Shown one piece after another: positions 1-64,000 of a stretch of DNA of 64,000 nucleotides. Source of the DNA: Acidobacteriota bacterium (GTDB lineage Bacteria > Acidobacteriota > UBA6911); the NCBI GenBank assembly GCA_016929335.1, contig JAFGIY010000179.1, positions 1-64,000 of the forward strand, read 5' to 3'. The notes under the pieces were generated by a model. The model was not told where the DNA came from. It saw nothing but the letters and a program-made list of their open reading frames with translations, and searched no databases. Made by a program: the position numbers and the translations under genes. Every line of letters begins with the position of its first letter. Position 1 is the stretch's first letter.

Positions 1-208
1 AGAGACGGGATGATGTTGCGTATCAACTAAATAGGGTGGGCCAAAATAAAGTTCCGGAAGTGGGCCAATTATGATTGCCGAAACCAAAAGCTGATTTGTT
101 AAGCAGTCACAGAAGGTTTGCTCGCACATAATCGCCTTTACAGCCACATGAACATCCAGCCCCTCTTCATTTGGATCCGGACGGACCAACTGCCGATGGC
201 GCGCGTTC

Positions 209-351
209 GTGACAATGGGCCGATATGGCGCCAACGCCTCCTGGGCCGAAGGCATATACGAGAGGACGTATGCCAAGGAGAACGGCGTATGGAAAATCAA
301 GAGGCTTGAATATTACGGCATTTATTCAATAGTAGAGGATTCACTCCCTCA
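209..351 (+). pseudogene. SnoaL/NTF2-like fold remnant
   Basis: A short reading frame contains W-x-E-G-I-Y-E and then G-V-W-K-I-K-R-L, the pattern of the last strands of SnoaL-like (NTF2-fold) proteins. Those proteins are normally about 130-180 residues; here only about 45 recognisable residues remain, with no plausible start or RBS, and the frame runs on into unrelated sequence to 454. I read it as the decayed C-terminal part of a SnoaL-like protein. Nothing else is recognisable in 1-208 or 455-675. Confidence 0.4.
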
Positions 352-675
352 AGCAGCGTGGGACTCAGCGTTCGGCCAACAGTCGATGAAGAAAGCAATT
401 TGGATGCCGAATGCTGCGTCGAAAAGGACCAGCCTTTTCCAGGCAATCCCATGACTCATACCGTCACGCGATCTTCATGCGAGTATAATGTCCAGCGCTA
501 TGGTTGTAGCACGATCAGATAGGTGCTATCCGGACAAGCGCCCGGATTCAGTTGGCATTTTAGCGCGATCTTTCATAACGGGACTTCGTGGGAATAACTC
601 TCGAATCTCGCACTGAACCCTGTCTTGAGTCAGGGTATCCGAACATTATGAAGCAGCCTCTCGTATACAAAACCG

Positions 676-1162
676 ATGCTGATCAAGAGAATGATTTTTG
701 CGGCGATCGTCGGCTATACCGTTGCCTCCTGCATTTTAGGTGCCGCTCTCGCTGAGCTTGCATTTCATCCGCCGCAAGTCCGTGTTCCCAATGAATCTGG
801 GCTCAGCCACATAAGAACCCAACCAGGAGCAAGGTGGCAGGATGTGGCACTTGCGGTTTGCTGTTGAATTTGCATTTGTTTACGGATGGTTATCTCGCGG
901 GGTTTGGTTGCCGAATGCCTCGCCGGAAGCGTTCATTGCATCGACAAAGGTCCCTGTGCTCCTAATCCATGGAACGGCGGACGCTAATATTCCGTTAGGG
1001 CAGTCTGAAAGAATTTTTTCTCGGCACAGCGGACCCGTTGAGTTGTGGAAGGTTTCAAATGCAGGTCACTGTGGCGCCAGTGCAGTAGCAGGGCGAGAGT
1101 TTTATGAGCGGGTTATTGCATGGTTTGCTCTGCACAATTCCAATTGTGATAGCTCTCAATAG
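676..1162 (+). pseudogene. Broken exported alpha/beta hydrolase
   Basis: Two fragments in different frames make up this remnant. The first (676-867) has a start and one N-terminal hydrophobic segment, like membrane-anchored alpha/beta hydrolases. The second (frame +2, up to 1162) has V-P-V-L-L-I-H-G-T-A-D, which carries the acid residue, and N-A-G-H-C, which carries the catalytic His, and ends like a family C-terminus. The central part with the G-x-S-x-G nucleophile is missing. An internal deletion plus frame change makes a functional product very unlikely. Confidence 0.6.
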
Positions 1163-1175
1163 CCGTTTCATTGCC

Positions 1176-1194
1176 ATTTCTCCGAACGGGACTT
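1176..1194. repeat. 19-bp direct repeat, copy 1
   Basis: ATTTCTCCGAACGGGACTT occurs here and again, base for base, at 2272-2290. The last 10 bases (AACGGGACTT) also occur at 577-586. The two long copies bracket the toxin-antitoxin-like pair and a small membrane-protein ORF. Confidence 0.7.
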
Positions 1195-1252
1195 ATGAGA
1201 GTAATGCGGGAATGCGAGCGGGGGCCGATAATCCCGGGCGGGCAAAAAACGC

Positions 1253-1495
1253 TTAAAGAGGCTCACCCTTGGCGACCTGTCCTTTCATCAAGAACGTTTT
1301 CGGAAACTTGCCTTCCCCACAGATCTTGAATGATCCGAAGTCCTTATACCATAGCCCATCGGGGGCTTCTGGCTCCGACTCTCTCCAAATCTTCAGTTTG
1401 TAAAGATCGTCGACTGTGATTTCCCTCTCCTCAAGACGGTCGAACAGGTGCTGGCGGAGGGCGGGTGGCAGATTGGTCCACTGGATCTTCGGCAT
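1253..1495 (-). CDS. Small partner protein of RHH gene (putative toxin or accessory)
   Basis: An 80-residue protein translated from an ATG that overlaps the stop of the upstream ribbon-helix-helix gene (TGATG, one shared base), which is typical of translational coupling in toxin-antitoxin operons. The sequence is hydrophilic and Trp-rich, with an N-terminal P-x-L-R-Q-H-L-F-D-R-L helix and a C-terminal half (W-Y-K-D-F-G-S-F-K-I-C-G) likely to form beta strands. I recall similar uncharacterised proteins next to CopG-like genes but cannot name a toxin family. Toxin activity is inferred only from the gene arrangement. Confidence 0.65.
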   Translation of the reverse strand: MPKIQWTNLPPALRQHLFDRLEEREITVDDLYKLKIWRESEPEAPDGLWYKDFGSFKICGEGKFPKTFLMKGQVAKGEPL

Positions 1496-1752
1496 CAGTC
1501 TCCAAACGTCATGCGAGCAAGCTCTTCCTTAATTTGTTGCCTCTCCGCGGGATCATCAGAATCTGTGAGTTGATTGGCCAGCGAAAAGAAGCGCTGTTTT
1601 TCGGCTTCCTTGGCCTGGATACCAGCCTCGATCAAATCAACGACCACTCGATTGGCGCTGGTCTTGCGAGCCTTGGCAATGCTACGCACTCGCTTCGCAA
1701 TGTGAGGCGGAAGCGATACGCTCTGACGAATTGCTCTATCTAATCTAGTCAT
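1495..1752 (-). CDS. Ribbon-helix-helix (CopG/Arc-like) antitoxin-type regulator
   Basis: The protein begins M-T-R-L-D-R-A-I and continues with the beta strand S-V-S-L-P-P and two helices (H-I-A-K-R-V-R-S-I-A-K, then S-A-N-R-V-V-V-D-L-I), the classic RHH DNA-binding fold. The charged C-terminal helix could bind the partner protein. I start at 1752 rather than at the upstream ATG at 1773, because the latter lies inside a tandem repeat that looks like the operator. No good RBS precedes either ATG, so the transcript may be leaderless or weakly translated. It lies first in a two-gene operon, overlapping the next gene by one base. Autorepression is the expected mode for this fold. Confidence 0.75.
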   Translation of the reverse strand: MTRLDRAIRQSVSLPPHIAKRVRSIAKARKTSANRVVVDLIEAGIQAKEAEKQRFFSLANQLTDSDDPAERQQIKEELARMTFGD

Positions 1753-1759
1753 AGCAGTA

Positions 1760-1789
1760 TGATACACCATCATGCACCATCATGCACCA
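1760..1789 (-). promoter_or_regulatory. Three tandem 10-bp repeats, probable RHH operator
   Basis: On the + strand TGATACACCA is followed directly by TCATGCACCA twice. A period of 10 bp equals one helical turn and suits cooperative binding of RHH dimers along one DNA face. The array ends 7 bp before the chosen antitoxin start. Confidence 0.55.
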
Positions 1790-1987
1790 GAAGAATCTAA
1801 TCCAAAGGAGCTTGCTGCCGATTCAACTGCTTCTTCGATCCGGACTTCGGGACAATGACATCTACCCTGATTGGACAAATTGTCTCGACCTAAGGAGTAC
1901 AATATTGAGATATTGATCACTCCAGGCTACCGACAAATGCCGCAGGTGAATTGGTCGAATCTCGGAACCAATTGATAAAGGTGGGCA

Positions 1988-2179
1988 ATGACTTATCGCA
2001 AATGCGGTATTCGTTTGAAGCCTTGGAAAAGGAGTGTAGTGGGATTGTGCGGATTTGTGGTTGGTCTCGCATGCGCCCTCGCAGGCAAATGGTTTCCAGC
2101 CATTTTCTTCCTGATATTTGGACTTATCTATCTGAGTAGCGCCTTTTTTGAAAAAAGAAATCCCGGCCGGTCCCATTGA
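1988..2179 (+). CDS. Small two-helix membrane protein (tentative)
   Basis: A 63-residue ORF with a basic N-terminus (R-L-K-P-W-K-R) followed by two closely spaced hydrophobic segments (about residues 17-33 and 36-53) and a charged tail (F-E-K-R-N-P-G-R). This looks like a genuine small membrane protein, but it has no recognisable family and only a weak RBS. It lies in the decayed 1-2.4 kb region between two copies of a 19-bp repeat, so it may be a remnant. A 104-residue ORF on the opposite strand has no protein-like character. Confidence 0.35.
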   Translation: MTYRKCGIRLKPWKRSVVGLCGFVVGLACALAGKWFPAIFFLIFGLIYLSSAFFEKRNPGRSH

Positions 2180-2271
2180 TTTCCTGGCTCTTGCACCCCC
2201 AAAGCAATTTCATCCGTGTGTCGTTGATCGGCGAAAGCCAGCACTGGATCCGGTAATAACATTATGGAGTA

Positions 2272-2290
2272 ATTTCTCCGAACGGGACTT
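2272..2290. repeat. 19-bp direct repeat, copy 2
   Basis: Exact copy of the 19-mer at 1176-1194. It lies in the 258-bp gap before the transglutaminase-like gene, where I see nothing else. Confidence 0.7.
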
Positions 2291-2437
2291 CCCGGGACTT
2301 ACGGGGATTTCACTTCTAAGATAAACTCGTTCATCGTCCCAATTGATCGGCGCCTTTTCCCTGGTTTCCACTCAATTTGACATCCGCTAACGCCCCGATC
2401 TACAATTTCCAAAAAGGTATGAGGCGACATCGGTGCC

Positions 2438-4066
2438 ATGAGTGCTCATCAAACCGGCGCAGCAGAAAAGAAGTTTCCGATTCTTAAAACTGTCCTGAAC
2501 CCGATCTGTATCCTTCCAATCCTGATTTTCTGCATATTAAATTTAGTTGCACAGGAAAATAAGTCTTCTGAGCGTCCCCAATTAAAAGAATCCACGTCAC
2601 CCGGAATAATTTACCGAAATCCGCGTGTTTACAATGTTGATTATAAATTCGAGCTCTGCCCGGAGCAGGAAAATATCGACAGATCCAAGGATCTTAAATT
2701 GTGGATACCAGTCGCGCGGGAATGGAATTCCCAAAAGGCAGTGAAGATTCTTTCTGTAGAACCAAAACCCCAAGCGATATATGAGGATCCTGAATATGGC
2801 AACAGAATATTTTTCTGGGATTTTGGGAAAGTACCCATAAAACCTTCCTATCAAGTGAGTGTTAAGTATCGTTTTGAGGCTTTCGAAACTTATGCAGATA
2901 TTACCCCTGATAGCATTGGAGTGTATGATCAAACCAGTGAGGAATACACTTTTTATACCGGCAGCTCTCGCATGGTTCATATTACATCTCAAATAAAAGA
3001 GATGGCCAAGGAGGCCATTGGCAATGAAACTAACCCATACCGTCAGGCAGCTTTGATATTCAATTTCGTTTCAAAGAAGGTACGTTATAATCAGCATCGT
3101 ATGGAAAGAAGTGTCGGAACCGATGTTTTGCTGAATTTTCCACAAAAGGACAACGATAGTGGAGAAAATTATTATGAAGGAGGATGTGACCAGTACCATA
3201 ACCTTTTTATCGCGCTCTGTCGTGGTGTTGGAATTCCTGCAAGACCAGTGGCAGGATTTCTTATGGGAGCATCAGAGGTGAAAGAGAAGGACCTGCAACC
3301 TTATTTACCGATAGAAACTGAGTTATCACCCGAAGGATTGGCTGGAACACAACACTTAATACAAAGTAAAGATGCTATGATGGTAATGCCTCATGTATGG
3401 GCAGAATTTTATCTGCCCAGCGGCGGATGGATTCCCGTTGACCTGAATATTGGGAGAACTTTCGGCTATTTGATGGTTGCGAGGCTGATAATGAGCAAGG
3501 GTTTTGATGTTCTGATTGGGCCAGATATTAATAAGACGGACAATGAAGGCTATGGGTTTCAGTGGGTTCTTATTGATGCGGGAAGAGTTGATTTAATGCA
3601 AACCGGCGTATGGAATATAGCAAAAATCCGTCGTGGGACAGTAAAAGTATTACATCATCCGGATCCTTTTCCTGCTGATGGATACTTTCAGTATGCAGAG
3701 AATCTATATCCGGCAAATGAAAGCGCAGTTAAATTGAGTAAGTGGAGGGAAGAGGTATTAGCTTCTTTTAAAAAAGCAGAACAAAATAATGGTAATAATA
3801 ACATATTGGAAACCTTGAAAACCAAACGCGAAGCATATTTATGCGATCTGCTTCGACAGATAGTTGGTGAGGATAAATTCAAAAGAATATTTGAAGCCTA
3901 TCTGGACCTTCGCCTTACATCTCGTAAGCCTGTTTCAACAGATAAATTCCGAAAGATTGCTGAACAGATTTATGGAGCTTCACTCGACTTCTATTTCAGA
4001 GAATGGATCAGTCATAATTCTTTGCCACAATTTGGGCAGGACAAATATCGGGCACCTGTAAAATAG
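2438..4066 (+). CDS. Exported transglutaminase-like protein with M1-peptidase-like C-terminus
   Basis: 542 residues. An N-terminal hydrophobic segment (about 19-38) suggests export or membrane anchoring. Residues about 55-165 look like the beta-sandwich that precedes transglutaminase-like cores. The core carries the catalytic triad: Cys250 in G-G-C-D-Q-Y-H, His319 in P-H-V-W-A-E-F and Asp335 in V-D-L-N, with the usual G-I-P-A-R after the Cys helix. The last 80 residues (L-L-R-Q-I-V-G-E-D-K-F followed by F-Y-F-R-E-W-I) resemble the C-terminal end of M1 aminopeptidase-like domains. Such proteins act as cysteine proteases or amidases outside the cytoplasm; the substrate cannot be told. The gene is noticeably more AT-rich than its neighbours, which hints at transfer. 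It has no operon partner. Confidence 0.85.
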   Translation: MSAHQTGAAEKKFPILKTVLNPICILPILIFCILNLVAQENKSSERPQLKESTSPGIIYRNPRVYNVDYKFELCPEQENIDRSKDLKLWIPVAREWNSQKAVKILSVEPKPQAIYEDPEYGNRIFFWDFGKVPIKPSYQVSVKYRFEAFETYADITPDSIGVYDQTSEEYTFYTGSSRMVHITSQIKEMAKEAIGNETNPYRQAALIFNFVSKKVRYNQHRMERSVGTDVLLNFPQKDNDSGENYYEGGCDQYHNLFIALCRGVGIPARPVAGFLMGASEVKEKDLQPYLPIETELSPEGLAGTQHLIQSKDAMMVMPHVWAEFYLPSGGWIPVDLNIGRTFGYLMVARLIMSKGFDVLIGPDINKTDNEGYGFQWVLIDAGRVDLMQTGVWNIAKIRRGTVKVLHHPDPFPADGYFQYAENLYPANESAVKLSKWREEVLASFKKAEQNNGNNNILETLKTKREAYLCDLLRQIVGEDKFKRIFEAYLDLRLTSRKPVSTDKFRKIAEQIYGASLDFYFREWISHNSLPQFGQDKYRAPVK

Positions 4067-4321
4067 ATATTGCGGCATTTCCTTCCATTTACTACCTGAA
4101 ATGATAGCGTCAGCGAGACATATTTATTCCACAGCAAAGCACGCGGTCGGTGAAGCTCACGCCCACCGACACCCTCGGCGTCGATGAAGCGCAATACATA
4201 GCAGCATTTCTTATGGGCAGCGACCGCATGACTTAGGTAGGACAAATCAAGATCGACCTTAAGTCAACCATCAGTGGCGGCGGTCTGTAGCCATCCATTA
4301 GAAACGCCAAGCTGGAGAGGG

Positions 4322-4430
4322 GGAACCGCCCCGGCTTTGCCGGAGACTCTATTATTTGAGATGATAGAGTCATGATGGCAGGAAAGAAATCTCAGTCGCT
4401 GGATTACTCCCCTAAATCCGGGGCGGTTCA
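4322..4430. mobile_element. Remnant with 12-bp terminal inverted repeats
   Basis: GAACCGCCCCGG at 4323-4334 is the exact reverse complement of CCGGGGCGGTTC at 4418-4429. The right side ends ...GGTTCA, and the left continues with CTTTGCCGG, which folds back on the CCGG. From memory this resembles the ends of some IS3-family elements, but the 83 bp between the arms encode nothing. A MITE or an internally deleted IS is the simplest reading. Confidence 0.35.
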
Positions 4431-4524
4431 TAAAGAACGAGAAACGCGCTTCTGGGAAACTGGGGAATTTCACGGACAAATAGGGCAAGCCGAAAAGGAT
4501 GCCTTTTCCTAATTCACATAATAA

Positions 4525-4574
4525 TAATGATATTCATGCGGGTAGCTATCGTGCTCCCAGGCGGGCGACGCAGA
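4525..4574 (-). repeat. Degenerate copy of the TTCATGAA/TAGCTA dispersed repeat
   Basis: The minus strand reads GGGAGC, then TAGCTA, then CCCGCATGAATA. This matches the order of blocks in the longer element at 30385-30547 (GGGAGC, TAGCTA, then TTCATGAATAATGCGG). It lies directly after the ferredoxin stop codon. Confidence 0.4.
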
Positions 4575-4853
4575 CTAGAGGGTGTCGCGCATGATTTTGC
4601 CGGTTGATTCGTCTTTCCAGGAGCCTATTTGCTGCAACGGCCAATTGAAGGAAATGGCTCCCGGCCGCCGGCAATCCATGACACAGCAGCCGCAGTACCA
4701 GCATTCGTCAGGATGCAAGATGATCGGCGGATTCCCTTTTCCCGGGTTGGGGATGAAGACATCCACCTGGCAGACATTGACGCAGATATTGCATCCTGTG
4801 CAGAACTCCGGATTGAAAATTACCGGCGTATTCGGCGTTGTAATATTCGGCAA
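4575..4853 (-). CDS. 2x[4Fe-4S] ferredoxin-family protein
   Basis: 92 residues with two C-x2-C-x2-C-x3-C motifs, C-T-G-C-N-I-C-V-N-V-C and C-W-Y-C-G-C-C-V-M-D-C, so it should carry two [4Fe-4S] clusters and transfer electrons in the cytoplasm. The start is a TTG five bases after the stop of the upstream esterase gene; the N-terminus M-P-N-I-T-T matches what I recall of close relatives. Those relatives usually sit beside a fumarate-reductase or APS-reductase-like flavoprotein. Here it is the last gene of an esterase operon, with the nearest flavoprotein gene 46 kb away. No signal peptide is seen. The second motif has one extra Cys. Confidence 0.85.
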   Translation of the reverse strand: MPNITTPNTPVIFNPEFCTGCNICVNVCQVDVFIPNPGKGNPPIILHPDECWYCGCCVMDCRRPGAISFNWPLQQIGSWKDESTGKIMRDTL

Positions 4854-4858
4854 AGCGC

Positions 4859-5743
4859 TTATCTTGATTTGGTGTGTTGATTGAAGAACTTAAATACCTC
4901 CGGCATGCTCCCGCCGATAACGCTTCCGTGATCCATTCCGGACAGTTCCTTGTATTCATGCGGGATATTTAAGCTCTTGAGTTGTGTATTAAGATTACGA
5001 ACGCCGGCGATCATCGTGTCGCCCTCTCCAACAACAATATAGAGCGGGACCTCCTTGAACTTTGAATCCGCGGTCCATTGAATGCCGAAAGCGCCCGGGG
5101 CTAAAGCGGCAACGCCTGCCCAGATCGAGGAGTATTTCTGTCCCAGGTGCAATGCCCCGCCCCCTCCGAGAGAATGTCCCATCAGATAAATGCGCTTGTC
5201 ATCGACGTTGAATTCCTTGCGGGCAATTTCCAGAACGTTCATGGTGTCCTTCTCACTGAGTTCGACGACTTTCGCGGGATCTGTTTCCTTTTTCCCTCCG
5301 GGGTTGTTCATCGCCGACATTCCGGGGCCGGTTGGCAATTTTCGTCCCATAGTACCCATCGGCATGCCGAATGAACCGCTTGGGCTGTAGCCCATCGTAC
5401 CCACAAGAATGAAGCCGTTCTTTTCCGCTTCATCCACGCACTGCGTGCGCATGAAAGTGCCGTGGTTGCCGCTGAATCCATGCAGAGCAAGAACGAGCGG
5501 CGCCCTTTTCTCTTTCACAACCTTCGAGGAAACGAACACCGCATAGGGAAGAGTTTCATCGGTGTCGGCAAAATGATATTCGCGCAGCTGCACGCGGTCA
5601 TCGACCGGATCCATTCCTATGCGCCGTTGCCGGCCCTGGCCTGCGCCGGGGCCGGTCTTTGCAGGATCCTGCGCATAACCGGACAATAGACACGAACAGA
5701 CAAGAAACAGACTCACAGAAACCGCCTTCCAATTCCATTTCAT
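4859..5743 (-). CDS. Secreted PHB-depolymerase-like/CE1-type esterase
   Basis: A signal peptide (about residues 1-24, ending S-G-Y-A-Q) is followed by an alpha/beta-hydrolase domain with the oxyanion-hole motif L-A-L-H-G-F-S-G-N-H and the nucleophile Ser191 in G-H-S-L-G-G-G-G. A late Asp-His pair is present in G-M-D-H-G-S. This is the architecture of LpqC/poly(3-hydroxyalkanoate)-depolymerase-like esterases, which cleave polyesters or acyl groups on plant polymers. I start at 5743 rather than 5749 because AAGGAG lies 6 bases before this ATG but abuts the other. It is the fourth gene of the minus-strand hydrolase operon. A truncated paralogue of its C-terminus lies at about 9875-10030. Confidence 0.85.
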   Translation of the reverse strand: MKWNWKAVSVSLFLVCSCLLSGYAQDPAKTGPGAGQGRQRRIGMDPVDDRVQLREYHFADTDETLPYAVFVSSKVVKEKRAPLVLALHGFSGNHGTFMRTQCVDEAEKNGFILVGTMGYSPSGSFGMPMGTMGRKLPTGPGMSAMNNPGGKKETDPAKVVELSEKDTMNVLEIARKEFNVDDKRIYLMGHSLGGGGALHLGQKYSSIWAGVAALAPGAFGIQWTADSKFKEVPLYIVVGEGDTMIAGVRNLNTQLKSLNIPHEYKELSGMDHGSVIGGSMPEVFKFFNQHTKSR

Positions 5744-5761
5744 ACACATCTCCTTATCAAA

Positions 5762-7048
5762 TCACTTTTTTCTCCCACTCAATAATTTCAAAGGGATATA
5801 GTCCGCCATCGCCTTGTAACCTGTTGCGCCCGGATGAACGTGGTCCCCGGAATCATACTCTGCGCGCATCTTTGCCGGATGATTCGGATCGCGCATCAGT
5901 TGATCGAAGTCGATGACCGCATCAAACACATGCGACGTGCGAATCCATCTGTTCACCGCCTGCCGTACTGCCTCTCCCTCTTCGGTATAAGTATTGACGC
6001 CTTCGCAGGGCATAATGGTCGCTCCGTACACCTTGATGCCATGCGCGTGGGCGCGGGCGATGATCTGTTGCAGGCCCACGATCAACTCATCCGCCGATAC
6101 GAATTGTGATTTAAAAGGCCTTTCATCGGAAGCTCCGCCGGCATTTGGTCCCGGCAGCTTAATATGCGGAAAGGTAATGTCGTTGATTCCCTCCAGCACG
6201 ATCATGTGAGTAACACCCGGAAGCGACAGGACATCGCGGTCGAAGCGAGCGAGCGCGTTTGCGCCGGCAACGTCGTGCAGGATGCGGTTCCCGCTGATTC
6301 CCTGGTTCACAATGGCCAGCGTCGTTACACCTTGCACCGCCAGTCGTTGCGCGAGCTGAGTCGGATAATCGATATAGGTTGCGCTCTTCGCGCCATAGCC
6401 TTGCGTAATGGAATCGCCGAAAGCCACGATTGCGGCATTCCCGGCAGGCGCCCATATATCAATGCCGGACAGGAAATACCACGTCTGCTTTGTTACGGCG
6501 CCGGGCAATTCCGCCCTGGACGTCAGGTCGCCCGGCCCGGAAATATACGCATCGTGCAATGCCTGTTCATGAATGCTTGACGCCGGCGCAGGCCCGGGCA
6601 AATAGATGCTGATGGAAACCTCGGCGAAAGGCTTCACGGCAATATCGACCGGGTCGCTGAAAGCAGGAGCGCCGGCGGGAATAGTGATTTTGGGGCTTCC
6701 GCCGAAGGTCAGCGCGCGATCGGTCGCCGCCTGGATTCTGGATCCCTCAGCCGTCAATGCGATGTGCGCGGAGGCAATCGTCATGGGCGCCGTGCCGAAT
6801 TCATTCGAGAACCGGACCCGCAAACGTTGTCCGCCAATGCTCGGACGAACGATCATGCGAATGGTTTTGTCTTTGATTGCCGGCTCGGCGGCGATCCCCG
6901 GCATCGGATTCGGAGCGTAAAGAGCCGTCGTCCAGGCGCTCACCCAATGGCTGACCGGCGCTGCCTTCTGCGCAATAGCCTGCCCGCTCAGCATTGCCGA
7001 CAAAAACAGAACGATCAACCCCATCGCAGCATGTTTCTTGATTGCCAT
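5762..7048 (-). CDS. Secreted SGNH/GDSL hydrolase
   Basis: 428 residues with a signal peptide ending about A-I-A-Q (residues 24-27). The first 200 residues form a beta-rich domain typical of large SGNH esterases. The catalytic part begins with A-F-G-D-S-I-T (Ser213), continues with the Gly block Q-G-I-S-G-N-R and the Asn block G-I-N-D-I, and ends with D-H-V-H-P-G-A-T-G (Asp402, His405), so all four SGNH blocks are intact. It should deacylate polysaccharides or lipids outside the cytoplasm; the substrate is not determined. It is the third gene of the operon, 27 bp after the type-B carboxylesterase gene and about 18 bp before the PHB-type esterase start. Confidence 0.87.
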   Translation of the reverse strand: MAIKKHAAMGLIVLFLSAMLSGQAIAQKAAPVSHWVSAWTTALYAPNPMPGIAAEPAIKDKTIRMIVRPSIGGQRLRVRFSNEFGTAPMTIASAHIALTAEGSRIQAATDRALTFGGSPKITIPAGAPAFSDPVDIAVKPFAEVSISIYLPGPAPASSIHEQALHDAYISGPGDLTSRAELPGAVTKQTWYFLSGIDIWAPAGNAAIVAFGDSITQGYGAKSATYIDYPTQLAQRLAVQGVTTLAIVNQGISGNRILHDVAGANALARFDRDVLSLPGVTHMIVLEGINDITFPHIKLPGPNAGGASDERPFKSQFVSADELIVGLQQIIARAHAHGIKVYGATIMPCEGVNTYTEEGEAVRQAVNRWIRTSHVFDAVIDFDQLMRDPNHPAKMRAEYDSGDHVHPGATGYKAMADYIPLKLLSGRKK

Positions 7049-7075
7049 GCTTCTTCTCCCAAATTCGGATAGATC

Positions 7076-8686
7076 CTATTTGCTTGCAGCCGGCGCCCTT
7101 GTATCGCCTGTGCGACGCCACGCAAAGTACTCGTCGAGCGCCTTCAATCCGTTTTCATTTTCAACCGGACTCATCTTCGTGCTTCCGAATGAAATGTGCA
7201 ACTGCTGGGGCGATCTATCGTCATAGGGCGTCCATTTCGGCAAGCCGGAACCGTTCGGATCGCCTGTCTTGGCGAAGTTTGTCCAGTAGCTGCGCATCAT
7301 ATCCGACATCTTTTCATCTTCAGCGGTCACTGGCGTCGGATGGTTGGGATTCGGCCCCAGTTGATGGAACGTATATGGAAGCTCCGCTGCGTGCGCCGCG
7401 CCGAATCCGGCTTTCTGAGAATCGGCCGGATAGTCGGGGTGAACGTCGAAGTAGTAGAAATAGGCCTTTGATTTTCCGGTCTTCGTCTGCAGACGAACCC
7501 ACGACCAGCTGTGGGAGCCGAAGGACGAATCGCGCATCAGACTGCGTTGGGATCTTTTCTCCGCCGGGGTGTTTCCGCCGGGATAGGCTGCAAGGATTTT
7601 ATCCGCCAATGGGCCGAAGCGCTGGCGCGTGCTCTCGACATAAGCTTCTTTTGAAGCAGCAGCTCCGAAATTAGCGCCTTCATCGGAGTTATAGCCGACA
7701 ATGACCGGCACATCATTGTATTTTCCTGCCTGATACAGCTTGTACTGGTCGTCCGCAATGACAAAGCCATCCACATTAGGCGCCGTAATCCCAGGTTGGC
7801 GCTGACTCGCCGACTGGAGCTTCTCGGCTGGGATTTTGCGGAGTTCTGCAATATTGAGAGCGCCTTGGGCTTTGGCCCAATCAGCGCCGGACTTTTCAGC
7901 AGCGGATAGGGGATTTATGCCGTCGCCGAGTCCTGCGTTTGCACGGACCGGAGCGAAAGACGCTCCGCTTTGCGCAATAGCGCGGTGAAGCAGTCCTTTG
8001 GCCAGCGGAGACGCGCAGAGAATACTCACAGCGGCGGAGCCGGCCGATTCACCGAAGACGGTGACGCGGCCGGGATCGCCTCCAAACTTCCCGATGTTTT
8101 TCTGAACCCATTTCAGTCCCGCAATCATGTCGAGCAGGCCGTAATTGCCGGACGCTTTATTTGGATTCTCCGCGCTTAGTCCGGGATGAGCCAGGAATCC
8201 CATAACACCGAGGCGATACCCGATGGATACAACGACAACACCCTTCCTGGCGATCCATTCGCCGTGATACGTTTTTTCGGCAGGCGTGCCCGCAGTGAAG
8301 CCGCCGCCATGGATCCAGACCATTACGGCAAGCTTTTCATTCTCGCTCTTAGCGGGAGTCCAGACGTTAAGGTAGAGACAATCCTCGCTCGGCGCCGGCA
8401 AATCCTTGATTGCCGCATTCGTCTGAATGCAGGCACGGCCGAACTGATCGGCCGGCTTCACGCCCTGCCACTTCGCGGCAGGCTGCGGCGCTTTCCAACG
8501 AAGATCACCCGTTGGAGGCGCAGCGTAAGGAATGCCGCGGTAGATTCGGAGCCCGTCTTCAACAGTGCCCTGAAGCAGACCGCCCTCCGTATTCACAGGA
8601 TCCGCAGCGAATGCCGCGGCGCACCACAGCAGCATTACGGCTGCGGCGGCAAACGCGTGATGGCGATAAATGTCATGGTTTTTCAT
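7076..8686 (-). CDS. Secreted type-B carboxylesterase
   Basis: 536 residues with a signal peptide (A-A-A-F-A-A-D, cut about residue 27). Family marks are R-G-I-P-Y-A-A-P-P near the N-terminus, E-D-C-L-Y-L-N-V, the oxyanion motif W-I-H-G-G-G-F, the nucleophile Ser214 in F-G-E-S-A-G-S, the acid region S-D-E-G-A-N, and the His region A-H-A-A-E-L-P-Y. The length is normal for COesterase-family enzymes. It hydrolyses carboxylic esters, probably side-chain acyl or aromatic esters of plant material given its neighbours. It is the second gene of the operon, only 10 bp behind the first, so the two are co-transcribed. A Tat-type paralogue is encoded at 11039-12727. Confidence 0.9.
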   Translation of the reverse strand: MKNHDIYRHHAFAAAAVMLLWCAAAFAADPVNTEGGLLQGTVEDGLRIYRGIPYAAPPTGDLRWKAPQPAAKWQGVKPADQFGRACIQTNAAIKDLPAPSEDCLYLNVWTPAKSENEKLAVMVWIHGGGFTAGTPAEKTYHGEWIARKGVVVVSIGYRLGVMGFLAHPGLSAENPNKASGNYGLLDMIAGLKWVQKNIGKFGGDPGRVTVFGESAGSAAVSILCASPLAKGLLHRAIAQSGASFAPVRANAGLGDGINPLSAAEKSGADWAKAQGALNIAELRKIPAEKLQSASQRQPGITAPNVDGFVIADDQYKLYQAGKYNDVPVIVGYNSDEGANFGAAASKEAYVESTRQRFGPLADKILAAYPGGNTPAEKRSQRSLMRDSSFGSHSWSWVRLQTKTGKSKAYFYYFDVHPDYPADSQKAGFGAAHAAELPYTFHQLGPNPNHPTPVTAEDEKMSDMMRSYWTNFAKTGDPNGSGLPKWTPYDDRSPQQLHISFGSTKMSPVENENGLKALDEYFAWRRTGDTRAPAASK

Positions 8687-8696
8687 GCCGCTCTCC

Positions 8697-9695
8697 TTAC
8701 TTCATATTCTTTTTCTTAACCGCCCATTCAGGATCCTTGCAGAGCGCGCAATCGGGACCAACGAACGCCCTGGCTGCTTCCTGGTCGCCCTTCAATTGCC
8801 ATTGCAGCCACAGTCTTGCCGCCTGCGCCATCTTTCCGCCGAACGGTTTGCTCAGAGATCCATTATGGCCAACATTGTCCAGGTTTGCGTTGAACAGCGG
8901 AATGCCTTCAATTTGCTGATAGTCAATCTCGGAATTCTTATACGCGATGTCTTTTTCGCCGCCGATCAGGTAGATTACGGGAGTGTGCAGCTTCTTCAAT
9001 GTCTCCTCGGAGGCCGGCACCACGACATTAATCGTCTTGCCGTCCGGTCCCTCAATCGGGAATTCCTTCGGCATCCCGCGCATAATGCCGCTGTTGAAAA
9101 CAATGGCTGTTTTTACCCGCGGATCCACTGCTGCCTCCAGCGCTTCCAGCGCGCCGCACGACTGGCCGGATACGGCAATCATGTCTGCTGCAATCCTGCC
9201 GTAGTAGAGGCTTTCAGGGTCCTTGTTCTGTGCCACGGCCCAGTCGATGGCCTCAAAGAGATAGCTGGTCTTCGATCGATCGGGACTCAGCTTGCTGACA
9301 ATTGCATCCGGCGGCTGCCCCATCGTAGTGCCGTTTGCGATCGGGCGCCCTTCCGGGGGAAACTCCGGCTGAATCGGTCCGCTCGCGATTATCAGGAAGC
9401 CGTACGATGCAATCTCTGTCAGATAGGTCTCAAAGGCGTTGCCGATCATCGAGCATCCGCCATTGCCAAATGCAACAATGGGCAGCTTCCCTTTGACAGC
9501 CTTCAGATCGATGGGCCGGTACACGGTGTGCCGGGCAAGCGACGGCTCCATCATTTCCTGCACTTTATAGGGCCCGTCGGTCTGGAACACGGGCTCTTTC
9601 ACGATCATTGCATTAGCCTGCGGCGCAGTTTGCTGCGCGTTGGTCTGATCTGCCATAATGGCAATAGTGACCACGATCATTGCGTACCATTTCAT
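8697..9695 (-). CDS. Secreted alpha/beta hydrolase with C-terminal DCxLCKD motif
   Basis: Start chosen at 9695: AAGGA lies 6 bases before this ATG, and the product then begins with a signal peptide (M-K-W-Y-A-M-I-V-V, cut after N-A-Q). The mature part is an alpha/beta hydrolase with an oxyanion-like F-G-N-G-G-C, the nucleophile motif S-G-Q-S-C-G-A, and a His in V-G-H-N-G-S. It ends with W-L-Q-W-Q-L-K-G-D and D-C-A-L-C-K-D-P-E-W. The same ending recurs in the paralogue at 20612-21601, so the C-terminal Cys pair is a conserved feature, perhaps a disulphide. It is the first gene of the five-gene operon; the palindromic operator at 9831-9850 lies about 135 bp upstream. Confidence 0.87.
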   Translation of the reverse strand: MKWYAMIVVTIAIMADQTNAQQTAPQANAMIVKEPVFQTDGPYKVQEMMEPSLARHTVYRPIDLKAVKGKLPIVAFGNGGCSMIGNAFETYLTEIASYGFLIIASGPIQPEFPPEGRPIANGTTMGQPPDAIVSKLSPDRSKTSYLFEAIDWAVAQNKDPESLYYGRIAADMIAVSGQSCGALEALEAAVDPRVKTAIVFNSGIMRGMPKEFPIEGPDGKTINVVVPASEETLKKLHTPVIYLIGGEKDIAYKNSEIDYQQIEGIPLFNANLDNVGHNGSLSKPFGGKMAQAARLWLQWQLKGDQEAARAFVGPDCALCKDPEWAVKKKNMK

Positions 9696-9830
9696 AGTCA
9701 TTCCTTTTTCTGTAAGCTTTCCAATGCTCACTCCGCCATCAAATTCCACCATGCTTCGTGGACCGACTGAGATCTCATTCCGCTGATTGAAATTACAATT
9801 TCCCCAGATATTACTCTGATGAGATAAAAT

Positions 9831-9850
9831 TTGTCACATATATGTGACAA
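9831..9850. promoter_or_regulatory. Perfect 20-bp palindromic operator, site A
   Basis: TTGTCACATATATGTGACAA is its own reverse complement. The core GTCACA-N4-TGTGAC is shared with sites at 12934-12957 and 20323-20342. It lies upstream of the minus-strand hydrolase operon and just before the truncated plus-strand esterase. The arm order is the reverse of the CRP consensus TGTGA-N6-TCACA. Confidence 0.65.
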
Positions 9851-9874
9851 ATATCGTGCTAAAGTCTTGATTCG

Positions 9875-10030
9875 AGAAGCGCCGGTTCGCAGCAGTTGGC
9901 CGATCAACTCAAGAGCTTGAACTTCCCGGTCGAGTACAAGTCCTTGCCCGGTTTGGATCACGGCGGGATCATCGGCGGCAGCATGCCGGATGTGTTTAGG
10001 TTTTTCAACCACCACACACGCCTTCGCTAA
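9875..10030 (+). pseudogene. C-terminal fragment of a PHB-depolymerase-like esterase
   Basis: From 9893 the frame reads Q-L-A-D-Q-L-K-S-L-N-F-P-V-E-Y-K, then G-L-D-H-G-G-I-I-G-G-S-M-P-D-V-F and F-F-N-H-H-T-R-L-R-stop. It matches the last 45 residues of the esterase at 4859-5743 almost residue for residue, including the catalytic His. No upstream portion exists, so it is a dead fragment. The stop codon and the last residues come from the left arm of the palindromic repeat that starts at 10019. Confidence 0.75.
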
Positions 10031-10150
10031 AGCTTCGGCGGGCAAACCCGCCTGCACACCAAAGCTTCAGCTGGAAAGCGGGCTTGCCCGCCTGTCCACC
10101 AAAGCTTCAGCTGGAAAGCGGGCTTGCCCGCCGAAGCTTTAGCGAAGGCG
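10019..10150. repeat. Palindromic element: 27-bp perfect inverted repeat enclosing 40-bp tandem repeats
   Basis: Bases 10019-10045 and 10124-10150 are perfect reverse complements over 27 bp (core CGCTAAAGCTTCGGCGGGC). Between them, 10057-10092 and 10097-10132 are identical over 36 bp with a 40-bp period (core AAAGCTTCAGCTGGAAAGCG). The element overlaps the end of the esterase fragment, and the bases directly after it provide the ribosome-binding site of the next gene. It looks like a small non-coding mobile or REP-like unit. Confidence 0.9.
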
Positions 10151-10160
10151 GGAGATGAAT

Positions 10161-10979
10161 ATGGAATACCAGGAAGGCAATGTCATAATCGATGGGATAA
10201 AGATCCACTACTATCGTTCCGGCGGGAAGAAACCGCCCTTTGTTCTGCTGCACGGCGCAACAGACGACGGGCTTTGCTGGGGGCGTACGGCGCAAGAACT
10301 TGCGGAACGGTATGACGTTATCATGCCGGACGCGCAAGGACACGGGCTTTCCGACAGATTGGGCCCGGATTTTTCTTTCGAAAAACATACAAAGCAGGCG
10401 GCAGGCCTGATCAAAGAACTGGGGCTGAATAAGCCGATTATTATGGGGCATTCCATGGGTGCGGGGACAACCTGCAACGTGGCGATGGAATATCCCGACT
10501 TGCCCAAAGCCATTATCCTTGAAGACCCGGCTTGGGGCTTGTTCCCGCCAAAACCGGAAAACGCAGAAACCGTTCAGAAGAACCATGAAGAAATACGGGC
10601 CTACCAAACAGAAGTAGCCAAGCTGCCGCTGGAGGAGATAAAAGCCAGATGCCGCAAGGACAACCCGACCTGGCCTGAAGATGAAGTCATAACATGGGCA
10701 AATTCCAGAAAACTGTGGGACAAAACCCTTTTTGACAGAATCGGTGTCCCTTCACGCCCTTATGAAGAGATCGTCACCCGGATTGAATGCCCTACCTTAC
10801 TCATCATCGCGGAAACAGGCATCGTGTCCAGAGGAACGGCAGAAAACGCGGCCAGGCTCTGGAAGTCCAAAGAACCGTTCAAATGGGTGTACATCAAAGG
10901 TGCCGGGCATAGCATTCGCCGCGAGCAGTATGCAGCTTTTAAAACAGCACTCTATGGCTGGCTGGATATGCGGCAATAG
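10161..10979 (+). CDS. Cytoplasmic alpha/beta-hydrolase-fold protein
   Basis: About 272 residues without a signal peptide, unlike the neighbouring esterases. It has the canonical order: oxyanion motif F-V-L-L-H-G-A, D-A-Q-G-H-G-L-S-D, nucleophile motif M-G-H-S-M-G-A-G, and a late His in K-G-A-G-H-S-I-R. The acid residue probably lies near L-L-I-I-A-E-T. It could be an esterase, an epoxide or haloalkane hydrolase-like enzyme, or a C-C hydrolase; the sequence does not decide. Start at 10161: GGAG at 10151-10154 lies 6 bases upstream, whereas it abuts the ATG at 10155. The RBS is formed at the boundary of the palindromic element, so expression depends on that insertion. Confidence 0.85.
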   Translation: MEYQEGNVIIDGIKIHYYRSGGKKPPFVLLHGATDDGLCWGRTAQELAERYDVIMPDAQGHGLSDRLGPDFSFEKHTKQAAGLIKELGLNKPIIMGHSMGAGTTCNVAMEYPDLPKAIILEDPAWGLFPPKPENAETVQKNHEEIRAYQTEVAKLPLEEIKARCRKDNPTWPEDEVITWANSRKLWDKTLFDRIGVPSRPYEEIVTRIECPTLLIIAETGIVSRGTAENAARLWKSKEPFKWVYIKGAGHSIRREQYAAFKTALYGWLDMRQ

Positions 10980-11038
10980 CCGGCAGCCGGGTCACAGCAT
11001 GCGGGCGCCGATGTGCCCTGAGAGGAGGCAAAGTTTCT

Positions 11039-12727
11039 ATGTCATATTCGGGAAGCGGTACCAAACTCAATCGTCGCGAGGCTCTGATGCTGTCGGCTAC
11101 GGCAGGTTTGGCCGGGCTGGCAGGGACATCGTGCGGATCGGGCGGCAAGAACACAGTGGCGCCTCGGACAACGGCAGCGAGCTGCAGCACGCCGCGGACA
11201 GCTGTTGCAAACACGCAATGCGGAAAAGTGCGCGGCTATGTCGAGGATGGAGTCCTGACGTTCAAAGGCGTTCCGTATGGCGCAAACACGGGAGGCGAAA
11301 ACCGCTGGCTTCCGGCTAAACCGCCCGCGCCGTGGGATGGCGAATACGCCGCCCTGACCTATGGACCCAATTGCCCCCAGCACCTGCATGACTGGTCGAG
11401 CGAGCAGACATTCCTGCAGCAGTGGACCGACGGCTGGCTGAGCGAGGACATGCTCAAGGTAAACATCTGGACGCCCAGCCTGACCGGCAAACGCCCGGTG
11501 ATGTTCTACATTCATGGCGGCGGCTTCTCCTTCGGCTCGGCCTACGAACTCGCCTCGCAGGACGGGGCGCAGATGGCCCGGCATCACGACGTCGTGTCCG
11601 TGACGGTCAATCACCGTCTCAACATCCTCGGATTCTTCGACGTGTCTTCGATCGGGGGGTCGGCTTATGCCGATTCGGTGAACGTCGGGATGACCGACCT
11701 GGTTGCTGCGCTTCGCTGGGTTCGGGACAATATTGCCAATTTCGGCGGCGATCCGGGTTGCGTAATGATTTACGGTCAGTCGGGCGGCGGCTCCAAAGTC
11801 ACCACGTTGCTGGGAATGCCTTCGGCAGAAGGACTTATCCATAGGGCGTCGGCGCAGTCGGGCGGCGGCGGCAATCCTCCCGATGCTGAGCAGTCAAGAG
11901 AGTTCGCCAAACGCGTTATCTCTGAACTTGGCGTCAAGGACATAGCCACGCTCCAGAAGATGAAGTGGGCCCAGCTGAATTCGATCGGCGAGGCTGTTGC
12001 AGCCAAAATGAGTCCTCCGATGGGTGTGTGGGGACCGATCCCACCGCCGGGAGTCGAAAAGCCGCGTGTAGGATGGGGACCGACCGTCGACGGCCGCATT
12101 GTTACTGCGCGGTGCTTCCACGATGCCGCTCCTGAGATTTCGAAAAACGTGCCGATGCTGATCGGCTCAGTGAGCGAAGAGGGGAATTCGATGCGTTCCC
12201 GGCCAACTGAGGCGGAGTGGATGGCTGCTCTTGCAAAAAGCTATGGAGAAGTAAAGGCTGCGGCGCTGATCGCGGCGCTGAAGAAGGCGCATCCGGAGAA
12301 GAGCATTCGCACACTGTCTTATATGTGCAATGGCAGCGGGCTGAACACCTTCAACATATGCAACAACGCCATACACATGGCCACAATGAAATACCAACAG
12401 AAGGGCGCACCCGCATACCTCTGGTATTTCACCTGGCAATCGCCGATGCTGGAAGATGCGGGCGCGTGGCATACGGCGGAGCTTGCCTTCTGCTTCGACA
12501 ACACAAAACGCTGTGAACAGGGAACGGGCAACGGGCCGGAAGCGCAGGCACTTGCAGAAAAGATGGCCACTGCCTGGGCCAATTTCGCCCGCACGGGCAA
12601 CCCGGGCCAACCCGGGCTGCCCTGGGAACCGTTCGACCCGACGCGATGTCAGACGATGGTGTTTGATAACAACTGCCGGATGGTCGACGATCCCGAGGGT
12701 GAAGTGCGTAAGATCCTGTTGGCTTAA
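11039..12727 (+). CDS. Tat-exported type-B carboxylesterase
   Basis: 562 residues. The N-terminus has the twin-arginine motif N-R-R-E-A-L-M-L followed by a hydrophobic stretch and T-S-C-G-S-G, so export by Tat, possibly as a lipoprotein, is likely. The catalytic domain shows F-K-G-V-P-Y-G, Y-I-H-G-G-G-F-S-F-G, the nucleophile Ser248 in Y-G-Q-S-G-G-G, S-V-S-E-E-G-N and W-H-T-A-E-L-A-F with the His. G-Q-S-G-G replaces the more common G-E-S-A-G; this occurs in bacterial relatives. A strong GAGGAGG precedes the start. It follows the cytoplasmic hydrolase gene by 59 bp and may be co-transcribed with it. Expected role: hydrolysis of bulky esters in the periplasm. Confidence 0.9.
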   Translation: MSYSGSGTKLNRREALMLSATAGLAGLAGTSCGSGGKNTVAPRTTAASCSTPRTAVANTQCGKVRGYVEDGVLTFKGVPYGANTGGENRWLPAKPPAPWDGEYAALTYGPNCPQHLHDWSSEQTFLQQWTDGWLSEDMLKVNIWTPSLTGKRPVMFYIHGGGFSFGSAYELASQDGAQMARHHDVVSVTVNHRLNILGFFDVSSIGGSAYADSVNVGMTDLVAALRWVRDNIANFGGDPGCVMIYGQSGGGSKVTTLLGMPSAEGLIHRASAQSGGGGNPPDAEQSREFAKRVISELGVKDIATLQKMKWAQLNSIGEAVAAKMSPPMGVWGPIPPPGVEKPRVGWGPTVDGRIVTARCFHDAAPEISKNVPMLIGSVSEEGNSMRSRPTEAEWMAALAKSYGEVKAAALIAALKKAHPEKSIRTLSYMCNGSGLNTFNICNNAIHMATMKYQQKGAPAYLWYFTWQSPMLEDAGAWHTAELAFCFDNTKRCEQGTGNGPEAQALAEKMATAWANFARTGNPGQPGLPWEPFDPTRCQTMVFDNNCRMVDDPEGEVRKILLA

Positions 12728-12754
12728 CGGCGGGAAGGATGCCACGCATTTCAC

Positions 12755-12935
12755 AAACTATTTTGCCGTTCTTGAACAGCATCTGCGCCATTAGATACAG
12801 ATTGTTATTCCACACGAGGACCTCGTGCCCGCCGGTGTCGACGTACCGGATGTGACCGAGTTTGGCTTTAGCGAAGCCCTGATGGAGGCTCCAATTTCCC
12901 GTGATCAGGCATGCTTGCCGAAAGCAGTCCGGCAC
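12755..12935 (-). pseudogene. C-terminal ghost of a CE1-type esterase
   Basis: The minus strand reads L-G-H-I-R-Y-V-D-T-G-G-H-E-V-L-V-W and then N-L-Y-L-M-A-Q-M-L-F. This parallels the C-terminus of the CE1 esterase at 18879-20219 ([16 protein letters not shown], then A-P-L-L-F), including the catalytic His. No catalytic Ser region or start is present. The ORF runs antisense into the neighbouring carboxylesterase gene, which is not meaningful. Confidence 0.4.
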
Positions 12936-12957
12936 ATGTCACATATGTGTGACATGT
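12934..12957. promoter_or_regulatory. Palindromic operator, site B
   Basis: The arms ACATGTCACA and TGTGACATGT are perfect 10-bp reverse complements around the spacer TATG. The core GTCACA-N4-TGTGAC equals sites A and C. It ends about 50 bp before the start of the cupin-like gene, overlapping the expected promoter. An extra half-site, GTGTGACAT, follows at about 12967-12975. Confidence 0.65.
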
Positions 12958-13006
12958 CGTCATGCGAGTGTGACATAATGCCTGCCAACCACTGAGGAGG
13001 AATCAA

Positions 13007-13657
13007 ATGAGATCTGGTACCGGCAGAAAGAATCAAACGCGGAGGGCATTTTTCAGTGATGTAACAGCTTCCACTGCGCTGACAGCATTGGCAATGGCTC
13101 AATTGAGCTCTCAGCCGGCGGCGATAGCGCAAGAGAAAAAAAAGCCTCTGGATAGTCTGAGGGTGCCCCCAAACCTTCCGCCCTGGCCTAAAGGAACCAG
13201 CGGCAACAAATACGATCATCTGTTCTGCACCAGGCTGAAAGAGAAACCGCTGACTGACACAATACTGTCTCCTACGATCAGTTTCCGCGGCAACAGCGAT
13301 CTTCCCGGCGCCGGCATCAACATGGGTTTCCGCTATTATGTAAAGCCGTATAAGATGGAGCTGCAGTCGCATCATCACGACGTCGACGAATATCTCTTCT
13401 TCCTGGGCGGCCAACTGCCGGATCTGACGGCCAATTTCGATGCGGAAATCGAAATTTTCCTGGGGCCGGAGTACGAAAGACACATCATCACCAGGCCCTG
13501 TATTCTCTATATTCCCAGAGGATTCGAACACAATCCCATGGACATAAAGAGGGTGGGCAAACCATTGCTGTTCATGCCGCTGCATCTGGCGCCCTATTTC
13601 AACGGTTACTACCAGACGGGATATATGCAATTTATCGCACACGAAAAAATCGATTAG
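13007..13657 (+). CDS. Tat-exported cupin-fold protein
   Basis: 216 residues. The N-terminus (T-R-R-A-F-F-S-D-V-T then a hydrophobic stretch to A-I-A-Q) is a Tat-type signal. The mature part contains S-H-H-H-D-V-D-E-Y-L-F-F-L-G-G, which fits cupin motif 1 (two His and a Glu as metal ligands), and later Y-I-P-R-G-F-E-H-N-P, which fits motif 2 with its His. A metal-binding cupin dioxygenase or isomerase acting in the periplasm is plausible; the substrate is unknown. GAGGAGG is well placed before the ATG. It is the gene best positioned to be controlled by operator site B, linking it to the esterase operons with sites A and C. Confidence 0.65.
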   Translation: MRSGTGRKNQTRRAFFSDVTASTALTALAMAQLSSQPAAIAQEKKKPLDSLRVPPNLPPWPKGTSGNKYDHLFCTRLKEKPLTDTILSPTISFRGNSDLPGAGINMGFRYYVKPYKMELQSHHHDVDEYLFFLGGQLPDLTANFDAEIEIFLGPEYERHIITRPCILYIPRGFEHNPMDIKRVGKPLLFMPLHLAPYFNGYYQTGYMQFIAHEKID

Positions 13658-13756
13658 AAATGCGATGATTATGGATAAGCGTGCCTATGGGATCATTAAA
13701 CCCGCACCATTATTTGAAGGCAAGCGAAAGGAAGCGCCTGATCGGAGGAGATTGAA

Positions 13757-13960
13757 ATGACGAAAGCGTTTCAACACCCTTCCGAAGCCGGGTTTGCTCG
13801 AAAACAGATTATCCTGGGGCTGATCACCGTCTTTGCTCTCTATTTCACCATGAGTTTTTTCGTTCAGACTCTTGGAATCGCAAGGCCGAGAATGGCGGCC
13901 GACCTGAACGGCATGTCGCTCTATGCATGGTCAATCTGCATTTGCAGCGGAAAAGTCTGA
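13757..13960 (+). pseudogene. Truncated N-terminus of an MFS (DHA2-like) transporter
   Basis: Residues 20-45 form the first membrane helix of an MFS drug-type permease, and the next part (A-R-P-R-M-A-A-D-L-N-G) matches the loop before helix 2. The frame then ends after W-S-I-C-I-C-S-G-K-V instead of continuing to about 400-500 residues. No downstream remainder is present, as the next gene runs on the other strand from 13986. It is a truncated fragment with an intact start and RBS (GGAG). Confidence 0.6.
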
Positions 13961-13985
13961 ATAGGAGCGTGCGCGTACAACGATC

Positions 13986-14861
13986 TTATGTCAGAGGCGA
14001 AAAAGCACGTTTATCTGTTATGGGAAATTTGCAATTAGGAACCGGGCAATCGGTGCAATTGCAGAGACGGAGGTCAGGAAGCCGAGCCCCTTTTGACTGC
14101 TCAACGAAATCGAGGGCTTTCTTTACCTCGTCGGCCTTTCCTTTCAGAACGAGCGTGATGGCTCCTTCCGCGCCGCCCAGGCCGCCTGATGCAATTGGTA
14201 TTGCCGCAGCGCCACTCAGTATTTCGATTGCCCGCACTTCCGTGACCGTGATGCCTGTTGGACAAGGATAGAGCCCGACAGGCATTCCCATGCCGGAATC
14301 ATAGCGGGTGAACTGCGCCTCCTTTGCCGCCTGCTTCACCGAACCGGGAATGAGCTTTTCCAGTCCGGCTGGATAGACGATGGTGAAGTTTCTTTTCTTT
14401 CTCGCGGTCTGGATATATCCCATCGAGCCTTCAAGACCAAAGAGGATGCCGACATTCCCTTCCGGATCGAGGGCATTAACGCCTTTCACGTAGACATCGG
14501 ATGGTGTCATGCGGTAGAGCAGGCTGGAGAGCTTCTCTTCCCCCCCCAATTGTCCCTTTTCTATCACCCATGTTCCCTGAAGATCACCGGGATCAGTGCT
14601 CTCTTCGTGGGGAGTAAGCTTGCTGCCGAGGGCCATTGCCATTTCCACGCACATTCCCCTCGGTGTCACTACGCCGCAAACCCAGTAATTTGTCTTCGGC
14701 TTTGATCCGGTAATTTCTTCTACGATGAAGTAGGTGCTGCTGCTGGGATGGAGTGCAACAATCCCTTTCCTTGCGGCCTGCTGCACGCTTTCTAACCTGG
14801 CAATGGCCTTGGCGATCAGTTTCTTTGATTCTGCGGGGGTAAGAACGATTTGGGCAAGCAT
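13986..14861 (-). CDS. Conserved protein of unknown function with C-terminal Cys cluster
   Basis: 291 residues, no signal peptide or membrane segment. The N-terminal helix (A-E-S-K-K-L-I-A-K-A-I-A-R-L) is followed by beta-alpha elements with many Gly turns (G-G-L-G-G-A-E-G-A-I-T-L-V-L), which suggests a soluble alpha/beta protein. The C-terminus carries C-N-C-T-D-C-P-V-P-N-C, a possible metal or Fe-S site. I recall homologues of this arrangement in anaerobes annotated only as hypothetical. It stands alone: its start is about 100 bp downstream of the DUF3237 gene on the same strand, so co-transcription is possible. Confidence 0.7.
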   Translation of the reverse strand: MLAQIVLTPAESKKLIAKAIARLESVQQAARKGIVALHPSSSTYFIVEEITGSKPKTNYWVCGVVTPRGMCVEMAMALGSKLTPHEESTDPGDLQGTWVIEKGQLGGEEKLSSLLYRMTPSDVYVKGVNALDPEGNVGILFGLEGSMGYIQTARKKRNFTIVYPAGLEKLIPGSVKQAAKEAQFTRYDSGMGMPVGLYPCPTGITVTEVRAIEILSGAAAIPIASGGLGGAEGAITLVLKGKADEVKKALDFVEQSKGARLPDLRLCNCTDCPVPNCKFPITDKRAFSPLT

Positions 14862-14962
14862 GTATTCCCCTGTAGTTGTTTATATTGTTGAGGGAAAAAT
14901 TCCCAGATTATGCTTCAAACGACGAGTGGCGCTGATTTTGAGACATTCTCTGCAACATTCCC

Positions 14963-15526
14963 TTACTTGACCAGGTAGGCGTCATAAATCACAGTGTTAC
15001 GAAGCCGCATCCCGGCGCCGATTCCTATGGCACGATTGAGCCATGCGTATCGGGCGCTTCCAGTCTCAAACTGGATATATACGCGAAAGTAATATTTGTT
15101 GGGATCAACGGGATTCCCTTTTGCTACTTCAGCCATAACGTCGGCGGGACCATAGCGGAATCCACGAGTCTGAATATAAATCAGTGCCCCATCGTTGGTT
15201 TTGAGAGCATACCGGGTGTCCAAATATGCAAGGCCATCGGCTGAGACCAGTTGCCAATCGGCCCCGTTGTTGAGGATGGTCCCGTTCAGGCGTGGTCCGT
15301 TGAACCGGCCACCGGTAATTGGAATGATCCGGCGCTTTCCGACTCTTTCTATCTGGCCCAGTTCCAATACAGGATCGTCAAGCTTTACCTCAAAGCGAGC
15401 CATGAACTCGAGGCCGGGTTTGGGTGGTTCAAATTGAACTTTCTCTGTCTTAGATTGTGCGACAACACTTAAGGCTGCCTGAATGATCACCAGACAAGCG
15501 ATTATAACAATTCGAATCTCTCTCAT
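14963..15526 (-). CDS. Exported DUF3237-family protein
   Basis: 187 residues after choosing the ATG at 15526, which has GGAG 6 bases upstream; the longer frame starts 5 residues earlier without a site. A signal peptide (I-V-I-I-A-C-L-V-I-I, cut after V-V-A-Q) precedes the DUF3237 domain: E-P-P-K-P-G-L-E-F-M-A-R-F, then G-G-R-F-N-G-P-R-L-N-G and D-T-R-Y-A-L-K-T-N-D-G-A-L-I-Y, ending with the usual aromatic-rich strands. The family has no assigned reaction. Export is unusual for it and fits the secreted-enzyme context here. Confidence 0.8.
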   Translation of the reverse strand: MREIRIVIIACLVIIQAALSVVAQSKTEKVQFEPPKPGLEFMARFEVKLDDPVLELGQIERVGKRRIIPITGGRFNGPRLNGTILNNGADWQLVSADGLAYLDTRYALKTNDGALIYIQTRGFRYGPADVMAEVAKGNPVDPNKYYFRVYIQFETGSARYAWLNRAIGIGAGMRLRNTVIYDAYLVK

Positions 15527-15790
15527 AGGATCTCCATTCACCGGGCTCGTTTAGCCCCAATGACATTGCCGAAAATGTCGACCTGTTTTCGTTTTGTTGC
15601 AGATACCACTGCGGCCTGGATATCGAAACCTTCCCGAAGGATAACGATTGCGCACAGAACCAGCATGCGCAAAGCCTGGAATTCTTTTGTTGTCGGTTGA
15701 AATTCCATCATTTCGTTATTCGAGGGCTCCCCATAAAATCAGCGAGCCACTATGTCCGCCTCTGTATCGTCCCCGGGAGCCTGAACAGAG

Positions 15791-16507
15791 CTATTTCCCG
15801 GTCGCGCCCAGATTCACGATGAAGTTTTTTACCGGCGCATCATTCTTATTGAGGAACCGCGCGCAAAAGTCGGTGGCTCCGCCGCCGTTGACCACCGCGC
15901 AGCGCACAACATTGGGTCCCTTCTTGAGGGTAAGTCGCTTCGACACTCCGTCATCGATGACCGACTGGCGGTCGCCATATATGCCGATGACCTCCTTGCC
16001 GTTGACCCACCAGACAGAGGCCGCATTGGAGCCAATCGCCAGCCGCACGTCCTCCAGTTCGTTAGGGCAATCCACTACGGTTACAGCCCAGAACAGCACG
16101 TTGGACGTTGGCTTGCCAAGCGCGTTTGCGAAGTGATAGAGGTTGACGTTGTATAGTCTCGTGTCGACGGCATGCCATGTCAGATCTGAGCCTTCCACGT
16201 TCACTTTGTCGCCGTCTTTTGGGATTACGGTAAGCTGGTTTGGGAAGTACTCCTTCCTGACGGCGGCCTGGACAATGCTGTCGGTGAGCCCGTTAGCGCT
16301 CATTGGCTCAAGAACCAGCCACCTTCGAATGAAACCTTCTTCATCAGGGACCTTGGTTGGAGTTGACGGGGGTGTGAGTGTGGGAGCCGGCCCGCGGGTC
16401 GCTTTGCCGGGACTACGACCTGATTGCCCGAGGGCAGCTGGAAAATTGATCGTAGCGGCAGCCACCGCAATGAGCAGGAGCCTTGAGAAAAATGAAAGTG
16501 CTTTCAT
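15791..16507 (-). CDS. Secreted beta-sandwich protein, paralogue 1
   Basis: 238 residues with a signal peptide (cut about A-L-G-Q) and a Pro/Thr-rich linker, then a single domain with F-I-R-R-W-L-V-L-E-P, W-H-A-V-D, Y-N-V-N-L-Y-H-F-A, S-N-A-A-S-V-W-W-V-N-G-K-E-V and G-P-N-V-V-R-C-A-V. The pattern of W-W-V-N-G-K followed by a G-P-N turn is that of jelly-roll domains that often flank carbohydrate esterases or glycosidases, so carbohydrate binding is the best guess. No catalytic motif is seen. It shares most of its domain with the next gene upstream (16527-17261), from which it is 19 bp away; the pair is a tandem duplication in one operon. Confidence 0.75.
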   Translation of the reverse strand: MKALSFFSRLLLIAVAAATINFPAALGQSGRSPGKATRGPAPTLTPPSTPTKVPDEEGFIRRWLVLEPMSANGLTDSIVQAAVRKEYFPNQLTVIPKDGDKVNVEGSDLTWHAVDTRLYNVNLYHFANALGKPTSNVLFWAVTVVDCPNELEDVRLAIGSNAASVWWVNGKEVIGIYGDRQSVIDDGVSKRLTLKKGPNVVRCAVVNGGGATDFCARFLNKNDAPVKNFIVNLGATGK

Positions 16508-16526
16508 AGGTAACTCCTATAAGGCC

Positions 16527-17261
16527 TTATCGGGCAACCTCCCCCAGCTTCACGGTGAATCCCTTCACCGGCTTATCCTCCGCGTCGAGAAAACGCGCGC
16601 AGATATCACTCACTCCTGGGGCATTGATAACGGCGCAGCGCACGATGTTTGGTCCCTTCTTAAGTGAAAGGCGCTTGGACACTCCGTCGTCGATGACCAT
16701 GTGACGGTCTCCGTAAATGCCGATGACCTCCTTGCCGTTGACCCACCAGATGGAGGCCGCATTGGAGCCGACGGCAAGGCGCACGCCCTTCATTTCATTA
16801 GGGAAATTAACGACGGTAACCGCCCAGAACAGGATATTGAACGTCGGCTTGTTCAGCGCGTAAGCGAAGTGATAGAGGTTGACATTATATGTGCTTGTGT
16901 CGACGGCATGCCACGTGAACTCATTGCCGTTAACCGTCACTTTATCGCCGTCTTGCGGGATTTCGGCATATGGGCCGGCGAAGTACTCGGTCTTGATAGT
17001 CCTCTGGACAAAGCTATCGTTCAACTGGGCGTTGGATCGGATCTGGATCGGGATCGGCTCAAGAACGAGCCAGCGCTGGATGAAGCCATTGGCATCGGGA
17101 GCCTTCTCAACAGAAGCCGGCTTTGTGAGATTGGGCGCCGCCCCTCGGGCAGCGTTAACCGGATCGCCACCGGATCCGCGCTGTGCGGCGGCTATGCCCA
17201 GGAGTGCCATGGCAGCCATGCAGCCGAGTGCAGGCACCAGCAAGCGGTGGGTCGGCATCAT
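16527..17261 (-). CDS. Secreted beta-sandwich protein, paralogue 2
   Basis: 244 residues starting from the ATG at 17261, with GAGG 8 bases upstream. A signal peptide (cut about I-A-A-A-Q-R) precedes the same domain as paralogue 1: F-I-Q-R-W-L-V-L-E-P, Y-N-V-N-L-Y-H-F-A, I-W-W-V-N-G-K-E-V-I-G-I-Y-G-D-R. It has an extra insertion (I-P-I-Q-I-R-S-N-A-Q) after the first motif. Probably carbohydrate binding, by resemblance to jelly-roll modules of polysaccharide-degrading enzymes. It lies 61 bp after the GH43 gene on the same strand, so a GH43-paralogue-paralogue operon is likely. Confidence 0.75.
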   Translation of the reverse strand: MMPTHRLLVPALGCMAAMALLGIAAAQRGSGGDPVNAARGAAPNLTKPASVEKAPDANGFIQRWLVLEPIPIQIRSNAQLNDSFVQRTIKTEYFAGPYAEIPQDGDKVTVNGNEFTWHAVDTSTYNVNLYHFAYALNKPTFNILFWAVTVVNFPNEMKGVRLAVGSNAASIWWVNGKEVIGIYGDRHMVIDDGVSKRLSLKKGPNIVRCAVINAPGVSDICARFLDAEDKPVKGFTVKLGEVAR

Positions 17262-17322
17262 GAAAAGCACCTCGTGGATTGTTGGAATCCTGAGAACGAA
17301 TTTTCCAATTTTCGACCGGATG

Positions 17323-18816
17323 TCACGGCATTTTCAAATTCCAGCGTTGTTTATCGCTCTTGGGATCGAACTTGGCCAGCGTTGCAAAGCTGCTGCCGAC
17401 GGCCGAAAGCGCCAACGATTCCCTGGAGTTCGGAATGGTCTTGGGCATGAGGCGATAGGTTCCATCGGAAAGCTGCTCGACGCGCCAGAGTTGTTCGGGC
17501 GCGCCGCTGAAGGCAGGCACGGTCACCAATTCGGCATCGTCTGTTGCAGCAAGAGCGCGATCTGTGCCGGCGATAGTGATCTTGAAATAGGGCGAGCCGG
17601 GATAGCCCCCGGCGTTCGGCACGGGCGCAATCATCCATTTCTGCTGTGCCTGGATCATGTAATTGGACAGGCGGAGGTCTATGTTTCCGGTGGGCCAATT
17701 CTGCGATACCTGCGCCACATCCTGTGGCGGAATCACGCCGCCCACGCCGCCGAACATACCGCCGCCGCCACCGCGCCCGCCAGGTGCTCCGCTGCCTGGT
17801 CCGCCCGGCATCCCGCCGCGCCCGCCGGCCGATCCTCCGCGACTGCCTCCGACCGGCACTCCCTGGACCGCCAGTTCCAGTACTGTGCCCGTACGCACGG
17901 ATTCAATTTCATATATGCCCTCCCTGACATTTTCGCCGGCCGCCGGCCAGCCGTCTTTCCACAACAGCGGTCGGATATCCAGCACGCTGGCCCCGCCACG
18001 GTCCAAGTCCGCTTCATAATGGCACGAGAACTTCTGTACGCCGTCTCCCAGGTCCAGAAGGCCGAAGTGTCCGGGCCCGACCACGCGGCCGCCGGAGCCT
18101 ACGAAAAGCTTTCCCCCACCCTTGATCATGTCGACTCCCATGTTGTCCAGGAAGGGACCGGTTACTTTTCTGGAACGTCCCACGCGTATGTTGTAGCCGG
18201 AATCCGTGCCCCGGCAGCAGCTGCCATGCGTGGCTAAGAGGTAATACCAGCCATCGCGGTAGATCATTTGCGAGGCTTCACAGTTGATGGCGATGTCCAC
18301 TGGCTTGTCAATCGGAATCACCCGCTTGCCGGTTTTAGGGTCAAGCTGCACGAGACGTATATAGCCGAAATACGAGCCATAGGTCAGCCACAACTTGCCG
18401 GTAGCAGGATCCAGGAAAACGGCCGGATCGATCGCATTGCAATCCTCAACTCCGTCCGATGAAGCGACAATGCCGCCTTCTTCCCATTTGAAGTCCGCAG
18501 AGTTGGGATCGAGCGTCCTATTCCATATCATGTGGACGTCGGCCTGGGGTTGCCTTTTGGAAGTAGCGTAATAGAGGTAGTAGCGGTCACCAATGTGGAT
18601 CACGTCCGGGGCCACGCCGCCGCCTGGACGCGAGGCGCCGCGGTTCCATGTCCAGCCATCGTTTGAGATCAAGCCTCCGCCGCCGGTGCCGAAAGTATAG
18701 TACTTGCCATCGCATTGAATGATGGTTGATGGATCATGAATGCCAATTTGTCCGTCCAGGGCGGACGCGGCAGAAACCGCTGCAAGAATTATTGCCGCTA
18801 AGTATCGGAATCTCAT
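17323..18816 (-). CDS. Secreted GH43 arabinanase-like enzyme with ricin-type module
   Basis: Start at 18816, GGAGG 5 bases upstream, giving a signal peptide cut after A-S-A. Residues about 22-335 form a five-bladed GH43 domain: the catalytic base is in I-H-D-P-S, the pKa-modulating Asp in A-I-D-P-A-V-F, and the general acid Glu in N-C-E-A-S-Q. This motif set fits endo-1,5-alpha-L-arabinanases. A Gly-rich linker of about 35 residues follows, then a C-terminal domain with repeated Q-x-W (Q-Q-K-W, E-Q-L-W, K-Q-R-W), i.e. a ricin-type beta-trefoil. It should cut arabinan outside the cell while bound to polysaccharide. The neighbouring CE1 esterase gene lies 62 bp upstream on the same strand. Confidence 0.85.
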   Translation of the reverse strand: MRFRYLAAIILAAVSAASALDGQIGIHDPSTIIQCDGKYYTFGTGGGGLISNDGWTWNRGASRPGGGVAPDVIHIGDRYYLYYATSKRQPQADVHMIWNRTLDPNSADFKWEEGGIVASSDGVEDCNAIDPAVFLDPATGKLWLTYGSYFGYIRLVQLDPKTGKRVIPIDKPVDIAINCEASQMIYRDGWYYLLATHGSCCRGTDSGYNIRVGRSRKVTGPFLDNMGVDMIKGGGKLFVGSGGRVVGPGHFGLLDLGDGVQKFSCHYEADLDRGGASVLDIRPLLWKDGWPAAGENVREGIYEIESVRTGTVLELAVQGVPVGGSRGGSAGGRGGMPGGPGSGAPGGRGGGGGMFGGVGGVIPPQDVAQVSQNWPTGNIDLRLSNYMIQAQQKWMIAPVPNAGGYPGSPYFKITIAGTDRALAATDDAELVTVPAFSGAPEQLWRVEQLSDGTYRLMPKTIPNSRESLALSAVGSSFATLAKFDPKSDKQRWNLKMP

Positions 18817-18878
18817 GGCGCCTCCGAAATCGATGTGGCATGTAGAACAGGGTGGGCTTGATCTCCCGTCCAAATCCT

Positions 18879-20411
<1,533 letters not shown>

Positions 20412-20611
20412 TCACAAGAGCAAAAAACTGTAGAAACCGGATAAATGATCGTGCTTATTGCTGCGCCGGAGACCTATTGCGGCAGTTTCGTTTTTTGGGG
20501 AGCGCTGAAAGCCCCTATCGAGGGGATACGAGGCGATCATGGAGCAACAGCCTCTCGATGCCACAATGTCGACAATTAACTACACAATCGCTCAAATAGG
20601 AGGGAATCAAA

Positions 20612-21601
20612 ATGCTTCAACGGATTTGCATGATGCTATGTGCATTTAGTTTGATTGCGGCCGCCGCGGTCGCTCAACCGGCGCCCGTCCAGGGCCCGCC
20701 GCCCACCGGTTCCGGGCCTTACCGGGCGGTCATTGAAGGAGATCCCGGAGTGCCGGGACATACGATTTATCGTCCTGGGGATTTGAGCTCCTTCGATCAA
20801 AAGAATCCGCTGCCGATTTTTGCCTGGGGCAATGGTGCATGTATGAACTCAAATACCCTGTATGCCCCTTTCCTTGCCGAAATCGCATCTCAGGGCTTCC
20901 TGGTTGTGGCTATCGGTCCATACAGCGCGGAAGCATTTTCCGCACGTGGAGGTCCGGGTGGCGGCATGATGGGCGGCGACATGGGCGGGACGAAGTCTGT
21001 TCAATTGCTGGAAGCCCTCGACTGGGCAACGGCCGAGAATAAGCGCAAGGGCGGCAAATACTATCAGAAACTGAATCCGTCGAAGTTTGCCGTATCGGGC
21101 CACAGCTGCGGCGGAATGCAGGCATTGGAAGTAGGGGCTGATCCCCGTGTTTCAACAACCCTCCCCATGGACAGCGGCCTTTTTGCAGGAGGGCTGCCGA
21201 AAATGGGAGCACCGAAAAAAGCGGCGCCGAAAGAGGGAGCGCCGAAAGAGGGAGCGGCGCCGAAGATGGCGATGGCATTGCCCACAATCGGGAAGGATCA
21301 CCTCCAGAAATTGCACTCGCCTGTTTTGTATATCGACGGCGGAAAGAGTGATATGGCCTTTCCGAATGGCGAAGACGATTTCGCAAGGATTGAGAAAGTC
21401 CCCATTGCCATAGCTCATTTTGATGATGTGGGCCATGGAGGGACCTTTAGCCAGCCAAATGGCGGCGAGTTCGGAAAAATCGCCGTGGCATGGTTGAAAT
21501 GGCAGTTGAAAGGGGATGAAACGGCCAAGAAGATGTTTTCCGGTTCAGACTGCGGGCTTTGTAAAGACACCAAATGGGAATATAAAAAGAAGAAGATGTA
21601 A
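20612..21601 (+). CDS. Secreted alpha/beta hydrolase, paralogue of the 8697-9695 product
   Basis: 329 residues, signal peptide cut after A-V-A-Q. It shows I-F-A-W-G-N-G-A-C at the oxyanion region, nucleophile motif S-G-H-S-C-G-G-M, and V-G-H-G-G-T with the His. The C-terminus D-C-G-L-C-K-D-T-K-W-E-Y-K-K-K matches that of the paralogue, including both Cys. Between nucleophile and acid lies a low-complexity insert of repeated A-P-K-K/E-G units (about residues 196-215), absent from the paralogue. It has a well-placed GGAGG. It is divergent from the CE1 esterase gene across operators, which implies joint control of secreted esterases. Confidence 0.87.
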   Translation: MLQRICMMLCAFSLIAAAAVAQPAPVQGPPPTGSGPYRAVIEGDPGVPGHTIYRPGDLSSFDQKNPLPIFAWGNGACMNSNTLYAPFLAEIASQGFLVVAIGPYSAEAFSARGGPGGGMMGGDMGGTKSVQLLEALDWATAENKRKGGKYYQKLNPSKFAVSGHSCGGMQALEVGADPRVSTTLPMDSGLFAGGLPKMGAPKKAAPKEGAPKEGAAPKMAMALPTIGKDHLQKLHSPVLYIDGGKSDMAFPNGEDDFARIEKVPIAIAHFDDVGHGGTFSQPNGGEFGKIAVAWLKWQLKGDETAKKMFSGSDCGLCKDTKWEYKKKKM

Positions 21602-21965
21602 TCAAGAGCACCGAGCAATCAGACGGGAAGCTTCGCATATATAAAATCTTGTTTTGTTTTCGCCGGACTCCGCGCCATAGGTGTCCTCTTGTTGTCTACA
21701 AGAAGCGAGCAGCACAATGAAACGATACGCCTTGTTGATGGTCTTGGTTTTTTGTGTTTTTGCACTCTCATGCGGGACCAACGAATCATCCACGGCCTAT
21801 CGCGTCTCAAGCCATAAATCCGATGTTACGTTGCCGATTATAAAGGCGCGATGATGCGCATTGAGAAGTGACGCCCACGGAGGGAATTGAGGCGAAGGAG
21901 CGAGGACGAAGGCAACGGCAAAAAGTGAGGTTTTGGCAGCGCTTTGATGGGAAAGGAGGTTGAGT
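21602..21965. other. Intergenic stretch holding one very short ORF
   Basis: 364 bp between the secreted hydrolase and the beta-helix gene. Apart from the 45-codon lipoprotein-like ORF at 21717-21854, nothing with coding character or clear symmetry is visible. Confidence 0.5.
21717..21854 (+). CDS. Very small lipoprotein-like ORF (45 residues)
   Basis: An ATG-initiated frame encodes a basic start (M-K-R-Y), a hydrophobic stretch and the lipobox A-L-S-C-G, followed by only 26 polar residues and TGA. The signal peptide is well formed for lipidation at Cys19. The RBS is weak. It may be a real micro-lipoprotein, or the front end of a truncated larger lipoprotein. Confidence 0.35.
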   Translation: MKRYALLMVLVFCVFALSCGTNESSTAYRVSSHKSDVTLPIIKAR

Positions 21966-24008
21966 ATGATGGCAGAAAGAAAACAAAGTACGCGGTTTAG
22001 CCTCAGGCGTGCGATCCCTGTGGGACTGTGCATGCTCGTCGCCGGAATCGTTCTGGCTCATGCTTTGGAAGAGGGGAATGGAGTCAAGCCGGGTATGTTT
22101 GTTGTCGAGCCTCCAACTTTGATTTCTCTTGGATTTGAATGGTATGTGGATGGAGATCGCAATCACACAGCCACAGTAGAAGTCAGCTATCGAAAAAAAG
22201 CTGAGAATGTGTGGAAAAAGGCATTGCCTCTTCTTCGGATCAACAAAGAAGAAAGCATTTTCAGTTTTCTGAACAATAGGATTGATTATGTAACTCCCAA
22301 TATGTTTGCCGGCAGCATCCTGGATCTGGAACCCGGTACGGAGTATGAGTGCAGATTCCGCATGTCGGATCCCGACGGCGTTGATGGCAAAAGGGGCGGC
22401 TATTCCGATAAAACTGTGACGGTATCTACCCGTCCCGAACCCAAACCCTCAACGGGCGGCCGGATTTACCACGTTTACCCTCGGGATTATAAAGGGCCGA
22501 AAGAAGAGCCTGCCTTTGCCAATCTGATGGCCGCCTATTACACCGGCTGGTGTGAGGCAGACTGGTGGAATGTCGCTCCGCCTCGTGTTCAACCGGGAGA
22601 TACCATACTGATTCATGCCGGCCTCTACGTGGATGATCCGACTTTCTATGGGGCGGATGGCTGGGGACAAGGCACAGGCACTCCCATAGGCGGAACCTAT
22701 TATCTAACTGCAAAGGGGAAACCCGAAAAACCGATTGTTATAAAAGCTGCAGGAGATGGTGAAGTCATTTTTGACGGGAACGGCAATTGGAATCTATTCA
22801 ATCTTCTGGCTGCGGACTATCATTATTTCGAGGGGCTTACCATCCGCAAAACCGAAATCGCCTTTTTGGCGGGCCATAAAAAAATCACCGGTTCCAGTGG
22901 ATTGACGGTAAAAAAGTGCCGCTTTGAGGATATCGGCAGAGGCATTTACTCTGATTGGGGCGGTTCGAAGAACTTCTATCTTGCAGATAATATTTTCATC
23001 GGCAGACATGACCCGAATACATTGCATGGATGGACCAATATCGCTCCGAGAACCTCTCCCTATCCTTATGAAAAATGTCTTTCTGAATATGCCGTTAAAA
23101 TCGTCGGAGAGGGTCATGTTGTATGTCATAACTATGTGGCCAACTTCCACGACGGAATCGATCACGCTACCTACGGCGTGCCTGATGGCTACCCGGCGAA
23201 TGGTCACCCGGAGGTTTATCCGCTGAAGGAAGTTCTCGGAGAAGATAAGAGATTTGTTTCAACCGATATATACAATAACTTAATTACAAACGTTCACGAT
23301 GATTGCATTGAAGCAGACGGCGCTATGCACAATATTCGTGTCCTGCGCAACGTATGCATGAATGCAGCGGGTAACGCCCTCAGCATACAGACTCTGTATG
23401 GCGGGCCGGCCTATTTTATACGGAACATTGTTTATAATGTCCCGAATGTTCCCAAGCATCATGCCAACCCATCGGGTGTGATCTATTACCACAATACCTT
23501 TGTCGCCGAGTCGGCTGCCGCGCAGTCTTCCAATTGTCATTTCCGGAACAACCTGTTTCTCGGATCGCATCCCGGCAAGCCGATATTCAGCATGAACACT
23601 TTCACGGCTTACACATCATCGGATTTCAATGGATTCCGGCCTAATCCCGGGACGGAGGATTCCTTTATTTGGACCGGCCCCGCGGACAGCATCCTTGTTG
23701 AATATGCCGGGCCGAGGGAAACGCACAAATTCGCCACTCTCGCCGACTATAGCAAGGCTATGGGACAGGACAGGCATAGTGTACTCATCGACTATGAAGT
23801 GTTTGTCAATGTGGCGCAACAGGACCCAAAGGATATTACACGAATATACAGATTTGAGAATCTGGATTTCAGGCTTCGGCCGAAATCCAGGGCGGTGGAT
23901 GCCGGAACGCTTCTTCCGAATGTAAACGATGAATTCACAGGAAAGGCGCCGGATCTTGGCGCTTTGGAAGCCGGTCAACCCATGCCGATTTATGGTCCGC
24001 GGCCGTAA
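21966..24008 (+). CDS. Secreted right-handed beta-helix protein (pectate-lyase-like fold)
   Basis: About 680 residues. I start at 21966 because AAGGAGG lies 6 bases before it; a TTG at 21960 abuts that site. A signal peptide (cut about L-A-H-A) is followed by a fibronectin-III-like region (G-T-E-Y-E-C-R-F-R-M-S-D-P), then a parallel beta-helix with typical rungs (G-D-T-I-L-I-H-A-G-L-Y, I-V-I-K-A-A-G-D-G-E-V-I-F-D-G, Y-F-E-G-L-T-I-R, L-R-N-V-C-M-N-A-A-G-N-A-L). The C-terminus (F-R-L-R-P-K-S-R-A-V-D-A-G) is the standard ending of such proteins. Polysaccharide lyase or hydrolase activity is possible, but no catalytic set can be assigned. Confidence 0.8.
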   Translation: MMAERKQSTRFSLRRAIPVGLCMLVAGIVLAHALEEGNGVKPGMFVVEPPTLISLGFEWYVDGDRNHTATVEVSYRKKAENVWKKALPLLRINKEESIFSFLNNRIDYVTPNMFAGSILDLEPGTEYECRFRMSDPDGVDGKRGGYSDKTVTVSTRPEPKPSTGGRIYHVYPRDYKGPKEEPAFANLMAAYYTGWCEADWWNVAPPRVQPGDTILIHAGLYVDDPTFYGADGWGQGTGTPIGGTYYLTAKGKPEKPIVIKAAGDGEVIFDGNGNWNLFNLLAADYHYFEGLTIRKTEIAFLAGHKKITGSSGLTVKKCRFEDIGRGIYSDWGGSKNFYLADNIFIGRHDPNTLHGWTNIAPRTSPYPYEKCLSEYAVKIVGEGHVVCHNYVANFHDGIDHATYGVPDGYPANGHPEVYPLKEVLGEDKRFVSTDIYNNLITNVHDDCIEADGAMHNIRVLRNVCMNAAGNALSIQTLYGGPAYFIRNIVYNVPNVPKHHANPSGVIYYHNTFVAESAAAQSSNCHFRNNLFLGSHPGKPIFSMNTFTAYTSSDFNGFRPNPGTEDSFIWTGPADSILVEYAGPRETHKFATLADYSKAMGQDRHSVLIDYEVFVNVAQQDPKDITRIYRFENLDFRLRPKSRAVDAGTLLPNVNDEFTGKAPDLGALEAGQPMPIYGPRP

Positions 24009-24103
24009 TCATTATTTTCGGGGCGAAATGGAGGTTTGCGCCCGACGCTTTAGAACTCGCAGTCTCTCCCGCTCAAGATGACATAAGGAAATTCCATTCC
24101 CTG

Positions 24104-25843
24104 TTATCGGGGCATGGCTAAAACCTTAATCGTCGTGGTTGCGGTTCCCACAGCATTTTCTGTATCCGTAAACTTCATTGTCACCGTATAAGTTCCGGGA
24201 ATTTTGTAAACGTGATTGACCATAGGACCGCCAACCGTGAGAGGAGTGCCGTCTCCCCAATCCCATGTAGTGCCTGCCCAGTAAGGAATTCCCGGATAAT
24301 GATAGGCAGTCTTGTCATCAGAATAGAAGAATGAATCGTTCCATAAAAGGACAAGATCTCCTGCACGTACTGTGTCTGACGACACCTCGATTCTTACCCT
24401 TGGGGGCGTATTGGGGCGCGTGGGATCGATATTATCGTATCTGAGGAATCCCTCCGGTGTGCCATCGATATTTTCAAGAATCTCAATGTGCGCTGCATAG
24501 GCACGGTTCAATTGATCCAGCGTGATTTTTTCAGGCGTATCCAGTGGGGAATGGTAATAGATGGGAATTGTTGCAAAATTTGCCCATGGGTTTGTTGTCG
24601 GCGCCATCCCCCACTGCGGCCCGCTTCCGGACGATCCAAAACGATTCTGAGCACAAACAAATCCGTACTTATCCATGGTAAACGCAGCAAGCCTCGAAAA
24701 AGTATAATTATTGGATATGATATAAATTTCATTATCTTCAGACGTTGGCACGATTTTGCCTTGGATTTCATCGTAAACATACCGTGTGCCGATAGCCGCA
24801 TGGTCTACGTCCCACACTATCGCCTTTTGCAGCTGGTCTTTATGTGCCGCAGCAAATTGGTAGTGACCGGTATTATTGTCGAAATCATGTCCACACAACC
24901 AGGCAAAGATCATGTCTCGATTTCTTGATTTCTTCGGCTTGGATGCGAAATATTTTGCCCAGGCTATCATTAATGCCACGCTGCCATTGTTATCAACAGC
25001 GCCGGTAAACATTCCAGTGTCATAATGTGTGCCAACCAATATAACTTCATCCATGCTGCCATTCCCCGGCAATTCAAGGACCACATTGGAAGCGGTAAAC
25101 GCTTCATGGGGCACATCGAGCACTATCTTAATAGTATGGGGCGAACCAGAGACTGCCAGATTCCTCAAGTAATTGCCCTCGCTCCTGCCAACTGAAAAAA
25201 CCGGAATTGGGAAAATATTGGGTGGCGTTACCGGATCGTTCTTTTGGAATTGCGGGCTATCCAACTGCAGGCCTGCTCGGATTATTGCAATGGCTCCCTT
25301 TTGTTGGGCGGTAGCGACGGCGCCATTGGAGCGGCCGGTCGGCGAGTAGCCCCGCATCATTTTTTCGTCAATCAGAGCGATTTTGCCGTTAACATCAACA
25401 AGTTCAAAATTAGATGCCGACCCGTCTCCTACATAAGCCAGCTCGCCTGTAATGCCCTCAGGCGGAGTCCCTGCGGTCCATTGCAAAGGGAAGCAGGTTA
25501 TCGTGCGGCTTCCCTCGCTTGGAACTTTGACCGTGATTTCAAAAGCTTTTGGATATGGGCTATTCGCCGTAATTGGCTCCAATTTGGCTTGTCTCAAACC
25601 AAGCTTGTGGAGATTCTTGAGAATATAGTTGGCGGCCTCATCCAATTTCGGCTGCGTCTGTATTCCAGAATGAATGCCTTCGCCGGCTATATTGCAGAGA
25701 TCGCTGAGCCATCCCATGATTATTTGCGGCGACGTCTCAGCACGAGGCGCGCGGGATTCTTCAGGTCTGTCGCCACATGCAGATAGCATAGCCGATAGAC
25801 TTAGCATGATGGGAATAAGTATTATTTTGCTTTTGACAGTCAT
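24104..25843 (-). CDS. M28-peptidase-like lipoprotein with PA and PKD domains
   Basis: 579 residues. The lipobox L-S-A-C-G gives a lipoprotein anchored at Cys23. A PA-type insert (about residues 125-235) precedes an M28-like core with V-G-T-H-Y-D-T-G (His273) and G-A-V-D-N-N-G-S (Asp284), later W-D-V-D-H and Y-Y-H-S-P-L-D-T-P with a His, as in zinc aminopeptidases. Where M28 enzymes have the catalytic E-E-x-G-L-x-G-S, this protein has H-D-F-D-N-N-T-G-H, so the general base and one zinc ligand are altered. The last 90 residues form a PKD domain (W-D-W-G-D-G-T-P ... G-T-Y-T-V-T-M-K-F). It may be an atypical or inactive peptidase on the cell surface. Confidence 0.8.
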   Translation of the reverse strand: MTVKSKIILIPIMLSLSAMLSACGDRPEESRAPRAETSPQIIMGWLSDLCNIAGEGIHSGIQTQPKLDEAANYILKNLHKLGLRQAKLEPITANSPYPKAFEITVKVPSEGSRTITCFPLQWTAGTPPEGITGELAYVGDGSASNFELVDVNGKIALIDEKMMRGYSPTGRSNGAVATAQQKGAIAIIRAGLQLDSPQFQKNDPVTPPNIFPIPVFSVGRSEGNYLRNLAVSGSPHTIKIVLDVPHEAFTASNVVLELPGNGSMDEVILVGTHYDTGMFTGAVDNNGSVALMIAWAKYFASKPKKSRNRDMIFAWLCGHDFDNNTGHYQFAAAHKDQLQKAIVWDVDHAAIGTRYVYDEIQGKIVPTSEDNEIYIISNNYTFSRLAAFTMDKYGFVCAQNRFGSSGSGPQWGMAPTTNPWANFATIPIYYHSPLDTPEKITLDQLNRAYAAHIEILENIDGTPEGFLRYDNIDPTRPNTPPRVRIEVSSDTVRAGDLVLLWNDSFFYSDDKTAYHYPGIPYWAGTTWDWGDGTPLTVGGPMVNHVYKIPGTYTVTMKFTDTENAVGTATTTIKVLAMPR

Positions 25844-26096
25844 GCTTCTTCACTCCTTTCAGCAGGTTTACAGGACATTATAGTTGAATGGGGTTTCAGG
25901 AGATTCATTTTCGAGAATTGAATCTATGAAAGAAGGTTTCAGGTTCCAACCCATAAGACTCCTTTTTGCGCTGGTGGCCTTTATCTTGTCCCGGTATTAT
26001 ACAGGCCATAAAATAAGGGACTCCTTTATGTTTAAAGAAAGTTTTGTGTGGGCTGTCGTCCAAAGCTTCTTAATGAACTAGACAGGAGATATCGAG

Positions 26097-28721
26097 GTGA
26101 AACCCAAACGGTTTGCAATCGTTCTACTTTTGTTGGTCGGGTCGGCGTTATTCGGACAGGATGCGGGCAATAAGCCACATCTGAATCCTGATCTGTCGCC
26201 GGAGCGGCGCGCAGCGGATATAGTCTCACGCATGACGCTGGAGGAAAAGGTGCTGCAGATGCAGAGCACCGCTCCGGCGATTCCCCGTCTTGGCGTGCCT
26301 GCCTACAACTGGTGGAACGAGGCATTGCACGGCGTGGCACAGGGTCGCGCTACCGTTTTCCCGCAGGCAATTGGACTCGCCGCTACCTGGGATACAGATC
26401 TGATGTACCGGGTGGCAGACATCATCTCCACTGAGGCGCGTGCCAAGTATAATGATGCCCTGACGCGTCCCGCGCCTTCCGGGCCCGAAGCACTCATGAC
26501 CCTTCCCGGCCGGACCGCCGGACTTACATACTGGTCGCCCAACATCAATATCTTCCGGGACCCCCGTTGGGGGCGCGGCCAGGAAACTTACGGAGAAGAT
26601 CCCTTTCTGACCGGCCGCATGGGGATTGCGTTCGTCACCGGAATGCAGGGGAAAGATCCTCATTACCTGAAGGTGGTCTCCACGCCGAAGCATTACGCGG
26701 TGCACAGCGGACCTGAGCCGCAAAGGCATGAGTTCGACGCCAGGGTAAGCGAATACGACATGGTAAACACCTATCTGGCAGCCTTTCGGGCCACTGTCGT
26801 CGAAGGCAAGGCCGATTCGATCATGTGCGTATACAACTCCGTGGCCGGTGTGCCCGGATGTGCCAGCACAGACCTGCTGCAAAAGCGCTTGCGGGATCAA
26901 TGGGGCTTCCAGGGATACGTCGTGAGCGATTGCGGCGCGGTGAATGACATTTATCGGAATCATAAATACACGTCCACACTGGGAGGCGCGGCGGTGGCAG
27001 CCGTAAAGGCCGGAACGGACCTCACCTGCGGCGCCGAGTATCGAACCCTGATTGATGAGGTGAAGGCCGGCCTCATCACGGAAGCCGAAATCGACCGCTC
27101 GCTGGAACGTCTTTTCGTTGCACGATTGCGCCTGGGCATGTTCGATCCTCCGGAACGGGTCCCGTATTCGAAGATTTCGATTTCTGTGAATGATTCCAGT
27201 GCGCACCGGCAAGTGGCGCGGGAGGCAGAACGCGAGGCGATCGTGCTGCTGAAGAACGAAGGCGGGATCCTGCCTTTGAGCCCATCGGTGCGTAAAATCG
27301 CGGTCATTGGTCCCTCCGCCGCCGACCCGATTGCGCTGCTGGGCAATTACAACGGCATCTCGTCCAGGCAGGTAACACCGTTGGAAGGACTCCAGCGGCA
27401 ATTCCCGAATGCGCAGGTAAGGTACGCGCTCGGCGCGACCTACACGTCCGGCACCCACGCGTTGGTTCCCTCCACATTCCTGATGCCGCCGGATGGCAAC
27501 GGGCGCGGATTGATGGCCGAGTACTTCAACAATCCTGATTTTCAGGGAAAGCCTAAACTCCGCAGGCTCGATCAGCGTCCCTATTTCGATATGGGGATGG
27601 AAGACCCCGCTGTTATAGCGGCGATAGGCAATGAAAAGTACTCGATGCGTTGGACGGGCACGCTGACGCCGCCCGCGACGGGCGAATATAACCTGAGCGT
27701 TAACATCGGGAGGTGGAACCGTACCGCTGCGGCTCGATTATTCCTCGATGACAAGGAAATCACCCTCGGCGCGGGACCCTCCACTCAAATGACTTCAACA
27801 CAAGCGATCCCGGGGCCCGGATTGGGCGTAAGGACTCGGATGATGCTGGAAGGCGGCCGCAAGTACACCTTGCGCGTGGAATACCGGCAGCCGGGTTCCG
27901 GCGGCACAGCTCAACTCGGATGGATTCCTCCGGCCGCGGCCTCTCTTGCCGAAGCGGAAACGCTCGTGAAAGATTCCGACGTTGCCCTTGTTTTCGTTGG
28001 TTTGAATTCTGATCTTGAGGGAGAAGAAATGCGCGGCGTGAGCATTCCCGGCTTCCTGGGAGGCGACCGCACCAGTCTGGACCTTCCTGAGCCTCAGGAA
28101 AACCTGGTAAAGGCAGTTATTGCCACCGGCAAACCGGTGGTCGTCGTTCTGACAAGCGGCAGCGCCATAGCTGCGAATTTTGCGGCCGAACACGCCGCTG
28201 CTCTGCTTGCGGCATGGTACGGCGGCGAGGAGGCCGGTACGGCAATCGCGGAGACCCTTGCCGGCGTCAACAACCCCGCCGGCCGCCTTCCCGTTACATT
28301 CTACAGGAGTGTGGATCAACTGCCCCCGTTCACCGATTACGCCATGAAAGGCCGGACCTACCGGTATTTCAAGGGCGATCCCCTGTATTCATTCGGCTTT
28401 GGATTGAGCTATTCGAAGTTTGCGTATAGCGGTCTGAGCGCGAAACGAACGCCGAAAGGCGCCGAAATCCGTGCAACGGTCAAAAATACTTCTACCCGCG
28501 ATGGCGATGAAGTGGTTCAGCTTTACATCGGCGGCGGTTCGGAAGAGGAAGCGCCGATACGGAATCTGCGCGGATTCCAGCGGATTCATCTGCGTGCGGG
28601 TGAGAGCCGCGAGGTGAGTTTCACGCTGAGTTCCGAGGACCTGCCGAATTCTGCGGTAGACGTCAGTATTGGTGGCGGACAGCCGATCGCCAATATTCCC
28701 CATATGCGGGGCAGGCTTTAA
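26097..28721 (+). CDS. Secreted GH3 beta-xylosidase/glucosidase-like enzyme with PA14 insert
   Basis: 874 residues from a GTG start with AGGAG 8 bases upstream; signal peptide about residues 1-20. The N-terminal TIM-barrel carries W-N-E-A-L-H-G-V, the substrate-binding K-H-Y-A, and the nucleophile Asp278 in V-S-D-C-G-A-V. The second domain follows (V-L-L-K-N-E-G-G-I-L-P-L), interrupted by a PA14 domain (G-L-M-A-E-Y-F-N-N-P ... R-L-F-L-D-D-K-E-I), then G-E-E-M-R-G-V, and a C-terminal FnIII-like domain (V-Q-L-Y-I-G ... R-N-L-R-G-F-Q). This arrangement is that of bacterial beta-xylosidases/glucosidases of the barley-like GH3 group. It would finish oligosaccharides released by GH43 and esterases. 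The stop codon lies in a dispersed palindromic repeat. Confidence 0.9.
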   Translation: MKPKRFAIVLLLLVGSALFGQDAGNKPHLNPDLSPERRAADIVSRMTLEEKVLQMQSTAPAIPRLGVPAYNWWNEALHGVAQGRATVFPQAIGLAATWDTDLMYRVADIISTEARAKYNDALTRPAPSGPEALMTLPGRTAGLTYWSPNINIFRDPRWGRGQETYGEDPFLTGRMGIAFVTGMQGKDPHYLKVVSTPKHYAVHSGPEPQRHEFDARVSEYDMVNTYLAAFRATVVEGKADSIMCVYNSVAGVPGCASTDLLQKRLRDQWGFQGYVVSDCGAVNDIYRNHKYTSTLGGAAVAAVKAGTDLTCGAEYRTLIDEVKAGLITEAEIDRSLERLFVARLRLGMFDPPERVPYSKISISVNDSSAHRQVAREAEREAIVLLKNEGGILPLSPSVRKIAVIGPSAADPIALLGNYNGISSRQVTPLEGLQRQFPNAQVRYALGATYTSGTHALVPSTFLMPPDGNGRGLMAEYFNNPDFQGKPKLRRLDQRPYFDMGMEDPAVIAAIGNEKYSMRWTGTLTPPATGEYNLSVNIGRWNRTAAARLFLDDKEITLGAGPSTQMTSTQAIPGPGLGVRTRMMLEGGRKYTLRVEYRQPGSGGTAQLGWIPPAAASLAEAETLVKDSDVALVFVGLNSDLEGEEMRGVSIPGFLGGDRTSLDLPEPQENLVKAVIATGKPVVVVLTSGSAIAANFAAEHAAALLAAWYGGEEAGTAIAETLAGVNNPAGRLPVTFYRSVDQLPPFTDYAMKGRTYRYFKGDPLYSFGFGLSYSKFAYSGLSAKRTPKGAEIRATVKNTSTRDGDEVVQLYIGGGSEEEAPIRNLRGFQRIHLRAGESREVSFTLSSEDLPNSAVDVSIGGGQPIANIPHMRGRL

Positions 28722-28745
28722 CCCGCTTTATTCATGAAGGTTCGC
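28718..28745. repeat. TTCATGAA-family repeat at GH3 3' end
   Basis: TTTAACCCGCTTTATTCATG is followed by AAGGTTCGC. The left arm matches the copy at 32298-32333. It contains the stop codon of the GH3 gene. Confidence 0.5.
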
Positions 28746-28991
28746 AGGGAGCCATTATTACAGCGCCCGAAGAGATATTGATACTCTGATTATCTCTGAT
28801 ACTGATTGAATGGCAGAGAAGTCACAAAGAACTTTGCTCCAGGAAGAGTATTGGAGCAGAATAGGCAAGCTACCCATAACCTGAATTGAGAAAAGTTGGG
28901 AAGAAGCTTGTGTGCTGCAAGCGCAGTATACGTATGGAGGAAAGAACTGTCACTGAAACGGACTGACAAAAAATTAGTGAGGAATAATAAA

Positions 28992-30368
28992 ATGCAAGGT
29001 ACAAAAGAAAAAGCAATGTTTTTGCTTGATCAAAAAGACCTACCCACCTCCTGGTACAACATCCTGCCGGACCTCCCGAAGCCATTGCCGGCGGTTCTGC
29101 ATCCGGCTACCGGAAAACCTGTTACTCCCGACGATCTTGCCCCGCTGTTTCCTATGACCCTGATCATGCAGGAATTCAGCCCGGAACGTTATATTGACAT
29201 CCCCGAAGAGGTACAGGATGTATACCGGATTTGGCGGCCGACCGTCCTGCACCGTGCCTATCGTCTTGAAAAAGCCCTCGATACTCCGGCACGGATCTTT
29301 TACAAATACGAGGGGACCAGTCCGGCCGGGAGCCATAAGCCCAATACAGCCGTAGCTCAGGCATTCTATAACAAGAAAGAGGGCATCAAGCGCATTACAA
29401 CCGAGACCGGCGCCGGGCAGTGGGGCAGTTCTCTGGCGATGGGATGCGCGTTCTTCGGCATTGAGCTCAAGGTCTACATGGTCGGCATCAGCTATTATCA
29501 GAAGCCTTATCGACGAATGATGATGGAAACCTGGGGAGCGACTTGCGTTCCAAGCCCCAGTCCGGACACCAAAGCAGGCCGGGATATGCTGGCCAAGGAT
29601 CCTGACTGCCCAGGCAGTCTCGGTTTAGCCATCAGCGAGGCCATCGAGGATGCCGCTATGCGGGATGATACACACTACTCTCTTGGAAGTGTGTTGAACC
29701 ATGTATTGCTCCACCAGACCATCATCGGTCAGGAGTCCATGAAGCAGATGGAAATGGCCGGATTCTATCCGGACATCATTGTGGGTTGCGTTGGAGGCGG
29801 ATCGAATTTTGCCGGAATGTTCCTCCCCTTTGTAAAGGATAAGATAGCCGGGAAGAAACCCGGCCTGCGTATCATTTGTGTTGAACCGACAAGCTGTCCA
29901 ACCTTAACCAAAGGACCCTATGCCTACGACTTCGGTGACGTAGCAGGTCTTACGCCTCTTCTCAAAATGCATACGCTGGGCCATGGTTTTATGCCTCCGC
30001 CCGTCCACGCCGGTGGCCTGCGCTATCACGGGATGGCTCCGCTAATCTGCCACCTGCTCCAGCTTGGTCTGATCGAAGCCAAGGCGGTGCCTCAGCTGGC
30101 CACGTTTGAGGCGGGCGTAACCTTTGCACGTACAGAAGGCATTATCAGCGCCCCGGAAACCAACCACGCTATCAGAGTGACCATCGACGAAGCCCTTAAA
30201 TGTCGTGAATCGGGCGAGGCAAAAACGATTCTTCTTGCCCACAGCGGGCACGGGCATTTCGACATGGCCGCCTATGAGAGCTATTTCGCCAAAAAGCTTA
30301 CGGATTACGAGTTCCCGGAGGAAAAGGTCAAGGAGGCACTGGCCTCATTGCCTGAAACGCGAAGCTAG
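28992..30368 (+). CDS. trpB2: TrpB2-type tryptophan synthase beta-like protein
   Basis: 458 residues from the ATG at 28992 with GAGG upstream; the open frame extends 32 codons further without protein-like sequence. This is a PLP enzyme of fold type II: Lys116 in G-S-H-K-P-N-T-A binds PLP, followed by [10 protein letters not shown], and the phosphate-binding G-C-V-G-G-G-S-N lies in the middle. The length and the long N-terminal extension identify the TrpB2 group rather than TrpB1. It condenses indole or a related substrate with serine. No trpA or other trp gene is nearby, as is common for TrpB2, so indole salvage or serine deamination are alternatives to biosynthesis. Confidence 0.88.
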
Positions 30369-30384
30369 ATCGCGTTTCTCAATG

Positions 30385-30547
30385 CTCTTCCACCGCGACG
30401 GGCGGATGCGGGTATGTCTGCAGCGCTGCGCTCCCTCGGGCTCTTCGGCTTACTGTCGAGTACGCCTGAGGGGCGCGCGGGAGCGTCTTGTAGCTATGCC
30501 CGTCTGCGGCGTCTCTCGACGAATCTTCATGAATAATGCGGATTAAG
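30385..30547. repeat. Long palindromic intergenic element of the TTCATGAA family
   Basis: This non-coding stretch contains GCTCCC and GGGAGC arms around a GC-rich core, then TAGCTA and finally TTCATGAATAATGCGGATTA (30526-30545). It lies between the convergent TrpB2 and DUF169 genes. The blocks GGGAGC-TAGCTA recur on the minus strand at 4525-4574. Confidence 0.5.
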
Positions 30548-30620
30548 ATGGCTGACAGGGATCCTATTTTGCCTGTTTTGCTTCCTTCTCGAGCTCGCCG
30601 CATATCCGCTACCGTCATTC

Positions 30621-31373
30621 TCAGCCATTTTTGTATTCCTGCCTTATTTCCTCCATAATTTTAGAAGATAGCTCCAGTCTTTCTTCTTCGCCAAGCGTAG
30701 TCATCGGCAGAATCCAGTCCATATTCTGCAGGTTCTCCATCAGCATGGGAATCAGATCAAAGGGGACGGAGATGAGAACAAGACCTTCGGGGAGCAGTTT
30801 TTTCATTCTCATCCCATAGCCGAGACCTGTAATTGTATAGTTCAATTCGCCACTCACGTATGGATAAAAAAACATCCAGGCACACATCAGGACAGGTGTG
30901 ATTTTCGTAGTTAATGGTTTCCCGGTTGAATAGCTCAGAGCCCTCAAAACTATTTCCGCCTGGGCGGGATTAGCAGTAATAACCAGTACATCCGGCTTAA
31001 AAGCCAATTTGTCTGCCGCGGAAAAAGCGATATAACGAACTGTTCCCTTGGCCAGCCTGGGTATGTACTGGTAGATTCTTCGATTGGCGCGCGCTTCCTG
31101 ATAAATTCTCTCCTTCTCGCCGATCTGACCGCTTTCAAAAATCGGTTCGGCTTCCATCATTCCCAGCATCAGTCTCTCGACACAGGCAAAATTTTCATCA
31201 GCTGCGTAAAAAGGGTCTTGGTCCTGAGCCTCTCGGAACATCTGGCAAATGGGCATACTTTTGTCCAGCCTTTGAATGCCCACCGGTTTGTTAAGCAGGA
31301 ATTTTATTCCCACCGGCTTCCACTGAAAACTGAAGCGGTCAAGAACCGAATAGTCTTTCTTAATTGAATTCAT
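30621..31373 (-). CDS. DUF169-family protein
   Basis: 250 residues, no signal peptide. The sequence follows the DUF169 pattern: W-K-P-V-G-I-K-F near the N-terminus, P-I-C-Q-M-F-R-E-A, E-N-F-A-C-V-E-R-L-M-L-G, A-F-K-P-D-V-L-V-I-T-A-N-P-A-Q-A in the middle and a C-terminal helix. The family is common in strict anaerobes and methanogens and has no assigned biochemical function; conserved Cys residues in the first third suggest a metal or cofactor role. It faces the uracil-DNA glycosylase gene divergently across 165 bp. Confidence 0.85.
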   Translation of the reverse strand: MNSIKKDYSVLDRFSFQWKPVGIKFLLNKPVGIQRLDKSMPICQMFREAQDQDPFYAADENFACVERLMLGMMEAEPIFESGQIGEKERIYQEARANRRIYQYIPRLAKGTVRYIAFSAADKLAFKPDVLVITANPAQAEIVLRALSYSTGKPLTTKITPVLMCAWMFFYPYVSGELNYTITGLGYGMRMKKLLPEGLVLISVPFDLIPMLMENLQNMDWILPMTTLGEEERLELSSKIMEEIRQEYKNG

Positions 31374-31538
31374 GGTTGCCTCCCTTTAGCTATTCATTGT
31401 CGGCGCTTTTATCAGATGCCCCTACACAGGATGGAAAGAGTGTCATGGATATATTATCCATAAAAACGTTCCTCCTTGAGCTGAGAAATCAGATGTCTTA
31501 TACAATTCATATGAAACAAGTCCCGAAAGGAGGCAGGT

Positions 31539-32318
31539 ATGAATCCTGCAATTAAAGAATGGGAAGATCTTAATTGCCGGATCAGAGACTGTGACAGATG
31601 CGCACTGTCCAGGACTCGGAAGCATGCGCTTGTCGGTGAAGGAAATAGGGCAGCGCGCGTAATGCTGATCGCACTCTCCCCGGGAGCAAAAGAGGATATG
31701 GAAAATAATATGTTTATAGGTCGCTCCGGGAAAATTCTGGATACCTTGCTTCAGGCCGCAAGTGTTGGCAGGGGCGAAATCTATATGACCAATTTGATCA
31801 AATGCATACTGCCCAAAAACAGGAAGCCCAGGATGGTTGAAATCTTTTCCTGCGCCGGTTTCCTATATGAAGAAATTTCAATTATTCAGCCTGAAGTCAT
31901 TGTGCCTTTGGGATACTATGCGAGCCGGACAATCCTGCAGAAATATCATGCACCCGTTCCGCTATCGCGGTGCGGTTTTTCGTCTTTATGCGGTCAATTG
32001 TATTTTGCGGATGATCAAAAGATATTTCCTTTGCCGCATCCGTCGTCGCTTCTCTATCGCCCCTCTTTCGAAGCAGCCACGATGCAGAAATACGAAGCAT
32101 TGCGCACTCTTATGCAACCCTGCAAATGGTTCCCTGTCTGTCCTATGAAGCATTTCTATGAAACGGGCAGGCTGCAGAAAAAATGGATCGAGCTTTACTG
32201 CAAAGGAGACTGGAGAAAGTGCGTCAGGCGCGAGATGGAAGAGCAAGGGCGCTATCATCCGGACTGGATGCTTCCGGATGGCACTCTCGATGAAAGTCTT
32301 AACCCGCAATATTCATGA
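31539..32318 (+). CDS. Family-4-like uracil-DNA glycosylase with extra C-terminal domain
   Basis: 259 residues. The N-terminus has C-D-R-C-A-L-S-R-T-R, the first Cys pair of the [4Fe-4S] cluster; N-L-I-K-C (second part) and F-S-C-A-G-F-L provide the other two Cys. A-L-S-P-G-A-K-E-D aligns with the uracil-pocket motif G-E-A-P-G-x-x-E-D, with the usual G-E changed, and I-G-R-S-G-K-I-L follows as expected. H-P-S-S-L-L is the second active-site motif. Residues about 195-259 form a separate domain with C-P-M-K, W-I-E-L-Y-C-K-G-D-W-R-K-C and W-M-L-P-D-G, which I know as a stand-alone uncharacterised domain. It should remove uracil from DNA. GGAGG precedes the ATG. The stop lies in a palindromic repeat. 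Confidence 0.8.
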   Translation: MNPAIKEWEDLNCRIRDCDRCALSRTRKHALVGEGNRAARVMLIALSPGAKEDMENNMFIGRSGKILDTLLQAASVGRGEIYMTNLIKCILPKNRKPRMVEIFSCAGFLYEEISIIQPEVIVPLGYYASRTILQKYHAPVPLSRCGFSSLCGQLYFADDQKIFPLPHPSSLLYRPSFEAATMQKYEALRTLMQPCKWFPVCPMKHFYETGRLQKKWIELYCKGDWRKCVRREMEEQGRYHPDWMLPDGTLDESLNPQYS

Positions 32319-32333
32319 ATACTGCGGTTTAAG
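32298..32333. repeat. Near-perfect palindrome of the TTCATGAA family
   Basis: CTTAACCCGCA (32298-32308) pairs with TGCGGTTTAAG (32323-32333) with one mismatch, around the self-complementary TATTCATGAATA. It overlaps the last codons and stop of the glycosylase gene. It could act as a transcript-end hairpin, but no T-run follows. Confidence 0.65.
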
Positions 32334-32479
32334 GAATGATGAAAGCCGGACAAGTTTCCGGTTTTTTTGAAGGAATCTCTATTGACGTGCCTTCATTTCC
32401 CGACGGAATGATCTTTATCCTTCCGGGCCGGCATGAGGTCCGATGCGGCGATGCCGAAGAAACCTTCTCCGTTTTTCCC

Positions 32480-32839
32480 CTACTTTTCTGCGCCTCCGGG
32501 CGTAGATTTCAGACGCTTGATTTCCTGAATCAGCTTGTTGACGTATTTGGGTTTTGTCCAATTTAGGTTGTTTAATGCCTGGCCGTAGACATTGGTCATT
32601 ACCTGCCCCCCAAGGTACAGACCTACTTCGCCCACGATGGTATCGAGAGATTTGCACTGTGAATCTCCCAGGTTCCGGCTTTTCTCTCCGTACTTGTCTT
32701 CAATATGCCAGGATCGGATGGCGTTGCCGTCAAATGAATCCACTACAATTCTAAAAAGGCCTCCGGGTCCGTCATAAGAATTGTTCTTCGAATCCAGGCT
32801 GATGGCTTCCGCATTTTCGATGGCCAGACCGGTCATCAT
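32480..32839 (-). CDS. Hypothetical protein in operon with secreted protein
   Basis: 119 residues, not recognised. The composition is balanced (F-R-I-V-V-D-S-F-D-G-N-A-I-R-S-W, then a Lys-rich C-terminal helix Y-V-N-K-L-I-Q-E-I-K-R-L-K), so it looks like a genuine small alpha/beta protein. The start lies 12 bp after the stop of the upstream gene on the same strand, supporting co-transcription. No signal peptide or membrane segment is seen. Confidence 0.55.
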   Translation of the reverse strand: MMTGLAIENAEAISLDSKNNSYDGPGGLFRIVVDSFDGNAIRSWHIEDKYGEKSRNLGDSQCKSLDTIVGEVGLYLGGQVMTNVYGQALNNLNWTKPKYVNKLIQEIKRLKSTPGGAEK

Positions 32840-32851
32840 TGAACACAGCGG

Positions 32852-34072
32852 TCATATATAAGCGGTCTGGAGAATAAACCTTGGATCATCGCTCCAGCGA
32901 TTTCGCAACTCCATCATTTTCACATTTTCATAGATCAGCAGGTCCACTTTGCCGCCATTGAAGGTGCTGACCTCTCGCGCCTGAGCCAGTGGGACAAATG
33001 CTCCCTCATCGTTTATAAGCCTCATTGGGCCCGGGCCGAATGGAGGATCAAATTTTGTGTTGAGCTGCACGCGTATATTTTCATGATCCAACATCAGGTT
33101 GGGCCAAATGATCGCGCTGTGCTCCAGAATGTGACTTTGGTTCTTGTAGGTATCCAGGGTTAAAGGTCCCAATGTTTTTTCAGCAAGCATGCTGCTCTTC
33201 GAATCGAGCAGGCGTATCCGGGCTGTTCCGGCTGCGGAATCGACCGAAAGAACCTCGACGCGGTATGCACCTGCCTTTAGAATCCGGCCGGCTGCCACAT
33301 CATTGGCTATGATCGGCTTATCGAAACTGACTTTGAACGATAGCATGTCCAGAGCGCCCGCCTCTTTGATCTTTATCCCCTGAGGCGTCGCACTGTCCAC
33401 GACAACATAAAATGTGGCCGATGCGGCAAAAGGATCTCCGAAGAATTGCAGCGGCGCCGGAGTGATCATGCCGTCTCCCTGCAGGTAGCCGTAGGCAATG
33501 GCATTTCGCGATCTGGCATAACCGGATGGAATCACCGTAGACAAATCCCATGTTCCATAGCCGTTAGCAAATACAAATTGGAAACCGGCCCCTTGCACCT
33601 TTAAAAACCCGTCCATGTACATGGTGTTTCTAAGTGCAATGGTTCCTTCTTCGCCCAGAGGCACCGGTGGCTTCCCTTGAGCCACGATAAAATCCTTCCT
33701 AATGGCCAAGGCTTCTTTCTTCCCAAGCCAAATCGCTTCTTTCCCGGCAATGACAATTGGTTCGCCATTAAGATTGGAAAAGCCTTCTCCTCCAAAAGTG
33801 AAATAAATCAGTCCCCCCGGAGGAATTTGAATCATGCCGTCTTTAACGGAACTCTGACGGATCATAAATCCTTGGGTAGTCCCTCTTTGAATGCCGTGTC
33901 GATTAGGCAACAGCTTTGGAGATAATAATCTGGGCATCTCCGGCGGATCTACAAAAGATGCATCCGGACTCGGCAGTTTATAGTGCGCATTTTCCTCCGC
34001 ATGTCCCAAAAGAACAGACGTCAGCAAAAACGCTGCGGTTAAGACGACGGCGCCTGAGCCTCTGATTCGCAT
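32852..34072 (-). CDS. Secreted protein of unknown function
   Basis: 406 residues from the ATG at 34072, where GGGAGG lies 6 bases upstream; the frame extends 13 codons further. A signal peptide (cut about L-G-H-A) is followed by a beta-rich sequence with no familiar motif: G-L-I-Y-F-T-F-G-G-E-G-F, V-F-A-N-G-Y-G-T-W-D-L, Y-R-V-E-V-L-S-V-D-S-A. The alternating strands and lack of catalytic patterns suggest a structural or binding protein of the envelope. It heads a two-gene operon with the 119-residue hypothetical protein. Confidence 0.7.
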   Translation of the reverse strand: MRIRGSGAVVLTAAFLLTSVLLGHAEENAHYKLPSPDASFVDPPEMPRLLSPKLLPNRHGIQRGTTQGFMIRQSSVKDGMIQIPPGGLIYFTFGGEGFSNLNGEPIVIAGKEAIWLGKKEALAIRKDFIVAQGKPPVPLGEEGTIALRNTMYMDGFLKVQGAGFQFVFANGYGTWDLSTVIPSGYARSRNAIAYGYLQGDGMITPAPLQFFGDPFAASATFYVVVDSATPQGIKIKEAGALDMLSFKVSFDKPIIANDVAAGRILKAGAYRVEVLSVDSAAGTARIRLLDSKSSMLAEKTLGPLTLDTYKNQSHILEHSAIIWPNLMLDHENIRVQLNTKFDPPFGPGPMRLINDEGAFVPLAQAREVSTFNGGKVDLLIYENVKMMELRNRWSDDPRFILQTAYI

Positions 34073-34395
34073 ACTCTGCCTCCCTTGCTTTCTTTGGATT
34101 CTTCTTGTCATAAGCGGCTATTACTTAAAAAGTGGAAGTTTGCTCTTCCCGGGTAGCGCAAGTATATCATGCAGGAAAAATCCTCGACACGCACTTTATT
34201 CGCAGTCAAATGAAGAAAAGCACGGTTTGAGAAGCATCCCTGGCATAGCGACTCCCACCGTAAAGGACGTCCCTTTCGGAAGCCTTCAATACATACCATA
34301 TTGGCGATGTTTTGTTTTGGCTTGTCCCCGTTTTTTGGTAAAGTGAAATAAATAACGGTTCCGGTACACTTCGCGCTTTGGGTGGAGCAATCACG

Positions 34396-36201
34396 ATGCC
34401 GAAGAATCGAGTAGACTATCTGCATACCGTATGGGTACCCGTAATAGACGGCTGTGCTGGCGAGGATGCCCTGAAGGCTGCCTGCCTCCTGGCTGCCGAT
34501 GTCGTGTTGGTGGGCGTCGTATGTGTGCCGCCCGATCAACCTCTCAGTGCGGGTGCCTATAAAGCGCGGCAGGTGCGCCGCCGCATGCGCGTCTTGAGTG
34601 ATGGGAAACAGGTGCGCTATAAAGCTCAAGTCCACGTGGCCTATCAGCCGTGGAACGATTTGACGAAGGCCATTACAGAAAATGAACCGGATTTGCTGCT
34701 GCTGGACTGGCCGGCGCATATTGACTCCATGGGCGTCACGATTGCCGATACGCTGACGCGTCCTCCCTGCGATGTGGCTCTGGTACGCGGGCCGCTGCCG
34801 GCGGATATTAAAAGGGTGCTGGTTCCAATGCGCGGAGGGCCGCATGCAGAACTGGCTCTGCGCGTCGGACTCAGTACGCGACCGCACAATCTGGAAGCGC
34901 TGCACCTGACGTCACAAAATCCATTGGATTCGGATGTGCCATTTCGAGGCCTGGAACAGGCTTTGAGAAATCTGCCGGAAGTGAGGATGCGGGCCGCCGC
35001 AACCACCGATCCGGCCCAGACCATCCTCGATCATGCAAAGCAGGTCGATCTCATCGTGATGGGGGCCACGGCGCAGCCCATGCGAAGCCGGGCTTCTCTC
35101 GGCGATGTCGCAGATCGAATCCTGAAGGAAGCGGCGGCGGCCGTCATTGCCGTCAAAACACGCCGGCCAATGCCGCATCCCAGGGAAGAAGCGGCCAGTT
35201 CTCAGGCAATTTCCATCCTTGTCGACAAGTGGTTTGCGGAAAATACCTATCACGCGGACGAATTCAAGCTGATCGATCGGCTGGTGGAGCTTAAAGAAAA
35301 ACAAGGCGTGACCATCAGTCTCGCGCTGCCGGCCCTGAATGAAGAAGCTACCGTGGGCAATGTGATTACAACCGTCCGGCACGCGCTTATGGAAAAAGCT
35401 CCTCTGCTGGATGAAATCGTTCTGATCGATTCCGATTCGACCGATCGAACACAGGCCATTGCCGGGGAACTGGGGGTGACAGTTTTCGTGCATCAAAAAT
35501 TGCTGCCGCATCTTGGCGAACGAAGCGGCAAAGGAGAAGCGCTGTGGAAAAGCCTCCTGGTCACGCGCGGAGATATCCTGGTCTGGATTGATACGGACAT
35601 CGTCAACATCCATCCGCGCTTTGTGTTTGGCGTACTCGGACCGATGCTTGTGGATTCCAAGATTCAATTCGTCAAAGGTTTTTATCGCCGCCCGCTTAAG
35701 GTAGGCGATAGGTTGCAGGCGAGCGGCGGCGGTCGCGTGACGGAGCTGACGGCTCGTCCGCTATTGAATCTTTTTTACCCTGAATTGTCCGGTGTGATTC
35801 AGCCGCTGTCCGGCGAATATGGGGGACGCCGCACGGCATTGGAGCAACTGCCCTTCTATTCCGGCTACGGTGTGGAAACGGGCCTGCTGATCGGCATGTT
35901 CGAACGATTCGGACTGAGCAGCATCGCTCAGGTCGATCTTCTGGAGCGCATTCATCACAACCAGTCGCTTGAAGCGCTGAGTAAAATGTCCTTCGCCATT
36001 TTGCAGACCGTCGTGCACAAGCTGGAGCAACGGTATCATCTGGCGATGCTGGAGGATGTCAATAAATCCATGAAGCTGATCCGCTACAAACACAATGCCT
36101 ATTTCCTGGATGTGGAGGAAATTGCCGAACGCGAACGCCCGCCGATGATCGAGCTGGAAGATTATCAAGAATGGATCCGGCAAATAAGGCAGCGGCCGTA
36201 G
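34396..36201 (+). CDS. USP-domain/glucosyl-3-phosphoglycerate synthase fusion
   Basis: 601 residues from the ATG at 34396 (GGTGGAG upstream). Residues about 1-260 contain two universal-stress-protein-like units: the second ends with D-L-I-V-M-G-A-T and then S-L-G-D-V-A-D-R-I-L-K-E, the usual nucleotide-binding end. Residues about 300-600 are a GT81-type glycosyltransferase: I-S-L-A-L-P-A-L-N-E-E, I-D-S-D-S-T-D-R-T, and the metal-binding D-T-D in W-I-D-T-D-I, followed by G-E-Y-G-G-R. Such enzymes join glucose to 3-phosphoglycerate as the first step to glucosylglycerate, a compatible solute made under salt or nitrogen stress. The fusion ties synthesis to a stress-sensing module. The HD-domain gene follows by 58 bp. 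Confidence 0.85.
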   Translation: MPKNRVDYLHTVWVPVIDGCAGEDALKAACLLAADVVLVGVVCVPPDQPLSAGAYKARQVRRRMRVLSDGKQVRYKAQVHVAYQPWNDLTKAITENEPDLLLLDWPAHIDSMGVTIADTLTRPPCDVALVRGPLPADIKRVLVPMRGGPHAELALRVGLSTRPHNLEALHLTSQNPLDSDVPFRGLEQALRNLPEVRMRAAATTDPAQTILDHAKQVDLIVMGATAQPMRSRASLGDVADRILKEAAAAVIAVKTRRPMPHPREEAASSQAISILVDKWFAENTYHADEFKLIDRLVELKEKQGVTISLALPALNEEATVGNVITTVRHALMEKAPLLDEIVLIDSDSTDRTQAIAGELGVTVFVHQKLLPHLGERSGKGEALWKSLLVTRGDILVWIDTDIVNIHPRFVFGVLGPMLVDSKIQFVKGFYRRPLKVGDRLQASGGGRVTELTARPLLNLFYPELSGVIQPLSGEYGGRRTALEQLPFYSGYGVETGLLIGMFERFGLSSIAQVDLLERIHHNQSLEALSKMSFAILQTVVHKLEQRYHLAMLEDVNKSMKLIRYKHNAYFLDVEEIAERERPPMIELEDYQEWIRQIRQRP

Positions 36202-36259
36202 AGGCTGCCCTGGCGCCGATTAAACCCTCGGCCTCGAGCCGGGCTCCGAAAATCCCGAG

Positions 36260-38839
36260 ATGGAAAAAGCCAAAACCAATTCCAAACAATTCTCTCCGGA
36301 GAAGATTTCCCGCAAGGAGGAATTCGCTCTTGTCATGACGGATCCGCGCGCCTTTAAACGCGCCGTGTCCATCAAACTGCTGAACAAATTGATTCCTGAA
36401 TTGAATGCCTTTGAAGAAGATCTGCCGGAGACGGACCCGAATATCTACCGGCCCATGCCTCTAATGGAACATACCTTTGAATCCATTCGGCATGCTTTTG
36501 AATGGATTCAAAGTTTCGGCGCGGAGGAATATCAGGGTAATGAAACAAAATGCAACTCCATGAAATGGATCAACACGGCTTTGTTGTTTCATGACCTGGG
36601 AGAAGTGGCCATCATAAAAGGAACAAACCTGCCGATCTGGTATGACCTTGCTGTTGAATGGAGCAAGAACAAGGAGAGGAATGCCTCAATCTTAAAAGAA
36701 ACCTACCCATTCTTTGGGCTGGAAAGCCCCGAAGCGAGAAATTATATCGGTCATTTAATGCATCCCGAAATTTCTGCATTGCTGGCAGATGATTTTCTCT
36801 CCAGTCTTGGGTGGGATTCCCGTGAAATCAAGATCGTGCAGTTTCTGATCAGAAATCAATCGGTCCTGATTGAGAAGGCAACTTACGGCCGCATCAAAGA
36901 CGGCAGAACTCTTCATGAGGATTTCTATAAGGATATTGATTCCATTGAGAAAGAAACGGGCATCTGCAAGGAAGACCTGCTGAAAATGCTTCAGGTTCTG
37001 CAAATCGCGGACGCAAACGCCGTAAGGGCGGATATGGCGCGGATTCCTCAGGAAACGTTGATTCGGGTTTGGATGGCGTATGACTATATGAGTCTTGTTC
37101 TGATGGTCAGAAGCTCTCCGGCCCGATACAAAGCCTTTATGAATTATAGAGAAGCATTTGGCAGGATACGTCGAGGAAAATCCTTCGGCACCCCGTTTGA
37201 AGAGCTTTTTGACGAATTGCTTCGCCAGATCGAAAAGGAAAACGGCATCCTTGATGAAAATGAAAAAAGGATGCTTGAACAGCATCTGGAGTATTTTGAG
37301 AAATTCAGAATCATCAAAGAAGACCATATCCATATCAACGATCACTTTAACCAGTTGCTTCGGCTTGTTGAGCGGACTTCGGGAAAGCAGCTGTCGGCGG
37401 AAGATATGGCTTTGTTGCTGAAAGGCTACAAGGTTGCTTACCGTTCCCACGACGGCCATTCGCGCCGGCAATTAAAGATCGTTCCTGTCGGTGATGTGCG
37501 CCGAAAGTTTATTGAGCACCCTATCCGAGTGGCCAGGATTATGGTTGAGGTTTTCGGGGTTACTGATCCTCTAGTCCTGGTTACGCTTCTGTTACACGAT
37601 GTTCTGGAAGATACGGATACGAGCCTGGAAGATATCAGAGCGGCATTTCAGAAACATGATAAAAAGGGACGAATTCTCAGAGCGCTCGAATTGCTTACGC
37701 GGCCGGATGCAGAACGGATTAAAAAGCTGCCGCAGCTATTTCAGGAGATTGATTATCTGCAATATGTTGCCGGGTGTCTGACTGCCGGCGACAAAATATT
37801 GCCGGATTTGGAGCTGTTCAATTGGCTGCGGATTATTGTCCCGTTGGCCAAGGCCTCCGATAAGATCCACAACCGCCGCACACTGATGGGTCGGAGACCG
37901 AAGGGACGAATCGAGGAGATTTGCAGGAACGGGAATTCCCTGCTGATGTTCATGGAATCCAGCAGTCTGACGAAGGAACACAAGCTGAAAATCCTGGAGG
38001 AATTTAATAAGAGCCTATTGGAGATATTCAGTCTTATGGATCTTAAGACGAAAGATAATCAGGAGAAGTTTCTTGCATCTTTCAATGTGTTCCTAAGGCG
38101 TTCTATTTATGAAAAACTTGAAGGGACAAACCTCAGCGACAAAGCCGGACAGAAACTCGATGAGTTTGTTGATGAAAGCCATAAAATTTTTGAAAAAACT
38201 CTGGAAGATCCGGCGAAGGATATCAATGTCAGGCTGGTAATATTTGAAAGGCAAACTCTTCCGGAATTTCTTGAAGAAATACAGCTGAATGACAATACGG
38301 CCGCGGAGATCATGGATGAATTCAGCCTGTTCCTGTTTGATGTTTCAGAAGTATCCTGGCTGAAATGCAAAAGGAAAATTCTCAGATTTCAGGAAGTTAT
38401 TCGCCGATATCGGGAAAAGATTAAAGCAGGAGACTGGGAGCCGAAGATACCCGGGATCATAGAAGACCTGGTTCGATATTCACAGGCAGATAATGACGTT
38501 TTGCCGCCCATTATTCGGTCCGGGGCAAAATCGGATATCATTAACCTTCTTTCAAAAGTGCGGTTCGTCAATCTGCTGTATGAAAGATATTTGCGCAACA
38601 ATAAAAAAAGGAAAGAACTGGCGGCCGCCATACTCCCCCGGGTGGCAATGCTGCCTTTGAGACATATCTATTGGTTGGAAGACGACGAAGTCAAGAGCAT
38701 CGATAGAGAATCCGTTGAGGACCGTATTGGGGGGATTGCCGTTACCAGGCAATCCGATGGCCGTTTGTTCATTCGAGTGCAGCGCAGCTTAAGCCGCACG
38801 CTGTCGGCTTTCAGCACTCAGCTTCTTCAACCACGGTGA
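36260..38839 (+). CDS. Tandem HD-domain phosphohydrolase with SpoT-like second domain
   Basis: 859 residues, soluble. The first HD domain has His71 and H-D at 111-112 (L-L-F-H-D-L-G-E-V-A). The second has His420 in E-H-P-I-R-V-A, then L-L-L-H-D-V-L-E-D-T (His446-Asp447), and later A-K-A-S-D-K-I-H-N-R-R-T-L. These three match the hydrolase half of RelA/SpoT proteins (H-P-x-x-V-A, H-D-x-x-E-D-T, L-A-D-R-x-H-N-x-R-T). No synthetase, TGS or ACT domain follows; instead the last 300 residues are helical and charged. A ppGpp or related nucleotide hydrolase is the best inference. It lies 58 bp after the stress-linked GpgS fusion and probably shares its transcript. Confidence 0.8.
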   Translation: MEKAKTNSKQFSPEKISRKEEFALVMTDPRAFKRAVSIKLLNKLIPELNAFEEDLPETDPNIYRPMPLMEHTFESIRHAFEWIQSFGAEEYQGNETKCNSMKWINTALLFHDLGEVAIIKGTNLPIWYDLAVEWSKNKERNASILKETYPFFGLESPEARNYIGHLMHPEISALLADDFLSSLGWDSREIKIVQFLIRNQSVLIEKATYGRIKDGRTLHEDFYKDIDSIEKETGICKEDLLKMLQVLQIADANAVRADMARIPQETLIRVWMAYDYMSLVLMVRSSPARYKAFMNYREAFGRIRRGKSFGTPFEELFDELLRQIEKENGILDENEKRMLEQHLEYFEKFRIIKEDHIHINDHFNQLLRLVERTSGKQLSAEDMALLLKGYKVAYRSHDGHSRRQLKIVPVGDVRRKFIEHPIRVARIMVEVFGVTDPLVLVTLLLHDVLEDTDTSLEDIRAAFQKHDKKGRILRALELLTRPDAERIKKLPQLFQEIDYLQYVAGCLTAGDKILPDLELFNWLRIIVPLAKASDKIHNRRTLMGRRPKGRIEEICRNGNSLLMFMESSSLTKEHKLKILEEFNKSLLEIFSLMDLKTKDNQEKFLASFNVFLRRSIYEKLEGTNLSDKAGQKLDEFVDESHKIFEKTLEDPAKDINVRLVIFERQTLPEFLEEIQLNDNTAAEIMDEFSLFLFDVSEVSWLKCKRKILRFQEVIRRYREKIKAGDWEPKIPGIIEDLVRYSQADNDVLPPIIRSGAKSDIINLLSKVRFVNLLYERYLRNNKKRKELAAAILPRVAMLPLRHIYWLEDDEVKSIDRESVEDRIGGIAVTRQSDGRLFIRVQRSLSRTLSAFSTQLLQPR

Positions 38840-38920
38840 TGGGTCACGGCCATATGTTGCAGGAAGAAGGCTATTTCTTTTCTCCGGGCCTCCTCTCGCC
38901 GGCGATGCGATGAATTGCCG

Positions 38921-40999
38921 TTAACCGAGCCTGCCTTTGGTTTGCATGACGTCAGCCGCTTTCTTTAAGCCCATGTCTTCAAGAGTTTTTCTTGTCGGCC
39001 AGCCGTTGGCCGTATTGAAACCCTCGAAGGCATAAAACCTGGTCTTCCATTCTTCAAATCTGGCACGATCCAGTTTCCGGCTTTCACCTTCCGAGTAGGA
39101 CCATTTTTTAGCTTTATGGTCGTACATCGGCATCAGATCTCCTTTAATGCTTTGCTCATAGATATAAGCCGGAAAGACCTCCATGTCCCGGTGCCTGCCC
39201 TGTATTGTCCAGATTGCCCGGTCCAGGGTGAAGATCTTCCGTCCAAGTTCCATGCCGTCGGCAAATGTTATGTTCCTGCCGGTAACGGCATTGAAGAATT
39301 TTGGTTCAGCCTCAGGCGTCGGACCCTTGTAGTCTGCGGTATTGTTGGTGAAACACATGGGCCATCGCCAGCCGCAAAAACCGTTGGATCCGATCCAGAA
39401 TTTCTCGTAGTGCTTGATCCAGGCGACCTGCTTGACTTTATGTTCGGAGTAAATCCCCGTTGGCCCGTCGCTGTAATCAAGCATGAAGGCGTCCCCCTGG
39501 TAGGGAATCATTGCATCTGCCGTAATCTGAGCAGCCTGCTCGGCTGTCAGGTACGGTTCTTTGTTGGCCATCTGGAATGCCACCGGAGTCCAGTGGAGAG
39601 GATAATTGGCGATGTTGTGCAGCATCAGATCCCTTTCGCCCAGCAGAGATCCAAATCCCCATTCCGCTTCCGTTCTGGGATCATAGTGATTCGCGGTGCC
39701 CCAATAAGCCAGATTCAATTTTCCGCTGGCGCTATCTTCCTCATACGTTCCCCATTTCTTCGCAGCTCTGGCGAGCCCCTCGGTCAAATCCTTGCCGATC
39801 CCCGTGCGTGTGCTGATCTGCCTCATAAACATGTCCAGGAATCCCATTGTGCCAAACTGATCCATCGGCAGATCGCATTCGATCTTCTTACCTTTGCCGA
39901 GAAGTCCGCGTTTGTAGAGATCCTGGACGTAGCCCTGCATAGGCATAAACTGCCAGTGACCCAGGCCATATTTCTGCATCAGGTCGTTGCCCTGGCGCGT
40001 AAGTTTCAGGCTTGCGCCCTCAAGCCTGACGGCAGCAGTACCGGCGCAGACCGATTCATTGCTGTCCGCGCTGGCCAGACGCTGGCGGCAGGCTCTGGGG
40101 CAGGAAGCGCAGGCTGCTGCGCGCGCAGGCACGAGGGGAAGAGCATTGGCGCCGAAATCCGGATTATTCGTGACATTTGCGCCGGCTGGGGAGCCGTTTA
40201 TCCAGAAGAACATCCCGCCTACCATGTCTTTCCTTCGCGGATCGTCCACGTCATATAGAAATTGACGGAACCATAACCGGGCTTCCATGAATGCCTTGGG
40301 ATCGGCAATAGGTACACTTCCCGTGCCGATGACGCTGATTGCCTTGAGATTTTTCGAGCCGAAGACTCCGCCAAAGCCGCCCAGCGCAGCTTGAGAGCCG
40401 GGACCATGCAGGAGGGCGCCCAGGCGACTCCTGTTCTCTCCGGCCAGTCCGCAGCAGACTACGGCTGGAATCTGCGTGGTATAGCTGTCGGCCAACTCTG
40501 CCCATTCGCCGTATTTCAGGCGGGGCATCACGCGCCGCGAGATTTCTTCCTGGGTATCCCATGTGTCCATTCCCCAGATTCCGTCGGCGCTTTCAATCTT
40601 GACCTGATCGTTGGCAATATTGATCCAGACCGGAGCATTTGCCGCTCCCTCGACCACAATGCCGTCCCAGCCGGCATATTTGAGTTGGGCCGTAAAGCGC
40701 CCGCCGAAATTGCTGTGTGCAAACCATTCGATGGGATATAGCATGGGTCCCAAACCCTGCACTTCGCATCGCCCCGAACCGGGCATGAAGGTGCCGGCAA
40801 ACGGATGGGCCATCATGATGATGAGGTTCCGGGGATCGAATGCTTCAAACGGAAGCTGATCGCCGACAAGGTCGAAGAATAGGGCAGAGCCCATTCCGTG
40901 ACCGCCGCCGTATTCTTCATACTTTTCTGTAGGAATAGTACTGGTCGATTTATTGGTCAGGTTAACCCTGAGGATTTTTCCCGTATATCCACCTTTCAT
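38921..40999 (-). CDS. Tungsten-type aldehyde:ferredoxin oxidoreductase family protein
   Basis: 692 residues. The start G-Y-T-G-K-I-L-R-V-N-L and Y-G-G-G-H-G-M-G-S-A-L are the family N-terminus. The central part binds bis-molybdopterin tungsten (C-C-G-L-A-G-E-N-R-S-R-L-G, then G-G-F-G-G-V-F-G-S-K-N-L-K-A). Cys297, Cys300, Cys304 (C-A-S-C-P-R-A-C) and probably Cys549 ligate the [4Fe-4S] cluster. It has no signal peptide, so it is cytoplasmic. AOR-family members oxidise aldehydes to acids with ferredoxin, or act in aromatic-ring reduction (BamB); this one cannot be assigned. AGGAGG precedes the ATG. It diverges from the predicted selenoprotein gene across 225 bp. Confidence 0.88.
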   Translation of the reverse strand: MKGGYTGKILRVNLTNKSTSTIPTEKYEEYGGGHGMGSALFFDLVGDQLPFEAFDPRNLIIMMAHPFAGTFMPGSGRCEVQGLGPMLYPIEWFAHSNFGGRFTAQLKYAGWDGIVVEGAANAPVWINIANDQVKIESADGIWGMDTWDTQEEISRRVMPRLKYGEWAELADSYTTQIPAVVCCGLAGENRSRLGALLHGPGSQAALGGFGGVFGSKNLKAISVIGTGSVPIADPKAFMEARLWFRQFLYDVDDPRRKDMVGGMFFWINGSPAGANVTNNPDFGANALPLVPARAAACASCPRACRQRLASADSNESVCAGTAAVRLEGASLKLTRQGNDLMQKYGLGHWQFMPMQGYVQDLYKRGLLGKGKKIECDLPMDQFGTMGFLDMFMRQISTRTGIGKDLTEGLARAAKKWGTYEEDSASGKLNLAYWGTANHYDPRTEAEWGFGSLLGERDLMLHNIANYPLHWTPVAFQMANKEPYLTAEQAAQITADAMIPYQGDAFMLDYSDGPTGIYSEHKVKQVAWIKHYEKFWIGSNGFCGWRWPMCFTNNTADYKGPTPEAEPKFFNAVTGRNITFADGMELGRKIFTLDRAIWTIQGRHRDMEVFPAYIYEQSIKGDLMPMYDHKAKKWSYSEGESRKLDRARFEEWKTRFYAFEGFNTANGWPTRKTLEDMGLKKAADVMQTKGRLG

Positions 41000-41115
41000 T
41001 GCCGTCCCTCCTATTCCTTTGCCTTGGATTTTGAAAAACGTTAGTCAAATTCTATCCCAGGTTGAGGCAATGAGGCTCCGAAATCTTTCAGCGTTCGCTT
41101 TATTCGGTTTTCCTG

Positions 41116-41166
41116 GAGTCTTCGAGACTTTGAGTCTTAGAGTAAACCTCCAAGACTCGAAGATTC
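41116..41166. promoter_or_regulatory. Inverted repeat in the AOR/selenoprotein divergent promoter region
   Basis: GAGTCTTCGAG (41116-41126) and CTCGAAGATTC (41156-41166) are reverse complements with one mismatch, and similar AGTCTT/AAGACT words lie between them. The location between two divergent starts makes a shared operator plausible. Confidence 0.35.
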
Positions 41167-41224
41167 TGAGTGTCGGTTCACCAATCATGCTATAAACTTT
41201 AATTCATCTTGGGAGGAGGTAGAA

Positions 41225-42988
41225 ATGAAACCAAAGCCGCTATTGTCGAGTTGCCTTTTGGTGGCAGCTATCCTGATTCTCTCCGGTATTGCACCGGTGC
41301 AAGCCCAGCGTGATACTGCCGTTTCCAAGGACAAATTAGTCACTGTTCTGAATCCGGCAGTCACAGAGAAGCTTGCGGCGCGGGTACCACTGGCATCCCG
41401 GCTAAATTCTCTGGAAGGCAAAACCGTCTACCTGGTGGACCTGAACTACGAAGGAATCGGAGGAACACCGGTGATGGTGGAGATGCAGGCGTGGTTTGCC
41501 AGGAACATGCCCGGTGTAAAGGCTATTTATAAGCTTAAACGAGGCAATTATGTGGAGGATGACACGGCGCTATGGAAAGAAATAGCTGCCAACAAGGGGA
41601 ATGCGGCAATCCTCGGGGTCGCCGGCTGATGGGGCTGCCTCGCGGCCGTGAGCCGTTTCTCGGGAGCTTTGGAAAGACAGTATGGCATCCCCACCGCGTC
41701 GCTTGCGAATGAGAACATCGTATCCTTCGGGCTTGGCGACCATTTTAGATACAGCACCGGCATGCCCCTCCGTTTCGTCGGGATGCCGTATCCGTTTACA
41801 GGTATCAAAAAAGAAAACCTGCAAGCCTATCTCGAAGGCAAAGATAATGTCAGCGGCAAGCCGATCATGCAGGCGATCGCGGACTGTCTGACAAAACCTC
41901 TGACCGCTGAAGAAAAAAAGACGGATGTTCCACCGGAAGCAGTGCCCGAATCCAGATTTCTACCTCCGGATACGGAAGATAATCTGCAACGCCTGTTTAA
42001 GGACAAACATTGGACCGACTATACTCCGGTGCTGCTCCCGACGGAGGAGAGAGTGGCCGCGATGCTGAAAGGCACCAGCCACAAGCCGGATGAACTGGTT
42101 AAAAAAGAATCCGGCACCTTTGGAACTTCACGTCCCTTCACCGTGGAAAAGGTTGCCATCATCGCCGTCATGGCGGGCGCCAAACCCGATTATCTGCCCG
42201 TGATTCTGGCACTTGCCAGCCAGGTCCCGTATATGGATTCCACCACCTCCAATGCGACGTTTGTACTGGTGAACGGCCCCATCCGCAAAAAGATCGGCAT
42301 GAATTCGGGCATCGGCGCCTTAGGTCCGAATGCCGAGGCGAATTCGGTCATCGGGCGGGCGATGGTCCTGATGCATAAAATACTCCAGGGCTATCGGGAA
42401 GGGGTGAGCGGCTTTTCCTCCCTCAGTAATCCATTGCTTTACAGCTACATGCCCATAGCCGAAAACGAAGAGGCACTTCCGGAAGGATGGAAACCTGTCC
42501 ACGTACAGATGGGTCGTAAAGCTGAGGAAAGCGTCGTCACGCTGTTTTCGGGCTGGAACTTCGTGAATTGTTCCGGTTCGGTCGTGGAACACTATGCGCC
42601 GCAGCTTTTAATGCGTGATTTTACACGCGTGCTGGCGGCAATGGGATCTGCAACAATCATCATGGATCCGTCCGTCGCCTATCAGCTTAAAAACACGCAG
42701 GAATTCGAAACCAAAGAAGCCCTTGCGGAATGGCTCTCGAAGAACGCGGAAACCACCGCGGGAACCTATTGGGCAAATTCCATCGCTTCGGGCATGATGG
42801 GTCCACTTGGCAAACAGGGTCTCGAACCGTATGCAGGCTGGCAAAAAGCCTCTAGTGACACATTGATAAAACACCTCCCGAATCCGCGAAATATCAGGAC
42901 GATTGTGGCGGGAGGAGAGACGGCAAGCGTCTGGTTCATCACCGATTTCATGGCGGGACGGGGGGTATCAATCGATGCCTGGAGATAA
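41225..42988 (+). CDS. Exported UGSC-like selenoprotein (in-frame TGA read as Sec135)
   Basis: One frame runs from the ATG at 41225 (GGGAGGAGG upstream) to 42988 and is broken only by a TGA at 41627-41629. Read as selenocysteine, the product has 587 residues: signal peptide (about 1-28, cut after V-Q-A-Q), an N-terminal redox domain with L-G-V-A-G-U-W-G-C-L (Sec135, Cys138), and a C-terminal domain from about 265 with L-P-T-E-E-R-V-A-A-M-L, E-K-V-A-I-I-A-V-M-A-G and N-G-P-I-R-K-K-I-G-M-N-S-G. These match what I recall of the UGSC family of (seleno)proteins, where U/C-x-x-C sits at the same place. The alternative, two separate proteins, would need a GTG restart at 41648 without RBS. The reaction is unknown; a thiol/selenol redox role outside the cytoplasm is inferred. 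Confidence 0.8.
41627..41660 (+). promoter_or_regulatory. Candidate SECIS stem-loop after the TGA
   Basis: Directly after TGA, GGCTGC (41633-41638) can pair with GCGGCC (41642-41647) around CTC. Alternatively, GG (41633-41634) with CC (41653-41654) plus CTCG (41639-41642) with TGAG (41649-41652) frame the loop CGGCCG. Bacterial SECIS elements lie in this position. Which fold forms cannot be settled by eye. Confidence 0.5.
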
Positions 42989-43187
42989 TTCAATGAAACG
43001 ATTCCGTTGAAGCGGGATTGTCATGCCGGGATTATCGATCAGCTATTGCTTGATTGCGTCAGCCTATACCAAAAAGCCGTGGATGACTTTTGGGGGCAAA
43101 TGTAATAGGGTATGATTCAGCTGTTTTGATTCATCTGAATTCCCGAAGCAGGAATCCCGGGATTGGGACCCTTCAAGGAGATCCGCT

Positions 43188-43931
43188 ATGGCCGATTCCA
43201 AGAAATCCGGAAATAGGAAAGAAAAGGTTTTAAGACGTGAATTTCTCGCCAGTGGCGGCGCCGCAATCGCGGCTGGGGCACTGGGAGTATGCGCTTCCGA
43301 ATCCACGGCGACTGCATTAACTGAAGCAGTGACTCCCGCAGCACAAACATATGCGCCGTCTGCCGGATATATTGTCTATGACAGCAGGCTCTGTTTCGGA
43401 TGCCAAAGCTGCATGTTTGCCTGTTCAATGACTCACGAAGGGGAAGGAAATCCCTCGACTTCGAGAATCCAGATCATCCGCGATGCTCCGTCGTTCACCA
43501 AGTATCCCTATGACATCGTTATGTCGGTATGCCGGCAATGCGTTACGCCATTATGCGTACAGAACTGCCCGACAGGCGCCTGCCACGTGGATGCCGCCCA
43601 CGGCAATGTCAGGAGAATCGATGCGAAAAAGTGCATCGGATGCAAGCGCTGCATTCAGTCCTGTCCGCAAAGGCCCCACCGGACCGTCTGGAATCCTGTT
43701 GCCAGGAAATCCACCAAATGCGACTTATGCGTGGACGCACCCTTTTGGAGCAAGCAGGGAGGCCCTGACGGACATCAAGCCTGTGTGGAAGTCTGCCCGG
43801 CAAAGGCCCTTAAGCTTGTAAAAGAAGCTCCTTTGCAAACGGACGTTGCCGGATATGACGTTAATCTGGCGCCCCCGCCGACGCCCAAACCCAAGTTTTC
43901 CATGCCGGGGCAAGAAAGTAAGGCACCATGA
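43188..43931 (+). CDS. Tat-exported four-[4Fe-4S]-cluster electron-transfer protein
   Basis: 247 residues. The Tat motif L-R-R-E-F-L-A-S-G-G is followed by a hydrophobic stretch. The mature protein has the DmsB/HybA/PhsB-type Cys pattern: C-F-G-C-Q-S-C-M-F-A-C, C-R-Q-C-V-T-P-L-C-V-Q-N-C, C-I-G-C-K-R-C-I-Q-S-C, and C-D-L-C ... C-V-E-V-C-P, enough for four [4Fe-4S] clusters. Such proteins carry electrons between a periplasmic catalytic subunit and quinone or cytochromes. No molybdopterin subunit with a Tat signal is near. Candidates to partner it are the exported selenoprotein 199 bp upstream or the exported flavoprotein at 50619. RBS: AAGGAG. Confidence 0.85.
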   Translation: MADSKKSGNRKEKVLRREFLASGGAAIAAGALGVCASESTATALTEAVTPAAQTYAPSAGYIVYDSRLCFGCQSCMFACSMTHEGEGNPSTSRIQIIRDAPSFTKYPYDIVMSVCRQCVTPLCVQNCPTGACHVDAAHGNVRRIDAKKCIGCKRCIQSCPQRPHRTVWNPVARKSTKCDLCVDAPFWSKQGGPDGHQACVEVCPAKALKLVKEAPLQTDVAGYDVNLAPPPTPKPKFSMPGQESKAP

Positions 43932-43968
43932 CAGCCGGTTATGAAGCCGGCGGAGAGCTGCAAAAGCA

Positions 43969-44028
43969 AAAACGCCACGGATTGCACGGATTAAAATATT
44001 GAATAATCCGTGCAATCCGTGGCGTTTT
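43969..44028. terminator. Bidirectional hairpin terminator between convergent genes
   Basis: Perfect 25-bp arms at 43969-43993 and 44004-44028 enclose a 10-base loop; A-rich and T-rich tails flank both sides (AAAACGCC ... GGCGTTTTATTTTT). It lies between the convergent Fe-S and isomerase-like genes. The arm core CCACGGATTGCACGGATT may also belong to a dispersed repeat. Confidence 0.75.
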
Positions 44029-44052
44029 ATTTTTGGTTCTGCAGAAACAGAG

Positions 44053-45537
44053 TTATAGGTCGGGCGTGGCGAAATCCGTTGGCCCGATGATGCTGACATT
44101 CATTGCAAGAAGCGCATCCGCCATCGCCTTCAAATAATTGCCTTCGATCATAATATGATGGATGCCGGCGATATTCTGAAGAAAACGATCGGCGTTCTTG
44201 ATTCTGACCTCCAGATAATTCGAGCAGGTCATGCGCCTGAATCCGGTGTTGGGAGATGGCGAACTGTTGGAGAGCGCTTCCGTCTTCGTCCCTATCTGAA
44301 TTTTCCCGGGCCAAAGAACAAAGCTCTTCAAGTCCTTGCTGAATGCGCCCGTTATTACTTTCATACCCACGGGGAATTCAACTTCCGGCACGACGCCCTG
44401 TCCCATTCCATGATAATCCCTTAGCTTGTACGGCAGCGGAGAAGCGCCGGGCCCCATCATCTTTAAAGGAGCAACGCAGTGGCTGAGTACGGCATTGGAT
44501 TCCTGTAAATTCACTGAAATCACGTTGGAAAGAAAGGAGGGTTTCCGGCTGATCTCCTCCAAAAACATCGAAGATAGCATCCCGCAGACATCGGCTTCGC
44601 AGGCGGCCGTGAAGCCTTCATCGCGCAACCTCGCGAATGAAAGGCAGGGATAGGGCAGCCCAACGTTCCGATTGAAGAGCATGCCCAGGCAATCGATGGA
44701 GACTGCAGACAATCCCTCCTTTTCAATCATTGAGCGCAGAAGGACATAAAGCCTGCAGGCGTCCAGAATTGTCTTGTCCGAAGGTTCGACAACGGCGGTT
44801 GCCTCTTTTTTCCAACGCTCTGCTTCATTCCTTGCACCGGCTTCGTCGGTACGATCAAAAAGCTGTTTTAGCTCTTCCATCGACCGGTACTGTATCCGGA
44901 CGCCGGTTCGCTTATAAACGTAATCCTCATTGAGGTTATGTGCCGGAACGCTGGTCGAGTCGAACGGCCTGCCGAAGATGAGGGCGCGTTTGCCCTCCAG
45001 AATCCTTGGAGAAGCAAGAGTTTTCAGCATTTCAAGCGCCTGAGGTTGTGAAATGGCAAACAGGACATTGCCGCCGTTTGCACGCAATGCCGCCGCAAAA
45101 TTGGTATCGATCAGGATCAGGTCGGGATTTTGAGCGAGAAGCACCATTGGAACGCCCAAATTTCCCATGGAATCGGGAAGAACTCCGTAGCTGAATATGG
45201 AACGAGGAAGGCATATCAGGAGAATGTCCGCCTCCTTGCCCTGAATGGACTGAATTACTTCCTGTGGCTTTTGAAAATTGACCGTAATTGTATTCAGCGG
45301 AAGATCGATTCCCGGGATTGACCGTATCGATTCCATGAGTTTTTCGAACGCCGCCGGAGATTCGGTCAGACAGAGCAGCTTTTTTTTCGTCGCAGCCGTC
45401 CCGCCTTTCGATGAACCTCCGGCACTCTGACCGGGAAAGGCTTTTCCCGGAAAGGCCGCCGCCATGCTGGATATGGCCGTTGTCTTGATAAAATCGCGCC
45501 TTCCCACATGCATTCTCTTATGATTGATTTCAGGCAC
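44053..45537 (-). CDS. Tat-exported sugar-isomerase-like protein (FucI/AraA-related)
   Basis: About 494 residues from a GTG at 45537, which has GGAGG 6 bases upstream; the ORF itself extends 21 codons further. The Tat motif G-R-R-D-F-I-K-T-T lies near the N-terminus. The C-terminal half has C-L-S-F-A-R-L-R-D-E-G, C-E-A-D-V-C-G-M-L, S-H-C-V-A-P-L-K-M, Y-H-G-M-G-Q-G-V and F-S-K-D-L-K-S-F-V-L-W-P-G, the pattern of the fucose/arabinose isomerase C-terminal domains, including likely metal ligands (Glu, His). The N-terminal half fits the Rossmann-like part of these isomerases. Isomerases of this fold are normally cytoplasmic, so the Tat signal is odd. It could be a periplasmic sugar isomerase or a binding protein. 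Confidence 0.75.
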   Translation of the reverse strand: MPEINHKRMHVGRRDFIKTTAISSMAAAFPGKAFPGQSAGGSSKGGTAATKKKLLCLTESPAAFEKLMESIRSIPGIDLPLNTITVNFQKPQEVIQSIQGKEADILLICLPRSIFSYGVLPDSMGNLGVPMVLLAQNPDLILIDTNFAAALRANGGNVLFAISQPQALEMLKTLASPRILEGKRALIFGRPFDSTSVPAHNLNEDYVYKRTGVRIQYRSMEELKQLFDRTDEAGARNEAERWKKEATAVVEPSDKTILDACRLYVLLRSMIEKEGLSAVSIDCLGMLFNRNVGLPYPCLSFARLRDEGFTAACEADVCGMLSSMFLEEISRKPSFLSNVISVNLQESNAVLSHCVAPLKMMGPGASPLPYKLRDYHGMGQGVVPEVEFPVGMKVITGAFSKDLKSFVLWPGKIQIGTKTEALSNSSPSPNTGFRRMTCSNYLEVRIKNADRFLQNIAGIHHIMIEGNYLKAMADALLAMNVSIIGPTDFATPDL

Positions 45538-45947
45538 TGGACCCTCCGAAAAAAGTATAGGTCTGGAGATCAAAATCACGCTGTTCATATCATATAGCAA
45601 TTGTGCATGGATCGGTTGACAAAAACCCGATACAGTCAGGGCGCAATGCCATTTCCGAGGGCCGGCTGAAGCCGACAGCCGCCGGCTGAGATCGTCCTCA
45701 AGTCGGCTTTTGACAGGAATATCTCTTTTGATGCCGCCTGGAGCCGCCTATAATTGGGTATAAGGCCGATAAAGAATCGCCGGAAAACATTCACGTCTCC
45801 ATTCGGCGATGAATAATACATTACTGAAATGAGCCCGAATGTTTCTCATCTCAATCAGAAAAGAGCTTTAAGCGAAAAATAGGATACAGACATCTGGGAT
45901 CCCCCCTCCGCAGATCGGGCTGAGAAAATAAGGTTGGAGATTGCATC
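45538..45947. other. 410-bp intergenic stretch
   Basis: No gene recognised. A short GC-rich inverted word (GCCGGCTG/CAGCCGCCGGC, about 45661-45690) is the only structure I see. It holds the promoters of the divergent isomerase-like and TPR-protein genes. Confidence 0.5.
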
Positions 45948-47225
45948 ATGATAAAGATAGCCATCATTATTGTTGGATTTTCTCGCATCACATATGATCT
46001 GCCGAGGCTGCTTCCAGGAATAGCGGTTTTGGCTATGGTCTTTTTTGGCAATGTTGCCGCCAATTTTGTCCTTGCCGGCGGGCATTCGCCTAATGCTGCT
46101 TTAGAGGGGCAGGGCTCCTATATAGATGAGGAGGAGGAAAAAGCCTATCGCGCTGCAGCAAACGAGCCTGATGAAAAAAAGCGTGCCGCCAAATTGTATG
46201 AATTCATTCAGAAGTACCCGAAATCGGCTCTCATGCAACAAAGCGATTTTGATGCCATTAAGATGATTGAAGAAGAAAATCATGCCTTCTACGCTGCCAG
46301 CCAGGAACCCGATTTTGAAAAGCGCGCGGCATTGCTTATGGAATTCCTCCAGAAGTATCCGGAATCTGCTCTCAAGGATCATGCCGAACTCGAGTTCAAA
46401 AAAATGCTTCAGGAGGATATCCGGAACAAGAAGTACGAAGAACTCGAATCTCTTGCCGAAAAATGGCTGAAGACTCACCCGAAAGACAAGGAAGCAAACG
46501 CCTATTTAGCCGAAGCAGCCAGGAACCTGAAAAAATATCAGAGGTGCGCCGAGTGTCTTGAAGAGATTTATGCCATGGAGCCGATTCCTCAACTGGCAAG
46601 AGAGATTCACGATAGCTATCTGCAGACTGAAAATGTGGCCAAGCAGAAGGAGTGGGCTGAAAAGCTTTTTACCATGCCCGAATTCGAAGCTGATTACATG
46701 CTCCGGTATGCTTATGTGGTTAAATTTTCCAATGAAAACAATCTGCCCAAAGCTGCCGAGTATGCACAGCTGACACTAAAGTCCGCCGATCTGGCTGAAC
46801 AGAAAGATGAGAAGCTGCGCGAACAACTGCGGCAGGTGCGCCGCGCATGCCATCACGTCATTGGCAGCAGCCTTCAGCAAAAGGAGAATTACGCGGCAGC
46901 GATCTCTTCTTTCAAAGAAGCTCTCCGGTTCGAGAAATACGGACAAGGCTACTACAAAATCGGGCAATGCGCCGAAAGTCAAAAACAGATCGATGAGGCC
47001 GTTCAATACTACGCGGCAGCTGAACTAATGGGCGGAGAAGAAGCGCCCAGGGCAAAAGCCCGTCTGGAAGTACTCTATAGGGCTCTTCACAACGACACGC
47101 TGATCGGCATCGATAAGGTCTACAAAAAGGCAAAAGAACTATTGGAAGAGCCGGGCGAAGCCGGATCGCGAGGAGGGACTATCGGGGGTAGAGGGATGCC
47201 TTCCATTGCCGCTTTCCCATATTAA
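45948..47225 (+). CDS. Envelope-anchored TPR protein
   Basis: 425 residues. A hydrophobic segment (about residues 20-45) serves as signal or anchor. Residues 60-140 contain two similar helical repeats (A-Y-R-A-A-A-N-E-P-D-E-K-K-R-A-A and A-F-Y-A-A-S-Q-E-P-D-F-E-K-R-A-A, each followed by L-Y-E-F-I-Q-K-Y-P-K-S-A or a near copy). TPR units follow to about residue 390 (A-A-I-S-S-F-K-E-A-L-R, I-D-E-A-V-Q-Y-Y-A-A-A-E-L). The tail is Gly-rich. It probably scaffolds a complex at the inner membrane or periplasm. It is encoded 298 bp before the secreted/OM/C39 gene set and may belong to it. Confidence 0.75.
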   Translation: MIKIAIIIVGFSRITYDLPRLLPGIAVLAMVFFGNVAANFVLAGGHSPNAALEGQGSYIDEEEEKAYRAAANEPDEKKRAAKLYEFIQKYPKSALMQQSDFDAIKMIEEENHAFYAASQEPDFEKRAALLMEFLQKYPESALKDHAELEFKKMLQEDIRNKKYEELESLAEKWLKTHPKDKEANAYLAEAARNLKKYQRCAECLEEIYAMEPIPQLAREIHDSYLQTENVAKQKEWAEKLFTMPEFEADYMLRYAYVVKFSNENNLPKAAEYAQLTLKSADLAEQKDEKLREQLRQVRRACHHVIGSSLQQKENYAAAISSFKEALRFEKYGQGYYKIGQCAESQKQIDEAVQYYAAAELMGGEEAPRAKARLEVLYRALHNDTLIGIDKVYKKAKELLEEPGEAGSRGGTIGGRGMPSIAAFPY

Positions 47226-47523
47226 GGTTATAATGGCTGCAACTTCGTTCTGCATAATCTGAGAAGCTAGGGCTGCGAAACCATGGATTGCGCGCCTCAC
47301 TTTATAGTCTGCTGCGCTGTCCTTCGAAGGATGTTCTGAGTGATGCAGGGCGGAACGATATTCGGATTATTTTGTATCCAAGAATTCATATATGTTTTAT
47401 AGCCCGGCGCATATTCGGCTTGTTGATTTGGTATTAGGACGCGGGCAGTAATTGCCTGCAGTCCTGTTTCCCTAAGCCTTTTCAGTATTCGCATTTAAGG
47501 AATGAGAAAGTGAGGGAGTAGAG

Positions 47524-48159
47524 ATGAAAATGCTAAAACCTTTCTATTTGTTGCTTATGGCGGCGCTGTTCTTCATCGTCGGCACGGCATGGGCGGGCGA
47601 TGGCACTCCGGTAATCCTGGCTACTCTGAATGCCGGGGATGTAACCATTCTCGACGATCAAGCCGCCATGGCAATCCGCGGCCAGGATTACAAATATGTG
47701 CTGGTTAAAATCTTCGGCCTTAATGCTCTTGATGGAGGAGCAGGCGTTCAGTGGACCTGGAATCCTTTAGACTATCGGTACGGCGCTTATGGCGGACTGA
47801 ATTGGAGCAATACGGACGAGACTCCGGCTGATGCGATGGATTTCTTTTTCAGCGCGCATGATGAAGCGTATGCGAATCCGTCTGCCGACAAAATCGCCGC
47901 AGATCAAGCGCTGATCCTCGGATTGGCATCGCTGGGGACAACCTATAACAGCTTCTGGGGGTGGATCTACTCTCCCGCGGTTTTGCCTGCGGGATTGACA
48001 ACTCCGAATGTGAAGGTGTCGGGCATTAGTTTCTTCGGCAATAAATTCTTCTTCGGCTGGAGATCCATGCCATATACCGAATATTCGCGGCGAGAGGCAA
48101 TTGCAGGCATCGGCGTCTTGGTTGTTGGACGATCATTGCTTTCGTCCATATCGAAATAA
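47524..48159 (+). CDS. Secreted protein with IRG-type leader motif and HD-x-A-Y element
   Basis: 211 residues, signal peptide cut after T-A-W-A (residue 24). Residues 41-56 read T-I-L-D-D-Q-A-A-M-A-I-R-G-Q-D-Y, similar to the leader boundary of peptides matured by C39-type peptidases. The body is aromatic and Gly-rich; around residues 98-125 it has D-E-T-P-A-D-A-M-D-F and H-D-E-A-Y (His112-Asp113), then D-K-I-A-A-D-Q-A-L, loosely reminiscent of phospholipase-A2-like H-D-x-x-Y helices. I do not recognise the family. GAGGGAG precedes the ATG. It lies 197 bp upstream of the OM barrel gene, on the same strand as the barrel and the C39 peptidase, and is probably their substrate. Confidence 0.7.
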   Translation: MKMLKPFYLLLMAALFFIVGTAWAGDGTPVILATLNAGDVTILDDQAAMAIRGQDYKYVLVKIFGLNALDGGAGVQWTWNPLDYRYGAYGGLNWSNTDETPADAMDFFFSAHDEAYANPSADKIAADQALILGLASLGTTYNSFWGWIYSPAVLPAGLTTPNVKVSGISFFGNKFFFGWRSMPYTEYSRREAIAGIGVLVVGRSLLSSISK

Positions 48160-48185
48160 TTGCTGCTGCGCAGCCCTGGTCGGCA

Positions 48186-48289
48186 TTTGGAGTGCGGCGG
48201 CGTGCTGCCGCTTCTAAGGATTCTCATATAATCGGTTCTTATAATACGCGCAAGCAAGCGGCAAGCAGAGCTTGCTTGCGCACTCCAAA
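48186..48289. repeat. Palindromic repeat with TTTGGAGTGCG arms
   Basis: TTTGGAGTGCG (48186-48196) and CGCACTCCAAA (48279-48289) are perfect reverse complements; each side has an inner GC-rich hairpin (GCGGC/GCCGC and GCAAGC/GCTTGC). A related left half lies at 63631-63665. It occupies the gap between the secreted-protein and barrel genes. Confidence 0.75.
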
Positions 48290-48356
48290 GGTTTCGCTAC
48301 ACAAGCCAAAATCCGGTATTACCACCCCGCTCCATAAAAAGAATGAAGAAACCCGT

Positions 48357-49667
48357 ATGCACTTCTTTCAGCGTGTGACAGTGACGCTTGTTGTATTGAT
48401 CTGGATTTTTGCCGCGGGACAATCGAAGGCTCGCGCGGATCAACTAATCCTGAACAATGGTGACCGAATCAGTGGGAAATTACTCACTTTTGCTCGCGAT
48501 GCTGTCCGGATCGAGACGCCCTCTGCCGGAATAATCCAGCTTGAACGAAAATATGTCAGGCAGCTGAGCATAGATAATGAAGTTTGGGTGGATCTTGTTT
48601 CCGGCGAGCGAATCACCGGAAGGGTAACAAACGGTGAAGAGAGGACTGTCGTTATACGATCCTCGATTTTGGGAGAGCGCCGGCTGTCCGTCGATGCGAT
48701 TGCCGAAATTCATACCGATAGAGTCGCGATAGCTCGGGATCTCCTCGAAATGTCGGCTGTTGCCGGCAAAGGTATCGATTCATCTCAGGCATCGGACAGC
48801 CGGGCATCCAAGGCGACCGTTGCACAGAAGCCCAAAACCATCGGCCAGATGCCGGAAGATGAGACAGATATCAGAAAAATCTTCCTTCGACAGTCCGCTG
48901 TGCTGCTGCGTCCGGGTCAAGTCGAACTTGAAGCGGCTCCCGGCTATATGCGCAATCAATCTGTTTCGCCAATTATGAATGCAAAGGTGCGGCAGTTCCG
49001 GATGCCCTTGGCAGCAAGGATCGGCCTTTTCAATCGGGCTGAAATGCATGTCACGGTGCCGGTCGTTTATGTTCATCAGGAATTCGCATTTGCAGAGAAT
49101 GCGATTTCCCACAGAGAATTCGGGATCGGCGATGCATCAGCAGGATTGAACATCGAAATAGCACGCGAAACAGCCCAGTGGCCTGATGTCATTTTGTTCG
49201 CCGGAGTAGGAGCTCCAACCGGAAGCAAACCGAAGGAAGAAGGCTTATCGTTAGGTTCCGGTCATTGGGAAGCAAGCTTCGGGGCTCAGTTTATCAAGAC
49301 CGTTGATCCGGTTGCCCTGTTTGCGGGCGCCTACTATGCGCACCAGTTCGAATCGCGCTATTTCGTGAATGACGCCATACGGGCTGTTAATCCGGGAGGA
49401 ATCGCCGGATATAATTTCGGTTTTGGGTTTGCAGTCAATGAGAGCGTATCGCTAAGCGCCCAGATATCGGGCAGCTATCAGTCAAATGCAAGGGCTGATG
49501 GAGAGAAAGTATTCGGTTCTTCGAGCGAACCGGTCTCCCTACGTTCCGCCCTGACCTATCGCTGTTCTAAAAATACGTACATTGAGCCGTCGGTTGTAAT
49601 AGGTTTAGACGACGAAACAGCGGATTTTATCCTCGGCATTTCCTTGACTCACCGATTTGGGAAATGA
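48357..49667 (+). CDS. Outer-membrane beta-barrel protein with N-terminal SH3-like repeats
   Basis: 436 residues from the ATG at 48357; the ORF extends 55 codons further through a repeat. A signal peptide (cut after A-R-A) is followed by two similar 60-residue segments, L-I-L-N-N-G-D-R-I-S-G-K-L and W-V-D-L-V-S-G-E-R-I-T-G-R-V, typical of small periplasmic beta-barrels. From about residue 200 the sequence alternates in the way of transmembrane strands (V-P-V-V-Y-V-H-Q-E-F-A-F, F-A-G-A-Y-Y-A-H-Q-F, I-A-G-Y-N-F-G-F-G-F) and ends ...L-T-H-R-F-G-K, close to a C-terminal-aromatic signature. It resembles transporter-type barrels encoded next to C39 peptidases, such as FapF in general role. The C39 gene follows by 7 bp. 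Confidence 0.75.
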   Translation: MHFFQRVTVTLVVLIWIFAAGQSKARADQLILNNGDRISGKLLTFARDAVRIETPSAGIIQLERKYVRQLSIDNEVWVDLVSGERITGRVTNGEERTVVIRSSILGERRLSVDAIAEIHTDRVAIARDLLEMSAVAGKGIDSSQASDSRASKATVAQKPKTIGQMPEDETDIRKIFLRQSAVLLRPGQVELEAAPGYMRNQSVSPIMNAKVRQFRMPLAARIGLFNRAEMHVTVPVVYVHQEFAFAENAISHREFGIGDASAGLNIEIARETAQWPDVILFAGVGAPTGSKPKEEGLSLGSGHWEASFGAQFIKTVDPVALFAGAYYAHQFESRYFVNDAIRAVNPGGIAGYNFGFGFAVNESVSLSAQISGSYQSNARADGEKVFGSSSEPVSLRSALTYRCSKNTYIEPSVVIGLDDETADFILGISLTHRFGK

Positions 49668-49674
49668 AAACAAG

Positions 49675-50364
49675 ATGATGAAACGAAAATTCTGTTGCTG
49701 TGTTGTGCTCCTTGCCGGCATGGCACTTCAAAGCTGTGCTGTCCGGACGGGCCGATTGCCCGTCGATGTGAGGCCGGTCCAGGCGGGCGTAATACGAGGC
49801 GACAAAACTATCCGGTCATGGAAGGAGTTGCGCGACCAGAACATTGTGCTCCAGGGATTTGACTATTCCTGCGGTGCGGGAGCGATGGCTACGCTGATGC
49901 GGTTTTATTTCGGAGACGATGTGACTGAAGAAGGGATTTTGCTCAACATACTCGGTTCCATGAACCGCGAAGACGTCGAAGAGAGAGAAAAAAACGGCTT
50001 GTCTCTTCTTGATCTTAAGCTCTGCGCAGAACGATTAGGCTATCAGGCAGTCGGCGTAAGGTTGAACTATGCGAGTCTTCCCCAGCTGAAGGGGCCCGTG
50101 CTCATTCATCTCGAAAACAAAGAATACAGACACTTTGCAGTCCTAAAGGGAGTGCGTGGAGACCGGATTTATCTGGCTGACCCCAGCCGCGGCAACCTCC
50201 GTATGTCGGCGGATCGTTTTGCGAAAGAATGGTCGGGAATAGCACTGGTTTTGGGCAAGCAGGGATTCGGTCTTCCTTCCAAATATCCTCTGGCTCTGGA
50301 TGACCAGGAACCTGTCCAGAACGAAATCCTCTCAGCCAGAAGATCCCTCTTTACCAGAAACTAG
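49675..50364 (+). CDS. C39-family peptidase lipoprotein
   Basis: 229 residues from the ATG at 49675, 7 bp after the barrel gene. The signal peptide ends with the lipobox-like L-Q-S-C-A, so it is a lipoprotein. The peptidase core has Cys66 in D-Y-S-C-G-A-G-A-M, His153 in R-H-F-A-V-L-K-G and Asp169 in L-A-D-P-S-R-G, the complete C39 triad, as in bacteriocin-processing peptidases and in FapD. No ABC transporter is fused. It should cut a leader from an exported protein in the periplasm; the upstream secreted protein with an IRG motif is the obvious candidate. Confidence 0.82.
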   Translation: MMKRKFCCCVVLLAGMALQSCAVRTGRLPVDVRPVQAGVIRGDKTIRSWKELRDQNIVLQGFDYSCGAGAMATLMRFYFGDDVTEEGILLNILGSMNREDVEEREKNGLSLLDLKLCAERLGYQAVGVRLNYASLPQLKGPVLIHLENKEYRHFAVLKGVRGDRIYLADPSRGNLRMSADRFAKEWSGIALVLGKQGFGLPSKYPLALDDQEPVQNEILSARRSLFTRN

Positions 50365-50618
50365 CTTAGCGCGCTCCGCACGAATCAAATTCGCGTTCAT
50401 TCGCAGCTGAGTTTTTATGAGTACAGGCGAAACGGGGGTCGGGCCCCGATAATGACATAATTTCTCCCTGACACAGGGTAAAAGTATTGGCGGACAAAGA
50501 AAGAGGTCATACGCTATTATGGCTGTGCATCTGAGGCCGTAGGCTTTATCCGGCAACTTTCACGAATTTGTGCAATCTGATATAAAGGCCCACGAAGTGA
50601 TACAGGGAAGATAAAGCG

Positions 50619-52256
50619 ATGCGCAAAAGGCAATCAGGACTAGGACGTCGCGGATTTCTGAAAGGGGCGATAGCTTCCGGCATGGCGGGAATCGCTGCAT
50701 CCAATCCGCTGACGGCGGCACAACATAAAAAAGCCGGTGCGTCGGAAGGCTGCAAACCGTCCTGGGAAACACCTCCGCCTCCCATCCCGCCTGGCGAAAT
50801 CAAGAACACGGTTACCGCTGATGTTGTAGTGGTGGGCGCCGGCGTAGCGGGAGTTGTGACCGCTCTGTCGGCGGCAGAAGGAGGAGCAAAGGTAGTCGTT
50901 CTCGAAAAATTAAAGAAATTTTCGGCGCGCGGTTTTGATATTGCTGCCGTCGACAGCCGTGTTCAAAGGAAAATGGGGATAAAAATCGACGTCCCCCAGG
51001 CTATTCGAGAGCTTATAAAGAGCGGGGACAAGCAGGTCAAAGAGGAGCTTTACTGGATCTGGACCCGGAATAGCGGCAAGGTCATGGACTGGATTTTGGA
51101 TCAAACGGAGCCGGAAGGGCTGACGGCCAAGATGTCAGCTTCCCAATACAAGGGTCCAACCTATTTCGAATATCCGGTTACGCACCACATCCTGGGAGGC
51201 TCTCACACAAAAGACGGTTCCTTTATTGACGTCATGATCATCCTGGAGAGAAATGCAAAAACCAAGGGCGTCGACTTCCGCTACAGTACACCCGGCGTCC
51301 GCCTGATGCGCGAAGGAAAAGGTCCTGTAACCGGTGTCATCGGCGGCACAGCCGGAAACTATACCCGCTTTATCGCCGGCAAGGGAGTTGTATTGGCTAC
51401 CGGCGACTATGGCTCCGATCCGGAAATGCTGCGCCACTACTGTCCGATCGCAACCTATGTGGATGCGAATGTCTATACGCCTTTGGGTGCCAATGTGGGG
51501 GAGGGGCACAAAATGGGGCTGTGGGCTGGCGCCGCTATGCAGAAGGGGATCCATGCACCGATGATTCACAGCCTGGGCGGCGCCTGGCCCTATTTCTTCC
51601 TGCATGTGAATAAACGCGGTTTGCGTTACCAGAATGAAGACCTGTCCTGCCAGGCAGGTTGCCTGGGCAAGATGATGCAGCCGGACGGTATCGGTTGGAC
51701 GCTGCTCGATTCCAATTTCACAAAGTATGTTCCTCTGACGCTCGACATCGGTGGCGGATTTTTCTGGGATCATCCGGGGCGCAATATGGGCGAAGAGTGG
51801 ACGCCCGATGAGGACCTGGCAACTCTGGAACAAAACATAAAAGATGGACTGGCGTTCAGGGCAGATACCTGGGATGAATTAGCGACCAGGATGAAGGTTC
51901 CGGCAGACGCTTTAAAAAAGACAGTTGCGCGCTACAATGAGCTGGTAAAGAAGGGTGTGGACGAGGATTTCGGCAAACGCAAAGAGCTGCTGTTCCCGAT
52001 CGAAAAGCCGCCATTCTACGCCGGCCTGATGAAGAGCGCTTTGCTGGCGACAACGAGCGGCCTGCGAATTGATACCAACTGCGCTGTGCTGGATGAGCGC
52101 GACGAGCCGTTGGGAGGACTCTACGCGGTGGGCAATGTTCAGGGAGATATGTTCGCGGTGGATTACCCGACGGTCTTCCCCGGATTGAGCCACGGCCGCT
52201 GCGTGACTTTCGGCCGCCTCGTCGGTTTGCACCTGGCCGGGAAGGATATGGTTTAG
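50619..52256 (+). CDS. Tat-exported FAD-dependent fumarate-reductase-like oxidoreductase
   Basis: 545 residues. The Tat motif G-R-R-G-F-L-K-G-A is followed by a signal segment. The FAD-binding site is V-V-V-G-A-G-V-A-G-V-V-T-A-L-S-A-A-E-G-G with V-V-V-L-E-K. Further family marks are G-V-V-L-A-T-G-D-Y-G-S and the C-terminal G-G-L-Y-A-V-G-N-V-Q-G-D, ending with S-H-G-R-C-V-T-F-G-R. This is the flavoprotein family of fumarate, urocanate and related periplasmic C=C reductases, or of ketosteroid dehydrogenases. The substrate is not predictable. The tetraheme cytochrome gene lies 75 bp downstream, so together they form a two-subunit equivalent of flavocytochrome c. Confidence 0.87.
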   Translation: MRKRQSGLGRRGFLKGAIASGMAGIAASNPLTAAQHKKAGASEGCKPSWETPPPPIPPGEIKNTVTADVVVVGAGVAGVVTALSAAEGGAKVVVLEKLKKFSARGFDIAAVDSRVQRKMGIKIDVPQAIRELIKSGDKQVKEELYWIWTRNSGKVMDWILDQTEPEGLTAKMSASQYKGPTYFEYPVTHHILGGSHTKDGSFIDVMIILERNAKTKGVDFRYSTPGVRLMREGKGPVTGVIGGTAGNYTRFIAGKGVVLATGDYGSDPEMLRHYCPIATYVDANVYTPLGANVGEGHKMGLWAGAAMQKGIHAPMIHSLGGAWPYFFLHVNKRGLRYQNEDLSCQAGCLGKMMQPDGIGWTLLDSNFTKYVPLTLDIGGGFFWDHPGRNMGEEWTPDEDLATLEQNIKDGLAFRADTWDELATRMKVPADALKKTVARYNELVKKGVDEDFGKRKELLFPIEKPPFYAGLMKSALLATTSGLRIDTNCAVLDERDEPLGGLYAVGNVQGDMFAVDYPTVFPGLSHGRCVTFGRLVGLHLAGKDMV

Positions 52257-52260
52257 AAGT

Positions 52261-52307
52261 ATTCGAGATTGAAAAGCGGTTTTAATCTCGAATCTTCAAT
52301 CTCGAAT
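52261..52307 (+). promoter_or_regulatory. Intercistronic hairpin between flavoprotein and cytochrome genes
   Basis: ATTCGAGATTGAA (52261-52273) and TTCAATCTCGAAT (52295-52307) are perfect 13-bp reverse complements; an alternative partner, TTAATCTCGAAT, lies between them. The hairpin is followed by the RBS of the cytochrome gene, so it may protect or attenuate the downstream message. Confidence 0.55.
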
Positions 52308-52330
52308 AACAGGAGAAAGAGAGGAAGAAC

Positions 52331-52702
52331 TTGCTAAAGCGAATATTTTATCTGATTGCGGCCGTGACTATGATCTGGACCGGATTAGCAGCTGTTGAAG
52401 AAAAAAAAGAATTCACAGCGGACCGCCATGCGAAGAATGGGCTCGCTTGTGATGTATGCCATTCAGAAGGGCAGGCGACAACCCCTGCCTCGGGGAAAGC
52501 ATGTCTCAAATGCCACCAATCGCTCGAATCGGTTGCCGAGAGAACGAAAGATTTCGAGAGAAATCCGCACCAAAACCATATTACCGAAAGCAGCGACGTA
52601 GAATGCACGCAATGCCATAATGGCCACAAAGCCGATGTTCCGTTGTGCAATCAATGTCATTCGGGATTTGTGTTCGAGAAGAAGAAGCCGGAAACAAAAT
52701 AA
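52331..52702 (+). CDS. Exported tetraheme cytochrome c (c3-like)
   Basis: 123 residues from a TTG with GAGG 7 bases upstream. The signal peptide is cut about L-A-A. Four C-x2-C-H motifs are present: C-D-V-C-H, C-L-K-C-H, C-T-Q-C-H and C-N-Q-C-H, with extra His residues (N-P-H-Q-N-H) as distal ligands, as in the tetraheme domain of flavocytochrome c fumarate reductases and small c3-type cytochromes. It should deliver electrons to the flavoprotein encoded just upstream. The C-terminus is Lys-rich. Confidence 0.88.
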   Translation: MLKRIFYLIAAVTMIWTGLAAVEEKKEFTADRHAKNGLACDVCHSEGQATTPASGKACLKCHQSLESVAERTKDFERNPHQNHITESSDVECTQCHNGHKADVPLCNQCHSGFVFEKKKPETK

Positions 52703-52736
52703 AAATGGGATTATCTGTTTGCAGGAGAGGCTCTCT

Positions 52737-53714
52737 TTAATCTGCCTGCAGGATGATTTCGAAATCCAATCCGAATTTCCAAAAGCCGGGCAGCATCTTC
52801 AGGCGCTGTTGCCAGAAGCGGAAAGCATAATAACCGGGAAGGCGTTTTTTGCGTGCCGGCAGCTGAATGGATGATTGAACGGGAACAACCGCGTGCGTAC
52901 GGTAGTGTTTCTTCCAGCCCGGCTTTTGCGGGAGATAGCCCAGCGCGCGCAAACCCCTCCGAAGACCGTAGGTGCGGCTTGAGACAATCCTGAAATGCGT
53001 TTCCTGGAACAGGAAGCGCAGCGCAGCCTGCGAAAAAAAGTATAGATGCCCGTTTCTCGCGCGGACCGGCTGATTTTCAATTTGATAATAATTCAGGAAT
53101 CCTGCGCTCTCTACCGGACCGTTTGGAACCGACAGATAGCATCGCCCGCCCTGCCGCAAAATCCGCCGGCATTCCTTTAGGAAGCCTGAAGGATCTTTGA
53201 CGTGTTCCAGCACATTGTTTATGTGCAGATAATCAAAGAAAGAATCAGGATAGTTCAGTCCTCCCAACGTTCCGCAACGTACTTCCAGGCCCAGTTTGTC
53301 ATGAGCGAAAGCAGCGGCTTCCGCACTGATCTCAGTGCCATAAACCTGCCAGCCCGAACTCTGGCGGACGCCGTTGAGAAAAAATCCGAGGCTGCAGCCT
53401 ACATCCAAAAACTTCCCCTTCAAATCCCGGGATAGCATCACACGCCCGAACTCGCGTCCTTTGCCTTCATGCTTATACCAGTCGGAGCCGTAATAGTGAG
53501 GCGAATAGAATTGATTCAGTTCATCGTCCGATGGCAACGGGTTCAGGAAACGCGTCCGGCAGGCGCCGCATTCTGCCAATTGGTAGATACGTTCCACTCC
53601 ATCCAGTGCCAGAGGGCACAAATCACGCGGTCCTTCTGCAGACCCACAAATAGGGCATGGTGAAGGAAAGGCTGACGGGAAAGAATGAGATTCACTATCA
53701 CCCATTTCAAACAT
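52737..53714 (-). CDS. Class I SAM-dependent methyltransferase with N-terminal Zn ribbon
   Basis: About 325 residues. An N-terminal C-P-I-C ... C-G-A-C Zn-ribbon-like segment and F-L-N-P-L-P are followed by the SAM site F-L-D-V-G-C-S-L-G-F-F, E-I-S-A-E-A and N-V-L-E-H-V-K-D-P, the order of methyltransferases that modify sugars or polyketide-like groups (Methyltransf_23 type). The open frame reaches 53780 through a REP-like repeat; I take the ATG at 53714 because the extra residues come from repeat sequence, but the true start is uncertain. No operon partner is clear. Confidence 0.75.
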   Translation of the reverse strand: MFEMGDSESHSFPSAFPSPCPICGSAEGPRDLCPLALDGVERIYQLAECGACRTRFLNPLPSDDELNQFYSPHYYGSDWYKHEGKGREFGRVMLSRDLKGKFLDVGCSLGFFLNGVRQSSGWQVYGTEISAEAAAFAHDKLGLEVRCGTLGGLNYPDSFFDYLHINNVLEHVKDPSGFLKECRRILRQGGRCYLSVPNGPVESAGFLNYYQIENQPVRARNGHLYFFSQAALRFLFQETHFRIVSSRTYGLRRGLRALGYLPQKPGWKKHYRTHAVVPVQSSIQLPARKKRLPGYYAFRFWQQRLKMLPGFWKFGLDFEIILQAD

Positions 53715-53768
53715 AATAACGTATCCCGACTCCAATTTCCCTTCTTCGAAAAGCTCCTGCTCCAATAT

Positions 53769-53790
53769 GGGGACAGTCACCGGTGTCCCT
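53769..53790. repeat. GGGGACAGTCACC-type REP-like repeat, single copy
   Basis: GGGGACAGTCACCGGTGTCC is almost self-complementary and continues CT. Related copies lie at 55665-55752 and 59479-59532. Confidence 0.7.
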
Positions 53791-53847
53791 ATATGTTTTT
53801 CCGGGGGAGAGACAAATAGGGATTGATTCCATATGGGAGTCCGAATT

Positions 53848-54099
53848 TTAAATTAGCAGCCGGTCTTTCTTGAGATGTAATTGAGCAACTAACTGAATTA
53901 GTGAATGAATCTTTCCATCAAAACAGACATGAACGACGCTCAAGTAGCTGAGTCTTTTTTCAACGATGCGGATGCTGTCCTCCCCCAAATTCCTGTGTAA
54001 ATCAAAATCGTGATCGATAATTTCAAAGGAAGGATCAATCATGAATCCGGCATCAATTGAGGGGATATCGATCCGGCTGCCTGATTCCAGGATTCGCAT
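53848..54099 (-). CDS. Hypothetical protein
   Basis: 83 residues, not recognised. AGGA lies just upstream of the ATG. The sequence is balanced (I-D-P-S-F-E-I-I-D-H-D-F-D-L-H, then V-V-H-V-C-F-D-G-K-I-H) and could be a small soluble protein. It lies between the methyltransferase and S1-protein genes on the same strand. It may be a truncated gene. Confidence 0.4.
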   Translation of the reverse strand: MRILESGSRIDIPSIDAGFMIDPSFEIIDHDFDLHRNLGEDSIRIVEKRLSYLSVVHVCFDGKIHSLIQLVAQLHLKKDRLLI

Positions 54100-54173
54100 A
54101 TCCTGAAATTACTCAGCCTTTCCCGGATGACCAAACGCTCGCGACCGACGGAATGTCGCGTCTGTGTTGCACC

Positions 54174-55607
54174 TTATTTCTTCCGTGGTTCTAGCGCGGA
54201 ACGCAGCTTATTGGCGAATATCCCGAGGCCTTCGGGGGGAGGCGCCTGCCGTTCCGTCCACTCGCGCACTTCCTCAGCCGCGCGCGCTTCCATTACTGCC
54301 TTTGCACTCAGGCGGATACGACGGGCCGACGGATCCACCTCGAGCACAACGACTTCCACGTCTGTTCCTACAGGAAAGGTTCGTGGGACATCGCTTTCCT
54401 TCGCCACGCCGGTTTCGCTAAGCGGGATGAGACCCGTACGGCCGGGAGCCAGAAAGACGAACACGCCGAATTTTTCATGCCGTTCGACCTTGCCGGTCAG
54501 GCGCGCTCCCGGAACAATGCCGCTCCGGCTTCCCGCAGTCCCCCTGTCGGGTGCTGAGCCTTCCACGACAAGGGCCACGCCGATCCTTTTCTGATCGAGG
54601 TCGACGGATAGAATCTCGAATGTGCCCGTCATCCCCGGAGAGACCTGGCTCGACCAGCCTCCCGATAGAGTCGGTGCAAATGTGGAAGCATGGGCCAGCC
54701 CTTCGATCCCCGGCTCAAGTTCTACGAAAGCGCCGAATTCCGCGATACGCGTGATCCGGCCTGCTCTCCTTTGGCCTGCTTTGTAAGCGTCGGCTACCTT
54801 CGACCAGGGATCGGCGGAGAGCTGCTTCAATCCAAGCGAGATCTTTTGCTTGTCTTCTTCCACTCGCAGAACCTTTACCGTAATTTCCTCGCCCGCCTTA
54901 ACGATCTCTGCAGGAGTCGATGCGCGGGACCACGACATTTCGGACACATGAAGCAGGCCCTGGATACCTGCTCCCAGATCAATGAATGCCCCGAAGTCGC
55001 GGATAGAGGTGACCCGGCCTGTCAGAACGGCCTCGGGCACAATCCTCTCGCGGATCTCGGCCGCCTTTGCCTGCTGCTCTTCTTCGAGCAATGCACGCCG
55101 GGAGACAACGATATTCGAACCGCCATCCTTGTATTCGATAATCCGGAATTGGTAGACCTGTCCCTCGTGCGCCGCTGCGTCCGCGCCGCGGACATCGATC
55201 TGGGAAAACGGGCAGAACGCACGCTGGCGTCCGAGGCGCACCTCGTAGCCTCCCTTAACCTCCCGTTCAACCTTTCCTTCCACCGGCAGGCCGCTGTGAA
55301 AGGCGTCCTCAAACTGCCGATCGCTCGCGGCTGCTCCCGCCAGCCTGCGGGAAAGCGTCAGTCCGCCTGACGTCGAAACCACCATCGCCTGAACGCGGTC
55401 GCCAACGGCAACCTCGATCTCGCCTTCCATGTTCTTCAGTTCATCAATCGCGATGACCGCCTCGCCCTTGCCCCCAACGTCGACCAGGGCAACCTCCGGA
55501 CCGATGGCGACGATTGTGCCCTCAGTCAGTTCGCCCTTCTCGAGTTGTCTGGTTTGAAGCGAAGCCTCAAGCATTGCGGCAAAATCTTCTTCTTCCGGAT
55601 CACTCAC
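54174..55607 (-). CDS. Multi-S1-domain RNA-binding protein (ribosomal S1-like)
   Basis: About 477 residues from a GTG at 55607 with AAGGAG 6 bases upstream; the frame opens 6 codons earlier at TTG. Roughly five S1 repeats can be seen, each starting with G-x-V/I and a G-A-F or G-x-F turn: G-T-I-V-A-I-G-P, G-K-V-E-R-E-V-K-G-G-Y, G-R-V-T-S-I-R-D-F-G-A-F-I, G-R-I-T-R-I-A-E-F-G-A-F-V and G-K-V-E-R-H-E-K-F-G-V-F-V. The third and fourth are closest to the mRNA-binding S1 consensus. It probably binds mRNA during translation initiation or decay. It is shorter than the six-domain ribosomal S1, so it may be a second paralogue. Confidence 0.85.
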   Translation of the reverse strand: MSDPEEEDFAAMLEASLQTRQLEKGELTEGTIVAIGPEVALVDVGGKGEAVIAIDELKNMEGEIEVAVGDRVQAMVVSTSGGLTLSRRLAGAAASDRQFEDAFHSGLPVEGKVEREVKGGYEVRLGRQRAFCPFSQIDVRGADAAAHEGQVYQFRIIEYKDGGSNIVVSRRALLEEEQQAKAAEIRERIVPEAVLTGRVTSIRDFGAFIDLGAGIQGLLHVSEMSWSRASTPAEIVKAGEEITVKVLRVEEDKQKISLGLKQLSADPWSKVADAYKAGQRRAGRITRIAEFGAFVELEPGIEGLAHASTFAPTLSGGWSSQVSPGMTGTFEILSVDLDQKRIGVALVVEGSAPDRGTAGSRSGIVPGARLTGKVERHEKFGVFVFLAPGRTGLIPLSETGVAKESDVPRTFPVGTDVEVVVLEVDPSARRIRLSAKAVMEARAAEEVREWTERQAPPPEGLGIFANKLRSALEPRKK

Positions 55608-55664
55608 TATCCACTCCTTATTCAATCTGCTTTCGCATGAACGGGATTAAATCATAATACAATA

Positions 55665-55752
55665 GGGGGACAGTCACCAGTGTCCCCATCGAACTCCGCA
55701 TGATAATTGGATATTTTTACCGGCGAATGGGGGACACTGGTGACTGCCCCCC
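55665..55752. repeat. Inverted pair of GGGGACAGTCACC-type repeats
   Basis: Left copy 55665-55687 and right copy 55729-55752 are in opposite orientation, 41 bp apart, as in REP doublets. The right copy supplies the last codons and the stop of the MutS-like gene (C-terminus G-G-Q-S-P-V-S-P-I-R-R). Confidence 0.8.
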
Positions 55753-57369
55753 TTTGAGAGTTGCCAGGCGGCGGGCGTCATCGACGAGGTTGGCAGGGTA
55801 GCCTTTCAGCTCGATCAGCTTTATGGCGTTGCCGGCGCGGCAGGGGCCGTCCCGCAGTATGAAATCGAAATAATAGCGGTTGCCGTCGACCTGTTCGCTG
55901 AAGTGAAAAAGGCGGCTGCAATCGCTGAGCAGAGGCTGGAGCTCGACGTCGTGCGTGGTAACGAGCGCCATGTTTCTGCGGCTGAGATAGCGCAGCGTTG
56001 CGGCGCTGATTGCTATCCGCTCGATCGTGTTCGTACCCCTGAAGATTTCGTCGATAAGAAACAGGAACCGTCCTTCCCGGCAATGCAGGAATTCGCGGAT
56101 CTGCTCGACTTCGCGCGAATAGTAGCTTTGTCCGTCGATCACCTTTTCCTCTCCCTTGATGGATGTCCGGACAACGCACAGGGGCAGATCCGCTCGTTCG
56201 GCGAGGCAGATGAAAAGAGTTCGAGCCAGGATCAAGTTTAAGCCTACGGTCTTGATGAATGTGGTTTTGCCGGCCATATTCGATCCCGTAATTAAAGCGG
56301 ATTCATTCTTCAGCAGAAAAGAATTGCCGACGGCGTTTTCAACAAGCGGGTGGTACATATTCGTGACATCGATGGTCCCGGCCGAATTGAATGATGGAAT
56401 CGCCGTGACCGGAAGGCTACGCGTCCAGGACGCGATAGCGATGCACGCATCCAGCGAGCCGATGGCATCAAAGATCCGGCGGATTCCCTTCCTGGACCTT
56501 TTTAGATCATCAACGGTTCTCAGGAAGGCGACCAACCTTGATAAGCCGAAAATATTCAGGAAACCGAAAAACGCCGCTGCCAGATCGTTCGTCTGCGCTT
56601 CGTCGAGGCAGAGCCAGAATACTTTTCTATTTAATCCTGCGGCAAGATCCTTCAGCTCCCGGAGCGTATCGAGCTCGCGGACCTCGGCCGGGGGGGCAAT
56701 TCGTGCGAGATTGCCGGCCGCGCGCAGCATGGTCGTGAATGATGCGAGGTCATTAAAATGGTGGAAAACAGTGCGGCCATAAAAAGTATTGATCAGCAGG
56801 TTGCAGACGGCGAGTGCTGCCGCGGCCCAGAAGAATGCGGAATTTACGGCAATCAGCGCGAGCGAAAGGAAAAAAAGGCCGGAGCTGAGATATATGAGGT
56901 AATAGTATTTTGGTTTTGGAGGCAGTTCCTCGTACAGCAGCGTTGTGAGATAAGCGCTGTTGTTTTTCCGCAATGGATACAGGGCTCCCTGTATCTTCTC
57001 CCGGAAGGCAGCGTCGGATCTGAAGAGCGTATAAAGCGAATGGAGCCTTCGCTTCTCGGCATCGTCGGGGCGGTTGTATATTCGCAAAGCCGCGTAAAGG
57101 TACTGCCGCCCAATCACGCTGGTCGTCCGGTCGATCCGGGCAAATACCTGATACATCTCGAGGTCCGACCACGTCTTGTCATCGACTGTATCCCGCTCAT
57201 CAGGCTGCCTGTACCGGAAATAAAGAGGGATCCAGTCATAATCCCTGTGAACCTCGCTTTTCCCCTGCCAGACTGCATCGAGGTGCTTGTTGACCCGCGA
57301 CCCGTGGATATCCAAATGATTCGCTCCGGCCTTGTTCCTGGCCCACAATTGTTTCAACTGTTTAAACAT
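55717..57369 (-). CDS. Membrane-anchored MutS-family ATPase
   Basis: 550 residues. Two hydrophobic segments (about residues 150-195, L-S-S-G-L-F-F-L-S-L-A-L and F-F-W-A-A-A-A-L-A-V) place it in the membrane. The C-terminal half is a MutS domain V: Walker A G-S-N-M-A-G-K-T-T (Lys368), Walker B F-L-I-D-E-I-F-R-G-T-N-T, and T-T-H-D after it. The mismatch-recognition domain I and the Smr nuclease of MutS2 are absent. Members of this subgroup are annotated as MutS-related but their role is unknown; it is unlikely to be the main mismatch-repair protein. The extreme C-terminus is encoded by a repeat and may be non-native. Confidence 0.82.
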   Translation of the reverse strand: MFKQLKQLWARNKAGANHLDIHGSRVNKHLDAVWQGKSEVHRDYDWIPLYFRYRQPDERDTVDDKTWSDLEMYQVFARIDRTTSVIGRQYLYAALRIYNRPDDAEKRRLHSLYTLFRSDAAFREKIQGALYPLRKNNSAYLTTLLYEELPPKPKYYYLIYLSSGLFFLSLALIAVNSAFFWAAAALAVCNLLINTFYGRTVFHHFNDLASFTTMLRAAGNLARIAPPAEVRELDTLRELKDLAAGLNRKVFWLCLDEAQTNDLAAAFFGFLNIFGLSRLVAFLRTVDDLKRSRKGIRRIFDAIGSLDACIAIASWTRSLPVTAIPSFNSAGTIDVTNMYHPLVENAVGNSFLLKNESALITGSNMAGKTTFIKTVGLNLILARTLFICLAERADLPLCVVRTSIKGEEKVIDGQSYYSREVEQIREFLHCREGRFLFLIDEIFRGTNTIERIAISAATLRYLSRRNMALVTTHDVELQPLLSDCSRLFHFSEQVDGNRYYFDFILRDGPCRAGNAIKLIELKGYPANLVDDARRLATLKGGQSPVSPIRR

Positions 57370-57420
57370 GATGATCCGCCAACTGCCGACGAACGACTGA
57401 CAACTGCAGACTGCTGCCCG

Positions 57421-58455
57421 CTAATTCCAGCGAAACCAGCGGAGGGTGCATAGGTAGGAAATTGCACCCCATGCCGCAATGCATGCCATGCGCCATAGTT
57501 GCGAGCTTAGCGAGGCACCCTCCAGGATAACCGCGCGCAGAGCGTCGTTAAACTGGGTCAACGGGAGAGCCTGTATGAAAGGCTGCAATATATCCGGGAA
57601 TCGTTCTGGTGAAAAAAAGACGCCCGAGAGCAGCCACATCGGCATCATGATCACGTTCATGATGCCGGAGACCGTTTCCAGCTTCCGGGCCCGACAGGCC
57701 GCCAGCAAGCCAAGGCCGGTGAAGGAAATTGTTCCCAGAAGCGAGAGAAAAAGAATAGAGAAAATGTTTCCTCGAATCGGGAATTCGAACAGAATCACGC
57801 CTGCGCCCAGTATGACGATAAGCTCGGGGATCATAAACGCGAGGCGGCCGCTCAGCGCCGACCAGAGAAAGTGCGACCTCTTCATCGGGGTTGCGACAAA
57901 ACGCTTCAGCAGCTTCCGAACTCTCATATCCACGATGACATAGCCTACGGCCCACATGCTCCCTGCGAGCAAATTCATGCCGATCAATCCCGGGATAAGG
58001 AAATCAATGTACCGTGTCCCCGGCTCTGTGACGTGCCTGTCTGATGTCGACAGTGGGTCTCGGCGACCAGCGGCTCGTTGCAGTACATCGTCGACCCGCT
58101 GGCGGGCCAGAACGCTTTCAGGCCGGCTGGGATCAAGCAGGTAAGTAATATTGTCGCCCGGAATGACGACAAGGGCCGATTTGCCCAGTCGCAGACGTTC
58201 CATGCACTCCGGCTTCCGATGGATCGACACGACAAAATCATGCAGCGGCTTCAAATTCCCTGCGACTTCTTCGGCCGCGGCGTGCTGCTGGATATCGACA
58301 AATACCCTTTCGACAGGACGATTGCGAAAGGCAATGCCCAGCCCGATCGCCAGCAATACCGGAAATGCGTAGACCCAGAAGATTGTCTCCGGCTCGCGGA
58401 AAAATTCGCGAAGCCTCGCTTTCAACAGTTCATTAAAAGGATGATATTTCGTCAT
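57421..58455 (-). CDS. ABC-2 type exporter permease
   Basis: 344 residues. One N-terminal membrane helix (V-Y-A-F-P-V-L-L-A-I-G-L) is followed by a soluble loop of about 150 residues and five C-terminal helices, the ABC-2 layout of drug or polymer exporters (YhhJ/YbhS-like). G-L-I-G-M-N-L-L-A-G-S-M-W and W-L-L-S-G-V-F-F-S-P-E-R-F-P are typical ABC-2 stretches. The ATG overlaps the end of the ATPase gene by about 20 bp, so both are translated together. The substrate is unknown. Confidence 0.87.
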   Translation of the reverse strand: MTKYHPFNELLKARLREFFREPETIFWVYAFPVLLAIGLGIAFRNRPVERVFVDIQQHAAAEEVAGNLKPLHDFVVSIHRKPECMERLRLGKSALVVIPGDNITYLLDPSRPESVLARQRVDDVLQRAAGRRDPLSTSDRHVTEPGTRYIDFLIPGLIGMNLLAGSMWAVGYVIVDMRVRKLLKRFVATPMKRSHFLWSALSGRLAFMIPELIVILGAGVILFEFPIRGNIFSILFLSLLGTISFTGLGLLAACRARKLETVSGIMNVIMMPMWLLSGVFFSPERFPDILQPFIQALPLTQFNDALRAVILEGASLSSQLWRMACIAAWGAISYLCTLRWFRWN

Positions 58456-59404
58456 CGCGTAAATGTCTTCCCGTCAGATTAACAAAGACGTCTTCAAGGC
58501 TTGCATTGCGGGTGGATAATCGTGCCAGATCCAGCTTTTGCGATTGCAGATGCTTAAGCAAAGCCGGGATGGCAACGTGCGGTTCCGTGACTGTGAGCGC
58601 AATCCCGTTGCTGTCGGTCCGCACTTCCTTTACCGCCGGCAGATTTGTCAATTCGTTGTCCGGCGCGCTGCTTCCGTTTGCCAGAGCAAACTCCACAATA
58701 TGCTCGCCTCCCAGGCCGGATATCAATTCCGCCGGGGAACCCAGAGCGATGATCTTGCCGTGATCGATTACGGCGACTCTGTTGCACAAACGCTCGGCTT
58801 CATCCATGTAATGAGTTGTGAGGAGAATCGTGCGCCGTTCCTCCTGCAATTTGCGGATGATGTCCCAAAGGCGGCGCCGCGATTGCGGATCCAGTCCGGT
58901 CGTAGGCTCGTCCAAAAAAAGGAGAAGAGGATCACCCACCAGCGCGCATGCGACAGCGAGCCGCTGGCGCTGGCCTCCCGAAAGCTTGCCGACCCATGAC
59001 CTGGCTTTTTCACCCAGTCCAACCTCCTCCATCACCTCTTTCGGCGGATGCCCGTTCCTATAAAAGCTGCGGAAGAGAACCAGAGTTTCCAGTACGGTCA
59101 GTCTTTCCGTGAAACGCGTTTCCTGAAGCGAGATTCCTATCTTCTGGCGCAACTCATTGTCGTTCTGGCCCCAGCGCATGCCGAGGAGCTCCACATCGCC
59201 GGATGTGGGATGCATGAGCCCTTCGAATATTTCGATGGTTGTAGTCTTGCCTGCGCCATTGGGTCCCAGAAGCCCAAAGCATTCGCCGCGGTGAATTTCG
59301 AGATCAATTCCGTTGACGGCATTAACGATTCCCCCGCGTCCTTTATATTGCTTGCGCAACTCCCGGCAGGAAATCACCGGCTCAGCAGATGATGACGCTT
59401 CCAT
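58433..59404 (-). CDS. ABC transporter ATPase subunit
   Basis: 323 residues from the ATG at 59404 (AGAAGGGA upstream), 10 codons inside the open frame. It contains Walker A G-P-N-G-A-G-K-T-T, Q-loop S-L-Q-E-T-R, signature L-S-G-G-Q-R-Q-R-L, Walker B L-L-F-L-D-E-P-T-T-G-L-D-P and H-loop T-T-H-Y-M-D. The C-terminal part (residues about 230-320) is the regulatory extension seen in CcmA/DrrA-type ATPases. It pairs with the overlapping permease gene to form an exporter. Confidence 0.92.
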   Translation of the reverse strand: MEASSSAEPVISCRELRKQYKGRGGIVNAVNGIDLEIHRGECFGLLGPNGAGKTTTIEIFEGLMHPTSGDVELLGMRWGQNDNELRQKIGISLQETRFTERLTVLETLVLFRSFYRNGHPPKEVMEEVGLGEKARSWVGKLSGGQRQRLAVACALVGDPLLLFLDEPTTGLDPQSRRRLWDIIRKLQEERRTILLTTHYMDEAERLCNRVAVIDHGKIIALGSPAELISGLGGEHIVEFALANGSSAPDNELTNLPAVKEVRTDSNGIALTVTEPHVAIPALLKHLQSQKLDLARLSTRNASLEDVFVNLTGRHLRDDEISSF

Positions 59405-59478
59405 CTCAGTCCCTTCTCCATGCGATCCCGGCATAATAGCTCCAAGAATAGCATTCTGGAAGCGTCATCGGCGAGGCG

Positions 59479-59532
59479 TACAGTCACCAGTGTCCCCATT
59501 TGTCTGAGGGGGACACTGGCGACTGTACCCCA
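59479..59532. repeat. Hairpin of two GGGGACAGTCACC-type repeats
   Basis: GTACAGTCACCAGTGTCCCC (59479-59498) is followed, 10 bases on, by its near reverse complement (from about 59509, ending GACTGTACCCC). The pair forms a long hairpin between the divergent ABC and isocitrate-dehydrogenase genes. Confidence 0.8.
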
Positions 59533-59623
59533 TGAGGGAATTGCATCTGTTGACGACATCTGTGACTATTACTGTTTGTGAGTAAAGGTTGAACGGGTAT
59601 TCCTGAGGATCGAAGGAGAAATT

Positions 59624-61870
59624 ATGGCGGCGCAGCAATCAACGATTGTTTGGACATGGACTGATGAAGCGCCCGCTCTGGCGACGCTTTCGTTTTTACC
59701 TATTGTACGGTCATTCACAAAAGGCATCGGCGTCTCGCTGGAAATGTGGGACATCTCCCTCGCCGGCCGCATCATCGCCAGCTTCCCGGAATACCTCACC
59801 GAAGCTCAGCGAATGCCGGACTATCTGACAATGCTTGGTGAACTGACGCTCGTGCCCGAGGCCAACATAATCAAGCTGCCGAACATCTCCGCATCCGTCC
59901 CGCAGCTGATGGATGCCATCAAGGAGCTTCAAAGCAAGGGATATAAGGTCCCAGACTACCCTGAAAATCCCAAAAATGAAGCGGAAAGAGCGGTTCAAGG
60001 GCGATATTCAATAGTCCTCGGCAGCGCCGTTAATCCCGTGATTCGCCAGGGCAACGCCGACCGGCGTGCACCGGCTTCCGTGAAGGAGTATGCGAGGAGG
60101 CATCCCATAAAAATGGGCGCATGGAGTCCGGATTCGAAGTCGCATGTGGTGCACATGGTGGATGGCGATTTCTACGGCAGCGAGCAGTCCACCACCGTCC
60201 CTGCGCCGGTTGAAGCACGCTATGAATTTGTGGCTGCGGATGGATCGATTAAAGTGCTCAAGAAAAATATGCCCGTGCCGGCAGGCGCTATCCTCGACAC
60301 CTCCGTGATGCACGTCAAAAAGCTGCGCTCGTTCTATGAAGTCCAGATTGACGACGCCAGGCGTCAGGGAGTTCTTCTTTCGCTCCATTTGAAAGCCACC
60401 ATGATGAAGGTCTCGGATCCGGTCCTTTTTGGCCACGCTGTAAGCGTCTACTTCAAGCCCGTATTTGAGAAGCATGCGGATGTCTTTGCGCAGCTTGGAG
60501 TGAATTCCGACAACGGTTTGGGGGATTTATACGCCAAAATCCAGAACCTGCCGGAAGAGAAGAGGAAGGAAATTGAGGCGGATATAAAAGAGGTATACGA
60601 CATACGACCGCCTTTGGCTATGGTGGATTCAGACCGTGATATTACGAACCTCCATTTCCCGAATCTTGTAATTATCGATGCGTCCATGCCGGCGATGATC
60701 CGAGATTCGGGAAAGATGTGGGGCCCGGACGGAAAACTTCACGACACGAAGGCAATGCTTCCCGACCGCTGTTACTCGACGCTCTATAAAACTATTGTCG
60801 AAGACTGTAAACGGCACGGAGCTTTCGATCAGGCCATGATGGGCAGCGTGCCGAACGTGGGCCTGATGGCCCAGGAGGCCGAGGAGTACGGATCGCACGA
60901 CAAGACATTCATCGCCGCAGGGCCGGGCACCATCCGTGTGGTGGATCAGACAACGGGCAAATCGCTGCTTGAACAAGAAGTGAAAGAAGGAGATGTCTTC
61001 CGTTCATGCCGGACGACGGATGCTGCAATCCGCGACTGGGTGAAGCTGGCGGTGCGCCGCGCCCGGGTGGCCGGCTCTCCAGCGGTGTTCTGGCTCGACA
61101 GGGAACGCGCTCATGACAAAGAAGTGATTGCAAAAGTCGAATTTTATCTCAAGGAGCACGACACTACGGGAATTGATATACGTATCATGGATCCGGTGGA
61201 GGCGATGGAGTTTTCTCTTGAACGGATCCGGAAAGGCCAGGACACTATCTCGGTTGGCGGAAATGTCATTCGGGACTACCTGACCGACCTTTTCCCAATC
61301 CTCGAAATCGGCACCTCCGGCAAGGTGTACTCCATCGTTCCGCTCCTTGCGGGCGGCGGGCTCTTCGAAACCGGTGCGGGCGGTTCGGCTCCGAAGCATG
61401 TCCAGCAATTCCAGCGGGAAGGCTATCTGCGCTGGGATTCACTTGGAGAATTTCTGGGTCTGGAAGCGTCGTTGGAGCACCTTGCCGGCGCTTTCCGGAA
61501 CGATCGGGCGGCGCTGCTCGCCGAGACGCTCGACCGGGCGATCGGCAAATTACTTGATAACAACAAATCGCCGGCTCGAAAAGTGGGCGAGATCGACAAC
61601 CGCGGCAGCCATTTCTATCTGGCGATGTATTGGGCCGAAGCTCTTGCTGCGCAATCCAAAGATAAGGAAATACAGGCGCGGTTTGCCGAAGTGGCGAAAC
61701 AATTGAAGGAAAATGAAGAGAAGATCAACGCTGAGTTAATCGGTGCACAGCGCAAGCCCGTCGATATGGGAGGATATTATTATCCTGACATTGCCGGAAC
61801 CACGAAGGCGATGCGGCCGAGCTCGACGCTGAATGCAATTATTGACGCCATGAGTGAGAGCCCGGATTAA
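59624..61870 (+). CDS. icd: Monomeric NADP-dependent isocitrate dehydrogenase
   Basis: 748 residues, the usual length of the monomeric type (about 740). It starts [13 protein letters not shown] and has [37 protein letters not shown] and H-F-Y-L-A-M-Y-W-A, all typical of this family, which is unrelated in length to the dimeric enzyme. It oxidises isocitrate to 2-oxoglutarate with NADP in the TCA cycle. AAGGAG precedes the ATG. It converges with serA, with 9 bp between the stop codons. Confidence 0.93.
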
Positions 61871-61879
61871 CCGCGAGCG

Positions 61880-63484
61880 TTACAGCTTCAACATGGATAC
61901 TTTCAGAACGCCGTCGATCTGACGCAGTTGAGATAAAACTTCCTTCCCTGCCTCTCCGTCAATGCTGACAAAGGAGACGGCTTTGCCGCCTCTCTGGTTT
62001 CTGCTCCACTGCATGGCCGCGATGTTGATTCCGTTTGCCCCGAGCAGCGTGCCGATTTTTCCGATAATGCCGGGCCTGTCCGTGTTGTGCAGAGCGATAA
62101 TGAAAGGCGTTGGCTCGAAATCGAGCCTATAGCCGAAGAAATCCACGATTCTGAGTTCTTCTTTTGCAAATACCGTGCCGGAAATAGATTGCTCTTTTTT
62201 CTTGGTGAAGAACTTGACGGTTATGAGATTCGTGTATTTATCAAGATGCGAGCTTTTGCTCTCGATCAGCTCGATTCCCATGTTCTTGGCAATAAGCTCC
62301 GCATTCACGAAGTTTACTTTTTCGCTGGTTATGGGATCTAGAAAACCCTTTAAAACCGAGAGCGACATAATCCTGGTTTCTTTATCCACGAGATCGCCGG
62401 AGTAGACAATCTCCAGTTTTTCAACCGTTTCCTTTTCCGCCTGGTAGTAAATCTTGCCCAGCATTTCAGCCAGAATGATATAAGGCTTCAGCTGAGCGAG
62501 GTCGCCGGATTCCAGCGGAGGCATGTTAACAGCGACGACCATTTCGCCCTTCAAAGCCTCGGCAACCAGTTTTGTGATTGCAGTGCCGACATTATAGTTC
62601 GCTTCTTCCGTCGAAGCTCCAAGATGGGGCGTAATGACAACGTTGTCCAATTCCAGCAGTGGATTCTTATACGTTTGCTGTTCCGGCGGTTTGTCGTAGC
62701 CCGGCTCCGGATCCAGTACGTCGATGCCGGCCGCGGCGACGTGCCCGCTTTTAAGGGCTTCACAGAGAGCCTTTTCATTGATCAATCCGCCCCTGGCCGC
62801 GTTGACGATCTTCACGCCGCTCTTGCATTTCTTCAGCTGCTCCGCGCCCACCATGCCATAGGTTTCTTCGTTCTTGGGCGTATGGATGGTGATGAGATCC
62901 GCCTGCCGAAGCAGATCATCGAGCGTTTCGCATTTTTCAACACCGTTTCTCTTGAATTTTTCATCGGTGATGTAGGGATCGTAGGCGATGGCTCGCATGT
63001 TGGCTCCCTTCAGCTTCCGGGCGACGATGGATCCGATCCTGCCGAGACCGATGATGCCAACGGTCTTTTCATCGAGCTCTCTGCCGATGAATTTGTTTCT
63101 TCGGAAATCCAGTCTTTTGGAGGCCGCGTTTGCCTGCGGTATATTCCGGAAAAGGCAATAGGCGAGCCCGATAGCCAGCTCCGCTGCCGCCATGGTGTTG
63201 CTCTCGGGTGTATTGACGACAATGATGCCTTTTTGAGTGCATGCGGGCACGTCGATATTGTCTATTCCGTTACCTGCTCTGCCTGCAACCTTCAGGTTGA
63301 TCCCTTTTTCAATCAGCTCCCTATTTACCTTCGTAACGCTTCTGACAATGATGGCATCATAGTCCGGAATTATTTCCAGCAGCTCCGGATGTGAAATCCC
63401 ATATCTTATATCCACGTCAAAACCGCATCCGCGGAGGTAATTTACGCCTTCGTCGGCAATTCTTTCGGTAACAATGATTCTCAT
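61880..63484 (-). CDS. serA: D-3-phosphoglycerate dehydrogenase
   Basis: 534 residues: long form with C-terminal ACT domain. NAD site G-L-G-R-I-G-S-I-V-A-R; catalytic region A-R-G-G-L-I-N-E, D-V-L-D-P-E-P and T-P-H-L-G-A-S-T-E-E. The intervening domain (about 320-450) and the ACT domain (N-T-D-R-P-G-I-I-G-K-I-G) are intact, so feedback by serine is possible. It oxidises 3-phosphoglycerate, the first step of serine synthesis. The divergent neighbour is a phosphoglycerate mutase, and a glucosyl-3-phosphoglycerate synthase fusion lies 27 kb away; all act on 3-phosphoglycerate. Confidence 0.93.
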   Translation of the reverse strand: MRIIVTERIADEGVNYLRGCGFDVDIRYGISHPELLEIIPDYDAIIVRSVTKVNRELIEKGINLKVAGRAGNGIDNIDVPACTQKGIIVVNTPESNTMAAAELAIGLAYCLFRNIPQANAASKRLDFRRNKFIGRELDEKTVGIIGLGRIGSIVARKLKGANMRAIAYDPYITDEKFKRNGVEKCETLDDLLRQADLITIHTPKNEETYGMVGAEQLKKCKSGVKIVNAARGGLINEKALCEALKSGHVAAAGIDVLDPEPGYDKPPEQQTYKNPLLELDNVVITPHLGASTEEANYNVGTAITKLVAEALKGEMVVAVNMPPLESGDLAQLKPYIILAEMLGKIYYQAEKETVEKLEIVYSGDLVDKETRIMSLSVLKGFLDPITSEKVNFVNAELIAKNMGIELIESKSSHLDKYTNLITVKFFTKKKEQSISGTVFAKEELRIVDFFGYRLDFEPTPFIIALHNTDRPGIIGKIGTLLGANGINIAAMQWSRNQRGGKAVSFVSIDGEAGKEVLSQLRQIDGVLKVSMLKL

Positions 63485-63816
63485 AATTGGATTGCCCCTA
63501 TCCGTTTTGTCTTATTGTTTGAAGCATCGAGCTTACGGTCCCGCATTTTATTGGATGCCGGAAAGTCAATATATATCGCGGGCGCGTATACGGGAGCAAG
63601 CCGGAAATTCAGACGATCCCCGGGAGCGAAGCATTTGGAGTGCGGCAGCTTGCCGCCGCCTTTCCGGCTGATGAAAAGACAGAGGCGAAAACACAACGTC
63701 GGCAGCAGATTCACAGGAGACAACGCTGTTGACACAGATCATACTCAAAGATAGGCTGAAACGGGGTTGATGCCGTTGATGAATTCGATTGAATGCCAAT
63801 TCCCAGGAGTTTGACC
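63485..63816. other. Divergent intergenic region serA/apgM
   Basis: 332 bp between the start of serA and that of the mutase gene. It holds the promoters and a palindromic repeat (63631-63665); no other gene is seen. Confidence 0.6.
63631..63665. repeat. Copy of the TTTGGAGTGCGGC palindromic repeat
   Basis: GCATTTGGAGTGCGGCAGC is followed by TTGCCGCCGC, giving a GCGGCA/TGCCGC hairpin. It matches the left half of the element at 48186-48289. Confidence 0.65.
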
Positions 63817-64000
63817 ATGAAATATGCGCTGCTTGTCGGCGATGGAATGGCCGATTGGCCGATACCGGAACTGAATAACCGCACTCCGCTTGAGTGTGCC
63901 CAGACACCGAATATGGATCGGATTGTCGCGATGGGGACGATCGGAATGGTTTCGACCATTCCTTCCGGCATGCAGCCGGGGAGTGATGTGGCCAACCTGG
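63817..64000 (+). CDS. apgM: 2,3-bisphosphoglycerate-independent phosphoglycerate mutase (partial)
   Basis: Only the first 61 codons are inside the window; the gene runs off the edge. CAGGAG precedes the ATG. The sequence M-K-Y-A-L-L-V-G-D-G-M-A-D-W-P is the N-terminus of the archaeal-type mutase (alkaline-phosphatase fold), with metal-binding D-G-M-A-D, L-N-N-R-T-P-L, A-Q-T-P-N-M-D and the Ser nucleophile in P-G-S-D-V-A-N-L. It interconverts 3- and 2-phosphoglycerate in glycolysis or gluconeogenesis. It lies divergent from serA. Confidence 0.9.
   Translation, partial: MKYALLVGDGMADWPIPELNNRTPLECAQTPNMDRIVAMGTIGMVSTIPSGMQPGSDVANL

Follow-up and report, generated by a model that had tools for sequence, protein, structure and literature searches.

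The window, by which we mean the whole 64,000-nucleotide stretch of DNA analysed, carries a gene whose single in-frame TGA at 41627-41629 is almost certainly decoded as selenocysteine (Sec), giving residue 135 of a U-W-G-C motif. Comparison of sequences argues strongly that the gene is that of a selenoprotein, with Sec predicted to be inserted in vivo. The encoded protein is predicted to be exported and to consist of two domains. Taken as a whole, our explanation, to which we assign a probability of about 0.65, is that this two-domain protein receives Sec135 through SelB and tRNA-Sec, carries a GrdB-type N-terminal domain and works by a cycle between the selenolate and Cys138. The features concerned are listed in Table 1.

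Table 1. Features of the selenoprotein gene, its neighbours in the window, and paralogues without Sec elsewhere in the genome.
Feature	Position	Strand	Remark
Aldehyde ferredoxin oxidoreductase family (AFOR_N, AFOR_C)	38921..40999	-	Divergent neighbour
Ribosome-binding site GGGAGGAGG	41211..41219	+	Strong, 5 nt 5' of the ATG; from sequence
Whole selenoprotein gene	41225..42988	+	587 codons, TAA stop, TGA 41627 read as Sec
Predicted Sec-type signal peptide (MKPKPLLSSCLLVAAILILSGIAPVQA)	41225..41305	+	Sequence and hydropathy scan; putative cleavage site
UGSC domain (PF24696)	41345..41827	+	Related to the GrdB/PrdB Sec domain by profile comparison
TGA, selenocysteine 135	41627..41629	+	
Invariant Cys138 of U-x-x-C	41636..41638	+	Proposed resolving residue
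SECIS-type hairpin GCGGC-CGTGA-GCCGT	41642..41656	+	Loop centre 22 nt past the first base of the TGA; covariation in a related register
C-terminal domain, about residues 240-587	41942..42985	+	No Pfam, NCBIfam or PDB family
Tat-signal 4Fe-4S protein	43188..43931	+	Downstream neighbour; link to the selenoprotein not conserved
Paralogues without Sec, same genome	L020, L021, L022, L023, L012:1743-3599, L024:10500-12212		Last two on the minus strand

The TGA joins two ORFs in the same frame, one of 134 aa (41225-41629) with an ATG start, a signal peptide and a ribosome-binding site, and one of 446 aa (41648-42988) that begins at a GTG. The earlier note had described this arrangement with exact coordinates, and its remark that the GTG lacks a ribosome-binding site agrees with our finding of no clear one before 41648. 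Reading through yields a 587-aa product (...LGVAG-U-WGC-LAAVSRF) with one internal U, ending at the TAA at 42986-42988. The continuity of the sequence over the TGA, also claimed in that note, is borne out by Pfam: the read-through frame matched the UGSC family PF24696 over residues 41-201, on both sides of the codon (E 1.4e-10), whereas the N-terminal piece taken separately reached E 0.12 and the C-terminal piece gave no match. Given that the domain straddles the TGA, we regard the region as one gene and not two ORFs aligned by chance. The U-x-x-C indeed lies at the site of the UGSC family, the motif here being U-W-G-C and not U-G-S-C. A hydropathy scan placed a signal peptide in the window protein and in most of its paralogues in the same genome.

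The window protein scored 42.1 bits against PF24696 (gathering threshold 25), and all 67 members of the family alignment (A2) matched this model at E<=0.5. Against NCBIfam NF041046 it reached 21.5 bits and fell short of the cut-off of 125, so we file it under the Pfam family only; the NCBI naming model would not name it. It thus resembles UGSC proteins in its N-terminal domain, above the Pfam cut-off, and in the U/C-x-x-C at the conserved site, and departs from them in its length, its predicted export, its C-terminal domain, its U-W-G-C motif and its NF041046 score. We compared a profile of 30 UGSC N-terminal domains with one of 7 GrdB-family segments from genomes of the same phylum using hhalign, which returned a probability of 94.9, an E-value of 4.5e-8 and a score of 52.8, with the Sec and Cys columns superposed. 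By comparison, 60 column shuffles scored at most 18.9, and reversing the profile gave 17.7; one Sec-containing GrdB in place of the GrdB profile still reached 41.1. An NCBIfam search with the 67 members hit few models other than that for UGSC; these included PrdB, glycine-reductase B, GrdF and GrdH, each hit weakly (best E 0.009-0.09), with several members giving such hits. UGSC proteins encoded separately from their C-terminal partner likewise touched the PrdB and GrdB models. PF07355 found no match in the window protein at E<=1 or in the 67 relatives at E<=0.5, and membership of that family is therefore not claimed.

The Sec segment follows the same course as in GrdB, PrdB, GrdH and GrdF (PF07355, TIGR04483), namely a strand, U-x-x-C, a helix, GIP, P-R and P-x-x-G, and both groups have a link to thioredoxin, known for GrdB-type proteins from the literature. 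In contrast to those proteins, the other domain is unrelated by sequence, PF07355 is not matched directly, and the protein is predicted to be exported. Together, the sequence comparisons suggest that the Sec segment of the UGSC N-terminal domain likely shares descent with GrdB and PrdB, and we hold with good confidence that the domain is of the GrdB type. Short GrdB-like proteins at five loci (L134, L135, L138, L139 and L142) carry a V-P-V/L-U-P-x-C motif at a shared TGA; a GrdB-like protein of the source genome (L125) has G-G-C-E-L-S instead.

Alignment of the Sec/Cys motif with the Sec domain of GrdB and PrdB leads us to propose selenolate reductase chemistry over a thioredoxin fold. SelB and tRNA-Sec would decode the TGA as Sec135, helped by the hairpin about 22 nt downstream, a step well supported by comparison. 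The Sec135 selenolate would then attack a small substrate bound with the help of the C-terminal domain, by analogy with PrdB, which is thought to attack a substrate carbon with its selenolate to give a selenoether that a PrdB cysteine resolves (PMC3091704). Cys138, one turn after Sec135, would free the product and leave a Se-S bond, to be reduced again by a dithiol donor: thioredoxin and thioredoxin reductase where these are encoded beside the gene, and presumably a periplasmic donor here. In glycine reduction, NADPH supplies the electrons, which travel by way of thioredoxin reductase and then thioredoxin (PMC3091704). Cleavage of the C-F bond of fluoroacetate is a further reaction assigned to GrdB-type proteins (farB/farE; PMC10838667). 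These are relatives of canonical GrdB/GrdE and not UGSC proteins, and they suggest that a GrdB-type Sec domain can duplicate and take on new C-X bonds within one genome. For bond-cleaving chemistry in the window protein, with C-X chemistry and substrate argued by analogy, we put the chances somewhat short of even.

Alternatively, Sec may be inserted into a thioredoxin-like thiol/disulfide or peroxide oxidoreductase, a reading we consider unlikely while granting it appreciable weight. The 2008 Global Ocean Sampling (GOS) paper considered UGSC likely thioredoxin-like (PMC2398784), U-x-x-C is also a thioredoxin-type motif, and the title of a reference within PMC3091704 reports peroxidase activity for GrdB itself. 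This reading is opposed by the match of the UGSC profile to the GrdB Sec domain and by the predicted structure (pLDDT 91, pTM 0.89), whose N-terminal domain alternates strands (67-72, 99-104, 127-133 and 157-162) with helices and has Sec135 at the junction of strand 127-133 with helix 136-153. No thioredoxin occurs among the 50 best PDB fold matches, all of them weak. A plain disulfide oxidoreductase would furthermore leave the large conserved C-terminal domain unexplained.

For that domain, Pfam, NCBIfam and PDB searches returned no family. The PDB sequence search gave nothing credible, and the confident structural model had no PDB match below E 1e-3. Foldseek matches of two models to serine hydroxymethyltransferase and dehydroquinate synthase (TM at most about 0.26, rmsd <=19) were discarded as weak, generic and meaningless. 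In the haloarchaea Halalkalicoccus and Natrinema and in Arthrobacter, the C-terminal domain is a separate gene adjoining a CxxC UGSC gene, in the order trxB-trxA-C-domain-UGSC in Arthrobacter. Given this stand-alone form, the two parts of the fused protein are probably the joined subunits of a single enzyme. Separate N- and C-terminal homologues, which the earlier note had held would count against Sec, thus exist, but their N-terminal protein is a CxxC UGSC; this points to fusion and leaves the Sec reading standing. Phosphosulfolactate synthase (ComA-like) genes lie near the split UGSC pair in Natrinema (L147:1853-2320) and Arthrobacter (L149:2701-3489), a possible hint at the substrate.

The split genes, together with the GTG at 41648, could be taken to favour a reading in which the frame holds two separate genes, the first encoding an exported peptide of 134 aa and the second a protein of 446 aa. 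We consider this highly improbable, as the split homologues examined break after the whole UGSC domain and not at the U-x-x-C, while here that domain spans the TGA; moreover, the GTG lacks a clear ribosome-binding site and Cys homologues read straight through.

A thioredoxin reductase-like flavoprotein with C-A-S/T-C-D (CASCD or CATCD) occurred in the flanks of 13 of 79 loci from GTDB genomes, a raw count, and often as the adjoining gene. These neighbours and the Arthrobacter trxB-trxA order suggest that thioredoxin-type dithiols are likely the donors where they are encoded nearby. Beside the window gene itself we found neither a thioredoxin nor a thioredoxin reductase gene. The earlier note had proposed a redox unit with the neighbouring tungsten enzyme and Tat Fe-S protein, and this was not supported as a conserved unit: neither gene lay beside the same-genus orthologues in the fetched regions, some of which end at contig ends. 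The sole relative to keep the aldehyde ferredoxin oxidoreductase (AFOR) gene (L047, outside the same-genus set) has it directly downstream, at 77% identity, and lacks the Fe-S gene; a paralogue locus of the source genome (L014) holds a distant AFOR relative (26%). Since the genus does not conserve this arrangement, we rejected the three-part unit; a functional link of the selenoprotein to the AFOR and Fe-S neighbours is possible but unsupported. A second large cluster of neighbours (35 ORFs at 31 loci) was also set aside, most of its ORFs being on the other strand from the UGSC genes, and PADLOC found nothing. Downstream of the Fe-S gene, 44053-45600 on the minus strand encodes a Tat-signal-like protein with no Pfam family.

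The genome carries the apparatus for Sec: as the earlier note had suggested looking for, selA (568 bits), selB (385 bits), selD (376 bits) and a tRNA-Sec gene (selC, anticodon TCA) were all four present. The selD gene (L043) is itself interrupted by a single in-frame TGA, which is what a Sec-type SelD should show, and selA was found in all seven genus mates searched. A candidate second tRNA-Sec on contig C218 proved to be a tRNA-Ser. Among wider relatives from a scan of GTDB genomes, in records titled Acidobacteria, Deltaproteobacteria, Chloroflexi, Bacillota and other Proteobacteria, the column of residue 135 held TGA in 87 and Cys in 15; both of the residues that the earlier note had envisaged at this position thus occur, and the FastTree phylogeny forces at least four changes between them. 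One Acidiferrales MAG (L088) has three tandem UGSC genes, of which two carry Cys and the third Sec. In a record titled Klebsiella pneumoniae (L117), the UGSC gene and its thioredoxin reductase neighbour resemble alphaproteobacterial loci, and the MAG is probably mislabelled. That the TGA is read as Trp, or leaks through without selenium, would fit a frame that is open through the codon; this is very improbable, because relatives swap in Cys and not Trp, the Sec machinery is present, and TGA is the ordinary stop of 10 of the 39 window ORFs of >=200 aa, so the code is not reassigned.

Decoding as Sec is further consistent with the closest relatives. All seven same-genus genomes examined for this keep an orthologue with exactly one TGA at the same place (72-79% identity), and the aligned segments read ...GVAG-U-WGC... 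in 7/7. The joined product found 29 matches in its own genome, many with exactly one internal TGA; after extraction and alignment, these gave a family of 27 members, with the TGA in the same column and always within U-x-x-C in 17, comprising the window gene and 16 others at loci L009 to L019, L024 and L025. Some stand in tandem, with three on contig C251 (L010), and three paralogues (L019, L024, L025) carry the literal UGSC motif. In the remaining ten, Sec is replaced by Ser, Gly, Asn, Leu, Ala or Met, and nearly all of them lack the Cys as well; they may have lost redox function. The TGA of the seven orthologues excludes sequencing error or a fresh nonsense mutation, which the earlier note had named as grounds for doubt. 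Although the source is a MAG with 6.3% estimated contamination, an error, recent nonsense mutation or pseudogene is exceedingly improbable, as these orthologues and many paralogues share the TGA in frames that are otherwise open.

Each of the seven same-genus genomes, with estimated contamination of 2-5%, gave 10 to 28 family matches; in one (G122, 98% complete, 3% contamination), 18 of 19 matches had one TGA. Outside the genus, the four genomes searched from the same family gave no match at the cut-off used. Given the many copies in low-contamination genus mates, we regard the amplification as a trait of the genus and not a co-assembly artefact of the source MAG. The genus keeps about 10-18 Sec copies of the UGSC-type gene per genome, and the many paralogues probably differ in substrate. 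We tentatively propose, at rather less than even odds, that the genus has radiated some 10 to 20 exported GrdB-type selenoenzymes per genome as an extracytoplasmic counterpart of the Stickland reductases. In each of these, a UGSC selenolate domain would be joined to a substrate domain whose fold is unrecognised, and each would have its own small organic substrate. Beside reported record totals of 57 and 63 selenoprotein genes (PMC13188914), 17 Sec genes from one family are a large share.

UGSC selenoproteins have been published, and in aquatic metagenomes few selenoprotein families are as common (PMC2398784). Fig. S1A of that paper includes, from the GOS metagenome, one UGSC/Unknown_1 fusion that, like the window protein, pairs a UGSC selenoprotein with a conserved unknown domain, and that may be this very architecture. 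The accessible portion of that paper does not report the genome-level amplification, the GrdB link or the thioredoxin operon described here. The selenoprotein literature surveyed, reviews included, gives UGSC no function in the text available, and the phrase 'UGSC family' is in no paper found by our literature search. We consider as new the GrdB relationship, the two-part architecture, split or fused, with thioredoxin partners, and the genus-wide amplification. UGSC gains a concrete, testable chemistry from its link to the Sec domain of GrdB and PrdB, from the position of the split pair next to trxA-trxB and from the 10-18 Sec copies kept by one genus. In annotated plasmid records the long form is named hypothetical and is once split in two, so that the number of selenoproteins credited to such genomes is probably an underestimate.

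Finally, the hairpin-forming bases that the earlier note had seen after the TGA belong to a hairpin of SECIS type, with compensatory changes across the family. In Sec genes, a hairpin whose loop centre lies about 20-25 nt past the TGA scored highest at exactly that register (mean 14.2, vs 4.8-10.5 at 30-240 nt to either side and 9.1 in Cys genes), its loop being typically GGTC, CGTGA or GTN. The covarying hairpin is centred about 21-22 nt past the TGA. Across the 38 Sec genes that share the GGTC register, pairing reached 88.6% of cells, and five of six pairs had changed on both sides (for example GTGGC-GGTC-GCCAC, GCAGC-GGTC-GCTGC and CCGAC-GGTC-GTCGG). None of 500 shuffles equalled their covariation score, nor did any slid version of the columns (<=75% paired), whereas the 15 Cys genes showed 42% pairing and no covariation in the same columns. 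Because structure and register groups were read from the same sequences, the paired percentage is somewhat favoured; the double changes and the contrast with the Cys genes carry more weight. The CGTGA-loop hairpin of the window's subgroup, taken alone in the window gene, did not differ significantly from synonymous shuffles (p 0.12), and an Rfam scan of the TGA region gave no match. The test was likewise modest gene by gene (p<=0.05 in 19% of Sec genes), and RNA energies of whole stretches against synonymous shuffles were weak (z -0.38 in Sec genes, -0.06 in Cys genes); the informative tests are register and covariation. Synonymous codon conservation among the orthologues reaches the gene's second peak immediately 3' of the TGA (about 0.74 vs 0.52 overall). 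The highest peak, above that of the SECIS region, lies at codons 405-414 (about 42437-42466).
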